Shown here one piece after another: positions 1 through 40,388 of a DNA stretch of 40,388 bases (the stretch's first letter is position 1; every line of letters starts with the position of its first letter). A model generated the notes under the pieces. It worked only from the letters and a program-made list of their open reading frames with translations, had not been told where the DNA came from and ran no database searches. Source of the DNA: a virus; IMG/VR virus record IMGVR_UViG_3300049783_001949, positions 1 to 40,388 of that record. One strand, 5' to 3'. A program made the translations under genes and the position numbers.

Positions 1-208
1 AACTATTCCAGATCATAATCTCTAGAGGACATAAGGACTTACAAGGCAGCACCGGAAATTACTGCACCAATAATGAGCGATAAAAAATGAGCGCACCACA
101 TTGGAGCTCAAAGCCGAAATCAATTTACGTGGCAATTGCCATTACGAAGGATATTGGTTAGAGTAGCCGCCCTCAAAACGCGCTGTATAGGTCGTTGAGT
201 AAGTTTTA
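1..208. other. Host intergenic DNA, no gene recognised
   Basis: I see no convincing coding sequence or RNA gene here. The only clear structure is a perfect 12-bp palindrome, TGGCAATTGCCA, at 130-141. The open frames reading leftward through this stretch run on from the tRNA/repeat region and look like chance frames. Confidence 0.5.
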
Positions 209-462
209 GGAAGCTGCCCGAATGGCTGTTTCTAAGGCTTTGCCGGAGAAAGCGTCCGCAGGACAATAACGAGCACGCAGGCGTGCGGTCCTGACGCTCG
301 TAAAACCATCTAAAAGTGCACAAGAAACGATTTTGGTGAGGTGTCCGAGTGGCTGTTTCGGAGGCTTCGCCGGAGAAAGCGTCCGCAGGACGATAACGAG
401 CACGCAGGCGTGTGACCCTGACGCTCGTAAAACCATCTAAAAATGCACAAGAAACGATTTTG
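209..462 (+). repeat. Two 127-bp tandem repeats carrying the 5' end of tRNA-Ser
   Basis: Two copies of a 127-bp unit lie head to tail. Landmarks recur at exactly 127-bp steps: GGCTG at 224, 351 and 478, and TAAAACCATC at 301 and 428. Each unit begins with a copy of the first roughly 20 bases of the tRNA-Ser gene, then about 105 bases unrelated to tRNA. The second unit's tRNA fragment (336-356) is identical to the real gene; the first (209-229) is diverged. The third period runs into the intact tRNA-Ser at 462. The array looks like tandem duplication of the tRNA promoter region plus its 5' end, the leftmost copy having decayed. Confidence 0.85.
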
Positions 463-551
463 GTGAGGTGTCCGAGTGGCTGAAGGAGCACGCCTGGAAA
501 GTGTGTAACGGGTCAAACTGTTCGAGGGTTCGAATCCCTCCCTCACCGCCA
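462..551 (+). tRNA. tRNA-Ser (anticodon GGA), CCA encoded
   Basis: The acceptor stem is GGTGAGG (462-468) pairing with CCTCACC (541-547), followed by discriminator G and an encoded CCA (549-551). The anticodon loop CTGGAAA (494-500) gives anticodon GGA at 496-498, reading UCC/UCU serine codons. The T arm shows GGTTCGAATCC. The 90-base length with a long variable arm fits the class II serine tRNA. It is upstream of the hsdR remnant and is not the prophage attachment site. Confidence 0.97.
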
Positions 552-564
552 TTATCAACTCAAA

Positions 565-590
565 AGCCCTGTTTTTACAGGGCTTTTTTG
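565..590 (+). terminator. Intrinsic terminator of tRNA-Ser
   Basis: Eight-base stem AGCCCTGT / ACAGGGCT (565-572, 577-584) with a four-base loop, followed by a T run. It lies 13 bases after the tRNA CCA end, in the correct orientation to end the tRNA transcript. Confidence 0.9.
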
Positions 591-655
591 TATCTCGAAT
601 TTACCAAAACAGCCAATGAAACCGTCAAATTTAGGCCCCTACCCGGCTCTACCCA

Positions 656-691
656 ATTAACGGGGGATGGCACTCATCAAACCCCGTTAAT
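656..691. repeat. Inverted repeat between tRNA and hsdR 3' end
   Basis: Ten-base arms ATTAACGGGG (656-665) and CCCCGTTAAT (682-691) are separated by 16 bases. The repeat lies 20 bases beyond the hsdR stop codon on the minus strand. It could stabilise or end the hsdR transcript, but no T run follows on either strand, so a Rho-independent terminator is not established. Confidence 0.55.
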
Positions 692-710
692 GATGAAGAG
701 CCCCCACCCG

Positions 711-775
711 TCACATTGTTTGGTACTTCTTAAAATTCTCAGCCTGCTCAAAGATCTCTTTGTAGACCTCATCCC
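711..775 (-). pseudogene. hsdR: hsdR 3' end, separated by the prophage
   Basis: These bases encode the last 21 residues of a type I restriction R subunit, RDEVYKEIFEQAENFKKY plus three residues and a TGA stop. This is the characteristic C-terminal tail of the EcoR124/DUF3387-type HsdR family. It has no start codon of its own. The upstream part of the same gene is at 37981-39000, 37 kb away. Joining the two at the duplicated ATCCC restores a continuous frame (...YPPVDRD + EVYKEIF...). The split was therefore caused by the prophage insertion. Confidence 0.9.
771..775. repeat. Target-site duplication ATCCC, left copy
   Basis: ATCCC immediately precedes the prophage terminus TGTAG. The same five bases follow the other terminus at 37981-37985. 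A 5-bp duplication is what MuA-type transposition produces. The duplicated bases lie inside hsdR codons (CGG GAT on the minus strand). Confidence 0.93.
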
Positions 776-825
776 TGTAGCGCGCCGAAAAAATCGCGAC
801 AGCGCGCCAAATACTACACAACCAC
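776..825. other. Prophage genetic right end (attR side)
   Basis: The terminus reads TGTAGCGCGCC and a CGCGACA motif follows at 795-801. It matches the other terminus at about 18 of the first 26 positions, including TGTA, GCC and CGCGACA at the same offset. GCGCGCC occurs twice (780-786, 802-808). The methyltransferase stop codon is only 50 bp inside the end, so the right end is very compact. Confidence 0.8.
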
Positions 826-1776
826 CTAAACAGCCTCCAACCTCGCTTCTGCAGTATCGAAATTAGCCTTTTCCATCTCGCAACCAATGAAGCTTCTGCC
901 AGTCCTGATCGATGCCACACCAGTCGTCCCGCCGCCCATAAACGGATCTAGTACCAATTCGCCCTTCCGCGTGCTGGCGGTAACTATATGCTCCATCATC
1001 GCAAGGGGCTTTTCGCACGGGTGTTTGCCTGGATAGAATTGCACCGGCTGGCATACCCACGCATCAGTAAACCAATCACGGCCGTCTAGGTCAAAATACC
1101 GCTTGGCCGGTTTGGTCGCATCATTTATGAGGGCATCACACTGGGCCTTAACCTCTGAATAAGACCGATTTAAACCGCCGTTAAACAACTGTTGAAGCTG
1201 CTCATATTGCGCCTCAGTTGGCAGCCGCCACTGCGATCGACCAAACCAGTGTCCTGCCATTTGAACACCTAGCGCTCGATCTACGTCTGACTGACTTAAA
1301 CCGCTTTCCGCGAGCGCATCCCTCAAGTAGATAATCACCGGCTCGCAAGCCTCAGCTATTGCCGCATGCTGCGCTTTGGCTTCGGAGTACTCCCGCTGGG
1401 TCGCAAATATAATGCGCTCGGTGGCGGGGAAGTAACGTCGTAGGCTGGCACGATGTTGCCTCTTATGCATGCCTGTGGGCTTGATCCACACAATGTGATT
1501 TTCGACCACCATGTGCTTTGCAATCATTCGCTCGACACTGGCAGCCATTTTTGGCCCCATAAACATATAAAGACCGCCGGTTGGCTTAAGAACGCGAACG
1601 CACTCGATGACCACCGATTCAAGCCAGTCTAAAAAATCTTCCTGACTTGCCCACTGATTATCCCACGCATCAGCTTTCACTCGGAAGTAAGGCGGGTCTG
1701 TCGCTACCAGATCGACGCTATTTGATTCCATCTCGGCCAATACGGCCAGACAGTCCCTGTTGTGTAATTTGAACAT
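826..1776 (-). CDS. DNA adenine-type methyltransferase in mom position
   Basis: A 316-residue site-specific DNA methyltransferase. The catalytic motif DPPY is at residues 27-30 and the S-adenosylmethionine motif DPFMGGGTT near the C-terminus at 277-285, preceded by HPCEKP (252-257). Catalytic motif first and AdoMet motif last is the beta-class order; DPPY suggests N6-adenine or N4-cytosine methylation. Residues about 146-199 form an insert with a helix-turn-helix look (SGLSQSDVDRALGV) that may contact DNA. I chose ATG 1776 because GGAAGG lies about ten bases upstream; an upstream in-frame start would lie in the com overlap without a Shine-Dalgarno. The first 59 bases overlap com, as mom overlaps com in Mu. 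Likely role: protecting phage DNA from host restriction. Confidence 0.9.
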   Translation of the reverse strand: MFKLHNRDCLAVLAEMESNSVDLVATDPPYFRVKADAWDNQWASQEDFLDWLESVVIECVRVLKPTGGLYMFMGPKMAASVERMIAKHMVVENHIVWIKPTGMHKRQHRASLRRYFPATERIIFATQREYSEAKAQHAAIAEACEPVIIYLRDALAESGLSQSDVDRALGVQMAGHWFGRSQWRLPTEAQYEQLQQLFNGGLNRSYSEVKAQCDALINDATKPAKRYFDLDGRDWFTDAWVCQPVQFYPGKHPCEKPLAMMEHIVTASTRKGELVLDPFMGGGTTGVASIRTGRSFIGCEMEKANFDTAEARLEAV

Positions 1777-1927
1777 GACGGGCACCTTCCGTGGCGCTCT
1801 GGGCGCTCGCGGTGCTCGTGGCACTCATATTGTTAAAGAACTTGCACCGAGGGCACTTGGCCTCAATGACGGTAAATATCGCTTTTACAAGCAACCGATT
1901 ACACCGGCTACATCGTATTTCCTGCAT
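1718..1927 (-). CDS. com: Com-like zinc-finger translational regulator
   Basis: A 69-residue protein matching phage Mu Com: CSRCNRLLVKA and, 20 residues after the first pair, CPRCKFF form a four-cysteine zinc finger (C-x2-C...C-x2-C). In Mu, Com binds the mom messenger and opens a hairpin that hides its ribosome-binding site. The start is ATG 1927, with GGAGGT seven bases upstream; a longer in-frame extension lacks such a site. The tail after the finger is rich in S, T and A and overlaps the methyltransferase start by 59 bases. Control of the methyltransferase by Com is inferred from gene order and the hairpin at 1782-1815. Confidence 0.9.
   Translation of the reverse strand: MQEIRCSRCNRLLVKAIFTVIEAKCPRCKFFNNMSATSTASAQSATEGARHVQITQQGLSGRIGRDGIK
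1782..1815 (-). promoter_or_regulatory. Hairpin covering the methyltransferase ribosome-binding site
   Basis: In the minus-strand RNA, GCACC (1815-1811) can pair with GGUGC (1786-1782). The GG of the second arm is part of the GGAAGG(U) Shine-Dalgarno of the methyltransferase. Inside lies a second hairpin, GCGC-CCAGA-GCGC (1806-1794). The layout mirrors the Mu mom translation-initiation region, where a stem must be opened by Com. Pairing is seen in the sequence; function is inferred. Confidence 0.55.
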
Positions 1928-2086
1928 GTGAACCTCCACTAAAATCTGGTAGGCTCCCTTTGCTCGACGTCGAGCGGGGCAGCCTTGGCTCACAGTGCTT
2001 GCTACTGTGGGCGGGCGGTTCGGTGTTAGCGCACCGTGCCACTCGCTGTCTCTTTACTTTTAAGCACCATGATCACGGAGGATCAC
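1928..2086. promoter_or_regulatory. Divergent control region between com and csrA-like gene
   Basis: This 159-bp gap separates leftward com from the rightward csrA-like gene. It holds a perfect 14-bp palindrome GCTCGACGTCGAGC (1962-1975), 35 bp upstream of the com start, and two hairpins: CACAGT/ACTGTG (1991-1996, 2004-2009) and CGGTG/CACCG (2021-2025, 2032-2036). By position it should contain the counterpart of Mu Pmom. The 20-bp site found upstream of the lysis and head operons is not present here. Confidence 0.5.
2070..2085 (+). promoter_or_regulatory. GGA hexaloop hairpin over the csrA-like Shine-Dalgarno
   Basis: TGATC-ACGGAG-GATCA forms a 5-bp stem with a six-base loop that presents GGA. 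The loop is itself the Shine-Dalgarno, two bases before the ATG at 2087. A GGA in a hexaloop over a Shine-Dalgarno, here within CACGGAGG (compare CANGGANG), is the classic CsrA/RsmA binding site. It suggests auto-repression or repression by host CsrA. Confidence 0.6.
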
Positions 2087-2239
2087 ATGCTTATACTTTC
2101 CGTACGAACTGGCGAAAGCGTCTACATCGGCGATGACACAACTATCACTTTAATCGCAAAGCTGACCGGCGAAGCTGTGCTAAGGGTCGACACCGAAAAG
2201 GTCATTACGATTGAGCCGACCTTGGTTGCCGAGGATTAA
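2087..2239 (+). CDS. CsrA-like RNA-binding protein, 50 aa
   Basis: The N-terminus MLILSVRTGESVYIGDD aligns without gaps to CsrA (MLILTRRVGETLMIGDE), and the strand pattern continues to residue 42. CsrA dimers bind GGA motifs in mRNA leaders and usually block translation. Two residues important for RNA binding in E. coli CsrA, Arg6 and Arg44, are Val6 and Pro44 here; Leu4, Arg7 and the GE/IGDD turns are kept. The protein also lacks the C-terminal tail of host CsrA. It may have altered specificity or act by forming mixed dimers with host CsrA. It is one of few plus-strand genes in the prophage. Start ATG 2087 follows CACGGAGG. Confidence 0.85.
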   Translation: MLILSVRTGESVYIGDDTTITLIAKLTGEAVLRVDTEKVITIEPTLVAED

Positions 2240-2286
2240 GCACAGTCACGGGTCTTTTCCTTTTCTAATATGGCGTTTAGTGCGGG

Positions 2287-5200
2287 TTATTTGAAAATAT
2301 CGGTCAGCCAGTTCCCAATCGCTGTCAGCTGCGCAGGGCCTGGGTGGTTGTAGAAGTTCGCGTTACACATACTCTCCGCCGAAAGCCCAGAGAAGCCATT
2401 CGCACCAGCCTCCTCAATAAACTGTGTTGAAATATATGCTGACCCACTTTTCTGTGCTGCTAACCATAAGCGCTGGTTACACTTAGCCCAACTAGTGTCT
2501 GATTCACGCCCGCCTTGAGAATTAATGCGCGGACACCCTATGATTATGGTCTCCATACCGACTGCCTGACACGCATCTGCTATTTGTATCACGTTAGCAG
2601 TAGTTGCCCCAGAGGCTATTTCATTCATACCAAAGGCTATTATCGCTAAATCAGCCCCGCTGCCAGCCAGCGCCGCTAGCCTTAGCGGATTAGTGCCGCC
2701 CTTATCATTCCCTCCGTTATCGTAGTTTCCTGAGTGGGATCCGCCGATAGCATAGTTAAGATAAGTTACATTACAGCCGTGGTTCTCAAAGTGGCTCACC
2801 AAGCTCCAGTTCCAGCCTAGTTTAGTATGTATCTGGCCACCGCCGTCATCAAAATCATAAAGCTCGATACTGTTATAGGTGTCAGCTGGGTAAGCTGCAA
2901 AGTAGTTATCTGGTATATCCCTTGTTACGCCATTGGGCGTGTCATACGGTACCCCGCCAGCCTGTATTGCGGTAATAGAATCTCCAGTAGCTGCAATAGT
3001 GACAGCGGCGCCACTGTGCATCTTGGCAATACTCTTTGGCAACATCCGACGGTTATAATCACGTAAGTTCTGTTGCTCCTGCTCATGGCCCTTGCGCGTG
3101 CCATAGAGCCAGTTACTCAACTGGACGATCTCGGATCGCTGACCAGAAACAAAAGCATGTGCTAGAGGAACTTTTCCACCGGTCAGCGTCGGTAGGTATT
3201 CTTCAGGATCTGTGACTCTGTTTGTGCCCTGCACGACTGAAACCGCTCCTGTGAAAGGCTCAAGTTCAATAAGGTCATAGCGTGCCAGACTGTAGGTATA
3301 ATCAATTGTTACAGCAAAGTTTGGAGTATTAATCAACCCGTAAACCTTACCCCCAACATAGATAACTTCATAATCCACACCCTCAGTCAGCACTTGAGAA
3401 TCAGAGACACGGGTTACTACAACATTGTCGATGTAACGATAAGCCAGCTGCTTGTTTACATTAATCAGATTGCGAGGCTGAATATCATATTGCAGGTTCG
3501 CACTCTCAGAATTCGATCCAGACGAAGGAGCCGCTAGTAAGACATCCTGCTCCGGCACAGTAACTTGACCGATGCCGGAAGCGTAGTATGTTGTCTCCGG
3601 AACAGTAACGGTTAGCACACTGGATACAGGGAAAATATCTGGATCAGCGTGACTACGTTGCAATACTTTTGCACTGCCCTGAGCGGTGTTAGCAACGTAT
3701 CGCTCTGCATACACTTCGTACGCGATTGCCGAAAGGTTGCCAACCGCAAAATAACTAGAGCCACCATTTGATGTATAGTAGCCGCGCGCCCAATACGGCG
3801 TCTCAGGCAAAGTTTTGTCTGACTGACCTATACCTAGAAGGCCGTCCGTAGCTTCGACTTTGAGGAAATAGACATATTCCGGCGTCAATGTGCCAGCAGT
3901 GCTAATATCGAATAGCACTTTCTTTATGTCTGGCTCAGTTAATCCCAAATCGGCGGGAGTGTACGATGTCTGTATAAGGTACTCGTCGTTTGTACCAGCG
4001 CCGGGAGTGGCCTCGGGGTCTGAAAACGGGCGGCGGATAAACTCGAATTTAATGCTTGTATTGCTAGCTCCGTCTTGTAGCCATATTGCCGCGGTAGTAG
4101 CCTCGAACACATTTACCGGCCGGAAGCCCACAGCCCAACCATAGAAATCCGCACTTGTCGTATTCCAATACGACCCAGTAAACGTGCGGAATAGTCTTAT
4201 ATACTCCTCAACAGTGAATGCCTCAAGCAAGCCGTCCAAAATCTCTTTGGTCACTGAGGGAGCGTAGCCTACGCAATCGGCTTTAACGATTTTTGTACTG
4301 CCGGGACTCACATACCCCCACCCAGTACCTCCGGACGCGATAAAAACTCCTCGCTGGGTGTCAGTGTAGCTATCATTTTCCGCCCTCCATATACCAAGGC
4401 CAGACTGTTGCTCCGATGCGTCCAGCCCCTCTACTGTAAACAAGTAGCGTTTACTAGAATCAACAATAAATCCAACAGGGAAATCCACTACTGTAGTTGC
4501 ATCATTCAATGCTACCGGAATAATTTCGTCGCGGATTTTTTTCCAGTTAAAAATCCCAGCAACAGAAAAAGTCGGGAAGTCCTCATAAATTGAATACCGC
4601 ACTTTTACAGTCTCGGGAGTTTGATAGTTATTGAGGCCGAACTGTATAGTGTGCACGTACGCGTCGTCGGTGAAGTCCTTGAACACACCCCACGCATCGA
4701 AGTCCGTTGCCTTCCACGTAAACTCAGTTTCCACTAACCCGCTAAAAGCATCCTCTGCTATGGGCAACTTCTGATTTCCGGCACTCGTAACAAGCGAGGA
4801 AAGTATACTCTTGTGGATCTCTGTCTCATCCTGCAACGTATCCGCTACAACAGCGATGCAATCAATAGCAATACCAGAATTGGTTGAATCCAGCGGCACC
4901 CAATTACCTGCAATGTTGATGTAATAACCCTGCAGTTCCTGGGCTGACGCGTCAGTAGTCGAATTAGACATACAGCCAAGCGTAACTTTTACGCCACTGT
5001 TAAGTAGCGTAATTTCTGCTAAGTACCATTTATCTGGGGAAACATCTAAATCGACGTCAAACAGCATGTGAATTCTTTTCGCTGTGCCGTCGGGAGACGC
5101 CGGTAAGCTCCCCTTATCAATGGTTGTAATTAATTTGTCACCTTCAGCCACGTCAGGCACACCGTGGTAGGTGCTGGTCTTCAGACGCGAAAAGAGCTGT

Positions 5201-6312
5201 AATCTAAGCGTGTCACCGTTGTCCAAACCATCAAGCCAAAAAGACAATTTATCAACGTGGCTGTAGTCTGAATACTCAAAGCCTGCAACATAGCCTTTGA
5301 AGCCCGTGCTGGAAGGCCAACCGTTTTTCCTTGGCAATACCCCCTCGAAGGTTTTGACTTCCAAACTTTTCTTACTTAAAGCATAGGCGTTAGACGCATT
5401 AAGTTTTCCGCCTAAATTAAATGAGTCTTGGATCAATGCAGCTGCCGCAACTGTGCGACCAGTAAAAGTGGCGACAGGGCCATCTTCTACAAGCCAGATA
5501 TCATAGACACCATTAGCAGACGTGCTGGGTATACCGAAAAATCCGTCGACATCTCTGTTAGGCGCGCTAGTCAATGAAACTATTGCCCCCGAAGTACCTG
5601 CAACGGAGTCGATATCGGCACTGAGTGCTCCAGTATAGTTCTTACCTGAAGATTGGACATAAGCCTCGGTGAGCACGTTGCCCGAAATGACAACCACCAG
5701 TTTCCCATTCGAGCCTGTCGAGCCAATTACTGGTACTGTGTACTGCCCATCTATACCGCCAGATCCCGAAGCCATTATCGCTACAGTCTTAACACCATTA
5801 CTAAGTGCATCTGCTGTCGATTGATAAATCTCTCGAGCATCTATAGAGATACTCGCCGCCGTTTCAGCCCGTTCCGCCTCAGCACTAATAAACGCTGACT
5901 CCGCAACAGAAAGCGTTAATGACAAAGACCAATCAGCGAAGGTACCAGCCCCAGCCGACTTATCAGCCGAGATAACAAGCTCGCCGGTTTCCACGTCGTA
6001 GCTGCTCACTTGGCCAACAATGTAGTTTATTGGTGATGCTGTGCTCGCCGCTATCACGAACTGGCCAGCGGCAAATGTAAGGTCTGGCTGTACGATGAAT
6101 GTTTTAGGCCCACTCGTATCGACGGTGTTTTCTGTTGTCGAAGTACTTGCAAAGCCGAAGTTTTGAAATAGGTTTAGGATCTCTGCCCGCAAGCCGTTCA
6201 TCCCGCTACCGAAGCCGGGCAGCTCTTGCATGAAGGTTTCCATGCGTTCATCGAAGTTTTCGAGATCTTGTTTGGATGGCAGTGGGGTCGTTAATTCAGG
6301 GACTTCAGGCAT
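2287..6312 (-). CDS. Tail fibre/spike with C-terminal SGNH hydrolase domain
   Basis: A 1341-residue protein, the last gene of the tail operon. The N-terminal about 160 residues include an Ala/Glu-rich helical stretch typical of fibre shafts near the tail. The middle is beta-rich with no enzyme motif that I recognise. From about residue 1108 there is an SGNH/GDSL esterase-like domain: ATGDSIT (Ser1112), AIGGS (Gly1190), FGMNE (Asn1230) and NHPG (His1323). The usual Asp three residues before the His is not present, so the triad may be a dyad. Such domains deacetylate or cleave surface glycans, which fits receptor recognition. The start overlaps the previous gene by 8 bp. Confidence 0.88.
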   Translation of the reverse strand: MPEVPELTTPLPSKQDLENFDERMETFMQELPGFGSGMNGLRAEILNLFQNFGFASTSTTENTVDTSGPKTFIVQPDLTFAAGQFVIAASTASPINYIVGQVSSYDVETGELVISADKSAGAGTFADWSLSLTLSVAESAFISAEAERAETAASISIDAREIYQSTADALSNGVKTVAIMASGSGGIDGQYTVPVIGSTGSNGKLVVVISGNVLTEAYVQSSGKNYTGALSADIDSVAGTSGAIVSLTSAPNRDVDGFFGIPSTSANGVYDIWLVEDGPVATFTGRTVAAAALIQDSFNLGGKLNASNAYALSKKSLEVKTFEGVLPRKNGWPSSTGFKGYVAGFEYSDYSHVDKLSFWLDGLDNGDTLRLQLFSRLKTSTYHGVPDVAEGDKLITTIDKGSLPASPDGTAKRIHMLFDVDLDVSPDKWYLAEITLLNSGVKVTLGCMSNSTTDASAQELQGYYINIAGNWVPLDSTNSGIAIDCIAVVADTLQDETEIHKSILSSLVTSAGNQKLPIAEDAFSGLVETEFTWKATDFDAWGVFKDFTDDAYVHTIQFGLNNYQTPETVKVRYSIYEDFPTFSVAGIFNWKKIRDEIIPVALNDATTVVDFPVGFIVDSSKRYLFTVEGLDASEQQSGLGIWRAENDSYTDTQRGVFIASGGTGWGYVSPGSTKIVKADCVGYAPSVTKEILDGLLEAFTVEEYIRLFRTFTGSYWNTTSADFYGWAVGFRPVNVFEATTAAIWLQDGASNTSIKFEFIRRPFSDPEATPGAGTNDEYLIQTSYTPADLGLTEPDIKKVLFDISTAGTLTPEYVYFLKVEATDGLLGIGQSDKTLPETPYWARGYYTSNGGSSYFAVGNLSAIAYEVYAERYVANTAQGSAKVLQRSHADPDIFPVSSVLTVTVPETTYYASGIGQVTVPEQDVLLAAPSSGSNSESANLQYDIQPRNLINVNKQLAYRYIDNVVVTRVSDSQVLTEGVDYEVIYVGGKVYGLINTPNFAVTIDYTYSLARYDLIELEPFTGAVSVVQGTNRVTDPEEYLPTLTGGKVPLAHAFVSGQRSEIVQLSNWLYGTRKGHEQEQQNLRDYNRRMLPKSIAKMHSGAAVTIAATGDSITAIQAGGVPYDTPNGVTRDIPDNYFAAYPADTYNSIELYDFDDGGGQIHTKLGWNWSLVSHFENHGCNVTYLNYAIGGSHSGNYDNGGNDKGGTNPLRLAALAGSGADLAIIAFGMNEIASGATTANVIQIADACQAVGMETIIIGCPRINSQGGRESDTSWAKCNQRLWLAAQKSGSAYISTQFIEEAGANGFSGLSAESMCNANFYNHPGPAQLTAIGNWLTDIFK

Positions 6313-7216
6313 CGTTCATACTCTCTATATTAAGTACTGCTTGTGAATATTTACCGCGCTTAATGGTTGTGTAAAATCCGTCGTAGTAACCAAACATGGT
6401 CATGGTTTCAAACAAGCCTTTGGCACCAATCCATAGCGCTGGGGTTTGACGGAATCTAGCAGCTTTCATGAAGACGGAATCAAAGATGGCGTTGTCGATC
6501 ATTACCGTAACTTCCATGCGACGACGGAAACCGCGCTTTACAAAATTGATGACGCCGAATTGATTTTCCTGACGCTCACCCAGATCGATTAGCCGGATCT
6601 GCACATCGTATTGAGCAAAGCCGAATGTGGATTTTCGGCCCATAACAAAGTAGCCCCAGCTCACAGCGCCACCGTTTACTGTGATCGTATAAGTTGAGCC
6701 AACTACTGGCGGGATGTCGGTGGCTATGACTTGGGTTTCAAAGAGATTTTCACCGAAGAACCAATCGTAAAAGCCGGTGACTATGGCGCGGTTTTTAAGC
6801 TCGAGCGTTTCGTCATAGTAGGTGCCGTAGCCAGAGCTGGAAGCCTGGATTCTTACCGACGTCGCGTAGAGTTCAGTGAGTGCGATGGTGTCGATACTGT
6901 CTCCAGTAACGACAAAGCTTATCGGGCCAAGTCCGGTAACCGAGGTGTTGCCAGCGTCGTCAAACGCGGCCCAGCGATTCGTCGGCCCAACTTCTAGCCA
7001 GGCAACGCCCAACGTCTCGATGGGATTATTCTCAAAATTAGCGTCAATGACCGATTCGTAAATTTTATGTTGCGCGGCAATGATGACCCTTTGTTTTGCT
7101 GCGTAGGTTTCTTCTACATCCCATTCAGGGTGATCGGTTTCGGGGATATCGTGCGACACCAATTTGGCATCAGTGATTTTTACGCGCTCAACAACGGTAA
7201 ACGGGAGCTGACTCAT
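6305..7216 (-). CDS. Probable tail-tip protein, carbohydrate-binding-like N-terminus
   Basis: A 303-residue protein directly after the tape measure, its ATG overlapping the tape-measure stop (ATGA). Residues about 30-75 (WDVEETYAAKQRVI...YESVIDANFENNP...WLEVGP) resemble short aromatic carbohydrate-binding modules found on phage tails. The remainder is beta-rich with no recognised family. By position it would fill the distal-tail/tip role between tube and fibre. Lambda-type tips need several genes (M, L, K, I, J); none of these is seen here. Function is inferred from position and composition. Confidence 0.65.
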   Translation of the reverse strand: MSQLPFTVVERVKITDAKLVSHDIPETDHPEWDVEETYAAKQRVIIAAQHKIYESVIDANFENNPIETLGVAWLEVGPTNRWAAFDDAGNTSVTGLGPISFVVTGDSIDTIALTELYATSVRIQASSSGYGTYYDETLELKNRAIVTGFYDWFFGENLFETQVIATDIPPVVGSTYTITVNGGAVSWGYFVMGRKSTFGFAQYDVQIRLIDLGERQENQFGVINFVKRGFRRRMEVTVMIDNAIFDSVFMKAARFRQTPALWIGAKGLFETMTMFGYYDGFYTTIKRGKYSQAVLNIESMNDA

Positions 7217-10200
7217 ACTCGCTCCTTGATGTACATCGCGTTGTTACCGTTCCAGCGCTCAAAGTAATTGGCCATCTTTCCTGTGTGACCCGCGATCGCG
7301 TTTTGTCCATCTCGCTGATCGTTGAGTAACTGCGCAAGCTTATCGTCAACACGGCGCATTACACCCAGCAACTCAGGGTCGCTACCAAACGTAATCCGGG
7401 CAGCGCCTGAGGTATCTATCTGTGATTGCGGTATGGCGATCGCACCGCCAGAAAGTTGGGTGCGAATATCTTTGAGGACGTCGAGCTGCTCACCGGCGAT
7501 ATCGATTGCCGATCGGGGATCGATCAAATCGGCAACTGAAAACGCAGCTGATGAAACTGACGCGACGATGCGTTTATAGTCCAGCTCAGTTTCTGCTGTA
7601 TTGGCTGCTTGACTGATAACACTTTGGCCAACATTCACCACGTCATTAACGCGGCTTAAATCGCCGTTTACGATTGAATTAATCAGTTGTTGATAATCAG
7701 CCTGGCTTGCAGCTAATTGCTTTTCAGGAGAGAGCAAGGCATTGCTAGCGCCGATCGCAAAGTCGCGCAGACGTTGAGCGGCCGCAGACAATTCATCAAC
7801 GCTGTCCACCATGCCCAAGAGTTCATCGGTGAATGGTTCAAGCCCCGCTTTTTGCACATCGGTCAGGCCGCCAAACAGCGCCTGCAGTGCTTCAATGCCG
7901 CCTTGTGCGGCCGTCTCAACGATATCGATATTCAAGCCAACAGCGGCCAGCGCATCGCGCAATGGCTGCATGCCATCAGCAATGCCTAAATCGGTATCAA
8001 AGGAATAGGCCGATTCAGCAAAGTCTTCTAATTGGGTGTAGTAATCATCCAATAGATCGCTGGCACCAGTGAGCGCGGTAAAGGCTTCTTGGTGTGCAAG
8101 CGTAGATAAATCTAAGCCAGCCACGTAATCTTTTAATGCTTGAGTACTTGGCGGTAGCGCAACATCAAGTCGGTCAAACAGGCTAGCAACATAGCCTTGG
8201 GTCTGAGCAAACTTCTCGGCGTCAGTGAGTATAAAGTCAGTAAAGCTGCTAACGTTGCTAGCAAACTGTTCAAGCCCACCCGCAGCAGTTGTTAAGCCAT
8301 CTGCTATTTCCAAGGTTTGCTCAGCAGACCATCCAGCAAATGACAAACCCAATGTCGCAGCAGCGTCGTTAAAAATAACTGTTTGCGTGGCAACACGGGC
8401 CAAGGTTTCAAACAAGCCCTCGCCAACATTTTGAAAATTAATGAGTGACGGTATAACAGATAAGGCCACATCATCAGCAAAGGCACTTAATACAGACTCA
8501 ATTTCTTTCTGCGCGTCTTCAGCTGATAAGCCCTTGGTTGAAATACTCAGACCAGCAAACTGATTAAGACCAGCAGTACTTCCAACTCCTAGCAGATCAA
8601 CGGCCGCAAATACAGACTCATAAATGCTACCGATAACTTGTCCGAACTGGCCTGATATCTCAGCCCCTAGCGACTCAGTTTTGGTGCTGTAACTAGTTTT
8701 GGTGCCACTGCCCAGCTTGCGTTTTTTGGTGCGTATCTCTGCGTAAGCAAAAGCGTCAACAATACCGCCATCGATAATGTCAGCTACGTTGCCACCAAGG
8801 ATCTGCAAACCCTCGTCAACTTTAGTAGACTTTTTACTGCTGATACCAGATGCAATACTGCTGAAAGCGCCGAACGAAATCTCGTCAATTATTTTAGTAA
8901 ATTCTTCATCTAAGCCCAGCGCCTTAAGACCAAGTACGCCGACTGCGCCAACACCACCTAAACCAACCCCAAGCATTCCCGCGTTATATGCAGCATCACC
9001 AGCACCGCCTTGCGAATATCCAGTTTGCACATCGACTAAGCCACCAGCGAAATCAAGTTGGCGTCCAAGCAAATTACCCAGCCCAGCAATGTTTGCATTA
9101 AGCGTGCGCAGCTCAATGAGCATACCTGTGCTGACTTGCAAACCTTGAGACAGATGATCTTCCATCAGCGCTAATGCTTTGCTCGCACTTTCTGATTTCG
9201 CTGATGCATCTCCAAGCACGCCACCAGTGCCTTGACTTTGCTGAGCCCGCTCAGATGATGATAGGCCGCCACCGCCACCAGAGCCGCCAAAAATACTGAC
9301 GCCTAAAGCGCCGATCGCTGCAATCGTGGCACCTAATGCGGCGATGTTAAGAGGGAATGGTAAGCCGACCATCGACGATACAGCAGCAGCCACGCCAGAC
9401 GAGGCGGCTTTAACACCGTCAGCCGCAACGTGAGCAACTGTCTCGGCTTCAATTAAGCCGAGTTTCACGCCCAAATTGCTAATAGCAAATGCTAACTCTG
9501 CAGCCCTAAACACCTGCTCAGCTTTTTCAAGATTTTTGTAGCCGCTAGAACCCTCATCAAAAAACTGTTTGCTCGATGCGGCCATGTCGCCGTACAAACC
9601 AACTTGCGCGGTCTGATATTTAATAGCGGCTTCGCCACGTTTCTTTTCATCGGCCTTAGGATCTTGCAGCGCTTTATTATAAATTTCCTGAACATTAATC
9701 AGTTCACCAAAGCCATCAACAAACGTAGCCAATGCTTTAGATGCATCGTTAAAGCCATCAACTAGGCCGTCGCCAATACTGGCATTTAAGAAGGCATCCA
9801 TTGCGCCTTCATTAGCTTTTGCCAACGCCATCGCTTTTTCAGATGCCTTTTCCTGCCGCGCTTCTACATCAGCCAAAACATCGGCCTCAGATTGATAACC
9901 GTCAAGAATACCTTTCTGCTCACGCTGCTGGCGCATCAGCGCTTGAGTCAGCGTGTCGGCATGTGAATATGCGGCGATGAATTTTGCGTCTTCTAGTTCG
10001 TAGCCCAATGCCAACAGAGTATTTTCTTGAGCAACTACTTGGATTTTTTGTATTAATGCTTCAGTGGCGCTATCAATTTCACCTGCAGATTCGCCATCGA
10101 TGCCACCAACAGGTTTATTATTATTTTTATTGCGCAAATCAAACAATGCTTGCTCAACAACCTTAAGCCGCTTCATTTGATCTGTTACTTCTGACGTTGC

Positions 10201-12054
10201 CGATGTCGCATCTTTAATGACATCAATCGTGTCATTCCACGGGTTCAGCCTATCCAGTGTTGACTGGCTTGCTATTGACTCCTGTGCTTGCCGATCTGCC
10301 TCCGCCGATGCGTCTTGTAGCTCCATTAACTTGGCGGTCATTGATGCAATCGTTTGCTCTAATTGCGCTTCACCCAAGCCTTCAAGTGATTTAGACAGCT
10401 TATTGATATTAGATGTCGCCAGCTCCGCCGGGGCCGAGACTAAACCAAGGTTATCCTGCAGGGTGTAGATCCCAACTGCAGCCAAAGTTGCCAAACCGAT
10501 TGGGCCACCAACTAAAGCAAGAGCACCATTCAATCCACGAGCGGCTATACCAGCGGCCGTTGCCGCCCCCGCGTAAGCTGCAGTCGTTGAGTTGACAGCG
10601 GCTTGGGTGCTAACAACCCGCATATTAGCTGCAGCCAAACGTGTTCCTGCAGCGGCCCGAAGATTAAAGGTACTGGCAACAGCAAGCGAACGCTGGGCGG
10701 CGAGCTGATCTTGCACAGCACGATGAAGGGCCGATTTAGCCAGGGCTACTTCAGACGCTAATAGCTTATTGTTAGCTACCCACTTTGCATTAGCCCCTGC
10801 CGCAGCAGTTACTAAAGCAGCAACTAACCTACCGCCAATTACTCCAGCGACAATCGTTGTAACATCACCGACAGTATCAAGGTTATCGCCAAGGCTTCTG
10901 ACCAAGCCCGTCAAATCTTGCACACCGCCGCGCATATTATCCAACGCACCGGCATCGCCGATCGCCAAGAACACACCTTCAACAGATGACAAGAATTCCA
11001 GCCAATCGCCTTTCAAATTATCAGAAAGCGTATCGGCCATACGCTTAGCCGCACCTTCGCTGTCGTTAATTTTTTGGGTGAGGGATTCAAGCTGTGGGAT
11101 CTGTTCTGTGAGCGCGAGTATTGCTGGGCCACCGCGATCACCAAAAATAGTTAACGCATCCGCAGCACTGAGATTAGCGTTTTTAAGTTTAGTAACCACC
11201 TCGGTAATGCTGTGGGTTTTAGGATTAAGCTCATCAATAGACAAACCCATTGAGGTCAGTAATCCAGTCGCTTCTTTCGTCGGATTCGCTAACGACGATA
11301 GCACTCGGCGAAGGCCGGTACCGGCGCTGCCACCTTGTATGCCTGCGTTAGACAAAGCGCCGATCGCAGCTGCAGAGTCCTGCATTGAGATATCAAGCGC
11401 AGCTGCTACAGGGCCTACAAACTTCATGGCCTCGCCCATTTGCGAGATATCAGTATTAGCACTAGCAGCGGTGGTCGCTAATGCGTCGGCAATCTCGGTA
11501 GTACGCGAAGCCTCTACATTAAATGCCGACATAATGTTACTGGTAATGTCAGCTGCAGCACCCAGTTCTAAACCTGCAGCAGCGGCTAGGTTTAACGCTG
11601 CCGGCATTGCTAAGATTATTTCATTAGTTTCAAATCCAGCCATACCCAAAAAGCGCATACCTTCAGCTGCTTGGCTAGCGCTGAATTTAGTGGTTGAGCC
11701 AAGCTCTTTTGCAACGGCCGTCATTTCAATAAGCTCGTCGCGGGTAGCGCCGGTCACCGCTTTCACACCAGCAATCGAGTACTCAAAATTGCCTATGCTA
11801 GAAATAGCATCGCTGCCAATTCGGTACACACCAATGGCCGCAAGCACGCCGCCAAATGCCCGCGCCTGACTGCTTACAGAATTAAACGAGGTAGCAAGCT
11901 CGCGATTTGTCTGAGAGGCAGCAACAGATGAACGGGTATTACTATTTACATCACGCTCTAAATTGTTAACAGCAGTGCGCGTGCCATCCAGACCGCGCAC
12001 AACAAGCTGGTCGCCTTTGAGTTCAAGCTGTAGTCCAAATTTAACGTTGCTCAT
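7213..12054 (-). CDS. Tail tape measure protein, 1613 aa
   Basis: The longest gene of the phage. Residues roughly 70-360 match the TP901-type tape-measure core, with repeated Ala-rich helices (SASQAAEGMRFLGMAGF, GIQGGSAGTGLRRVLSSL). The middle has hydrophobic helices (about 880-940) ending in a Gly-rich FGGSGGGGGLSSS segment, then long coiled and Ala/Leu-rich stretches. Tape measures set tail length and are ejected with DNA; by the usual rule of about 1.5 angstrom per residue, 1613 residues would mean a tail of roughly 240 nm, an estimate only. The start overlaps the chaperone GT frame by 14 bp. Confidence 0.93.
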   Translation of the reverse strand: MSNVKFGLQLELKGDQLVVRGLDGTRTAVNNLERDVNSNTRSSVAASQTNRELATSFNSVSSQARAFGGVLAAIGVYRIGSDAISSIGNFEYSIAGVKAVTGATRDELIEMTAVAKELGSTTKFSASQAAEGMRFLGMAGFETNEIILAMPAALNLAAAAGLELGAAADITSNIMSAFNVEASRTTEIADALATTAASANTDISQMGEAMKFVGPVAAALDISMQDSAAAIGALSNAGIQGGSAGTGLRRVLSSLANPTKEATGLLTSMGLSIDELNPKTHSITEVVTKLKNANLSAADALTIFGDRGGPAILALTEQIPQLESLTQKINDSEGAAKRMADTLSDNLKGDWLEFLSSVEGVFLAIGDAGALDNMRGGVQDLTGLVRSLGDNLDTVGDVTTIVAGVIGGRLVAALVTAAAGANAKWVANNKLLASEVALAKSALHRAVQDQLAAQRSLAVASTFNLRAAAGTRLAAANMRVVSTQAAVNSTTAAYAGAATAAGIAARGLNGALALVGGPIGLATLAAVGIYTLQDNLGLVSAPAELATSNINKLSKSLEGLGEAQLEQTIASMTAKLMELQDASAEADRQAQESIASQSTLDRLNPWNDTIDVIKDATSATSEVTDQMKRLKVVEQALFDLRNKNNNKPVGGIDGESAGEIDSATEALIQKIQVVAQENTLLALGYELEDAKFIAAYSHADTLTQALMRQQREQKGILDGYQSEADVLADVEARQEKASEKAMALAKANEGAMDAFLNASIGDGLVDGFNDASKALATFVDGFGELINVQEIYNKALQDPKADEKKRGEAAIKYQTAQVGLYGDMAASSKQFFDEGSSGYKNLEKAEQVFRAAELAFAISNLGVKLGLIEAETVAHVAADGVKAASSGVAAAVSSMVGLPFPLNIAALGATIAAIGALGVSIFGGSGGGGGLSSSERAQQSQGTGGVLGDASAKSESASKALALMEDHLSQGLQVSTGMLIELRTLNANIAGLGNLLGRQLDFAGGLVDVQTGYSQGGAGDAAYNAGMLGVGLGGVGAVGVLGLKALGLDEEFTKIIDEISFGAFSSIASGISSKKSTKVDEGLQILGGNVADIIDGGIVDAFAYAEIRTKKRKLGSGTKTSYSTKTESLGAEISGQFGQVIGSIYESVFAAVDLLGVGSTAGLNQFAGLSISTKGLSAEDAQKEIESVLSAFADDVALSVIPSLINFQNVGEGLFETLARVATQTVIFNDAAATLGLSFAGWSAEQTLEIADGLTTAAGGLEQFASNVSSFTDFILTDAEKFAQTQGYVASLFDRLDVALPPSTQALKDYVAGLDLSTLAHQEAFTALTGASDLLDDYYTQLEDFAESAYSFDTDLGIADGMQPLRDALAAVGLNIDIVETAAQGGIEALQALFGGLTDVQKAGLEPFTDELLGMVDSVDELSAAAQRLRDFAIGASNALLSPEKQLAASQADYQQLINSIVNGDLSRVNDVVNVGQSVISQAANTAETELDYKRIVASVSSAAFSVADLIDPRSAIDIAGEQLDVLKDIRTQLSGGAIAIPQSQIDTSGAARITFGSDPELLGVMRRVDDKLAQLLNDQRDGQNAIAGHTGKMANYFERWNGNNAMYIKERV

Positions 12055-12906
12055 CTCTCAACTCTGCAAATGCTTCCAGGGCATGATTTTGTAAAACCGT
12101 AATGTCTCGCCAAAGCTGGTCTGTATCTTCTTCGTCAAGGGCGCGGCATTCCGGCATGTGGCGTGCGCGTACTTCTACTTGATCCCAACGCATCCCCATT
12201 CTTATCACTTCGCCTAGCGGGCTAATCAGGCTGTCCCATTGCCGACTGCAAGCAAGGAACAAACTAAACACCGGCCAGTTGCACTCCATGATTAAAATGC
12301 CTTCCCTGGCGACTTCATCCTCCTGATCCAGCCAGGCAAGGTCTTCTTCACTTGCCCCTAATTTTCGGTACTGCTCGCGCACACGGCCGGTGTCAGACAC
12401 GGTGCGCCAATTGCCATTTAGTTCTCGCCACCCGCTTGCCCAACCACGGGCAAGGTCGCGGAGTTTTTTAGGCGTGCTTCTTCACCTCCCTGACTTTCCT
12501 GGTGGGCTTTCATCACCGCTTCGCGAATCATCTTCTGGCCGAGCAGCTGCAGCTTCACCTCTTCGCTATAGGACAATGGCTGTCCGTCTTCACCGGTCAG
12601 ATCCTCACCCCAGCCAAGCCAGATGTCGGCATACAATTCGATTTGATGATTGGCAATAACTTCAGAGGTGCGCAAAGCAGAGACGTCACTTGTTTCTGAC
12701 TCAGCCTTGAACTGATCTATTTTTTCCTGCGCTTTGGCCAGCAGCGCATTCGCTTCTGCGTTAGACAAATGTTTGAAGTGACCAGTAAAACGATGGGTGT
12801 CAAATTCGCCTTCACCGTCGGCATTCATCACTGGCACTTTTACATCTACCGGCCAGTGATAGCTTTTTAACAATTTGATCGAAAAACCTGAATTCGCTTT
12901 GTTCAT
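12041..12906 (-). CDS. Tail assembly chaperone GT, -1 frameshift product (288 aa)
   Basis: Two overlapping frames are joined by a programmed -1 shift. The first frame (12418-12906) is read through residue 148 (Asn, AAC at 12465-12463). Ribosomes slipping on A AAA AAC (12469-12463) continue at CTC (12463-12461), with no stop for 21 codons into the 119-residue frame that ends at 12041. The sum is 288 residues. In lambda, G and GT made this way coat the tape measure and recruit the tube protein. The second frame has only a GTG start (12400) with no Shine-Dalgarno, which supports frameshifting as its source. Confidence 0.85.
12418..12906 (-). CDS. Tail assembly chaperone, zero-frame product (G-like)
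   Basis: A 162-residue protein between tube and tape measure, the position of lambda gpG. It is an acidic, helical protein with a beta N-terminus (residues 1-50). The last 14 residues (after Asn148) are specific to the unshifted product. Start ATG 12906 is 29 bp after the small gene at 12936. I do not recognise a specific sequence family, but position, size and slippery site make the role likely. Confidence 0.85.
   Translation of the reverse strand: MNKANSGFSIKLLKSYHWPVDVKVPVMNADGEGEFDTHRFTGHFKHLSNAEANALLAKAQEKIDQFKAESETSDVSALRTSEVIANHQIELYADIWLGWGEDLTGEDGQPLSYSEEVKLQLLGQKMIREAVMKAHQESQGGEEARLKNSATLPVVGQAGGEN
12463..12469 (-). promoter_or_regulatory. -1 ribosomal frameshift slippery site A AAA AAC
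   Basis: The minus strand reads CT A AAA AAC TCC with codons CTA AAA AAC in the zero frame, an exact X XXY YYZ heptamer. It lies 15 codons before the zero-frame stop, and the -1 frame is open into the downstream chaperone frame. This is the expected geometry for G/GT. Confidence 0.88.
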
Positions 12907-12935
12907 GAGTACTCCAATTAAAATTTAACAGGCTG

Positions 12936-13142
12936 TTAATGCCTGTTTAATCGCCGCGCTTGCCGCTGTGCTTTTCGCACTGCTTTAGCCATGCGGTTCG
13001 CTTTTTGTTTACGTCTAATCGGTATGCGGCGGGCGTGATCCGGGTAATACCAAAGCGGTTCACGCTCCATCCGGTAATGAATAGCGGGTGGCGCTGAAGC
13101 TGCCATCAGTGCCACCCCTAAAACCAAGCCTGCACGCCGCAT
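12936..13142 (-). CDS. Small basic protein with N-terminal hydrophobic segment
   Basis: A 68-residue protein whose ATG overlaps the tube-protein stop in TAATG, so it is translationally coupled. Residues 1-20 (LVLGVALMAASAPPA) look like a short signal or membrane anchor. The remainder is strongly basic (RRIPIRRKQKANRMAKAVRKAQRQARR). I do not recognise it. It lies between tube and chaperone, where siphoviruses sometimes carry a small extra gene. Confidence 0.6.
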   Translation of the reverse strand: MRRAGLVLGVALMAASAPPAIHYRMEREPLWYYPDHARRIPIRRKQKANRMAKAVRKAQRQARRLNRH

Positions 13143-14092
13143 TACAAATGCGCGAAGGTGTAGTCGTTACCTTTTGCCGTAGCGATCACATTGCAACTCA
13201 ATGTCAGCATCGCAATGCCTTTCTCAAAACCTCGCTCCACGTTTGCCACCTCAACTGCAGGAGCCGCAAACTGGAAGATCCGGCCGTCATGAGTCACATC
13301 AATGCCGTGCTGCATGCTGAATTCGTCAACGGTGTTGGCGCGGGCGATTTCCCACCAGTTGTCTACGCCCACATCTTCCTCACGGAATTTCACGCTCATG
13401 GTGGATTTGCGGCTGGACTGCACTATTTCTTCTTGACCAATAAGCGCCAAGTACTCCGCTGGCATTGCTTGAGCAAAGTCGAACGTCGCACCGTTCAAAG
13501 CAACACCATGCAGGGTAAAGTCTTGCACCGTGGCTTTTGTCCAGGGCAGCGGCTTGAGCACACCCGCAAAGTTAATGCCGGTCAGCCCGCCAATCACTTT
13601 TTCTGGGGCCTTATACAGACCAAGGCCGCTGAACTTCAGCATAGGCAAACCAGTGCTACTAAATCCGAATGAAATAGATCCGCGCACCCCAAGCAAGGTG
13701 TGCTTATGTTCACCAACCATGTAGAAGATAGTGCCGCTGTCCTGGTCACTAGTGGCCAGAGTGTAATCAACCGAGGTGTCCGCCGTGACCACACCGGCGT
13801 GTGAACTGATCTCGTAAACCGCACTGTATGCAGGTGCAACACCAGCTTCACCAGACGCGTTTAAGTAGATGCTGAATTCAACACTGCAATACGTGTTGAT
13901 TCGAGCACTGCCTTGATGGCCCAAAAACCCGACCATGTTATTCAGCTCTGCAACATCGCCCTCCAGGGCGCGCACGGTAATGTCATGCACTAACAAGGCA
14001 TTGGCTCCAGTGGGTGCTTCTTCCGTGCCGTAGGTGCTTTCTACTTTAAGCGCGATGGTTTGCTCTTGTTCTCTCAGCAGTATTGCCGTCAT
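13142..14092 (-). CDS. Major tail tube protein (siphovirus type)
   Basis: A 316-residue beta-rich protein upstream of the chaperone pair and tape measure, the standard place of the tail tube protein in lambda-like and B3-like phages. The N-terminus (REQEQTIALKVESTYGTEEAPTGANALLV) is typical of this tube family. No contractile sheath gene follows, so the tail is a flexible non-contractile one. GGAG lies upstream of ATG 14092. The family is inferred from pattern and position. Confidence 0.82.
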   Translation of the reverse strand: MTAILLREQEQTIALKVESTYGTEEAPTGANALLVHDITVRALEGDVAELNNMVGFLGHQGSARINTYCSVEFSIYLNASGEAGVAPAYSAVYEISSHAGVVTADTSVDYTLATSDQDSGTIFYMVGEHKHTLLGVRGSISFGFSSTGLPMLKFSGLGLYKAPEKVIGGLTGINFAGVLKPLPWTKATVQDFTLHGVALNGATFDFAQAMPAEYLALIGQEEIVQSSRKSTMSVKFREEDVGVDNWWEIARANTVDEFSMQHGIDVTHDGRIFQFAAPAVEVANVERGFEKGIAMLTLSCNVIATAKGNDYTFAHL

Positions 14093-14094
14093 GA

Positions 14095-14304
14095 TTATTT
14101 AGCTCCTGTGTTTGCGCCAGGCACGGCGGCTTTTGTAGGCTGGCGAATCAGACCCATTGCGCCGGTCTCAGGGTTAAACGTGTAACGACCGCCACGCGTA
14201 ACTTTTTGCAGCTGCTCAGCCGTAGGTCGCACTTTCTTTTTCGGTGCATCTGCAACTTTGGTGGCGCTGACGGAATCAATTGTTTTGTCGGTTTGTTTAG
14301 TCAC
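14095..14304 (-). CDS. Small hypothetical tail-module protein (GTG start)
   Basis: A 69-residue basic, polar protein ending just before the tube gene. I chose GTG 14304 because GAGGA lies seven bases upstream and it overlaps the stop of the preceding gene; the longer frame starting farther upstream is out of operon register. The middle KKKVRPTAEQLQKVTRGGRYTFNPETGAM resembles short phage proteins found before tube genes. No function is known to me. Confidence 0.65.
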   Translation of the reverse strand: MTKQTDKTIDSVSATKVADAPKKKVRPTAEQLQKVTRGGRYTFNPETGAMGLIRQPTKAAVPGANTGAK

Positions 14305-14743
14305 TGCTAGGTTCCTCGTAGCGATCAATAATGAATTCGTCTTGGTGCCAATGCGCGGCACCGGCAAAATCAAATAGTGCTGACGGGCCCCGCTTGAATT
14401 GGGTTTCAAATCCGTCAGGCTTCCAGCCGTATAAGGCGTCCTTAATCTGCTTGCGCACCAAGTCCATTTTTAAGTTGGTCTCGTCACCCATGCGATCATT
14501 GGCAACGCGCACCACGGTAATAACGGCTATGTGGTACACCACGTTTTGCAGAACACCGTTACCCACGTCATACAAATCTTTCTGCGGCACTTCTCTTAGC
14601 GTGACGACAAATGCCGATGGCGTTTGCGGCGGTGTTCGCAACTCACTTCCCTGGCGCAAGTTGGCAAACCCAGCTGCGCCGTATACCTTTTTCAATTCGC
14701 TGGCCTCACTGCGAAGCCTTGTTTCAACATCGCTACTCAGCAT
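14297..14743 (-). CDS. Probable tail terminator (Gp37-like)
   Basis: A 148-residue protein between the DUF1320 head-tail protein and the tube, where Mu-like phages carry Gp37/tail-terminator proteins. It shows the expected alternation of strands and helices (AFVVTLREVPQKD, YHIAVITVVRVANDR, KMDLVRKQIKDALYGWKP). Such proteins cap the tail tube and join it to the head. Its ATG overlaps the previous stop (TGATG). Confidence 0.75.
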   Translation of the reverse strand: MLSSDVETRLRSEASELKKVYGAAGFANLRQGSELRTPPQTPSAFVVTLREVPQKDLYDVGNGVLQNVVYHIAVITVVRVANDRMGDETNLKMDLVRKQIKDALYGWKPDGFETQFKRGPSALFDFAGAAHWHQDEFIIDRYEEPSSD

Positions 14744-15165
14744 CAGATAAAGTCCTTGCTGTTAGCGCGACCAAAAGTACGGCCGTCAGATACCATTTGC
14801 GGTAAACCACCAGTCATGGGTGGCTGTTCACTGTCAGCGCCCAGGCTAACTTTGCCCACGGCAACGTGTTCTAAAAACTTAAGCACTTCGTCGTAGGGCT
14901 TTTGCACTTCGTCGGGTTTGTGATTGGTGTAAAGGTTGTAGCGCGCAATCACACAGGCAACCCGTTCAAGCACAGTCGGCACCGGATCGAATGGCATGCG
15001 GTCGCGGTAGCGCTTTTCCAAATAGCTGTCTATCAGTGCGTCGGCATCGGCAATCGCCTCATCGACGATATCTGCATTCACTGCATCTGCGCCGGTGCGA
15101 TCAGTAAGCTGGATTAACTCAGCAACACTGTAGCGACGTTCAAGATCAGCCTGGGCGCAATACAT
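14743..15165 (-). CDS. DUF1320 / Mu gp36-like head-tail connector
   Basis: A 140-residue protein beginning MYCAQADLERRYSVAELIQLTD, the hallmark of the DUF1320 (Mu gp36) family: a helical protein with paired helices (AIADADALIDSYLEKRY, VLERVACVIARYNLY). These act at the head-tail junction. The start overlaps the previous stop in TAATG. Confidence 0.88.
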   Translation of the reverse strand: MYCAQADLERRYSVAELIQLTDRTGADAVNADIVDEAIADADALIDSYLEKRYRDRMPFDPVPTVLERVACVIARYNLYTNHKPDEVQKPYDEVLKFLEHVAVGKVSLGADSEQPPMTGGLPQMVSDGRTFGRANSKDFI

Positions 15166-15584
15166 TACTCAGCGTCTCCGGCCGCAATGCTGCCATCTTC
15201 TACAAACAAGTTTGGCTCTAGACGAATCGCCTCTAACTGCGCCTCGCTTAGCTCACTAATAGCAATGTCTTTAACTTTTTCAGTGAACTTAAAACCGGCA
15301 CGGTAAAAATGCTTAGGGCGCGACCGTACAAAAATGACTTCCACTTGCTCGCCTGACTCACCGTTATCCGGTTTCGTTTCTAGTGAAGAATTAATCGCGA
15401 TGTTTGCCGCGCCAACCACAGCTACAGATTTAGCGTCTTCAGTTGCTTTACTGTCGGCCACATCGCCAGTGACAGGCGCAGTGGTTTCAATCTTTTCAGC
15501 TTTGGTTTCTGCGCCAGCGGTTTTAGCCGCTGCAGGTGCTGATACTGATGCCGCTGTTGCGGTGGGTTTCTTTCTGGCTGCCAT
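15165..15584 (-). CDS. Mu gp35/FluMu N-domain-like protein
   Basis: A 139-residue protein. The first 75 residues are Ala/Thr/Lys-rich and disordered. The C-terminal 65 residues (VIFVRSRPKHFYRAGFKFTEKV...LSEAQLEAIRLEPNLFVED) match the FluMu N-terminal domain family (HI1506/Mu gp35-like). It is the first gene after the terminator that follows the major head gene. Confidence 0.82.
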   Translation of the reverse strand: MAARKKPTATAASVSAPAAAKTAGAETKAEKIETTAPVTGDVADSKATEDAKSVAVVGAANIAINSSLETKPDNGESGEQVEVIFVRSRPKHFYRAGFKFTEKVKDIAISELSEAQLEAIRLEPNLFVEDGSIAAGDAE

Positions 15585-15612
15585 GTTAATTTCCTACATT
15601 CATTACTGGTTT

Positions 15613-15637
15613 AAAAAGGGCCGGGGGAACCCCGGCC
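15613..15637 (-). terminator. Intrinsic terminator after major head gene
   Basis: On the minus strand GGCCGGGG-TTC-CCCCGGCC (15637-15619) is followed by a C and TTTTT (15617-15613). It is a perfect 8-bp GC-rich stem with a U run, 22 bp past the gpT stop. It would separate the head transcript from the tail genes or attenuate it. Confidence 0.9.
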
Positions 15638-15658
15638 AATCGTCCCAGGCGGGTATTA

Positions 15659-16564
15659 TTAGCCTGCGCCAGTGCTGCCCATGCAGAGCTGCCAGAATCC
15701 GTAGCCACCTGCACAGCGCGCTTCTGCACCAAACTTGAATGTTTTGCGAGAGAACACATCGTCAGACTCAGGATCTGTCTGCTTAACAAATACCGGCGCT
15801 TTGCGTTGCTGATAAATGAAGGGCTTAACAGGTTTGGTGGTATCAAGAAGAAACCACGCGGTGGCTGAATCAATCCGATCCAGCACAACAACTTCAGCAG
15901 TACCTTTATAGATGTTTACCTTGCCGTCTTCTAAGCGGTCGGCTGTCATCAGCGTGCGGGCTTCATCTTCTAAGGCGGGGCCAACACAAAGTACATTCGG
16001 GCGAATGCCAAGTGGACGGCCGTGCTCATCCTTAAATCCGCGCATGGCAGTTCGAGCCGCACCATAACTTGCCTTTGCGGCCGCTAAGGTAGCGATGCTG
16101 AATGCCGTGGTGATCTTGTTAGACACGACACCTTCACCAACGGGGTGATCGGTATCGCAAAAGTACTGACCGTCAAAGCATGTCAGCGTAAATGCACCGT
16201 TCACTAAATCCGCCACAATTTCATCGGGCAATTGCGCGGCAGACTCGCCAGCCATTTCGGCTTGGGGCTTATAAATGCCAAGCTGATCGTCGTCGATATC
16301 ATTGCGGTCTACTTCAACGGTGACTTCAAAGTCATCATTGGTGATGCTGTAGCCGTGCGCAGAAAGCGAGTCAACTTGCTTCTCCCCAATCCACTTGCGC
16401 ATCTTGGGAATCTTGCCCAACCATTTATAGTCATTGGTCTTAGTGGTAGACGGCACCAACATGGCAATTTTTTGCCACTGCGGTTCGATCTTGGTAAACG
16501 CATTGTGGAAGAGTGTATTCAGGCTTTTGAATACCGCGTCCAATGTCGCTTTATTAATAATCAT
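15659..16564 (-). CDS. Major head subunit (Mu gpT-like)
   Basis: A 301-residue protein that matches Mu gpT throughout: N-terminal MIINKATLDAVFKSLNTLFHNAF, then WLGKIPKMRKWIGEKQV, and GIRPNVLCVGPALEDEARTLM in the middle. It forms the capsid lattice with an HK97-type fold. GGAG lies 11 bases upstream of ATG 16564. It sits after the decoration protein and is followed directly by a terminator. Confidence 0.95.
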   Translation of the reverse strand: MIINKATLDAVFKSLNTLFHNAFTKIEPQWQKIAMLVPSTTKTNDYKWLGKIPKMRKWIGEKQVDSLSAHGYSITNDDFEVTVEVDRNDIDDDQLGIYKPQAEMAGESAAQLPDEIVADLVNGAFTLTCFDGQYFCDTDHPVGEGVVSNKITTAFSIATLAAAKASYGAARTAMRGFKDEHGRPLGIRPNVLCVGPALEDEARTLMTADRLEDGKVNIYKGTAEVVVLDRIDSATAWFLLDTTKPVKPFIYQQRKAPVFVKQTDPESDDVFSRKTFKFGAEARCAGGYGFWQLCMGSTGAG

Positions 16565-16600
16565 GAGTGTTAATCTCCGGGCTAAAAAATGTGTTTAGGC

Positions 16601-17002
16601 TTACTCGACCCAGACGCCGTCAGCGTCCAAACCAACAACAATACCAGCGGCAGAAAGCGAACCGGTGTCATCCGTGAGTGCAACGGTCTCGTCGTCTTCG
16701 ATGTAGCACGGCTTGCCAAGGCTCGCTTGCACAACAGGGTCTGTGCCGCTGTTTGCAAACTTAAACGGCACACCACGGCGAACGACCACAGTCTTGGCAG
16801 CATTCGCACCGGCGCTGTTATCAACATGCTCTTCAGCACGACCGAGGTACGTTAAGGTGGCTGCGGCCGCGCCGGGTGTAGCGAAGCCATTGGCATTAGC
16901 CGCCACCAGCGCACCAGCAAAAATCTCTACGCTTGCAGCAACGGGAAAAGCTAACAATGTGCCTAGCTTTGTGGGTGTGTTGCGATCAGCTGTTAAAGCC
17001 AT
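16601..17002 (-). CDS. Head decoration protein (DUF2190-like)
   Basis: A 133-residue beta-rich protein between protease/scaffold and gpT. The pattern (FAGALVAANANGFATPG...LTYLGRAEEHVDNS, GIVVGLDADGVWVE) is that of capsid cement/decoration proteins of Mu-like phages. I start it at ATG 17002, nine bases after GAGGA; the frame extends two codons further upstream only to a TTG. Confidence 0.82.
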   Translation of the reverse strand: MALTADRNTPTKLGTLLAFPVAASVEIFAGALVAANANGFATPGAAAATLTYLGRAEEHVDNSAGANAAKTVVVRRGVPFKFANSGTDPVVQASLGKPCYIEDDETVALTDDTGSLSAAGIVVGLDADGVWVE

Positions 17003-17043
17003 GATCAATATCCTCTAAAAATTAATGGGTGATTACGGCGCGT

Positions 17044-17550
17044 TTAAATAACGGTCGCGGGGTCAAGTCCAAGCTGGGCGCAACAAGCTGCCAGCTCATC
17101 TGATGGCGCGTCTTTTTTATCGCCACGCTCTTCGCCATTGGTTTGGGTGCCAGAGAGCGCCGCAATCGACTGGGCGTTTTCTAGGTAAGTACTCAGGCTG
17201 GCTAAGTTGTGATTACCTAAATCTGTTGCCCATTCTTTCTGAGCAGGCAGCAGCTTCTTATCTGCAATACCTGCAGCAACCATTTCCGTTACCTTGTCGG
17301 TATTAATAGAAGTAGTCAGCGCAGCCACTTGGGTTTTCAGCTCTTCAACAACCGACACCGGCACATACTTGGCTGGGTCAACCTTGGCAGCAGTTGCAAG
17401 CTGAGTAGATAAAGCCGCGACTTTGGTTTCTGCATCAGCGGCTTTGTCTGCCATGCTCATTAAGTTGGCAACAGCGCCCATCGCATCTTCTTCGGTTGCG
17501 TCTTCAGCCAAGCCGAGTCGTGCAAGCAGCTTCTTTAGTAATTCGTTCAT
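17044..17550 (-). CDS. Internal scaffold (Mu Z-like), in-frame start
   Basis: ATG 17550 lies in frame within the I gene, at MNELLKKLLARLGLAEDATEE. GGAG lies 11 bases upstream. Its 168-residue product would be the free scaffold that Mu makes as gpZ. The start fits the domain border after the protease, but a separate product is inferred by analogy. Confidence 0.5.
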   Translation of the reverse strand: MNELLKKLLARLGLAEDATEEDAMGAVANLMSMADKAADAETKVAALSTQLATAAKVDPAKYVPVSVVEELKTQVAALTTSINTDKVTEMVAAGIADKKLLPAQKEWATDLGNHNLASLSTYLENAQSIAALSGTQTNGEERGDKKDAPSDELAACCAQLGLDPATVI

Positions 17551-18108
17551 GACGGTATCGTCTCCGGTAACATTTTTAGATGGATTGAACATAGTGCTGG
17601 CAGCGGCAAGGATCTCGTCCATACCGTCCAACGCGGGGAAGTTGGTGATCGCTGCCATGAGCAGCTGAGAAACGTCGCCATTGTCGGCGTGATAAAAGAC
17701 CGGCGAGATAAAACGGTATTCTTTATTCTTAACGTACTCGGCGGCTTTCGGTGTCCACTTCACGTCGGTCGCATAAAGACCATCGCCTTCACGCCATTCA
17801 AGCGCCGTGAACCAGCCTGCAGCAGGTGCGGGCGTACCACTTTTATCGGCGTGCAATGTTTGGTGGTTGTAGTCAATTACGAAGGGCGTATTGCGGGCAT
17901 CAGCCAAAGCAATAAGTTGTTGCGCCACATTTGCATCGATGCGCCATGCGCCAATGCCTTCTGGGCGACCGTCACGTGCGCGGAATTCCCCTGCAGGGAA
18001 AAGCTGAATCTCTGATCCAGCGTTAATTTCAACCGTAGATGCGCAAACCGCCAGCGAAAGCTTGAGGGCGGTTGAGCAAACGGCAATGGCGAGGTGGTGT
18101 TTTTTCAT
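17044..18108 (-). CDS. Mu I-like head maturation protease and scaffold
   Basis: A 354-residue protein. Residues about 30-190 match the Mu I protease (IQLFPAGEFRARDGRP, FVIDYNHQTLHADKSGTPAPAAGWF, ITNFPALDGM). The C-terminal half is helical and acidic (Ala-rich coiled scaffold). In Mu the protease is cut from the scaffold, and the scaffold Z is also made from an internal start. The first 25 residues are hydrophobic, as in some relatives. It is the first gene after a 310-bp gap with a candidate late promoter site. Confidence 0.9.
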   Translation of the reverse strand: MKKHHLAIAVCSTALKLSLAVCASTVEINAGSEIQLFPAGEFRARDGRPEGIGAWRIDANVAQQLIALADARNTPFVIDYNHQTLHADKSGTPAPAAGWFTALEWREGDGLYATDVKWTPKAAEYVKNKEYRFISPVFYHADNGDVSQLLMAAITNFPALDGMDEILAAASTMFNPSKNVTGDDTVMNELLKKLLARLGLAEDATEEDAMGAVANLMSMADKAADAETKVAALSTQLATAAKVDPAKYVPVSVVEELKTQVAALTTSINTDKVTEMVAAGIADKKLLPAQKEWATDLGNHNLASLSTYLENAQSIAALSGTQTNGEERGDKKDAPSDELAACCAQLGLDPATVI

Positions 18109-18418
18109 GACCCCATTGTTGCGGAGTCATCGGGGGCAAATAAGGTGAAGCACTTCAGCAGAGGAGCAAGCGGGGCTGAAGGCGAACACAGAGTAGCCCA
18201 ACGGCGTCAAACTGGCAATTTCAAGTTGCCGCCACAATCGCGTTGTGTGCCAAATTAGCTCGCGCATCGCTACCGTTGCCGCCAGCTACCCCCCAAAATC
18301 GCGCACAAGCAAATTTAAACACCTTTTAAACAGGGTCTAGGTTCTGGTCTTGGGGGAGATTTGCCAATAGTCGGCCATTTTGGCCATTATTGGCTGGTGG
18401 ATTTCCCTATCGTTGCTC
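18109..18418 (-). promoter_or_regulatory. Gap upstream of the I gene (P_I position)
   Basis: This 310-bp gap has no gene. It contains the late-activator candidate site (18138-18157), tandem ATGGCC motifs with a small GGCCA/TGGCC hairpin (18373-18385), and an inverted repeat CTATCG/CGATAG (18407-18412, 18425-18430) that spans the gpG stop codon. Mu has a C-dependent promoter (P_I) at the same place. Confidence 0.55.
18138..18157 (-). promoter_or_regulatory. Candidate late-activator binding site, head operon
   Basis: The minus strand reads TGAAGTGCTTCACCTTATTT. The first 12 bases are a near-palindrome, and 18 of 20 bases match the site upstream of the holin gene (27365-27384). It sits 30 bp upstream of the I gene start. 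Binding by the Mor/C-type protein is inferred. Confidence 0.65.
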
Positions 18419-18880
18419 TCAAAGCGATAGGTGGCGTTTAATGATATCCACAACCTCGTCGCGGTGATCTGCCGTGAGTCCGGCATATGGTCGCGCCGGA
18501 ATCTTTACCTTACGGTTTTTACCCGCCATGCCACCAAAGTGTTGAATAGCGGCGTAAGGTTTATTACTTGCGGCTACCGCATGACGGTTAGACCAGCTCG
18601 GCGCAAAGCTCGCGGCCAATCCTCCCTGGCTAATTTGCAGCATCTTGCCCGGCCACGTCCCTTGTTTGATACGCAGGGCAACGGTCACATCAGATAATGG
18701 CTGCCACACCTCGCCGGTTTCGGGGTCAGCCTCTTGATCAAAGCTCTCTTCAATACTATCGGCCAGCGTTGCCGATATCGCTCGCATGGCTGGCGTCATG
18801 TCTTGCATTTGACCAAGCAGACGGCGCAATGCCCCCTCAACATCATCCCCAACAATGCTAATGGCGATCTCAGCGCTCAT
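18419..18880 (-). CDS. Mu gpG-like virion morphogenesis protein
   Basis: A 153-residue member of the phage virion morphogenesis family (Mu gpG): N-terminal helix GALRRLLGQMQDMTPAMRAISATLADSIEESF, then DPETGEVWQPLSDVTVA and the C-terminal IPARPYAGLT signature. These proteins act in head-tail joining. GAGGAG lies ten bases upstream of ATG 18880. It is separated from MuF by a 161-base structured gap. Confidence 0.93.
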   Translation of the reverse strand: MSAEIAISIVGDDVEGALRRLLGQMQDMTPAMRAISATLADSIEESFDQEADPETGEVWQPLSDVTVALRIKQGTWPGKMLQISQGGLAASFAPSWSNRHAVAASNKPYAAIQHFGGMAGKNRKVKIPARPYAGLTADHRDEVVDIIKRHLSL

Positions 18881-19041
18881 GGCTTATACTCCTCTGCAAG
18901 TTTCTGCGGCAAAGAATCTCGCTGCGAATGCCGCGCCGTGCCTGCTTAGGCCGGTGTGCCCTGTGCCTGACAGGGCTGTGTAACCACGCTAGTGATGCGA
19001 GCCTAGCGAGCAGAAACCATTGGGCTATCAGGCGCAGCCCC
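18881..19041 (-). other. Structured 161-bp gap between MuF and gpG
   Basis: No start codon opens a real frame here. Four short hairpins lie in a row on the minus strand: GGGCT/AGCCC (19040-19022), CGCTAG/CTAGCG (19008-18987), GCCCTGT/ACAGGGC with a 5-base loop (18976-18958), and GCCT/AGGC (18951-18940). None has a terminator U run. Mu-like phages usually have F and G close together, so a conserved RNA element or the scar of a lost gene are both possible. Confidence 0.5.
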
Positions 19042-20334
19042 CTAATTCCCACCACGCAACACCTCACCTTTTTTAATATCTGCTTTACGGGTACCGTCAC
19101 GCACTGGGTGATAGCTCACCACAAACAATTCGCCAGGCTGCGTTCGCTTCAACACCAACCTAAACAACTGATTGCCTTCGGTATGGTAAAACGTCAAATT
19201 GCGCGCAGTCTGAATAATGTCTGTCGCGTTGTTAATGGCGCTCTGAATCTGACGGTAACTTGCCAAGCTTACCGGCTGGCCAGCGCGATTAATGAGCTGC
19301 TTGGCTAGCGTGTCCTGGCTCAACAATACCTGGTTCGTTTGCACTGCCATCACCGCTTGCAGGTTGGGAGCAAGCGAGGCCACCGGCATCCACTCTTTAG
19401 ACAGCAGCGGCTTAACCTCATCAAGCAGCACCGCATTACTTAGACCAGGGCGCTGCGTTGTTGTTTGCGTTACCGCCTTGTCGATACGGCGATAAAAGTC
19501 TTCAAACGGTGGGCCGCTTACTGCGCCTTCAATATATTGTTTAGCGGTCGCGTAAGGGTAGTTATCTAAGTCTGGCTGCCAATGCGCTGCGCCGGGGTTA
19601 TAGCTCCATCCCGCGCCTGGCTTAAAAGTCTCTCCACCACCCAGGTCGTAGCCTGTCACTGGCTGTACTTCGCCGGTGCGCTTACTTACCAGCTCCATCG
19701 ACTCGCGCAATTTACCGTCAGATGCTTCAACAGAGAGTCCTTTTTGCTTCACTTGTTTTTCAGTAAGCGCTCGCACGCGGCAACGGCAACCCCAGTCATT
19801 GGGCGGGTACATACTTTGCCAGATCGGATCATCCCAGCGGAATACACGCTTGTGCATTGCCCGGTGCTTGTCGCGGGTCGCGGCATCGTCAATCGCTATG
19901 TACTGCCAGTACGGCCGCTCACTCGCATTCTCATCCATGCCCTTCCAGCGGCCAGCCATATACGACGTTTGCAGGTTGGTGCCGTAAATGGTTTTTAATC
20001 GACGGACGCTGCCAAGCTGTACCTGCTCGGCCACGCCTTGCGAGTCCACTACGATCTGCTTGCCCCACCAGCCCTTATTGCGCAGGGTAGGTTCAAGGTC
20101 TTTTTTGAAATCGGCAAAGATGGTGCCATTGGCAATAGCACCGTCGACCGCGCCGCGAATATCCTGCAGCACATCTAGCCGCGCTACCTTGGCGACGGTA
20201 AATGCCTTGGCGTTTGCCTCTTGGTATGTGTCATACCAGTTCCACGATATGCGATGGCCCTTGTTGCGGAAGTACTCCACGGCTTTGGCGGGGGCTAAAG
20301 TGAAGGCGTAGCCTAGGTCTACTGGTTCAGGCAT
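19042..20334 (-). CDS. MuF-like head protein with probable C-terminal BECR nuclease domain
   Basis: A 430-residue protein. Residues 1-210 are the Mu F/SPP1 gp7 minor head domain, with YWQYIAIDDAATRDKHRAMHKRVF and the signature PPNDWGCRCRV at 177-187. Residues about 335-430 resemble the phage BECR nuclease domain found at the end of many MuF proteins: LLSQDTLAKQLI, a helical stretch, then LFRLVLKRTQPGELFVVSYHPVR, with Lys396 and Ser407 as candidate active residues. The start ATG 20334 has no Shine-Dalgarno and lies one base after the stop of the preceding membrane-protein gene, so translation is probably coupled. Injection with the DNA has been proposed for such toxins; activity here is untested. 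Confidence 0.88.
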   Translation of the reverse strand: MPEPVDLGYAFTLAPAKAVEYFRNKGHRISWNWYDTYQEANAKAFTVAKVARLDVLQDIRGAVDGAIANGTIFADFKKDLEPTLRNKGWWGKQIVVDSQGVAEQVQLGSVRRLKTIYGTNLQTSYMAGRWKGMDENASERPYWQYIAIDDAATRDKHRAMHKRVFRWDDPIWQSMYPPNDWGCRCRVRALTEKQVKQKGLSVEASDGKLRESMELVSKRTGEVQPVTGYDLGGGETFKPGAGWSYNPGAAHWQPDLDNYPYATAKQYIEGAVSGPPFEDFYRRIDKAVTQTTTQRPGLSNAVLLDEVKPLLSKEWMPVASLAPNLQAVMAVQTNQVLLSQDTLAKQLINRAGQPVSLASYRQIQSAINNATDIIQTARNLTFYHTEGNQLFRLVLKRTQPGELFVVSYHPVRDGTRKADIKKGEVLRGGN

Positions 20335-20335
20335 T

Positions 20336-20839
20336 TTAAACAGACCATTTGGCGATACCTGACCAGGCTATGGCGATTGCCAAAACGGCAATTTGAACCT
20401 GAAACACAACTAATACGGACTTAAGAATGCCCGCATTTGAGGTGTTTTGTTCCAACGCTTTATCGCTAGCAGCACAGATATCAATAAGAAAATTGTTAAA
20501 GGCAACCTCCACATCCTTCACTAGATACTCATCAAATAGCACATCGGTGTTTGTGCTGCCTGGTATTGCAGCTAAGCCTGGTAGCAATGATTTTGCTGCA
20601 AACCAATAGAGTAAAACTGACAATAAGCAAACTAGCCCAAGAAGAACAGATTCAACATCCAGCCCAGAGCTTTGGCGCGGTAAAAACTTAGCTGCTGATA
20701 CAATTCCGACAATTGCAGTGGACGCCGCGCAAACAGCTGCTACTCTTTTACGCAGCATTTCGTTAAATTCGTATAGCTTGTTTAACCGTTCCTTAGCTAG
20801 CGACATAACGGTTGCTTGCTGATAATTTAAATCACTCAT
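20336..20839 (-). CDS. Membrane protein inserted between portal and MuF
   Basis: A 167-residue protein with about three hydrophobic segments: VAAVCAASTAIVGIVSAAKF, LLGLVCLLSVLLYWFAAKSL and, at the C-terminus, VLVVFQVQIAVLAIAIAWSGIA. A charged N-terminal helix and a helical middle segment complete it. I do not recognise the family; the plan recalls small two/three-TM effector or exclusion proteins. Mu-like phages normally have portal followed directly by MuF, so this gene is an addition. Start ATG 20839 uses the shared AGGTGCACCT site; a GTG three codons upstream is possible. Candidates: superinfection exclusion, or a partner/immunity protein for the MuF nuclease. Confidence 0.75.
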   Translation of the reverse strand: MSDLNYQQATVMSLAKERLNKLYEFNEMLRKRVAAVCAASTAIVGIVSAAKFLPRQSSGLDVESVLLGLVCLLSVLLYWFAAKSLLPGLAAIPGSTNTDVLFDEYLVKDVEVAFNNFLIDICAASDKALEQNTSNAGILKSVLVVFQVQIAVLAIAIAWSGIAKWSV

Positions 20840-20850
20840 AAGGTGCACCT
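20840..20850. promoter_or_regulatory. Shared palindromic ribosome-binding site of two divergent genes
   Basis: Only 11 bp separate the two divergent ATGs, and 10 of them are a perfect palindrome AGGTGCACCT that reads as Shine-Dalgarno (AGGTG) on both strands. Neither gene can have its promoter in the gap. Each transcript must start inside the opposite gene, so the 5' ends would be complementary. Confidence 0.7.
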
Positions 20851-21003
20851 ATGACAAACAGAAGATTCCCTGAAGATAATAGCTCAGAAGAGAAACCTAA
20901 AAGACCGGACCCAGAAGAACATAAACCACAAATCACCGAGGCTGCCAATTCAGTAGACTGGGATTCATTGCTGAAAAAACAAGAGCGGGATCGGAAAGAG
21001 TAA
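20851..21003 (+). CDS. Small charged protein, 50 aa, divergent
   Basis: A 50-residue, highly charged protein (MTNRRFPEDNSSEEKPKRPD..., ending LLKKQERDRKE), probably disordered. It fills most of the 172-bp gap between the membrane-protein gene and the portal stop and is on the plus strand. AAGGTG lies five bases before ATG 20851. It ends nine bases before the portal stop. I do not recognise it. A regulator or partner of the adjacent membrane protein is possible. Composition and placement argue for a real gene, but its short length leaves doubt. Confidence 0.55.
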   Translation: MTNRRFPEDNSSEEKPKRPDPEEHKPQITEAANSVDWDSLLKKQERDRKE

Positions 21004-21011
21004 CCATCGAG

Positions 21012-22595
21012 TTACACATTCAACCGTCCCCACGTCTCTGCGACAAAAAATAACCTGGTCAGCAGCTCTTCAATCCCGCCTGTATCTAAGGCGGGGTACA
21101 AATCACTCAAGTCGTCCTGCAGCGCTTCTAAACTATCGCCGCCATTAATACGGGCAATAAGCGCCGCGAGCATGGCTTCGGCTTGCTGCTGCTGCACTTC
21201 TGGTGGGATCTGATCTAACACGCTATCAAGCGCTGTTTGAGGCAGCGGTAAACGGCTATTGAGCGCAGCTAATTGATACTGCCGAGTGCTTAATGCGGCT
21301 GGGTCTGCAGGCGGCGATGGCGGCTTTAGAATAGCCTCACCGTTTTCGGGTTTGGGTATGCCCAGCTTCTCGTGCGCGTAATTGACCGGAACCTGCACAC
21401 CAATGCTTACCAGTTTTGGCAAAGCGTCGGAATAGGCCGTCATGTCGTCTGGCTCGCTGGTATCAAACACAAAGCGCGGTGCATTGCGCATGCCGTTTAT
21501 GCCAGGCAAGTTAAGTGCGGCAATCGGATACAGCAGATCGCGGGTAATCGATGCAGCAATTTGCTTTAGATCGCCGTCGCGAATATCCATGCGCACTTCA
21601 TTGTGGATATTGCCGAGTGCGTTGGTGCTGCTTTTGCCATCGGCCTGACTGGTGAGCGTTTGACCTATAATCGCCTTACTTTGGGTGCGCTCACAGAACG
21701 CGATCATCGATTCAAAGGGGCCACTGGCTCCCTCGGCCGCTTCGGTAAACTCAATGTCCATGCCGTCTGGAATAATGCCTGCAGCATTGTGACCAATACC
21801 GACGACGGCTTGCATGAGCGTCCATTTTTCTTGCTCACCTGCACCGCTAGGGTATTTACCCAGCCGCATTGGCAAACCGTAAATTTCCAAGAACTCCGCC
21901 AGATCCCGCACGCTGTAGTTTTTAAACAGGTAAGGCCACGCCAGCACGCGCACCAAGCCCGCTCTGGTAACGTAGCCGGGCTTAGCTTTATGTACGTGAG
22001 AGATCCAACCAAAAGGCCGCAGCGATTCGCCCATGCCGGTCTCGTTGCGCAGACGCAGCGAGTTGCGATTATCTTGCGGCGTCATAAACCAGCTAGATGG
22101 CCGGTGCTCAACACGCACAGGTACCAGATACCCTTCAACCAGCTCCCACTCCAACTCTAAGTTTGAGTAGCCGTGGCCGATCGCATCTGCCATGTCCAAA
22201 ATAATTGATTCAATATCGGGTATGTTTTGAAACAGGTCTTCTACAAATTCCGCATTGCGAGTGGCTTTAGCATCAGCCCCTTTGGGCGGCACAATACTCC
22301 ACGGCACATTGATCAAAGAGCGACGGCGCTTGCCCATTTCAGCAAATATGTGGCCGTCTTTTTCTTCCATGTCTTCCATCAGTTCGCACTGGTCCACAAG
22401 ATTACCTTGCTCGGCATCTTGCATAATGCGGGCGACTTTAGACGGCGTTAAGCCACGGCTAGGATGGCCAGCAAAGGTTTGGTTTAAAAACCCCAAGGCA
22501 CTGCGCTCGGTTTGCTGCTCATTCAGATCCGGCACCGTAAACGGCCTGCCGTACTGGTCGACGATTGTGCTGGAGCGATTCACTTTAATCACCAC
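21012..22595 (-). CDS. Portal protein (DUF935, Mu gp29-like)
   Basis: A 527-residue member of the DUF935 portal family: DLVDQCELMEDMEEKD-like region (about 67-80), RRRSLINVPWSIVPP, HGYSNLELEWELVEG, FGWISHVHKAKPGY and LAEFLEIYGLPMRLGKY are characteristic. It forms the ring through which DNA enters. Two adjacent GTG codons are possible starts (22595, 22592); the perfect AAGGAGGT favours the second. The start overlaps the terminase stop. Confidence 0.94.
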   Translation of the reverse strand: MVIKVNRSSTIVDQYGRPFTVPDLNEQQTERSALGFLNQTFAGHPSRGLTPSKVARIMQDAEQGNLVDQCELMEDMEEKDGHIFAEMGKRRRSLINVPWSIVPPKGADAKATRNAEFVEDLFQNIPDIESIILDMADAIGHGYSNLELEWELVEGYLVPVRVEHRPSSWFMTPQDNRNSLRLRNETGMGESLRPFGWISHVHKAKPGYVTRAGLVRVLAWPYLFKNYSVRDLAEFLEIYGLPMRLGKYPSGAGEQEKWTLMQAVVGIGHNAAGIIPDGMDIEFTEAAEGASGPFESMIAFCERTQSKAIIGQTLTSQADGKSSTNALGNIHNEVRMDIRDGDLKQIAASITRDLLYPIAALNLPGINGMRNAPRFVFDTSEPDDMTAYSDALPKLVSIGVQVPVNYAHEKLGIPKPENGEAILKPPSPPADPAALSTRQYQLAALNSRLPLPQTALDSVLDQIPPEVQQQQAEAMLAALIARINGGDSLEALQDDLSDLYPALDTGGIEELLTRLFFVAETWGRLNV

Positions 22596-24160
22596 GCACC
22601 TCCTTTTGATATTTGCATATCGCTGTCATTGTCTATCGCTTCCCATTGGCTGCGTTTGTTGGGCACGGGTGTCCAGGCGATTTCACCACCGTCTTCAAAG
22701 CTGGCGGCATAGGCCAAGGCCAGTGCGATCGCCGCATCGCCGTGACGTTGTTTATCTTTCGTGCCAGTGTTGCCATCTGGGACTTTAGCGATACCCTTAA
22801 TGACTTGGATGGCGCGTAGATCGCTGGCTATCTCATCGTCTTTAGGAATGCGGATACCATCGTCTTCAAAGCCAGCTTTAAAGCGTGGCATATTCTCTAG
22901 GTACCATGATTGCGAGAGCATCACTTCGTCGGTACGACCGGCACCGTATTTATACTTGGCTTGCTCTGCCAAGTACTGGCCATTACCACGCGCATCCAGC
23001 TTGAGCTTGCAAAGGCGCGGCAAACGATCGCAGATGAAATACAAAATCTGTTCTTGCTGCTTAAACGGCACATTTTGCAGCTCAACAATAAACGGCACCC
23101 GGCGCATCAAATCTGATTCAATCGCCATTGGTGCCATAATGGTTAAGTCACCATTGCGGGCAAAGTCTTCGCCAAAGGCATGACGTAACACCGGATTAAG
23201 CGTGATTAAAACGGGCAGTAAATGCTTGTTACACCAGTCTTCAATTTCCGCGTAACGTAAGTGTTCCGGCCATGCATTGAACTCGGCGGTACCGGAATAG
23301 CGAAACACCGGCGCGTCAAACATGCGAGACTCAACCAAGGCGCGTGACAGATATGCACGGCCGCCAGACTTGGGCACGCAGTAATATTCTTCTTGGGCAT
23401 CGTCTGCGCTCGCGGTGTTTTTAAGCAAGCCAGCAACCCACTTAGCCTCAGCGTCTGCAGACCATACCTTTTTGGTGATCTGACAGATCCGCTTATACAG
23501 ACCTTGCCGGCACGCGTCGTCCAAGGTTATACGGTGAACGCTGTAGTCTTTTTTACCAGCGCGGCTATCGTTGATGATTTCGTTAAAGAGGTTTTCAACA
23601 CCATTATGAGTACTGATTAAACGGACTTTACTACCCCACATTGTGAGTGCCAGCGCGGCCTTGAGTACTTCAGCGAGCTGCTCGTGAAACGCAGCCTCAT
23701 CGATAGTGACATTACCTTGCATACCACGCAGGTTTGACGGCCGCGAGCTAAGTGCTTGCACCTTAAAGCCACTGGCAAAGTTAACGACAAAGGTCAGTAT
23801 GTCTTTGTCTTCGTCGATCAGGATCTCTTCTTCAATTTCTCCGGCTGCTTGATCAAATAACTTTGCCCACATCGCCACGGCGTCGATAAATTCGCGGGCC
23901 ATTTCTTTGTTAGAGCCAACATAGAAGTGATTACAGCCACCGGCCGCACGCGATGCGCCGGCACACAATGTGCCGTCGGCCGCTTCGGCCCATGTCAATC
24001 CAGTACGTCGTGACTTCTCCGCAATCTTAAGCTGAGACGGATCTGCAACCCAGTCGCGCTGATATTGCAAAAGGACTTCGTTTGCGTCGAAGTCCTTATA
24101 CCAGTTCGGGTCGTTGACGGTGCCGCCGCCAAGGACTTTGCCAATGCCGATGTCAGTCAT
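22589..24160 (-). CDS. Terminase large subunit (Mu gp28-like)
   Basis: A 523-residue packaging ATPase/nuclease. Walker A-like EKSRRTGLTW is at residues 48-57, Walker B VTIDEAAF at 151-158 (Asp154, Glu155), and the C-terminal nuclease half begins near residue 330 (LKLDARGNGQYLAEQA). It translocates and cuts DNA, in Mu-type phages by headful packaging from host DNA. Its ATG overlaps the stop of the 33-residue gene before it. Confidence 0.95.
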   Translation of the reverse strand: MTDIGIGKVLGGGTVNDPNWYKDFDANEVLLQYQRDWVADPSQLKIAEKSRRTGLTWAEAADGTLCAGASRAAGGCNHFYVGSNKEMAREFIDAVAMWAKLFDQAAGEIEEEILIDEDKDILTFVVNFASGFKVQALSSRPSNLRGMQGNVTIDEAAFHEQLAEVLKAALALTMWGSKVRLISTHNGVENLFNEIINDSRAGKKDYSVHRITLDDACRQGLYKRICQITKKVWSADAEAKWVAGLLKNTASADDAQEEYYCVPKSGGRAYLSRALVESRMFDAPVFRYSGTAEFNAWPEHLRYAEIEDWCNKHLLPVLITLNPVLRHAFGEDFARNGDLTIMAPMAIESDLMRRVPFIVELQNVPFKQQEQILYFICDRLPRLCKLKLDARGNGQYLAEQAKYKYGAGRTDEVMLSQSWYLENMPRFKAGFEDDGIRIPKDDEIASDLRAIQVIKGIAKVPDGNTGTKDKQRHGDAAIALALAYAASFEDGGEIAWTPVPNKRSQWEAIDNDSDMQISKGGAW

Positions 24161-24258
24161 TTATTGAGAAGCCCTCGAATAAAAGCAGCCGCAACGATGG
24201 CAACGGCGATATCACCACAGCCATCGACAATTGCCTGCGCAATGCTTAACTCATCCAT
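24157..24258 (-). CDS. 33-aa hydrophobic microprotein between terminase genes
   Basis: A tiny frame coupled at both ends: its ATG overlaps the small-subunit stop (TAATG) and its TGA overlaps the large-subunit ATG (ATGA). The product MDELSIAQAIVDGCGDIAVA... ending FIRGLLNK is one hydrophobic helix. Without it the terminase genes would be separated by an uncoupled 98-bp gap. I recognise no family. Confidence 0.65.
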   Translation of the reverse strand: MDELSIAQAIVDGCGDIAVAIVAAAFIRGLLNK

Positions 24259-24821
24259 TAGGCAATCCCCAGAATCTTATTCTTAATAGTCTGTACGGCT
24301 TCAGCACTGAGGCCAGCTTCTTTGGCCACCTTTTCTGTCTCGGTGGCGGCTTGGTCGGCAAAGGCTTTGCGGATCTGCTGTTCGCGTTTCGCATTCATTT
24401 CAGCGGCGCGAGACAGTCGCTGAATAGCCAAAGCGATATCCTTCATTTCTTCAGGATCGATCAACTCATCGTCTGCAGCTTCAGCAGCCTTAAGTGAGAT
24501 TTTAAACAGCACACCCTGCATCATTTCAGTTACAAGCTGCATGACGTCGCTGGTTGGCTCATCACCAAAACGCGCCATCCAAGCGTTGGCTATTTCGCGA
24601 GTCTCGCGCAGCTTTGCACCCACTGATTCCATGCGGGTGCTATAGCGGTTAAGACCACTGCGGCTAAGTTGATCGTCTTCCGGCAGCAGCTTATTGATAT
24701 GGTCTAAAATTTCCTGCTGGGTACGACTGCCATCCCGCAGTAACTTATCCAGCGCCTGCTTAATATTGTCAGGCAACTTTTCAACTTTAGACGGGCGGCC
24801 CCGCGTGCGACGGTCTGCCAT
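24258..24821 (-). CDS. Terminase small subunit (DUF3486, Mu gp27-like)
   Basis: A 187-residue DUF3486 protein: N-terminal MADRRTRGRPSKVEKLP, helix-turn-helix region (TQQEILDHINKLL...LSRSGLNRY), then long helices. These match Mu gp27, which recognises the packaging site. I start it at ATG 24821, one base after the previous stop; the longer open frame lies on top of the preceding gene. Confidence 0.9.
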   Translation of the reverse strand: MADRRTRGRPSKVEKLPDNIKQALDKLLRDGSRTQQEILDHINKLLPEDDQLSRSGLNRYSTRMESVGAKLRETREIANAWMARFGDEPTSDVMQLVTEMMQGVLFKISLKAAEAADDELIDPEEMKDIALAIQRLSRAAEMNAKREQQIRKAFADQAATETEKVAKEAGLSAEAVQTIKNKILGIA

Positions 24822-24822
24822 A

Positions 24823-25119
24823 TCAATCACTCGGCCCAGGGCGCTTAACACCCGGCACTTGCGCATTGCCTGCAGCAACGTCTGCACCACGTCCAGTAAG
24901 TTTGGCAACCACTACACTTGCAACTTGATGTGTTTTGACCAAGCCTTGCTCTTCTAACCATGCCAGTTCGGTATGGATAAGATCGCGACCAGGATGATGT
25001 CCAAAGTCCGCCAGCGCTGTTTTTATAATCGAACTATTCAGGTCATAGCCTTGCGCCTCAGCAAGCAAGCGCAAAATCACAAGACGTCGATCTTCTTGTA
25101 TGTGCTTTTGATAATTCAT
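24823..25119 (-). CDS. Mu gp26-like protein
   Basis: A 98-residue protein with a winged-helix look (ILRLLAEAQGYDLNSSIIKTALADFGH...LAWLEEQGLVKTHQV...VAKLTGRGADVAAG). The family is known from Mu gp26 and relatives in this exact place. Its role is unclear. AAGGGG precedes ATG 25119, which overlaps the previous stop. Confidence 0.82.
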   Translation of the reverse strand: MNYQKHIQEDRRLVILRLLAEAQGYDLNSSIIKTALADFGHHPGRDLIHTELAWLEEQGLVKTHQVASVVVAKLTGRGADVAAGNAQVPGVKRPGPSD

Positions 25120-25529
25120 TTATCGTTCCCCTTATTTAAAAGGAATTCGTGAATCAGATTGAGGTTTCGGCTCATGCTACTCAGTTCACCCTGCATAGCG
25201 CTCATCGTATTAGCAACGCTGTTTACTTTTTCATGCACTGCCGCCATTTCTGAGTGGCCTGGCAAATGCGATAAATCTTTTTCTAATGAATCGACTCGAC
25301 GCTCTAATTCGTTTGTGCGACGATCAAATTTCTCCGACACCATATGAATGGTGTCTTCTACCAAGCCAATGTCCCGGTCAATTTTCTTATCTACTTCTTC
25401 AATTGACGCTTTTGTTGCGCGAGATCGATTGGTCCACCAAAGATAAATGGCCACACCTGCCATAAAGATCAGCTGCCCAAGGTCAAAGCCAAAGCGCACG
25501 GCATCCCAATTCACATCATTTACATTCAT
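25116..25529 (-). CDS. DUF2730 protein (Mu gp25-like)
   Basis: A 137-residue protein with one N-terminal membrane segment (GQLIFMAGVAIYLWW) followed by a long coiled coil. The plan matches the DUF2730/Mu gp25 family. Start ATG 25529 overlaps the previous stop (TAATG). It lies in the usual order gp25-gp26-gp27. Confidence 0.85.
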   Translation of the reverse strand: MNVNDVNWDAVRFGFDLGQLIFMAGVAIYLWWTNRSRATKASIEEVDKKIDRDIGLVEDTIHMVSEKFDRRTNELERRVDSLEKDLSHLPGHSEMAAVHEKVNSVANTMSAMQGELSSMSRNLNLIHEFLLNKGNDK

Positions 25530-25741
25530 TACAATCGCAGCCTTTCGTTTATTCCCTGGCACTCAACACAAAACACGGTTTTCACCGCAGCGCGTCGCTC
25601 TGGCGGTATAATCCCGCCGCAATCCTCACACGTGTCGCCACCTTCAATTTGACTGGCCATTTTTTGTCTATGCTTAGCCAAGGCATTCTCACGCTCGCGA
25701 TCTGCAAACTGCGCCGCTCTCTCAAAGTCGCTTTCATTCAC
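25529..25741 (-). CDS. TraR/DksA-type zinc-finger protein
   Basis: A 70-residue protein with CEDCGGIIPPERR and, 17 residues after the first pair, CVECQ, the four-cysteine zinc finger of the TraR/DksA family. Such small members bind the RNA polymerase secondary channel and mimic ppGpp/DksA effects. The start is GTG 25741, overlapping the Rz1 stop. It is common between lysis and head genes of Mu-like phages. Confidence 0.88.
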   Translation of the reverse strand: MNESDFERAAQFADRERENALAKHRQKMASQIEGGDTCEDCGGIIPPERRAAVKTVFCVECQGINERLRL

Positions 25742-25994
25742 AGTGTGTGCTTACCCATTTATCAATCTCGCCAATCCGTAGCCAACCGCTCCATGCCCAC
25801 TGGTGTAGCTTGCTGATGTACATCGCCACGTCTTCCTGACTGTATTCGTCTGAGGGGATCTGTGGCGCATCATCTACACCCAACAAACCTGCCGGCACTT
25901 GGCACATCACTGGCGTGGGCTGTACTGCAGGAACAATTTGGCCAGCACAGCCGACCAAACTCACAACTAACACAATCAGCAACAATCGCATCAT
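25734..25994 (-). CDS. Outer-membrane spanin lipoprotein (Rz1-like)
   Basis: An 86-residue lipoprotein: hydrophobic signal and lipobox LVGC with Cys16. It follows and overlaps the Rz-like gene by 4 bp. Together they would fuse inner and outer membranes in the last step of lysis. It is longer than lambda Rz1 and less proline-rich, so assignment rests mainly on lipobox and position. Confidence 0.78.
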   Translation of the reverse strand: MMRLLLIVLVVSLVGCAGQIVPAVQPTPVMCQVPAGLLGVDDAPQIPSDEYSQEDVAMYISKLHQWAWSGWLRIGEIDKWVSTHCE

Positions 25995-26365
25995 GGCAAA
26001 GACTCCAAGGTCTTTCGGAGCACCGGCGCAACAGGGCCATCATCAGATTCTGGTGATTCACTAATGGATTGTTGCTGCAGGGTGTAACTGCGTTGGCGCT
26101 CATTGAGCACCGCCTGCAAATGCCGCACAGATTCGTCGGCAGACTTTTGCAATTCAGCTAAGCGATCGGCGCGGCTCTTATTTGCCAACGCGGCGTCTCG
26201 CCACTGATCACGCTCGGCAATTAATGAGCCTAGCTTTTGGTCTTTGGCTTGAACAAGATCCTGCAAACTACCAGTCCGCCAGCCGTGGTAAAGCAGCCCA
26301 CCTAGCGCCAACAAAATAGCAACCACGGTACTGTTGCCTAGCGCGGCACCTATAATGCGTAGCAT
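25991..26365 (-). CDS. Inner-membrane spanin (Rz-like)
   Basis: A 124-residue protein with one N-terminal membrane anchor (VVAILLALGGLLYHGW) and a periplasmic coiled coil (DQKLGSLIAERDQWRDAALANKSRADRLAELQ), the plan of Rz. ATG 26365 is preceded by GGGAG; it overlaps the end of the endolysin gene by 16 bp. Confidence 0.83.
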   Translation of the reverse strand: MLRIIGAALGNSTVVAILLALGGLLYHGWRTGSLQDLVQAKDQKLGSLIAERDQWRDAALANKSRADRLAELQKSADESVRHLQAVLNERQRSYTLQQQSISESPESDDGPVAPVLRKTLESLP

Positions 26366-26997
26366 GTGGATGCTCCCGGCCAACCGGCAGCGATATAGCG
26401 CGGCTCAAGGTCGTTTAAAATACGATTAACGTAGTGACGGTTTTCTTTAAACGCAGAAGCGGATCGAGTAGAAAAGCTCTCCACGGAACCCCACCAAACA
26501 TCAGGACAATGACCTGCGTTCTCAGCCTGCCGCCGGTCGCGTGTTATCCACCCTGGGCCACCGTTGTAGCCGCTCAAGGTAAACGCCCACTTGTCACACT
26601 CAGGAATATCCCTCGCGTGCCACGGCTTCACACGCTCAACAATGTGGCGGTCATATCGCACCATTGCCCGCATCGCCCAAACGGGGGAATACGGGGTAGC
26701 GTCGCCAAGATCGGAATAGATTTCAGAAATCCATTTTGCTGTGGCAGGAGTGAACTGGGTTAAGCCTACTGCGTAAGGACTTTTAGCATCAGAACGCCAA
26801 GAACTTTCTTGATGAATTTGCGCCGCAAATAATGCGACAGGCGCCGCAAGCCCCATCTCTTGCTGGCTGATGCGGGTAAGATCTCGTCGGTAATGATCGG
26901 CGCGCTCAGGTATTTGCGCATAGGCAGACAGACATAAAAATAAAGCTAATATAATTAGCGCGGCAAACGTGATATTAAAAACCCGCGACCACGTCAT
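26350..26997 (-). CDS. Endolysin, lytic transglycosylase with N-terminal signal
   Basis: A 215-residue muramidase of the soluble lytic transglycosylase type: catalytic Glu64 in IHQESSWR, followed by SPYAVGLTQFTPATAKW and LSGYNGGPGW. Residues 7-24 are hydrophobic and end in AYA-Q, so export by the host Sec system or a signal-anchor release is likely. It cleaves the glycan backbone of peptidoglycan. Overlaps the holin gene by 4 bp. Confidence 0.92.
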   Translation of the reverse strand: MTWSRVFNITFAALIILALFLCLSAYAQIPERADHYRRDLTRISQQEMGLAAPVALFAAQIHQESSWRSDAKSPYAVGLTQFTPATAKWISEIYSDLGDATPYSPVWAMRAMVRYDRHIVERVKPWHARDIPECDKWAFTLSGYNGGPGWITRDRRQAENAGHCPDVWWGSVESFSTRSASAFKENRHYVNRILNDLEPRYIAAGWPGASTCYAL

Positions 26998-27299
26998 ACG
27001 CCAAGCCCCAGCGCCAAGATTGAAGCAGCAATAATAATTGCGCGGCGAATCATTGCCGCCGCTAAGGCATGTACCTGCGACGTCGTTAGCGTGCTGGTAA
27101 TTAATGCGTGCGGGCGGCAGTAATGGAATACCGATCTATCAATCCAATACCCGAGGTAAGCACCTAGCGACAGCTTAGTCAGAGACCACACCAGCACGCC
27201 TATTTGGTATGGCGCAACAAAGGCAATAATGCAGGTAAAAACCAAAGCCAAAAACAGCCAAGGCCAAATACGCAATTTGTCAGTTACATGAGATATCAC
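26994..27299 (-). CDS. Putative holin
   Basis: A 101-residue protein with three hydrophobic segments (WPWLFLALVFTCIIAFVA, IGVLVWSLTKLSLGAYLGYWI, AIIIAASILALGLGV). The LGAYLGYWIDRSVFHYCRPH motif is common in holins of Mu-like and related phages. It is the first gene of the lysis operon, about 65 bp after a candidate late promoter site. Confidence 0.82.
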   Translation of the reverse strand: MISHVTDKLRIWPWLFLALVFTCIIAFVAPYQIGVLVWSLTKLSLGAYLGYWIDRSVFHYCRPHALITSTLTTSQVHALAAAMIRRAIIIAASILALGLGV

Positions 27300-27467
27300 C
27301 TCAAGTCTCCATTCGTTAAATATGATTACGATGCAGACTTGAGATTAAAGATTTAGAAGGGATTAAATCAGGTGAAGCGCTTCATCTGTTGGGGTGTTTT
27401 GCGGAGAGTGGTTGGCATAGTAGCGGGGAATGAGTGGGCCGTAAAGTGGCCCACTATTGCACGGCGA
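27300..27467 (-). promoter_or_regulatory. Lysis-operon control region (P_lys position)
   Basis: This 168-bp gap separates the membrane-protein gene at 27468 from the holin gene. It holds the late-activator candidate site (27365-27384) and a hairpin AGTGGGCC/GGCCCACT (27433-27440, 27448-27455) just past the upstream stop. A possible -10, TAAATC, lies 17 bases past the palindrome on the minus strand. Mu has the C-dependent P_lys here. Confidence 0.6.
27365..27384 (-). promoter_or_regulatory. Candidate late-activator binding site, lysis operon
   Basis: The minus strand reads TGAAGCGCTTCACCTGATTT. The first 12 bases are a perfect palindrome. It matches the head-operon site at 18 of 20 positions, including asymmetric bases beyond the palindrome. 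It lies next to the operon that late activation should switch on. Confidence 0.7.
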
Positions 27468-27983
27468 TTATTTGGTCGTGTTCACAATACGATTAAACTG
27501 CTTGCGCTTAAAGGTTCTGGCTCTCACGAGTTTCCCGTCATTTTCAAATTGTATGCCTAGCTCGTCGCCATTCACGCTAAAACTAAAGACTCTATTCGGT
27601 TCTGTTATTGAAATTATTTTATGGTCTAACAACACATGATTTGAGTCATCAAGTGAACAGCTGTAGTACATATCCGGATCTTGATGTCCCGTAGAATAAT
27701 TAATTAAATACAACGTTCCAGATTTCATTGGCTTTGACTGTACGCTTTCTAGCGATACGTCAGCTGCCACAGCTGCAGCAGCCTTACAAAGATGCAAAGT
27801 ATCAAACTGACCTTTGTCTCCCTTGTTACCGCCGCCGATAAAAATAATTGCGGAAATTAAAGTGGCTAGTGCCAAGCCAATGCCACCGATAATTCGCAAC
27901 ACAATATTTCGCCCAAACAGCAGCACCAAAAGCATAAAGAATACTAGAACAACCAGAATAGTTAACACCGCGCTTATCTCCAT
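27468..27983 (-). CDS. Membrane-anchored protein of unknown function
   Basis: A 171-residue protein with two N-terminal membrane segments (VLTILVVLVFFMLLVLLF and GGIGLALATLISAIIFIGG) and an about 115-residue outer domain with paired cysteines (LCKAAAAVAAD..., YYSCSLDD). It follows the late activator by 6 bp and is ahead of the lysis promoter. I do not recognise it; an exclusion or lysis-timing role would be a guess. Confidence 0.7.
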   Translation of the reverse strand: MEISAVLTILVVLVFFMLLVLLFGRNIVLRIIGGIGLALATLISAIIFIGGGNKGDKGQFDTLHLCKAAAAVAADVSLESVQSKPMKSGTLYLINYSTGHQDPDMYYSCSLDDSNHVLLDHKIISITEPNRVFSFSVNGDELGIQFENDGKLVRARTFKRKQFNRIVNTTK

Positions 27984-27989
27984 ATTTGT

Positions 27990-28376
27990 TTATAGCAAAT
28001 CCTGCTGCGGCGATTCTTCCTCTTCGCCGCATGCAAGTATCGCGTAAATCTGCCGCTCTGTTAAGCCATGCGACAAAGCCAGTTTTTTGGTACTCGCACC
28101 ACCAGCGCGTTGCGCTCTAATGCTTGCGTCTCGTACAGCGCGCACGGCGGCAATGCAGCGCGGCAATAGCAGCTGCTCGCCACCAAATCGTTCTGCTAAC
28201 GCAAAGCCATTATGATGACCTAGCATCGCAACAACAGGGTGTTCGGGTGTTATAGCTTCGGGGATATAAAGACGAGTACCGCCAAGATGTTCTACCAGGC
28301 GCAGAGTCGCATCGATACCAATTACATCGATCACGTCACTCAGGCTGCCGGGCAGCTGTTGAACATCAAGCCTCAC
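27990..28376 (-). CDS. Mor/C-type late transcription activator
   Basis: A 128-residue protein of the Mor/C family: N-terminal dimer part (SLSDVIDVIGIDATLRLVEHLGGTRLYIP) and C-terminal helix-turn-helix (GGASTKKLALSHGLTERQIYAILA). Mu Mor and C bind as dimers and recruit RNA polymerase at middle and late promoters. Only one such gene is present. I prefer GTG 28376, with GGGGAAG just upstream, over TTG codons farther up. Likely targets are the repeated sites at 27365 and 18138. Confidence 0.9.
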   Translation of the reverse strand: MRLDVQQLPGSLSDVIDVIGIDATLRLVEHLGGTRLYIPEAITPEHPVVAMLGHHNGFALAERFGGEQLLLPRCIAAVRAVRDASIRAQRAGGASTKKLALSHGLTERQIYAILACGEEEESPQQDLL

Positions 28377-28464
28377 TGGCTTCCCCGTGATTGATGCGCA
28401 CAATAGACCAGGCAAAAAAGCAGCCGAGGATCTCTACCACTGAAAGCACAAAAATTAGGTCCAT
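28366..28464 (-). CDS. 32-aa single-pass membrane microprotein
   Basis: ATG 28464 follows AAGGAAGG and overlaps the end of the gemA frame; TGA ends inside the start of the Mor gene. The product (MDLIFVLSVVEILGCFFAWS..., polar tail) is one membrane helix with a short tail. Strong ribosome-binding site and tight packing support it. Confidence 0.55.
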   Translation of the reverse strand: MDLIFVLSVVEILGCFFAWSIVRINHGEASEA

Positions 28465-28895
28465 GATTCCTTCCTTCTTTTGCGTTCTTGGTCGTACCAA
28501 AGCGCAGCGACTATGCGGTTGAGCTGATCTGGCTTGCACCACACCAGCTTCTCAACTTTGCAGATGCGCTTAGCCAGTGCATCGCCGTATGCTTCATCGC
28601 GGCCTTCCGCGTGGAGCTGGGCGCGAACCTTGGCGATTTGCGCAGCAGTCGCTTTAGAGGGATTAGGGCGATAGGTTGGCGATTCAAAACCAAGACGTCT
28701 CATGTGATCTAGCACCGCAGCGCGGCCGCTGGCATCCAGCTTTGCAGCGCTGCGCACACGGGCGACGGCCCATAGCATTGAACGGTATGGGCTGTCTGGG
28801 TCTTTATCTTTCGTATCCAGACCGAGCTTATTCGCGCCCATATGGATTTTGCCCAGCTCAATGCCGCGACGATCGCGTGTGGGTTTGTTAGCCAT
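28455..28895 (-). CDS. gemA: GemA-like regulatory protein (DUF1018, Mu gp16)
   Basis: A 146-residue DUF1018 protein: KIHMGANKLGLD...YRSMLWAVARVRSAAKLDASGRAAVLDHMRRLGF is the family signature. In Mu GemA alters host gene expression and DNA topology. It ends the overlapped early/middle series and precedes the late activator. Confidence 0.9.
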   Translation of the reverse strand: MANKPTRDRRGIELGKIHMGANKLGLDTKDKDPDSPYRSMLWAVARVRSAAKLDASGRAAVLDHMRRLGFESPTYRPNPSKATAAQIAKVRAQLHAEGRDEAYGDALAKRICKVEKLVWCKPDQLNRIVAALWYDQERKRRKESWT

Positions 28896-29322
28896 TGTCT
28901 TTCACCGGCTCGGCCACTAACTCTAGACCGTCGATCTTTTTGAACTGGCGGACTAAGCTGGCAGCGGTTTTGAAATCGGGGTTCCAAAATTCAATAACTT
29001 TATCTATGTTCGGAAAAACACGCTTCGCTTCACGTACTCCAAAGGTTTTAATCAACTCCTTTTTCTTGCTTGGGGGGTATACCGCTCGTGTCTGACGACG
29101 CCACACTTGCTTAACGATGGGATCGTACACAGGGTCTTTGTTGCTGGTCATCCACAAGCCTTTCCAGGAGCCGTCGATGTAAACCACCAATGCAAACGCA
29201 TTTTCGCTTACACGCTCTTTAGCCACCGATATTTGATGCCCGCTTAAAGTGAATTTAACCTGCGCAAAAAGCCGTGTTAATCGCTCTTCAATGTCTGCCC
29301 ACTGTTCTTTACTAATGCTCAT
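28888..29322 (-). CDS. Conserved-looking Mu-like phage protein, unknown function
   Basis: A 144-residue mixed alpha/beta protein (WADIEERLTRLFAQVKFTLSGHQISVAKERV..., SLVRQFKKIDGLELV). It has a start overlapping the previous stop. The arrangement before gemA recalls hypothetical proteins of B3-like phages. I recognise no domain. Confidence 0.7.
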   Translation of the reverse strand: MSISKEQWADIEERLTRLFAQVKFTLSGHQISVAKERVSENAFALVVYIDGSWKGLWMTSNKDPVYDPIVKQVWRRQTRAVYPPSKKKELIKTFGVREAKRVFPNIDKVIEFWNPDFKTAASLVRQFKKIDGLELVAEPVKDNG

Positions 29323-29581
29323 TGGTGCTTGCCTCCCACACCAGCCTGCAGTCGGTGTCGTAGTAATACTCGCTGAATGATTTACCCTTGTGCGTGCGCA
29401 AAACTGCGTGCGGGAAAAGCGTGTTCAACTGTTGGTGGTAGCGAAGCTGGATCGAGACCACGTGTTCAGTGGCCGTCAGCTTTTCAACCTTGATACCAGC
29501 CTTATTGATCATCGAATACAGCGGCTGAATCAGTTGATACAAACGCATCGATATCGCTATGTTGTGCTCGCCGGCTGTCAT
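29312..29581 (-). CDS. Hypothetical early/middle protein
   Basis: An 89-residue protein without a recognised motif. The N-terminal half is helical (ISMRLYQLIQPLYSMINKAG) and the C-terminal half beta-rich. It overlaps both neighbours by a few bases, which supports expression in the early series. Confidence 0.65.
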   Translation of the reverse strand: MTAGEHNIAISMRLYQLIQPLYSMINKAGIKVEKLTATEHVVSIQLRYHQQLNTLFPHAVLRTHKGKSFSEYYYDTDCRLVWEASTNEH

Positions 29582-30195
29582 AGCGCTGCAATGTCCAACG
29601 CGAGAATGCGATACTGATCGGAGTCACCAACCCGTTTGTAAAATCGTACATAGGCCGTGGCACCGACCGACTGAATAGAATCTTTAAGGGCCTCCATCGC
29701 ACGTTTCCAGCCTTCGTCATTAATCTCTAAGCGCAGCAGATCTAATACCGCAGCGGTTTTAAGCTGACCTTTGCCATTTGTGCGAAAAGCCCGATCAACC
29801 AAAACTTTAATGTTGTCGTTAGCGCCTTCGCTCCAGCGGATGATGCAGTCATTGATTAGCTCGCGGGCCGCTTCCAACTCTTCGGTAAACGCCAGCTGCT
29901 CAGCATAGGTACGAATGACTTTGTAGCTGCCGTCGTAAGTGCTAATGCTGACGTTGCCTTTTTTACCACCAAGCTTTACGTCATATTTCTCAGCAGCAAT
30001 AGAAACCAAATCGGCAATGTCGTTAAGTGCTCTGCACTTAAACGCTTTGATTTGGTCGTGCAGCTTTTCAGCTTCTTGCGCCAGTCCAAATGCAATGTCA
30101 TCACGCAACTTGTCGTGCTCACGCACCTGAGCAAGTGGGATAAGATGGCCCGCCGCATTGCGGAGGTAGCCTTCTGGGATAGTGTCAGTGTTCAT
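29578..30195 (-). CDS. DUF3164 family protein
   Basis: A 205-residue protein of the DUF3164 family seen in Mu-like early regions: GYLRNAAGHLIPLAQVREHDKLRDD at the start, KGNVSISTYDGSYKV, and the C-terminal RFYKRVGDSDQYRILALDIAAL. Its biochemical role is not established. It overlaps the preceding gene by 11 bp. Confidence 0.85.
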   Translation of the reverse strand: MNTDTIPEGYLRNAAGHLIPLAQVREHDKLRDDIAFGLAQEAEKLHDQIKAFKCRALNDIADLVSIAAEKYDVKLGGKKGNVSISTYDGSYKVIRTYAEQLAFTEELEAARELINDCIIRWSEGANDNIKVLVDRAFRTNGKGQLKTAAVLDLLRLEINDEGWKRAMEALKDSIQSVGATAYVRFYKRVGDSDQYRILALDIAAL

Positions 30196-30466
30196 GGTTT
30201 TCTCCAGCGTTAAATGTAGGCCGCATTCGGCGGTGGCGACTATGAGTTTTAGGCATTGGCATCAAACCCGCTTTTCGTAAATCCGAGGCCCTTTGCATAA
30301 CCGTGTGTATCGTTCTGCCAATAGCAAAACTAACCTGTTCCGGTCCCAGCTTTTCGTAGTACTCGATCAAATACTTTTGATCTGAAGTAATCCAAGGTTG
30401 GCCATGCTTGTGGTGATACTCAGGGTGGTAATTCATTCGGCCATATCTGTCATAAGTAACTTTCAT
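30185..30466 (-). CDS. Small Myb/SANT-like DNA-binding protein
   Basis: A 93-residue basic protein with a helix-turn-helix-like middle (WITSDQKYLIEYYEKLGPEQVSFAIGRTIHTVMQRASDLRKAG), recalling Myb/SANT-type domains. It is in the overlapped early series. DNA binding is inferred. Confidence 0.68.
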   Translation of the reverse strand: MKVTYDRYGRMNYHPEYHHKHGQPWITSDQKYLIEYYEKLGPEQVSFAIGRTIHTVMQRASDLRKAGLMPMPKTHSRHRRMRPTFNAGENHEH

Positions 30467-30807
30467 GTTGGCAACCTCAGCTGCCCACGCAGATCCGGCA
30501 ATGATTCACGCCGCATGGCGGCAACTTGTTCTAGCGAGCACATGGCTCGATCAAATAAATACTTACAGCAACGAACCAGCTCATCTTCATCACTTGCCAT
30601 GTAATAGCCAGAGCCTGGGTGAGCACAAACGTGCAGACCCGCCTTGCGTAGCTCTACAACAGCAGCCCTAACAGCGCGCTCATCGCCTGCTGATACCAGC
30701 ATTGAATCTGCAATCTCTTGCGCCAGCTTCGTCACGGTCACACCGTTTTCTTCACCGATATGACGACTCAACACATGCAAAACGCGGTCAGGGCTGATTT
30801 GACTCAT
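30463..30807 (-). CDS. Winged-helix early protein
   Basis: A 114-residue protein with a winged-helix pattern (VLHVLSRHIGEENGVTVTKLAQEIA...ERAVRAAVVELRKAGLHVCAHPGSGYYMASDEDEL). The ATG overlaps the previous stop. It is probably a regulator, target unknown. Confidence 0.7.
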   Translation of the reverse strand: MSQISPDRVLHVLSRHIGEENGVTVTKLAQEIADSMLVSAGDERAVRAAVVELRKAGLHVCAHPGSGYYMASDEDELVRCCKYLFDRAMCSLEQVAAMRRESLPDLRGQLRLPT

Positions 30808-31046
30808 GACATTTGTCCTCGCTCTTTTACTCGCAGTACATATACCGGCCGTTCGTTCTCGCAGCGGCCAACCATAATGATCTGGTCGCGCACAATCAGC
30901 TTGCAGACAGCAGACTGAATCGCGTCAAATTCCAAACCCATTTCCAAAGCTAAAGCTGTGGTACCCATCGGCCGATCTTTTTCTTTCAACACGTCGAGGA
31001 TCTGAAAGCAGAGTTTGTCTAAATAGTTGTCGTCGTTATCAATCAT
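30804..31046 (-). CDS. Small winged-helix protein
   Basis: An 80-residue protein with a winged-helix pattern (LCFQILDVLKEKDRPMGTTALALEMGLEFDAIQSAVCKLIVRDQIIMVG). Start ATG 31046 overlaps the previous stop in ATGA; an ATG five codons farther up is less likely. It is a second winged helix next to 30463. Confidence 0.68.
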   Translation of the reverse strand: MIDNDDNYLDKLCFQILDVLKEKDRPMGTTALALEMGLEFDAIQSAVCKLIVRDQIIMVGRCENERPVYVLRVKERGQMS

Positions 31047-31267
31047 GGCTCTAGGCTCCATACTTCAACCTCGCCATCAAAGCTGGTTAGTCTGAAATGC
31101 ATTCCCAAGCAATGTGGACAAGTCACAACTGAATCCCAAGGTTCGCCATCTTCTGGCGGCTGCAGTGCGAGCAAACTCACGCAACAATCTGGACAGGAGT
31201 AATGCAACATCGGTAGTTGCTCGGCTTGGGCACAACGCATTAAGTGAGTTAGGTTATCGACTAGCAT
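31043..31267 (-). CDS. Zinc-ribbon protein
   Basis: A 74-residue protein with CPDC and CPHC pairs 26 residues apart, a zinc ribbon. It differs from Com in spacing. GGAGGG precedes ATG 31267. Role unknown; it may regulate or bind nucleic acid. Confidence 0.7.
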   Translation of the reverse strand: MLVDNLTHLMRCAQAEQLPMLHYSCPDCCVSLLALQPPEDGEPWDSVVTCPHCLGMHFRLTSFDGEVEVWSLEP

Positions 31268-31590
31268 GTACGCGCCCTCCGCGTGAAATCGCTTTTACGT
31301 GAGCGCTTTGGGCGGCAGTGGTGGCGCAGGGGTTCTATGGCTGTACCATTGCGGTGTGGCAGCTCGTCGACCTCAGCTTCTACACGATCCACTTCAAAGC
31401 CGATCGCATCCAAACGGGCTTGTACTGCACGCTGCGCAGGCAGCAGTGGGCGAAACTGATCTTCGTATTTAATTTCATACCGCGCAGGTGCTGCGAGATA
31501 TTGCTCGAAGGTCACGCCGTGGGACTGCAAGCCGAGTCGAATAAAACGCTCAGCGTAGTGACTAATGTAATTGGGGTGATACATGCTCAT
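31261..31590 (-). CDS. Hypothetical early protein
   Basis: A 109-residue protein. The first part (YHPNYISHYAERFIRLGLQSHGVTFEQYLAAP) suggests a short helical domain. The C-terminus is basic. Start ATG 31590 follows GGGAGG and overlaps the preceding stop; the longer frame above it has no such site. Confidence 0.65.
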   Translation of the reverse strand: MSMYHPNYISHYAERFIRLGLQSHGVTFEQYLAAPARYEIKYEDQFRPLLPAQRAVQARLDAIGFEVDRVEAEVDELPHRNGTAIEPLRHHCRPKRSRKSDFTRRARTC

Positions 31591-31934
31591 GACCGCCTCC
31601 CTTCCAGTTTGCTGTTTGCACATCCGGCGCGGCAGGCTCTAAACAGGCGCACTCGCATCGGGTTGATTGGGGCAAAAGGTTTGCGCTGGTGATCCATGCA
31701 CTGGTTGGACGGGATCTCGCCTAGTACGGGGCAAAATACGGTCTCGCCCATGTAGGCACCGCGCACACGCTTTTCTACTTGAGCAACGTCGCCAAGGTAT
31801 TTGTCGTTGAGTACTTGGCTGACAACGGCAGGGCTGTAACCAATTTCTTTTGCTACGGTGCGCTGGCCTTTATCTGCCACTTGTTCACGCAGGGCTAAGA
31901 TCCATGCTGGGTCGCTAATGAGGTGGGCGTTCAT
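31587..31934 (-). CDS. Helix-turn-helix early protein with cysteine-rich tail
   Basis: A 115-residue protein with an XRE/LacI-like helix-turn-helix (GQRTVAKEIGYSPAVVSQVLNDKY) followed by a Cys-containing tail. Homologues are common beside MuB in Mu-like phages. Start ATG 31934 overlaps the previous stop. Confidence 0.75.
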   Translation of the reverse strand: MNAHLISDPAWILALREQVADKGQRTVAKEIGYSPAVVSQVLNDKYLGDVAQVEKRVRGAYMGETVFCPVLGEIPSNQCMDHQRKPFAPINPMRVRLFRACRAGCANSKLEGRRS

Positions 31935-32566
31935 GCTTCACCTCCTTGCGACTCGCGCTGCCATACGACCTTGTTTAAGTTGGCATCAAAGAGACTTTTA
32001 GTGCGTTGGATTTGTGGCGGCTTAGGGCCAGTCCATTTGGATGGCAACAAGCGGTAGCGCGAGCGAATTGATCCACGCCCTTGTCGTACAACAACCAAGT
32101 ACTTCGCATGGGACAATATCTTGCAGTACTCTTTGGCGCTGGCTTCAGACACTAAGTAACCGTCAGCATTAATCACCGAGACAAGTTCGAGCCAGTCGAA
32201 CTCACCAAGGGTTTTCATGCTGCGCCACATGCACTCACGGCCTAAGCCTTGGATGACTTTGCTGCCGTCTTTGCGCAGGCGCGGGGTTTCTACGCCCGTG
32301 TTTTTAATTAAGGTATAGGTCGACTCAACACAAACACCGCGATGCTTAGGCACTTTTTCAACACTTAAGTAATTAGCGTTTAAAAGGCGTTCTAAATAGC
32401 TGTTAACGGTATGATCATTCACCTCGACCTTTTTGTTTACATAGCAAACCAACTGAGCCTGGGTGAAATTCAGCAGTTCACGTATGGCGCGCCAAATAGC
32501 ATCTTGGGTACCGTACTGCCCAATACTGGCTGGCTTGCGCCCCATGCCCTTTGCAGCGACTGTCAT
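31931..32566 (-). CDS. Double winged-helix early protein
   Basis: A 211-residue protein with two similar winged-helix-like halves (AIWRAIRELLNFTQAQLVCYVNK... and CMWRSMKTLGEFDWLELVSVINADGYLVSEASAKEYCKIL). A basic C-terminus follows. It lies directly after MuB. Its function is unknown; DNA binding is likely. Confidence 0.72.
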   Translation of the reverse strand: MTVAAKGMGRKPASIGQYGTQDAIWRAIRELLNFTQAQLVCYVNKKVEVNDHTVNSYLERLLNANYLSVEKVPKHRGVCVESTYTLIKNTGVETPRLRKDGSKVIQGLGRECMWRSMKTLGEFDWLELVSVINADGYLVSEASAKEYCKILSHAKYLVVVRQGRGSIRSRYRLLPSKWTGPKPPQIQRTKSLFDANLNKVVWQRESQGGEA

Positions 32567-33303
32567 ACCAGCTTCCTTGCTGGCGCTTGACCAGTGTAGA
32601 AGCCGCGATTACCCCAGGTCTTTTTATCTACGCTGTCCCAACCTTCTTGCTCAGCAGCAACGCGTACTTTGTCTAGGTTCACGCAGATCCGGCGCACACT
32701 GCCGCGAGCCAGTTTGGTAATTTCCCGCTGTAGGTCTGGTTTAATTTCTATACCGCGAGCGTACACACGGCAAAGGCTGGCGGTGTCTTTGTCGCCGGCT
32801 GGCTGCGCCGGTACCCAATCTAATATCCGGCCGTCAAAACGTTCCCAACGCTTAAGCTTAGCTGGTAGCTTTTCTTCGCCGATCAACAGCATGGGGGCTT
32901 TGCTGCCTTCGTAAATGTCGCGAATAATTTCAACCGCTTTCTTATCAACGATGTGATCCACTTCGTCGATAATCAGCGGCCGTTGGCTTTGCGCTAGCTC
33001 TTCAGATATTTGGTCGGTCATTTTGTAAATGGTCGAGGCAGCCGTAATACCCATATCAAGCAGTATGGCTTCGAGCAGCGCTTTCTTAGTCCAGGAGCTG
33101 CGGCACTCTACGTAGTGAGCGCGCAAGGTATTGGCAACAAACGTGGCACTGTAGCTTTTGCCAAATCCGCTGGGGCCAAACATAACTACCATGCCAGGCA
33201 AAGACTCGGCGCGGTTCTGCGCTCGCTCTACTGCAGCTTTGGTAAGTGCCATGTTGGTCAGCGGTGCCATGCCGCTAATGTTGTCGATATCGGTGATTGT
33301 CAT
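32563..33303 (-). CDS. MuB-like transposition ATPase
   Basis: A 246-residue AAA+ protein: Walker A GPSGFGKS at 43-50, Walker B PLIIDEVDH with Asp113-Glu114. MuB-type proteins bind target DNA, deliver it to the transposase and prevent insertion into the phage itself. GGAAA precedes ATG 33303. It is 52 bp after the transposase gene, across an 11-bp hairpin. Confidence 0.95.
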   Translation of the reverse strand: MTITDIDNISGMAPLTNMALTKAAVERAQNRAESLPGMVVMFGPSGFGKSYSATFVANTLRAHYVECRSSWTKKALLEAILLDMGITAASTIYKMTDQISEELAQSQRPLIIDEVDHIVDKKAVEIIRDIYEGSKAPMLLIGEEKLPAKLKRWERFDGRILDWVPAQPAGDKDTASLCRVYARGIEIKPDLQREITKLARGSVRRICVNLDKVRVAAEQEGWDSVDKKTWGNRGFYTGQAPARKLV

Positions 33304-33348
33304 GTATTATTTCCTTGTTGTTGATTAGTCATGTAGTCGACGATCTAC

Positions 33349-33376
33349 CGGACAGTCAGTTGCTGCTGACTGTCCG
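33349..33376 (-). other. 11-bp perfect hairpin over the transposase stop codon
   Basis: CGGACAGTCAG and CTGACTGTCCG (33349-33359, 33366-33376) form an 11-bp stem with a 6-base loop. The transposase TGA (33358-33356) is inside it. There is no U run, so it is not a normal terminator. It might control the A:B ratio or act as an RNA-processing/stability site. Confidence 0.7.
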
Positions 33377-35485
33377 TTCTAGCCTTTCTTGCCAGTCCTC
33401 CATAAATTTTTGGTTAGTGAATTCAGGGTTTTCTTCGTTCTTCGCCCACCATTTGGCGTCGATCTGAGAAAGTGTTTCGCCTTGTTCCACAGCCTTACCT
33501 ACTTTTAACCAGCGCTGGTACGCGGTGCTTTCAGGCTGTGGTTCTTGGATTTCAAATAGCGCTTCAACGTCGGCCATAGAAGCCTCGGCTTGCTTAGTCC
33601 AATATTCGTCGGGCGATTTGGTGTCTGGCATTTCTATGGAGGCGCGAGCGGGACGTACCACTTTGCTGGCAACAGGTGCTGGCAACTCTGGGCGCGGTAA
33701 GCGCTGAGATACATCTGCCAGATCCATGCGCATTTCGGCTTTCGCTGCTTCCTTGGTGGCCTTAATGAACTTCTTGCGCTCACGGCTGTAGATGCGGCTA
33801 CCGTCGCTGTCACCAAAGCCTTTGGCTTCTAGGCAGTCTGCGGTGGTAATAAAGCGCCCATCGAGTGTGTAGGCGTGAACCTGCTCGTGCAGGTGGTCGG
33901 GATCAAAGCGCACCACAATCTTGATGCCACGATCGCCGTATTCCAGAAGATCTTGTGCAAAGTAACGGTTGCGGCCGTCACGGCCTTGGCCCGTGCGCGC
34001 ACCGGCCTCTAAAGTAAAGCAGCCGGTTTTATCGACACGGATCGACTCTGCAGTAAGTAGCCACAACCGGCGCTGGGCTTCGGTTGCCTTGCGGATTGGT
34101 GCTACGGCATACGATTCGTTAAACACCTGATCAAAGCTCAGCGTACCGCCTGCCATTTGGGTGCGGCGTTTTTCGCGGGCATTCCAGTGAATGATTTCTT
34201 CGTTTAGTACCCGCACAAAGTCTTCTAACGGTACCGCTTTGGATGCGTAGTTCTCTGGCTTGGCGGTAACATTTTTGCCGGTATAGGCACCGGCAAAGTC
34301 TGGGTGCTGATCAACGTAGTCACCCAAGCCACCGACACCAAAAGCGCGCTCTATAGGTTTAGCTTGGCCGCGACCTTTCGCTTGGGTACCGGCCTTATCC
34401 ACGCTAGTCCAATGCACCTGCACACCCAGCATAGGGAAGATGCCCAGCGGGTCATCTTCCTTAACTTTAAAGCGGTACCGGTTAGGTACGCCGCCAGTCA
34501 TCCACTTATTCGCAGCTGCCCTGGTGTTATCGATGGTGGCGTGTGAAGGAATACCAAACTGCTCAACCAGATCGCCAAAGCTCAGACGTATCGAGTCGGT
34601 GTTCTCTGTAAGGTCTACCCGATAGGCGAGTAATTTGCGCGAATAGATGTCTTGCCAAAACCACGTTTTAGGGCGATCTACGGTGCCGTCGGGCCACTTA
34701 ACAAACACGTTGTGCTGGTAGCCATCACCATTGATCCATTCCACCGCGTGCATATTGTGCACGGTGCGTTCAACAGAGGGGAAACGGCCAGATAAAGCAT
34801 GCTCACCTTCGCGACATAAAATGCGGATAGTCAGCGGGATGCGTTCAATAGACCAACGATTAAAGGTGCGAACTGCTGGGATTTGCCAGCCATGCGCGGC
34901 AGCCGCACGCTTCAGGCGCTCGTAACAACTGGCGATTGATGGCTGTTCATTGCGAAGATAATCGGCTTTGAAAAAGTCCCATGCTTCAGGTGCGCACTCT
35001 GCACTGCGCTTAGGTTTGCCCTCATGTTGGGGGAGCAGGTGCGCAAGCCAGTTGCTGCGCTCTATGCCTTTTACCAGCTCGACCCACTTGTAAATGGTGG
35101 CGCGGTTTGCGGCAAACTCTGCGGCGGCTTTATCGGTGGCGGCAGATTTGCCCGTGCCGCTAAAGATGAGCTTCTCGCGAAATAACAACGCCTCTAATCG
35201 ACGCTTAGCCTCAGCCTTGGCATTCGCGCCAGCGCGCTCATAGACCTTCCATGCAGTGTCAGCGATGTCTTGCTTTTGGTCAGCAGCGTGACGAGCCTCG
35301 GCTAGGATAAGCGGTTGCTGGATGTCTTTGGGGAGGTCGGCTAATGAATAGACCTGACGTGTTCCACCCACAACGGTCTCTGTCGTATTAGGCCACGCCT
35401 CTTTGTTAGCGCGGCGGCTAATCGTCGATTGATTAAGCCCAGTAGCGCCAACAATTTCCCTAACTGAAAACTGCCGCTCACTCAT
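33356..35485 (-). CDS. MuA-like DDE transposase
   Basis: A 709-residue transposase. Residues 1-60 are a MuA-type winged helix (VREIVGATGLNQSTISRRANKEAWP). The catalytic core has Asp254 (INGDGYQ), Asp319 (TIDNTRAA) and Glu379 (KPIERAFG), close to MuA D269/D336/E392 spacing. The C-terminal domain is basic and helical and contacts MuB and other subunits in Mu. It cuts the TG/CA ends and joins them with 5-bp staggers, matching the duplication seen. Start ATG 35485 after AGGGG. Confidence 0.97.
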   Translation of the reverse strand: MSERQFSVREIVGATGLNQSTISRRANKEAWPNTTETVVGGTRQVYSLADLPKDIQQPLILAEARHAADQKQDIADTAWKVYERAGANAKAEAKRRLEALLFREKLIFSGTGKSAATDKAAAEFAANRATIYKWVELVKGIERSNWLAHLLPQHEGKPKRSAECAPEAWDFFKADYLRNEQPSIASCYERLKRAAAAHGWQIPAVRTFNRWSIERIPLTIRILCREGEHALSGRFPSVERTVHNMHAVEWINGDGYQHNVFVKWPDGTVDRPKTWFWQDIYSRKLLAYRVDLTENTDSIRLSFGDLVEQFGIPSHATIDNTRAAANKWMTGGVPNRYRFKVKEDDPLGIFPMLGVQVHWTSVDKAGTQAKGRGQAKPIERAFGVGGLGDYVDQHPDFAGAYTGKNVTAKPENYASKAVPLEDFVRVLNEEIIHWNAREKRRTQMAGGTLSFDQVFNESYAVAPIRKATEAQRRLWLLTAESIRVDKTGCFTLEAGARTGQGRDGRNRYFAQDLLEYGDRGIKIVVRFDPDHLHEQVHAYTLDGRFITTADCLEAKGFGDSDGSRIYSRERKKFIKATKEAAKAEMRMDLADVSQRLPRPELPAPVASKVVRPARASIEMPDTKSPDEYWTKQAEASMADVEALFEIQEPQPESTAYQRWLKVGKAVEQGETLSQIDAKWWAKNEENPEFTNQKFMEDWQERLERTVSSN

Positions 35486-35507
35486 AGCGCGCCCCTAGTA
35501 AAATGGC

Positions 35508-35571
35508 GGGAACCCAGATCCCTGCTAAACTGGTTGTCGCCAAACAAACCGAACCAACAAGGAGGGTTCCC
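35508..35571 (+). promoter_or_regulatory. Inverted repeat covering the ribosome-binding site of the plus-strand gene
   Basis: GGGAACCC (35508-35515) is complementary to GGGTTCCC (35564-35571). The second arm overlaps the GGAGGG Shine-Dalgarno of the plus-strand gene. A transcript starting upstream could hide its own start; one starting between the arms could not. Confidence 0.5.
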
Positions 35572-35572
35572 A

Positions 35573-36058
35573 ATGAAAAAAATGGATCTAATAAACCAAT
35601 ATTTTGAAAGCGTTCTCGGCCCAGTCGATAAGAGGCGTACTAGGCAGCTATCCCCAATGGAATTCATTGAAGCCTTGTGGCCGTTGAATGACATTTTCAA
35701 GCCGCACATCGAGCAAATAGCAACCGTGCGATACAGGCCAAGATTTGAAGCACAAGCGAACGAAGCCATTGAACGCTTTGTCGCAATTCCGAAAATGGAG
35801 ACTTGGGCGAATTTATCGCCAGGCGTTTGGCGAGTACTCTTAGAGAGACATCGACAAATGATTGATACTGCTGTTGCAAATGACGGGGCTGGAAACATCA
35901 ATTTTGCCCCCATCCCAGATTCGCTACCCGATGACTGCTTGCTACCAGCCCTAATGCTTCTATGGCTTCACTCAATGGAGCTGCCGTTTCCAGTAAAAGA
36001 TCGAACTGCTGGCGAATTTCCTGACGGAGATCCTCCGGCATCGATGCGGCGACACTGA
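35573..36058 (+). CDS. Unrecognised plus-strand gene in the early region
   Basis: A 161-residue protein (MKKMDLINQYFESVLGPVDKRRTR...FIEALWPLNDIFKPHIEQIATVRYRPRFEAQANE) with helical, slightly basic character and a Pro/Asp-rich C-terminus. Start ATG 35573 follows AAGGAGGG. It runs against the transposase operon and overlaps the minus-strand small gene at 35898-36107 by 161 bp. I recognise no domain. An independently expressed lysogenic gene is a reasonable guess from its orientation (the same as the repressor). Confidence 0.68.
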   Translation: MKKMDLINQYFESVLGPVDKRRTRQLSPMEFIEALWPLNDIFKPHIEQIATVRYRPRFEAQANEAIERFVAIPKMETWANLSPGVWRVLLERHRQMIDTAVANDGAGNINFAPIPDSLPDDCLLPALMLLWLHSMELPFPVKDRTAGEFPDGDPPASMRRH

Positions 36059-36107
36059 ATGCCTTCTTCTGGCTCGCCTCGAATATGATGGCGAAGGGAC
36101 AGCTCAT
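35898..36107 (-). CDS. Small early protein overlapping the plus-strand gene
   Basis: A 69-residue protein (MPEDLRQEIRQQFDLLLETAAPLSEAIEALGL from about residue 23) with helical character. ATG 36107 overlaps the stop of the preceding gene (ATGA), as elsewhere in this operon. It is antisense to the last about 53 codons of the plus-strand gene. Either may be the true gene; coupling and composition support this one too. Confidence 0.55.
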   Translation of the reverse strand: MSCPFAIIFEASQKKAFSVAASMPEDLRQEIRQQFDLLLETAAPLSEAIEALGLVASSHRVANLGWGQN

Positions 36108-36544
36108 TCCATCACCCCCATCTGTTTCTTCAATTCCTTAATCTTCCGGGCGGCTTCTTCCTTTAGGCGCTCCAGCTTTCCCAGCTCTGCATTCAATGCA
36201 TCGCGGCCAATCAACAGCCTTCCGCCGCGCACTCCAGCGAGCCAATTGGTAATAAGGTGGCTGTTACAGGCTTCTTCCAGCGCAGGCACAACCCAAAGCG
36301 GTAAATTGAACTCGTCACGCCCCTCAGAGCTGTAAGCGTCCAACATGTATTTAGAGACTTCTTTACCCGTCAGGCGGGAACAGGCAGCGGCAATGTCATA
36401 GCGGTCACCTTCGGCACTCTTCAACATCACCCCAACCAAACCAGCTACCGTTGCGCGGTAATTAAGACCTGCGGGAATGGCAGCTGCAGGTTGCGGAACC
36501 TCAAACAAGTCGAGGGTTTGGGTGTCTTTAGCTCGGCGACTCAT
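36104..36544 (-). CDS. Hypothetical early protein before the transposase
   Basis: A 146-residue protein with helical N-terminal part (GLNYRATVAGLVGVMLKSAEGDRYDIAAACSRLTGKEVSKYMLDAYSSEGRDEFNLPLWVVPALEEAC) and a coiled-coil C-terminus (LNAELGKLERLKEEAARKIKELKK). Relatives occur next to ner in transposable siphoviruses, as far as I recall. Function unknown. Confidence 0.75.
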   Translation of the reverse strand: MSRRAKDTQTLDLFEVPQPAAAIPAGLNYRATVAGLVGVMLKSAEGDRYDIAAACSRLTGKEVSKYMLDAYSSEGRDEFNLPLWVVPALEEACNSHLITNWLAGVRGGRLLIGRDALNAELGKLERLKEEAARKIKELKKQMGVME

Positions 36545-36546
36545 GT

Positions 36547-36897
36547 CTACGCCACCTGTTCATTATGGACATTGCGATACCCGCAACGGGTGTTATCATG
36601 AACACCATTGGAAACAGACTTTTTTGGGCGCCCCATTCGGTAAATCGGCAGGCCGTCTTTGTCATACCGTTCTGGAAAAAGTTGGCTTGGCTCAAGCTCT
36701 AAAAAATCAGCAAGCACTCGCTCCATTCGGGGGTAGGTTTTATTGAACGCTGAGTAAAGACAGGCGCGGCTCACGCCCGCATCACTGGCAACTTTAGCCA
36801 GCGATTGCCCGCGCATTTGAACCTGATACTTGATCCAAGCACGGCGCTTTACCGGGTCACGGAGAAGCTCTTTATTTCTGTTATCTAATTTAGTCAT
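36547..36897 (-). CDS. ner: Ner-like early transcription regulator
   Basis: A 116-residue protein with the Ner/Nlp helix-turn-helix: AWIKYQVQMRGQSLAKVASDAGV, then SRACLYSAFNKTYPRMERVLADFLELEPSQLFPERY. Mu Ner turns down both early and repressor promoters. The tail beyond residue about 75 is longer than Mu Ner. I start it at ATG 36897: the promoter at 36934-36906 should start transcription near 36899, so a start at 36909 would be upstream of the RNA. Confidence 0.9.
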   Translation of the reverse strand: MTKLDNRNKELLRDPVKRRAWIKYQVQMRGQSLAKVASDAGVSRACLYSAFNKTYPRMERVLADFLELEPSQLFPERYDKDGLPIYRMGRPKKSVSNGVHDNTRCGYRNVHNEQVA

Positions 36898-36905
36898 GGG
36901 TATAA

Positions 36906-36934
36906 ACATTACGCCGCATTGTGCGCCATGTCAA
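36906..36934 (-). promoter_or_regulatory. Early promoter Pe
   Basis: The minus strand reads TTGACA (36934-36929), a 17-bp spacer and TAATGT (36911-36906). An operator-like CGCACAATGCG fills the spacer. Transcription would begin near 36899, so ner would be leaderless or nearly so. Confidence 0.75.
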
Positions 36935-36979
36935 CACCGCTTTGTGCGCATATCTTTATTTTTTAGTCACAATGCCGCG
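36915..36979. promoter_or_regulatory. Operator array between ner and repressor
   Basis: Three related sites: CGCATTGTGCG (36915-36925), CGCTTTGTGCG (36938-36948, 10/11 match), and in opposite orientation CACAATGCCGCG (36968-36979). The outer two also share CACAATGC[G/C]GCGTAAT as an inverted pair and lie between -35 and -10 of the two divergent promoters. Binding by repressor or Ner is inferred. Confidence 0.7.
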
Positions 36980-36992
36980 TAATTTGTATAAG
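36964..36992 (+). promoter_or_regulatory. Candidate repressor promoter
   Basis: TAGTCA (36964-36969), a 17-bp spacer and TATAAG (36987-36992) face the repressor. The spacer contains CACAATGCCGCG, so the operator placement mirrors Pe. It would leave a leader of about 75 bases. Confidence 0.55.
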
Positions 36993-37039
36993 TTATTTAA
37001 AAACAACAGGTTATGGTTTTTAATATTTGCTAATAGGGC

Positions 37040-37055
37040 TATGCGTTGCCGCATA
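37040..37055. repeat. Inverted repeat in repressor leader
   Basis: TATGCG-TTGC-CGCATA is a 6-bp inverted repeat 20 bp before the repressor ATG. Its half-sites resemble the GC-rich halves of the operators, so it may be a fourth, autoregulatory operator, or a leader hairpin. Confidence 0.5.
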
Positions 37056-37074
37056 CCTTGACGAGAAGAAAGTT

Positions 37075-37761
37075 ATGCACGACCAAATCGCAATAGGCAA
37101 TAGGATAAAAGCTGTCCGCGAACTGCTTGGATATACGCAATCCGGCATATCCGCGCAGTGCGGTAGCAAACTTCGCTCATGGCAAGAATATGAAAAAGGA
37201 GGCCGCAGCCCTGGCAGCCAAGTGATCGCAGGTCTAGTGAGTATCGGCGTTAACGCAAACTGGCTATTGACCGGCGAAGGCGAAATGTTAACGGCAGCTA
37301 ATAACGGCGCTGCTGAACCACTGCTTTCGTATTCAGTTGCAAGCGATGATTACGCTTACGTGCAAAAGCTCGTAGATGTCCACGTTTCGGCTGGAGACGG
37401 CGCAGAACCGAGCGATGGCGACGGAATTGAAGAACTCGCATTTAAGCGTAAATGGCTTGCTATGGAGGGTTTGTCAGCCAAGAACCTGCGTGTGGTGGCG
37501 TGTCGCGGCGACTCAATGGCACCGACAATCCCAGAGGATTCAACGCTTCTGGTCGATATCAGTCAGAATGACTTTGTGCGAGAGGGTGTTTACGTGATCC
37601 GCCTAGATGGACACTTGTTCGCTAAACGCTTACAGCGCGGGCAAGGCGGCTCAATTCATGTCATTAGCGATAATACGCTGTATGATAAAATCATCGTCAC
37701 GCCAGAAAAGCATGACTTCCAAATGATCGGAAAAGCAGTCTGGCTTGGGCACACTATGTAA
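37075..37761 (+). CDS. CI/LexA-type phage repressor (XRE + S24)
   Basis: A 228-residue protein. Residues 5-68 are an XRE helix-turn-helix (NRIKAVRELLGYTQSGISAQCGSKLRSWQEYEKGGRSPGSQVIAGL). Residues about 100-228 are an S24/LexA-type domain with Ser147 (CRGDSMAPT) and Lys184 (FAKRL) 37 residues apart, as in LexA. Ala106-Gly107 is a candidate self-cleavage site, so RecA-linked induction is possible. This is unlike Mu c and like D3112/B3. Start ATG 37075 rather than TTG 37027, because of the leader and promoter. Confidence 0.93.
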   Translation: MHDQIAIGNRIKAVRELLGYTQSGISAQCGSKLRSWQEYEKGGRSPGSQVIAGLVSIGVNANWLLTGEGEMLTAANNGAAEPLLSYSVASDDYAYVQKLVDVHVSAGDGAEPSDGDGIEELAFKRKWLAMEGLSAKNLRVVACRGDSMAPTIPEDSTLLVDISQNDFVREGVYVIRLDGHLFAKRLQRGQGGSIHVISDNTLYDKIIVTPEKHDFQMIGKAVWLGHTM

Positions 37762-37980
37762 ACGATCTTTAATTCCACATTAACCGTATAATATTGCTGT
37801 CGTGATGTAAGTGGCGCACTTTGCTGATTAAGCCAAATTTGTCGAATTTGTCGCGCCACATCAAATTCCTACGTGGCCACATGCTGAGCGTTTCAATGCC
37901 GCGTCATCCGTGACTCTCCCACTAGCTCCAGCCTAATCCCGCTTGTTTCCGGTTTGTCGCGTTCTTAATGGCCCCATACA
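37762..37980. other. Prophage genetic left end with transposase-type sites
   Basis: This 219-bp stretch has no gene. The terminus on the minus strand is TGTATGGGGCC. CGCGACAA-type motifs recur (plus strand TTGTCGCG at 37954-37961 and 37848-37855), with weaker GTCG copies at 37838-37844 and 37797-37803. A tandem AATTTGTCG pair lies at about 37836-37853. Mu has three transposase sites at each end; these are the likely counterparts. Confidence 0.7.
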
Positions 37981-37985
37981 ATCCC
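37981..37985. repeat. Target-site duplication ATCCC, right copy
   Basis: The second copy of the five bases that precede the left terminus at 771-775. It directly follows the terminus ...CCATACA. Confidence 0.93.
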
Positions 37986-39000
37986 GGTCTACAGGTGGGT
38001 ACCCAAATTTAGCCAGCACCAATATTAAGCCAACCTTTAAGCCCGTCTTGATGTCGTCCCGCTGGCTCCAGTCGGTGTATTTCACTTTGTCTTGCACTAC
38101 TTCTTTCACGGCTTTGGCTAGATCGAGGAGCCTGTCTTCTGGGTAGGTGAAGTCGTACTTAACAGCGAGACGAGCCAGGATGTCGTAGAAGGCCTTTTCT
38201 TCGAGGTCGATACCCATGTCTTCGAAAGAACCAATCTCGCGCTTGAGGTCATGGATCATATCCATGATTTCAACGGAGAAGTCTTCCAATACGCCGCTGA
38301 CCAATACATCGTCTTCGCTGCGCTCATTGTAGTTGTCGACCAATGTCCGAAACTTCTTCGAGAAGTCCATGGCTTGCACTTTGTTGATCTTTTTGAAGTC
38401 CTCGATGGCCTTAGCCAAAAGCTGCTGCAGTAGTTTTATCTTAGTGTTGGGCAGTTTGATCTTGTCGATCTTGGCCATGTAGTCGTCATCAAAAATGTCG
38501 ATCGCGCTCTGGGCCCCATCACCCATTTTAAGAATCTCTTCGACGCCGTCTGACTTCAGAGCCTCACTGATCATCTCCCGCACCCGGGCGTTCATTTGCG
38601 CGGTGTCAGGGCCATTGCCCTTGGTGAGTTTAAAGACGATGGAGCGCACCGCCAGATAGAAGTGAATCTGGTCTCGGTCGTTTTGGTTTATGCCGTCAGC
38701 GCCGCAGCAGATGTCGTATGCAGCCTTCATGCGCTTGGCCAGCGCCATAAAGCGTTTCTCAATCTGCTCGGTAGAGAGCGCAAACTCTGCCGCCATGTTC
38801 AGGCAGTTGAGCTGTTCAAGTGGACTGCCGTGGTAGTACAGGCTGGAATCAAACCGATGGAACATCTTGTTGAGCAAGTCGAGGTGGTCTTTGACCACAA
38901 TGATGGACTGGCCAATCTCTTCGATATTCTGCTGGTCGGCCTTGTTGTAATGGGCCAACGCCAAGTTCATCTGCTTTTTGATGCCGATGTAATCCAACAA
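37981..39000 (-). pseudogene. hsdR: hsdR C-terminal part, broken at both ends
   Basis: About 340 residues of a type I restriction R subunit: IIVVKDHLDLLNKMFHRFDSS, LEQLNCLNMAAEF, KAAYDICCG, HFYLAVRSIVFKLTKG and EEKAFYDILARLAVKYDF...YTDWSQRDDIKTGLKVGLILVLAKFGYPPV are the DUF3387/HsdR C-terminal region. The last residues are at 711-775, across the prophage. The helicase and nuclease parts are missing: a TAA stop sits directly before the first codon (39003-39001), and a TonB receptor gene follows. So the gene was truncated at its 5' side in another event and is certainly dead. Confidence 0.93.
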
Positions 39001-39129
39001 TTACGTCTCTATTTTTACTTCCATGCCCTATCGTAATTTACTTACAGCCGAGGCCTTAAGTTGCATTCCAAAAACAAAAAAGCCCGCTAATAAAGCGGGC
39101 AAGGTGGGTGTCAATAATAAGTGCGTAAA
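39001..39129. other. Gap between TonB receptor 3' end and hsdR remnant
   Basis: This 129-bp gap holds only the terminator at 39071-39101. No promoter or start for hsdR is visible, so the junction where the hsdR N-terminal part was lost must lie near 39000. Confidence 0.5.
39071..39101 (-). terminator. Intrinsic terminator of TonB receptor gene
   Basis: On the minus strand GCCCGC-TTTATTA-GCGGGC (39100-39082) is followed by TTTTTTGTTTT. It lies about 30 bp past the receptor stop codon. Confidence 0.92.
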
Positions 39130-40290
39130 TTACATAAAGTTATACGCGAAGCTAATACCATAAGTGACCGGTTTAGCCGCATAGCGAACGACGACATCTT
39201 GAGTTACAAATTGGTTGCTCCAGTAATATTCATCGGTCACGTTGCGGCCCCATACCGTTGCGCTCCATACTCCATCTAAAGATTCAACGCCCGCACGTAA
39301 GTCCAAGGTTGTGAAGCTATTGATACGGGTTTTATCTGGGTCGCCAAAGGTTGAGTTTGCTTCGCTGTTATACATCAGATTGGCCCCTACAAAAGCACCT
39401 AGCGTGCTGCTAATTGGCAGACGGTAATCCGCGTCTGCAACAAAATGAAAATCAGGAGTGAACGGCAGCTCAGATCCAGCGAAGTCTCCCTGCTCTCGCA
39501 CACCATTTAAGCCGTCTTCATCTTGTCCTGTGGTGGGATTAACGAATGTGTACCATTCATTAACTTCGGTATCTACATACGTGCCAGAGGCGCGCAACAT
39601 AAGGCCGTCGATGGGCGTATACGTTAGCTCCATCTCAAAACCTTGAATGGTAGATTCTGGTATATTCACTAAGCGATCTAGCTGGTTATACACCGGATCT
39701 TTAACACTCCCGCGCACCTGCTTATCGTTATATTCATAGTAGAAGACGGCTGAGTTTAGCTGCGCTTTACGATCCGCCAGCGTCCATTTAAAACCCGCCT
39801 CTAAGGCTTGCACTGATTCTTGCGTAACTGGCTCAAATTGTGATGTGGTCGATGCTGGCAATATCGGATAGCTGCCCGTTTTGTAACCCTTAGATGCGAG
39901 TGTGTATAGCAACAGGTCATCGTCAACACGGTAATTTAGGCCAAACCGCCAAGACACATTGTCTTCATCTAAGGTGTCTTGATAAGGAGTGCGACTAACA
40001 TCCGCAGTCGCTGCATCCAAGCTCACGCATTCGCCTGGCACGATAACAGTTGTTCCCGGCGCCTGCCCTTTCAAGGCATCAGAAAAGAACGCAAAGGTGG
40101 CGTTTAAACCAGGATCAGTATTATGACTACAAGAGGTAAAATCATTTTTACTTTGTGTGAAACGAACACCCGCAAGCACGGTAAGCTGTTCACTCAGGTC
40201 GTATTCTAAATTAGCGAATATGCCAACATCCTCAATATCTTGAGTAATACTGGTGGTAGATTTCTGGATAAACGGGCCACCGGGGTTTAG
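39130..40290 (-). pseudogene. TonB-dependent receptor, 5' end lost
   Basis: About 386 residues of the C-terminal beta-barrel of a TonB-dependent receptor: VGIFANLEYDLSEQLTVLAGVRFTQ, YTLASKGYKTGSYP, VQALEAGFKWTL, FEMELTYTPIDGLMLRASGTYV and the end GISFAYNFM with an aromatic near the C-terminus. Such receptors import siderophores or glycans at the outer membrane. The plug and signal peptide are missing. The frame runs on at the 5' side into a repeated sequence (40291-40388) that does not look like receptor, so an insertion interrupted it. Part of the gene could lie outside the window. Confidence 0.85.
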
Positions 40291-40388
40291 TGCGTATTTT
40301 TGCCTACTATGAACACCGATTTTCGCCCATCGTGAACACCTAATTTTCTCAACTGTGAACATTGAATTTTGTCGAACCGTGAACACTT
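40291..40388. mobile_element. Probable insertion-sequence end with 23-24-bp repeats
   Basis: GAACAC/GAACAT units recur at 40311, 40334, 40357 and 40381, at 23, 23 and 24 bp. Each is followed by an AT-rich ATTTT-type core. TGCGTATTTTTGCC at 40291 would be the tip. Several copies of a repeat at the end is the organisation of IS21-family ends. The window ends before any transposase gene, so the family is inferred. Confidence 0.5.

Follow-up and report, generated by a model that had tools for sequence, protein, structure and literature searches.

Gene content of the locus

The stretch of DNA analyzed here (the window; 40,388 nucleotides) is an IMG/VR virus record and represents a Mu-like prophage. 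Between the genes for a phrog_2345 regulator and the MuA transposase, it carries a cassette of approximately 600 bases containing a plus-strand gene (hereafter plus) and a smaller gene on the opposite strand (hereafter minus). The features considered in this study are as follows.

19042–20334, minus strand: the window's own gpF minor head protein (PF04233, E 8.2e-24), residues 31–88 of which are related to the minus protein
33356–35485, minus strand: MuA transposase (PF02914, E 5e-96), downstream of the cassette
35500–36097: approximate extent of the cassette, the segment missing in the closest phages
35508–35571, plus strand: 8-bp inverted repeat, GGGAACCC (35508–35515) and GGGTTCCC (35564–35571), flanking the Shine-Dalgarno sequence; not above chance
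35560–35566, plus strand: Shine-Dalgarno sequence AGGAGGG of plus, recognized from the sequence; several relatives have similar ones
35573–36058, plus strand: plus, 161 amino acids, orphan family; proposed lysogen-side effector
35898–36058: dual-coding overlap of 161 nt, in which a minus codon corresponds to plus positions 1', 3, and 2
35898–36107, minus strand: minus, 69 amino acids, homologue of the gpF N-terminal segment; proposed lytic-side antidote
36104–36544, minus strand: phrog_2345 regulator of 146 amino acids (E 2.4e-41), early operon, upstream neighbor of minus
36547–36909, minus strand: Ner-like repressor, early operon
37027–37761, plus strand: CI-like lysogeny repressor, running in the direction opposite to the early operon

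MuB is also encoded on the minus strand, in the same run as the Ner-like gene, the phrog_2345 gene, and MuA. The start codon of minus overlaps the stop codon of the phrog_2345 gene (ATGA at 36104–36107). In the two phages closest to the window by MuA (L004 and L005; 86–87%), the whole cassette is absent and the regulator gene directly abuts MuA; the cassette is therefore accessory. At its left edge (35493–35533), the window has an imperfect direct repeat, CCCTAGTAAAATGG and CCCTGCTAAACTGG, where L004 has a single CCCTGCTAATAGG. This repeat may be a scar of the arrival of the cassette.

Past the repressor, the minus strand of the window carries a fragment with a match to the C-terminal portion of the type I restriction subunit HsdR (37936–39000; PF11867, E 2e-87) and an apparent TonB-dependent receptor fragment (39130–40386). 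Both are probably host sequence bordering the prophage, and the prophage was possibly inserted in or beside hsdR.

The plus gene and its relatives

A previous reading of the window made from the sequence alone (the sequence-only reading) had described plus as an unrecognized protein of 161 residues with a strong start. The start is borne out by ATG at 35573 and the AGGAGGG upstream of it, and a homology search gave relatives in 16 other loci but no name from the libraries. No relative of plus was found in Pfam, PHROGs, NCBIfam, PADLOC, or PDB, none of the toxin-related models in Pfam, NCBIfam, and PADLOC matched it, and searches of plasmids and named phages returned only noise. The AF2 model (pLDDT 81.7) is mostly helical with a disordered C-terminal tail. 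A fold search with this model gave nothing at E ≤ 0.001 and matched no known fold; thus neither sequence nor fold pointed to a function. A sigma-70-like promoter was sought upstream of plus and not found, while the Shine-Dalgarno sequence is good.

Stepwise searches gave the 16 loci, which carry plus whole or as a remnant and belong, all or nearly all, to Mu-like phages or prophages. Twelve of them (L003, L091, L096, L097, L098, L099, L100, L101, L102, L106, L109, and L111) have full-length plus, and four (L002/L087, from Colwellia psychrerythraea ND2E, and L103, L105, and L107) retain only a C-terminal remnant. We aligned the 13 full sequences including that of the window, and also scored the relatives by six-frame HMM. 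The alignment revealed the motifs LWPLN(D/E)xFR, WRVLLERHxQ, and M(K/E)LPFPVxDRS (MKLPFPVADRS in the window). Judged by these sequence comparisons, plus is a real gene of an unnamed family. A profile search of 369 wider gammaproteobacterial genomes returned only two genomes, both known already; since this sample added no new genome, the family is rare. L110 was rejected as a relative because its match was a chance pattern within a terminase-like gene.

It had also been proposed that the Shine-Dalgarno sequence of plus can be hidden by the 8-bp inverted repeat. The repeat is present; however, the hiding is not above chance. Three further perfect inverted repeats of 8–9 bp lie within the same 701 bases (four in total), the folded plus leader had a z of −1.24 against shuffled sequences (24 of 200 shuffles were equally stable), and the relatives showed no consistent pattern. 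Sequestration of the Shine-Dalgarno sequence by this repeat was therefore rejected.

Both frames of the overlap are protein-coding

The overlap between plus and minus is exactly 161 nt, as the sequence-only reading had stated. An open minus frame in the same antisense register lies over the 3' end of plus in all 17 loci, and the minus start lies 22–85 nt past the plus stop wherever a start could be assigned. Taken locus by locus, a minus frame open over such a length is unremarkable (P 0.08–0.65). We therefore kept the plus proteins fixed, shuffled the synonymous codons, and scored the minus-frame similarity across 12 loci. The similarity reached a z of 19.3 in the overlap, compared with 8.5 and 5.2 in the other antisense frames and only 2–3 in the non-overlapping upstream control, which is the fair yardstick for these values because the shuffles ignore relatedness. 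Identity at wobble positions was 0.58 in the overlap against 0.35 expected, and 0.41 against 0.38 upstream. In the reverse test with minus fixed, the plus similarity gave a z of 21.4, and none of 500 shuffles was free of stops. The excesses of plus and of minus both persisted before, within, and after the MKLPFP motif. These results show that each strand of the overlap encodes a protein and that selection acts on both.

A second minus-strand ORF of 143 amino acids (35482–35913), antisense to the N-terminal half of plus, showed almost no excess conservation (z −0.1; z 2.05) and was rejected.

The minus protein is related to the N-terminal segment of gpF

We built a profile from 15 minus proteins without any gpF sequence. 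With this profile, the gpF minor head protein from L103/L108 scored 30 bits, and the gpF encoded in the window was matched weakly. In HHalign against nine gpF N-termini, including those of Mu and D3112, minus residues 3–60 were aligned with gpF residues 31–88 (58 columns) at a probability of 96.3% and an E of 1.5e-9. Four of 10 minus members matched phrog_220, annotated as "minor head protein and DNA pilot" (best E 4e-4), and all 15 members outscored their own shuffles at P ≤ 0.05. The minus match was weak in L003, and the minus start was poor in L098. The PF04233 domain itself was not matched in the minus protein, the homology being confined to the N-terminal segment, and no known toxin or antitoxin model in the scanned libraries matched. 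The AF2 model of minus (pLDDT 79.9) consists of three helices, and its fold search gave nothing at E ≤ 0.001. On the evidence of these alignments, the minus protein is a small stand-alone relative of the helical gpF N-terminal segment (residues 31–88). The homology with gpF also supports, independently of the conservation tests, translation of the minus frame and selection on it. The sequence-only reading had thus overlooked the minus ORF as a conserved partner of recognizable origin.

Distribution of the plus/minus module

A site was assigned to the cassette in all loci but L100. It is located in the early operon in the window, L096, L098, L105, L106, L107, L109, and L111, on the repressor side in L002, L003, L091, L101, L102, L103, and L097 (in the last beside Ner), and once, in L099, in a tail operon. 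In the lytic operons, minus is co-directional with the operon, and its start often overlaps the previous stop (window, L096, L099, L105, and L106). In the repressor-side loci, plus is co-directional with the repressor; in four of them (L091, L101, L102, and L003), minus lies outside the lytic operon and would require its own promoter. The module is thus accessory and moves among Mu-like phages.

Full-length plus was always accompanied by an open minus frame (13 loci, mostly found with a plus query; the L097 contig ends just beyond the plus stop). Conservation of the minus frame alone, which the sequence-only reading had named as an argument against its own interpretation, was found in the four loci where plus is truncated (L002, L103, L105, and L107), and not in the 12 relatives with full plus.

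Several loci show additional features. In L002, a plus-strand ORF of 449 amino acids with an endonuclease-like C-terminus (4632–5981) occupies the place of the plus N-terminus, and the plus remnant and an intact minus remain. L003 has near-identical repeats (TTCTCAxACTCCTTTATCTATTT; 5870–5912 and 6345–6385) on either side of plus, and two small membrane-protein-like ORFs (5008–5427 and 5445–5873) upstream of plus in the same direction. In L099/L112, the cassette lies between tail genes, and the minus start, preceded by the Shine-Dalgarno sequence GGAGG, shares bases with the stop codon of the tail-region gene before it.

Possible roles of plus and minus

By analogy with the Tab/anti-Tab pair described below, we tentatively favor the reading that plus acts on the lysogen side as an effector against rival Mu-like phages and that minus is its antidote on the lytic side. 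The quiescent prophage would make the plus protein, and this protein would block the rivals, probably by acting through gpF on either head assembly or DNA delivery. Once the prophage itself switches to lytic growth, minus would be made and would bind and neutralize plus as a decoy of its target, freeing the phage's own gpF; the minus transcript would also be antisense to the plus mRNA. Given the resemblance of minus to gpF, the simplest model has the gpF of incoming phages as the target of plus and minus as the decoy. A more specific proposal, which we regard as somewhat doubtful, is that the antidote is a decoy of the gpF N-terminal segment encoded antisense within its effector, so that one lytic transcript would supply the antidote and silence the effector, and loss of the antidote would break the effector. 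The suggestion in the sequence-only reading that plus is an exclusion or defense gene is thus retained in part: plus is on an antisense accessory insert in the early operon, its relatives often lie in the repressor-direction cluster, and a defense-antidote pair of the same layout is known (PMC10884400), whereas the regulatory argument from a hidden Shine-Dalgarno sequence did not hold.

Four other explanations were weighed. The minus protein could itself be the weapon, a dominant-negative gpF fragment that poisons head assembly of co-infecting relatives, with plus having a separate lysogen function or inhibiting minus. The gpF homology of minus fits this explanation, as do the virion-assembly blockers present in Mu-like prophages (PMC10884400) and the exclusion obtained with both strands of an antisense pair of phage Fc02 (PMC9936078). 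However, in the window, L096, L098, L099, L105, L106, L109, and L111, minus belongs to an early or tail operon of the phage that carries it and would therefore be made during that phage's own head assembly, and we consider the explanation unlikely. The pair might instead reflect economy of space alone, a structural or regulatory gpF-fragment gene and an unrelated lysogenic-conversion gene sharing DNA without any functional link. Overlapping genes are common in viruses, and the two proteins have no common sequence; nevertheless, the two genes have stayed linked at insertion sites as unrelated as the early operon, the region downstream of the repressor, and the tail operon, which makes the absence of a functional link rather unlikely.

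The one-sided co-occurrence and the tight antisense linkage would also suit a classical toxin-antitoxin system that stabilizes the prophage, in which plus is a growth toxin and the minus protein, together with the antisense RNA, is the antitoxin. This is quite improbable, because no toxin-related model in the scanned libraries matched, a gpF-like antidote is not explained, and, short of a second promoter, lytic control of the antitoxin would deprive the lysogen of protection. That plus alone is real, with the minus ORF arising from its codon usage, would agree with the unremarkable single-locus probabilities, but is extremely improbable in view of the minus-frame z of 19 across 12 loci, the homology of the minus protein with gpF, and the retention of minus where plus is truncated.

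Few convincing cases are known in which both strands of one DNA segment encode proteins under selection, and the function of such pairs is usually unknown (PMC7457138). The case for plus and minus is statistical, extends over 17 loci, and traces one partner to gpF. If the decoy model is true, the targets of prophage-encoded defense would come to include gpF and the stage of head formation or DNA delivery, the arrangement would be a compact means of keeping effector and antidote inseparable, and phages carrying minus alone are predicted to be immune to prophages carrying plus.

Comparison with known systems

The minus protein aligns along its length with residues 31–88 of gpF, a member of the Mu gpF/SPP1 gp7 family of minor head proteins (phrog_220, PF04233). 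It differs from this family in being a stand-alone product of 57–77 amino acids encoded outside the head operon (in the window, in the early operon).

In the transposable Pseudomonas phage Fc02, the lysogen-strand gene of the olg1/gene 10 pair is likewise antisense to an early gene, which follows ner; it is transcribed in the lysogen according to strand-specific RNA-seq, and phage exclusion was demonstrated, with both strands of the pair excluding (PMC9936078). The plus and minus HMMs did not match the Fc02 and B3 loci (L113 and L114), with sub-threshold scores only when the filters were off.

The closest parallel is Tab/anti-Tab of the Pseudomonas phage JBD26. Tab is made by the prophage from the opposite strand and blocks virion assembly of competitors through the tape measure protein, and anti-Tab, the product of a lytic-operon gene, binds and neutralizes Tab (PMC10884400). 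Both systems are convergent pairs in Mu-like prophages with an antisense 3' overlap; one member points in the direction opposite to the lytic operon, and the start of the other overlaps the stop of the operon gene before it. The tab and anti-tab genes (L123, 2378–2834) share 47 nt and have the same relative frame as plus and minus, whose overlap is three times as long. Tab/anti-Tab is situated between the small and large terminase genes, whereas plus/minus lies between the phrog_2345 regulator gene and MuA in the window and at other sites in relatives. The candidate antidote minus resembles gpF, whereas Tab targets the tape measure protein. Comparison of anti-Tab with its target revealed no visible mimicry (best E 0.83); the decoy idea is therefore without precedent in Tab/anti-Tab. 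Homology between the two pairs was likewise not detected, with E above 80 in hmmsearch and a probability of 0.1–0.3% in HHalign. Plus/minus is thus not a member of Tab/anti-Tab and would instead be a variant of the defense/antidote pairs of Mu-like prophages.
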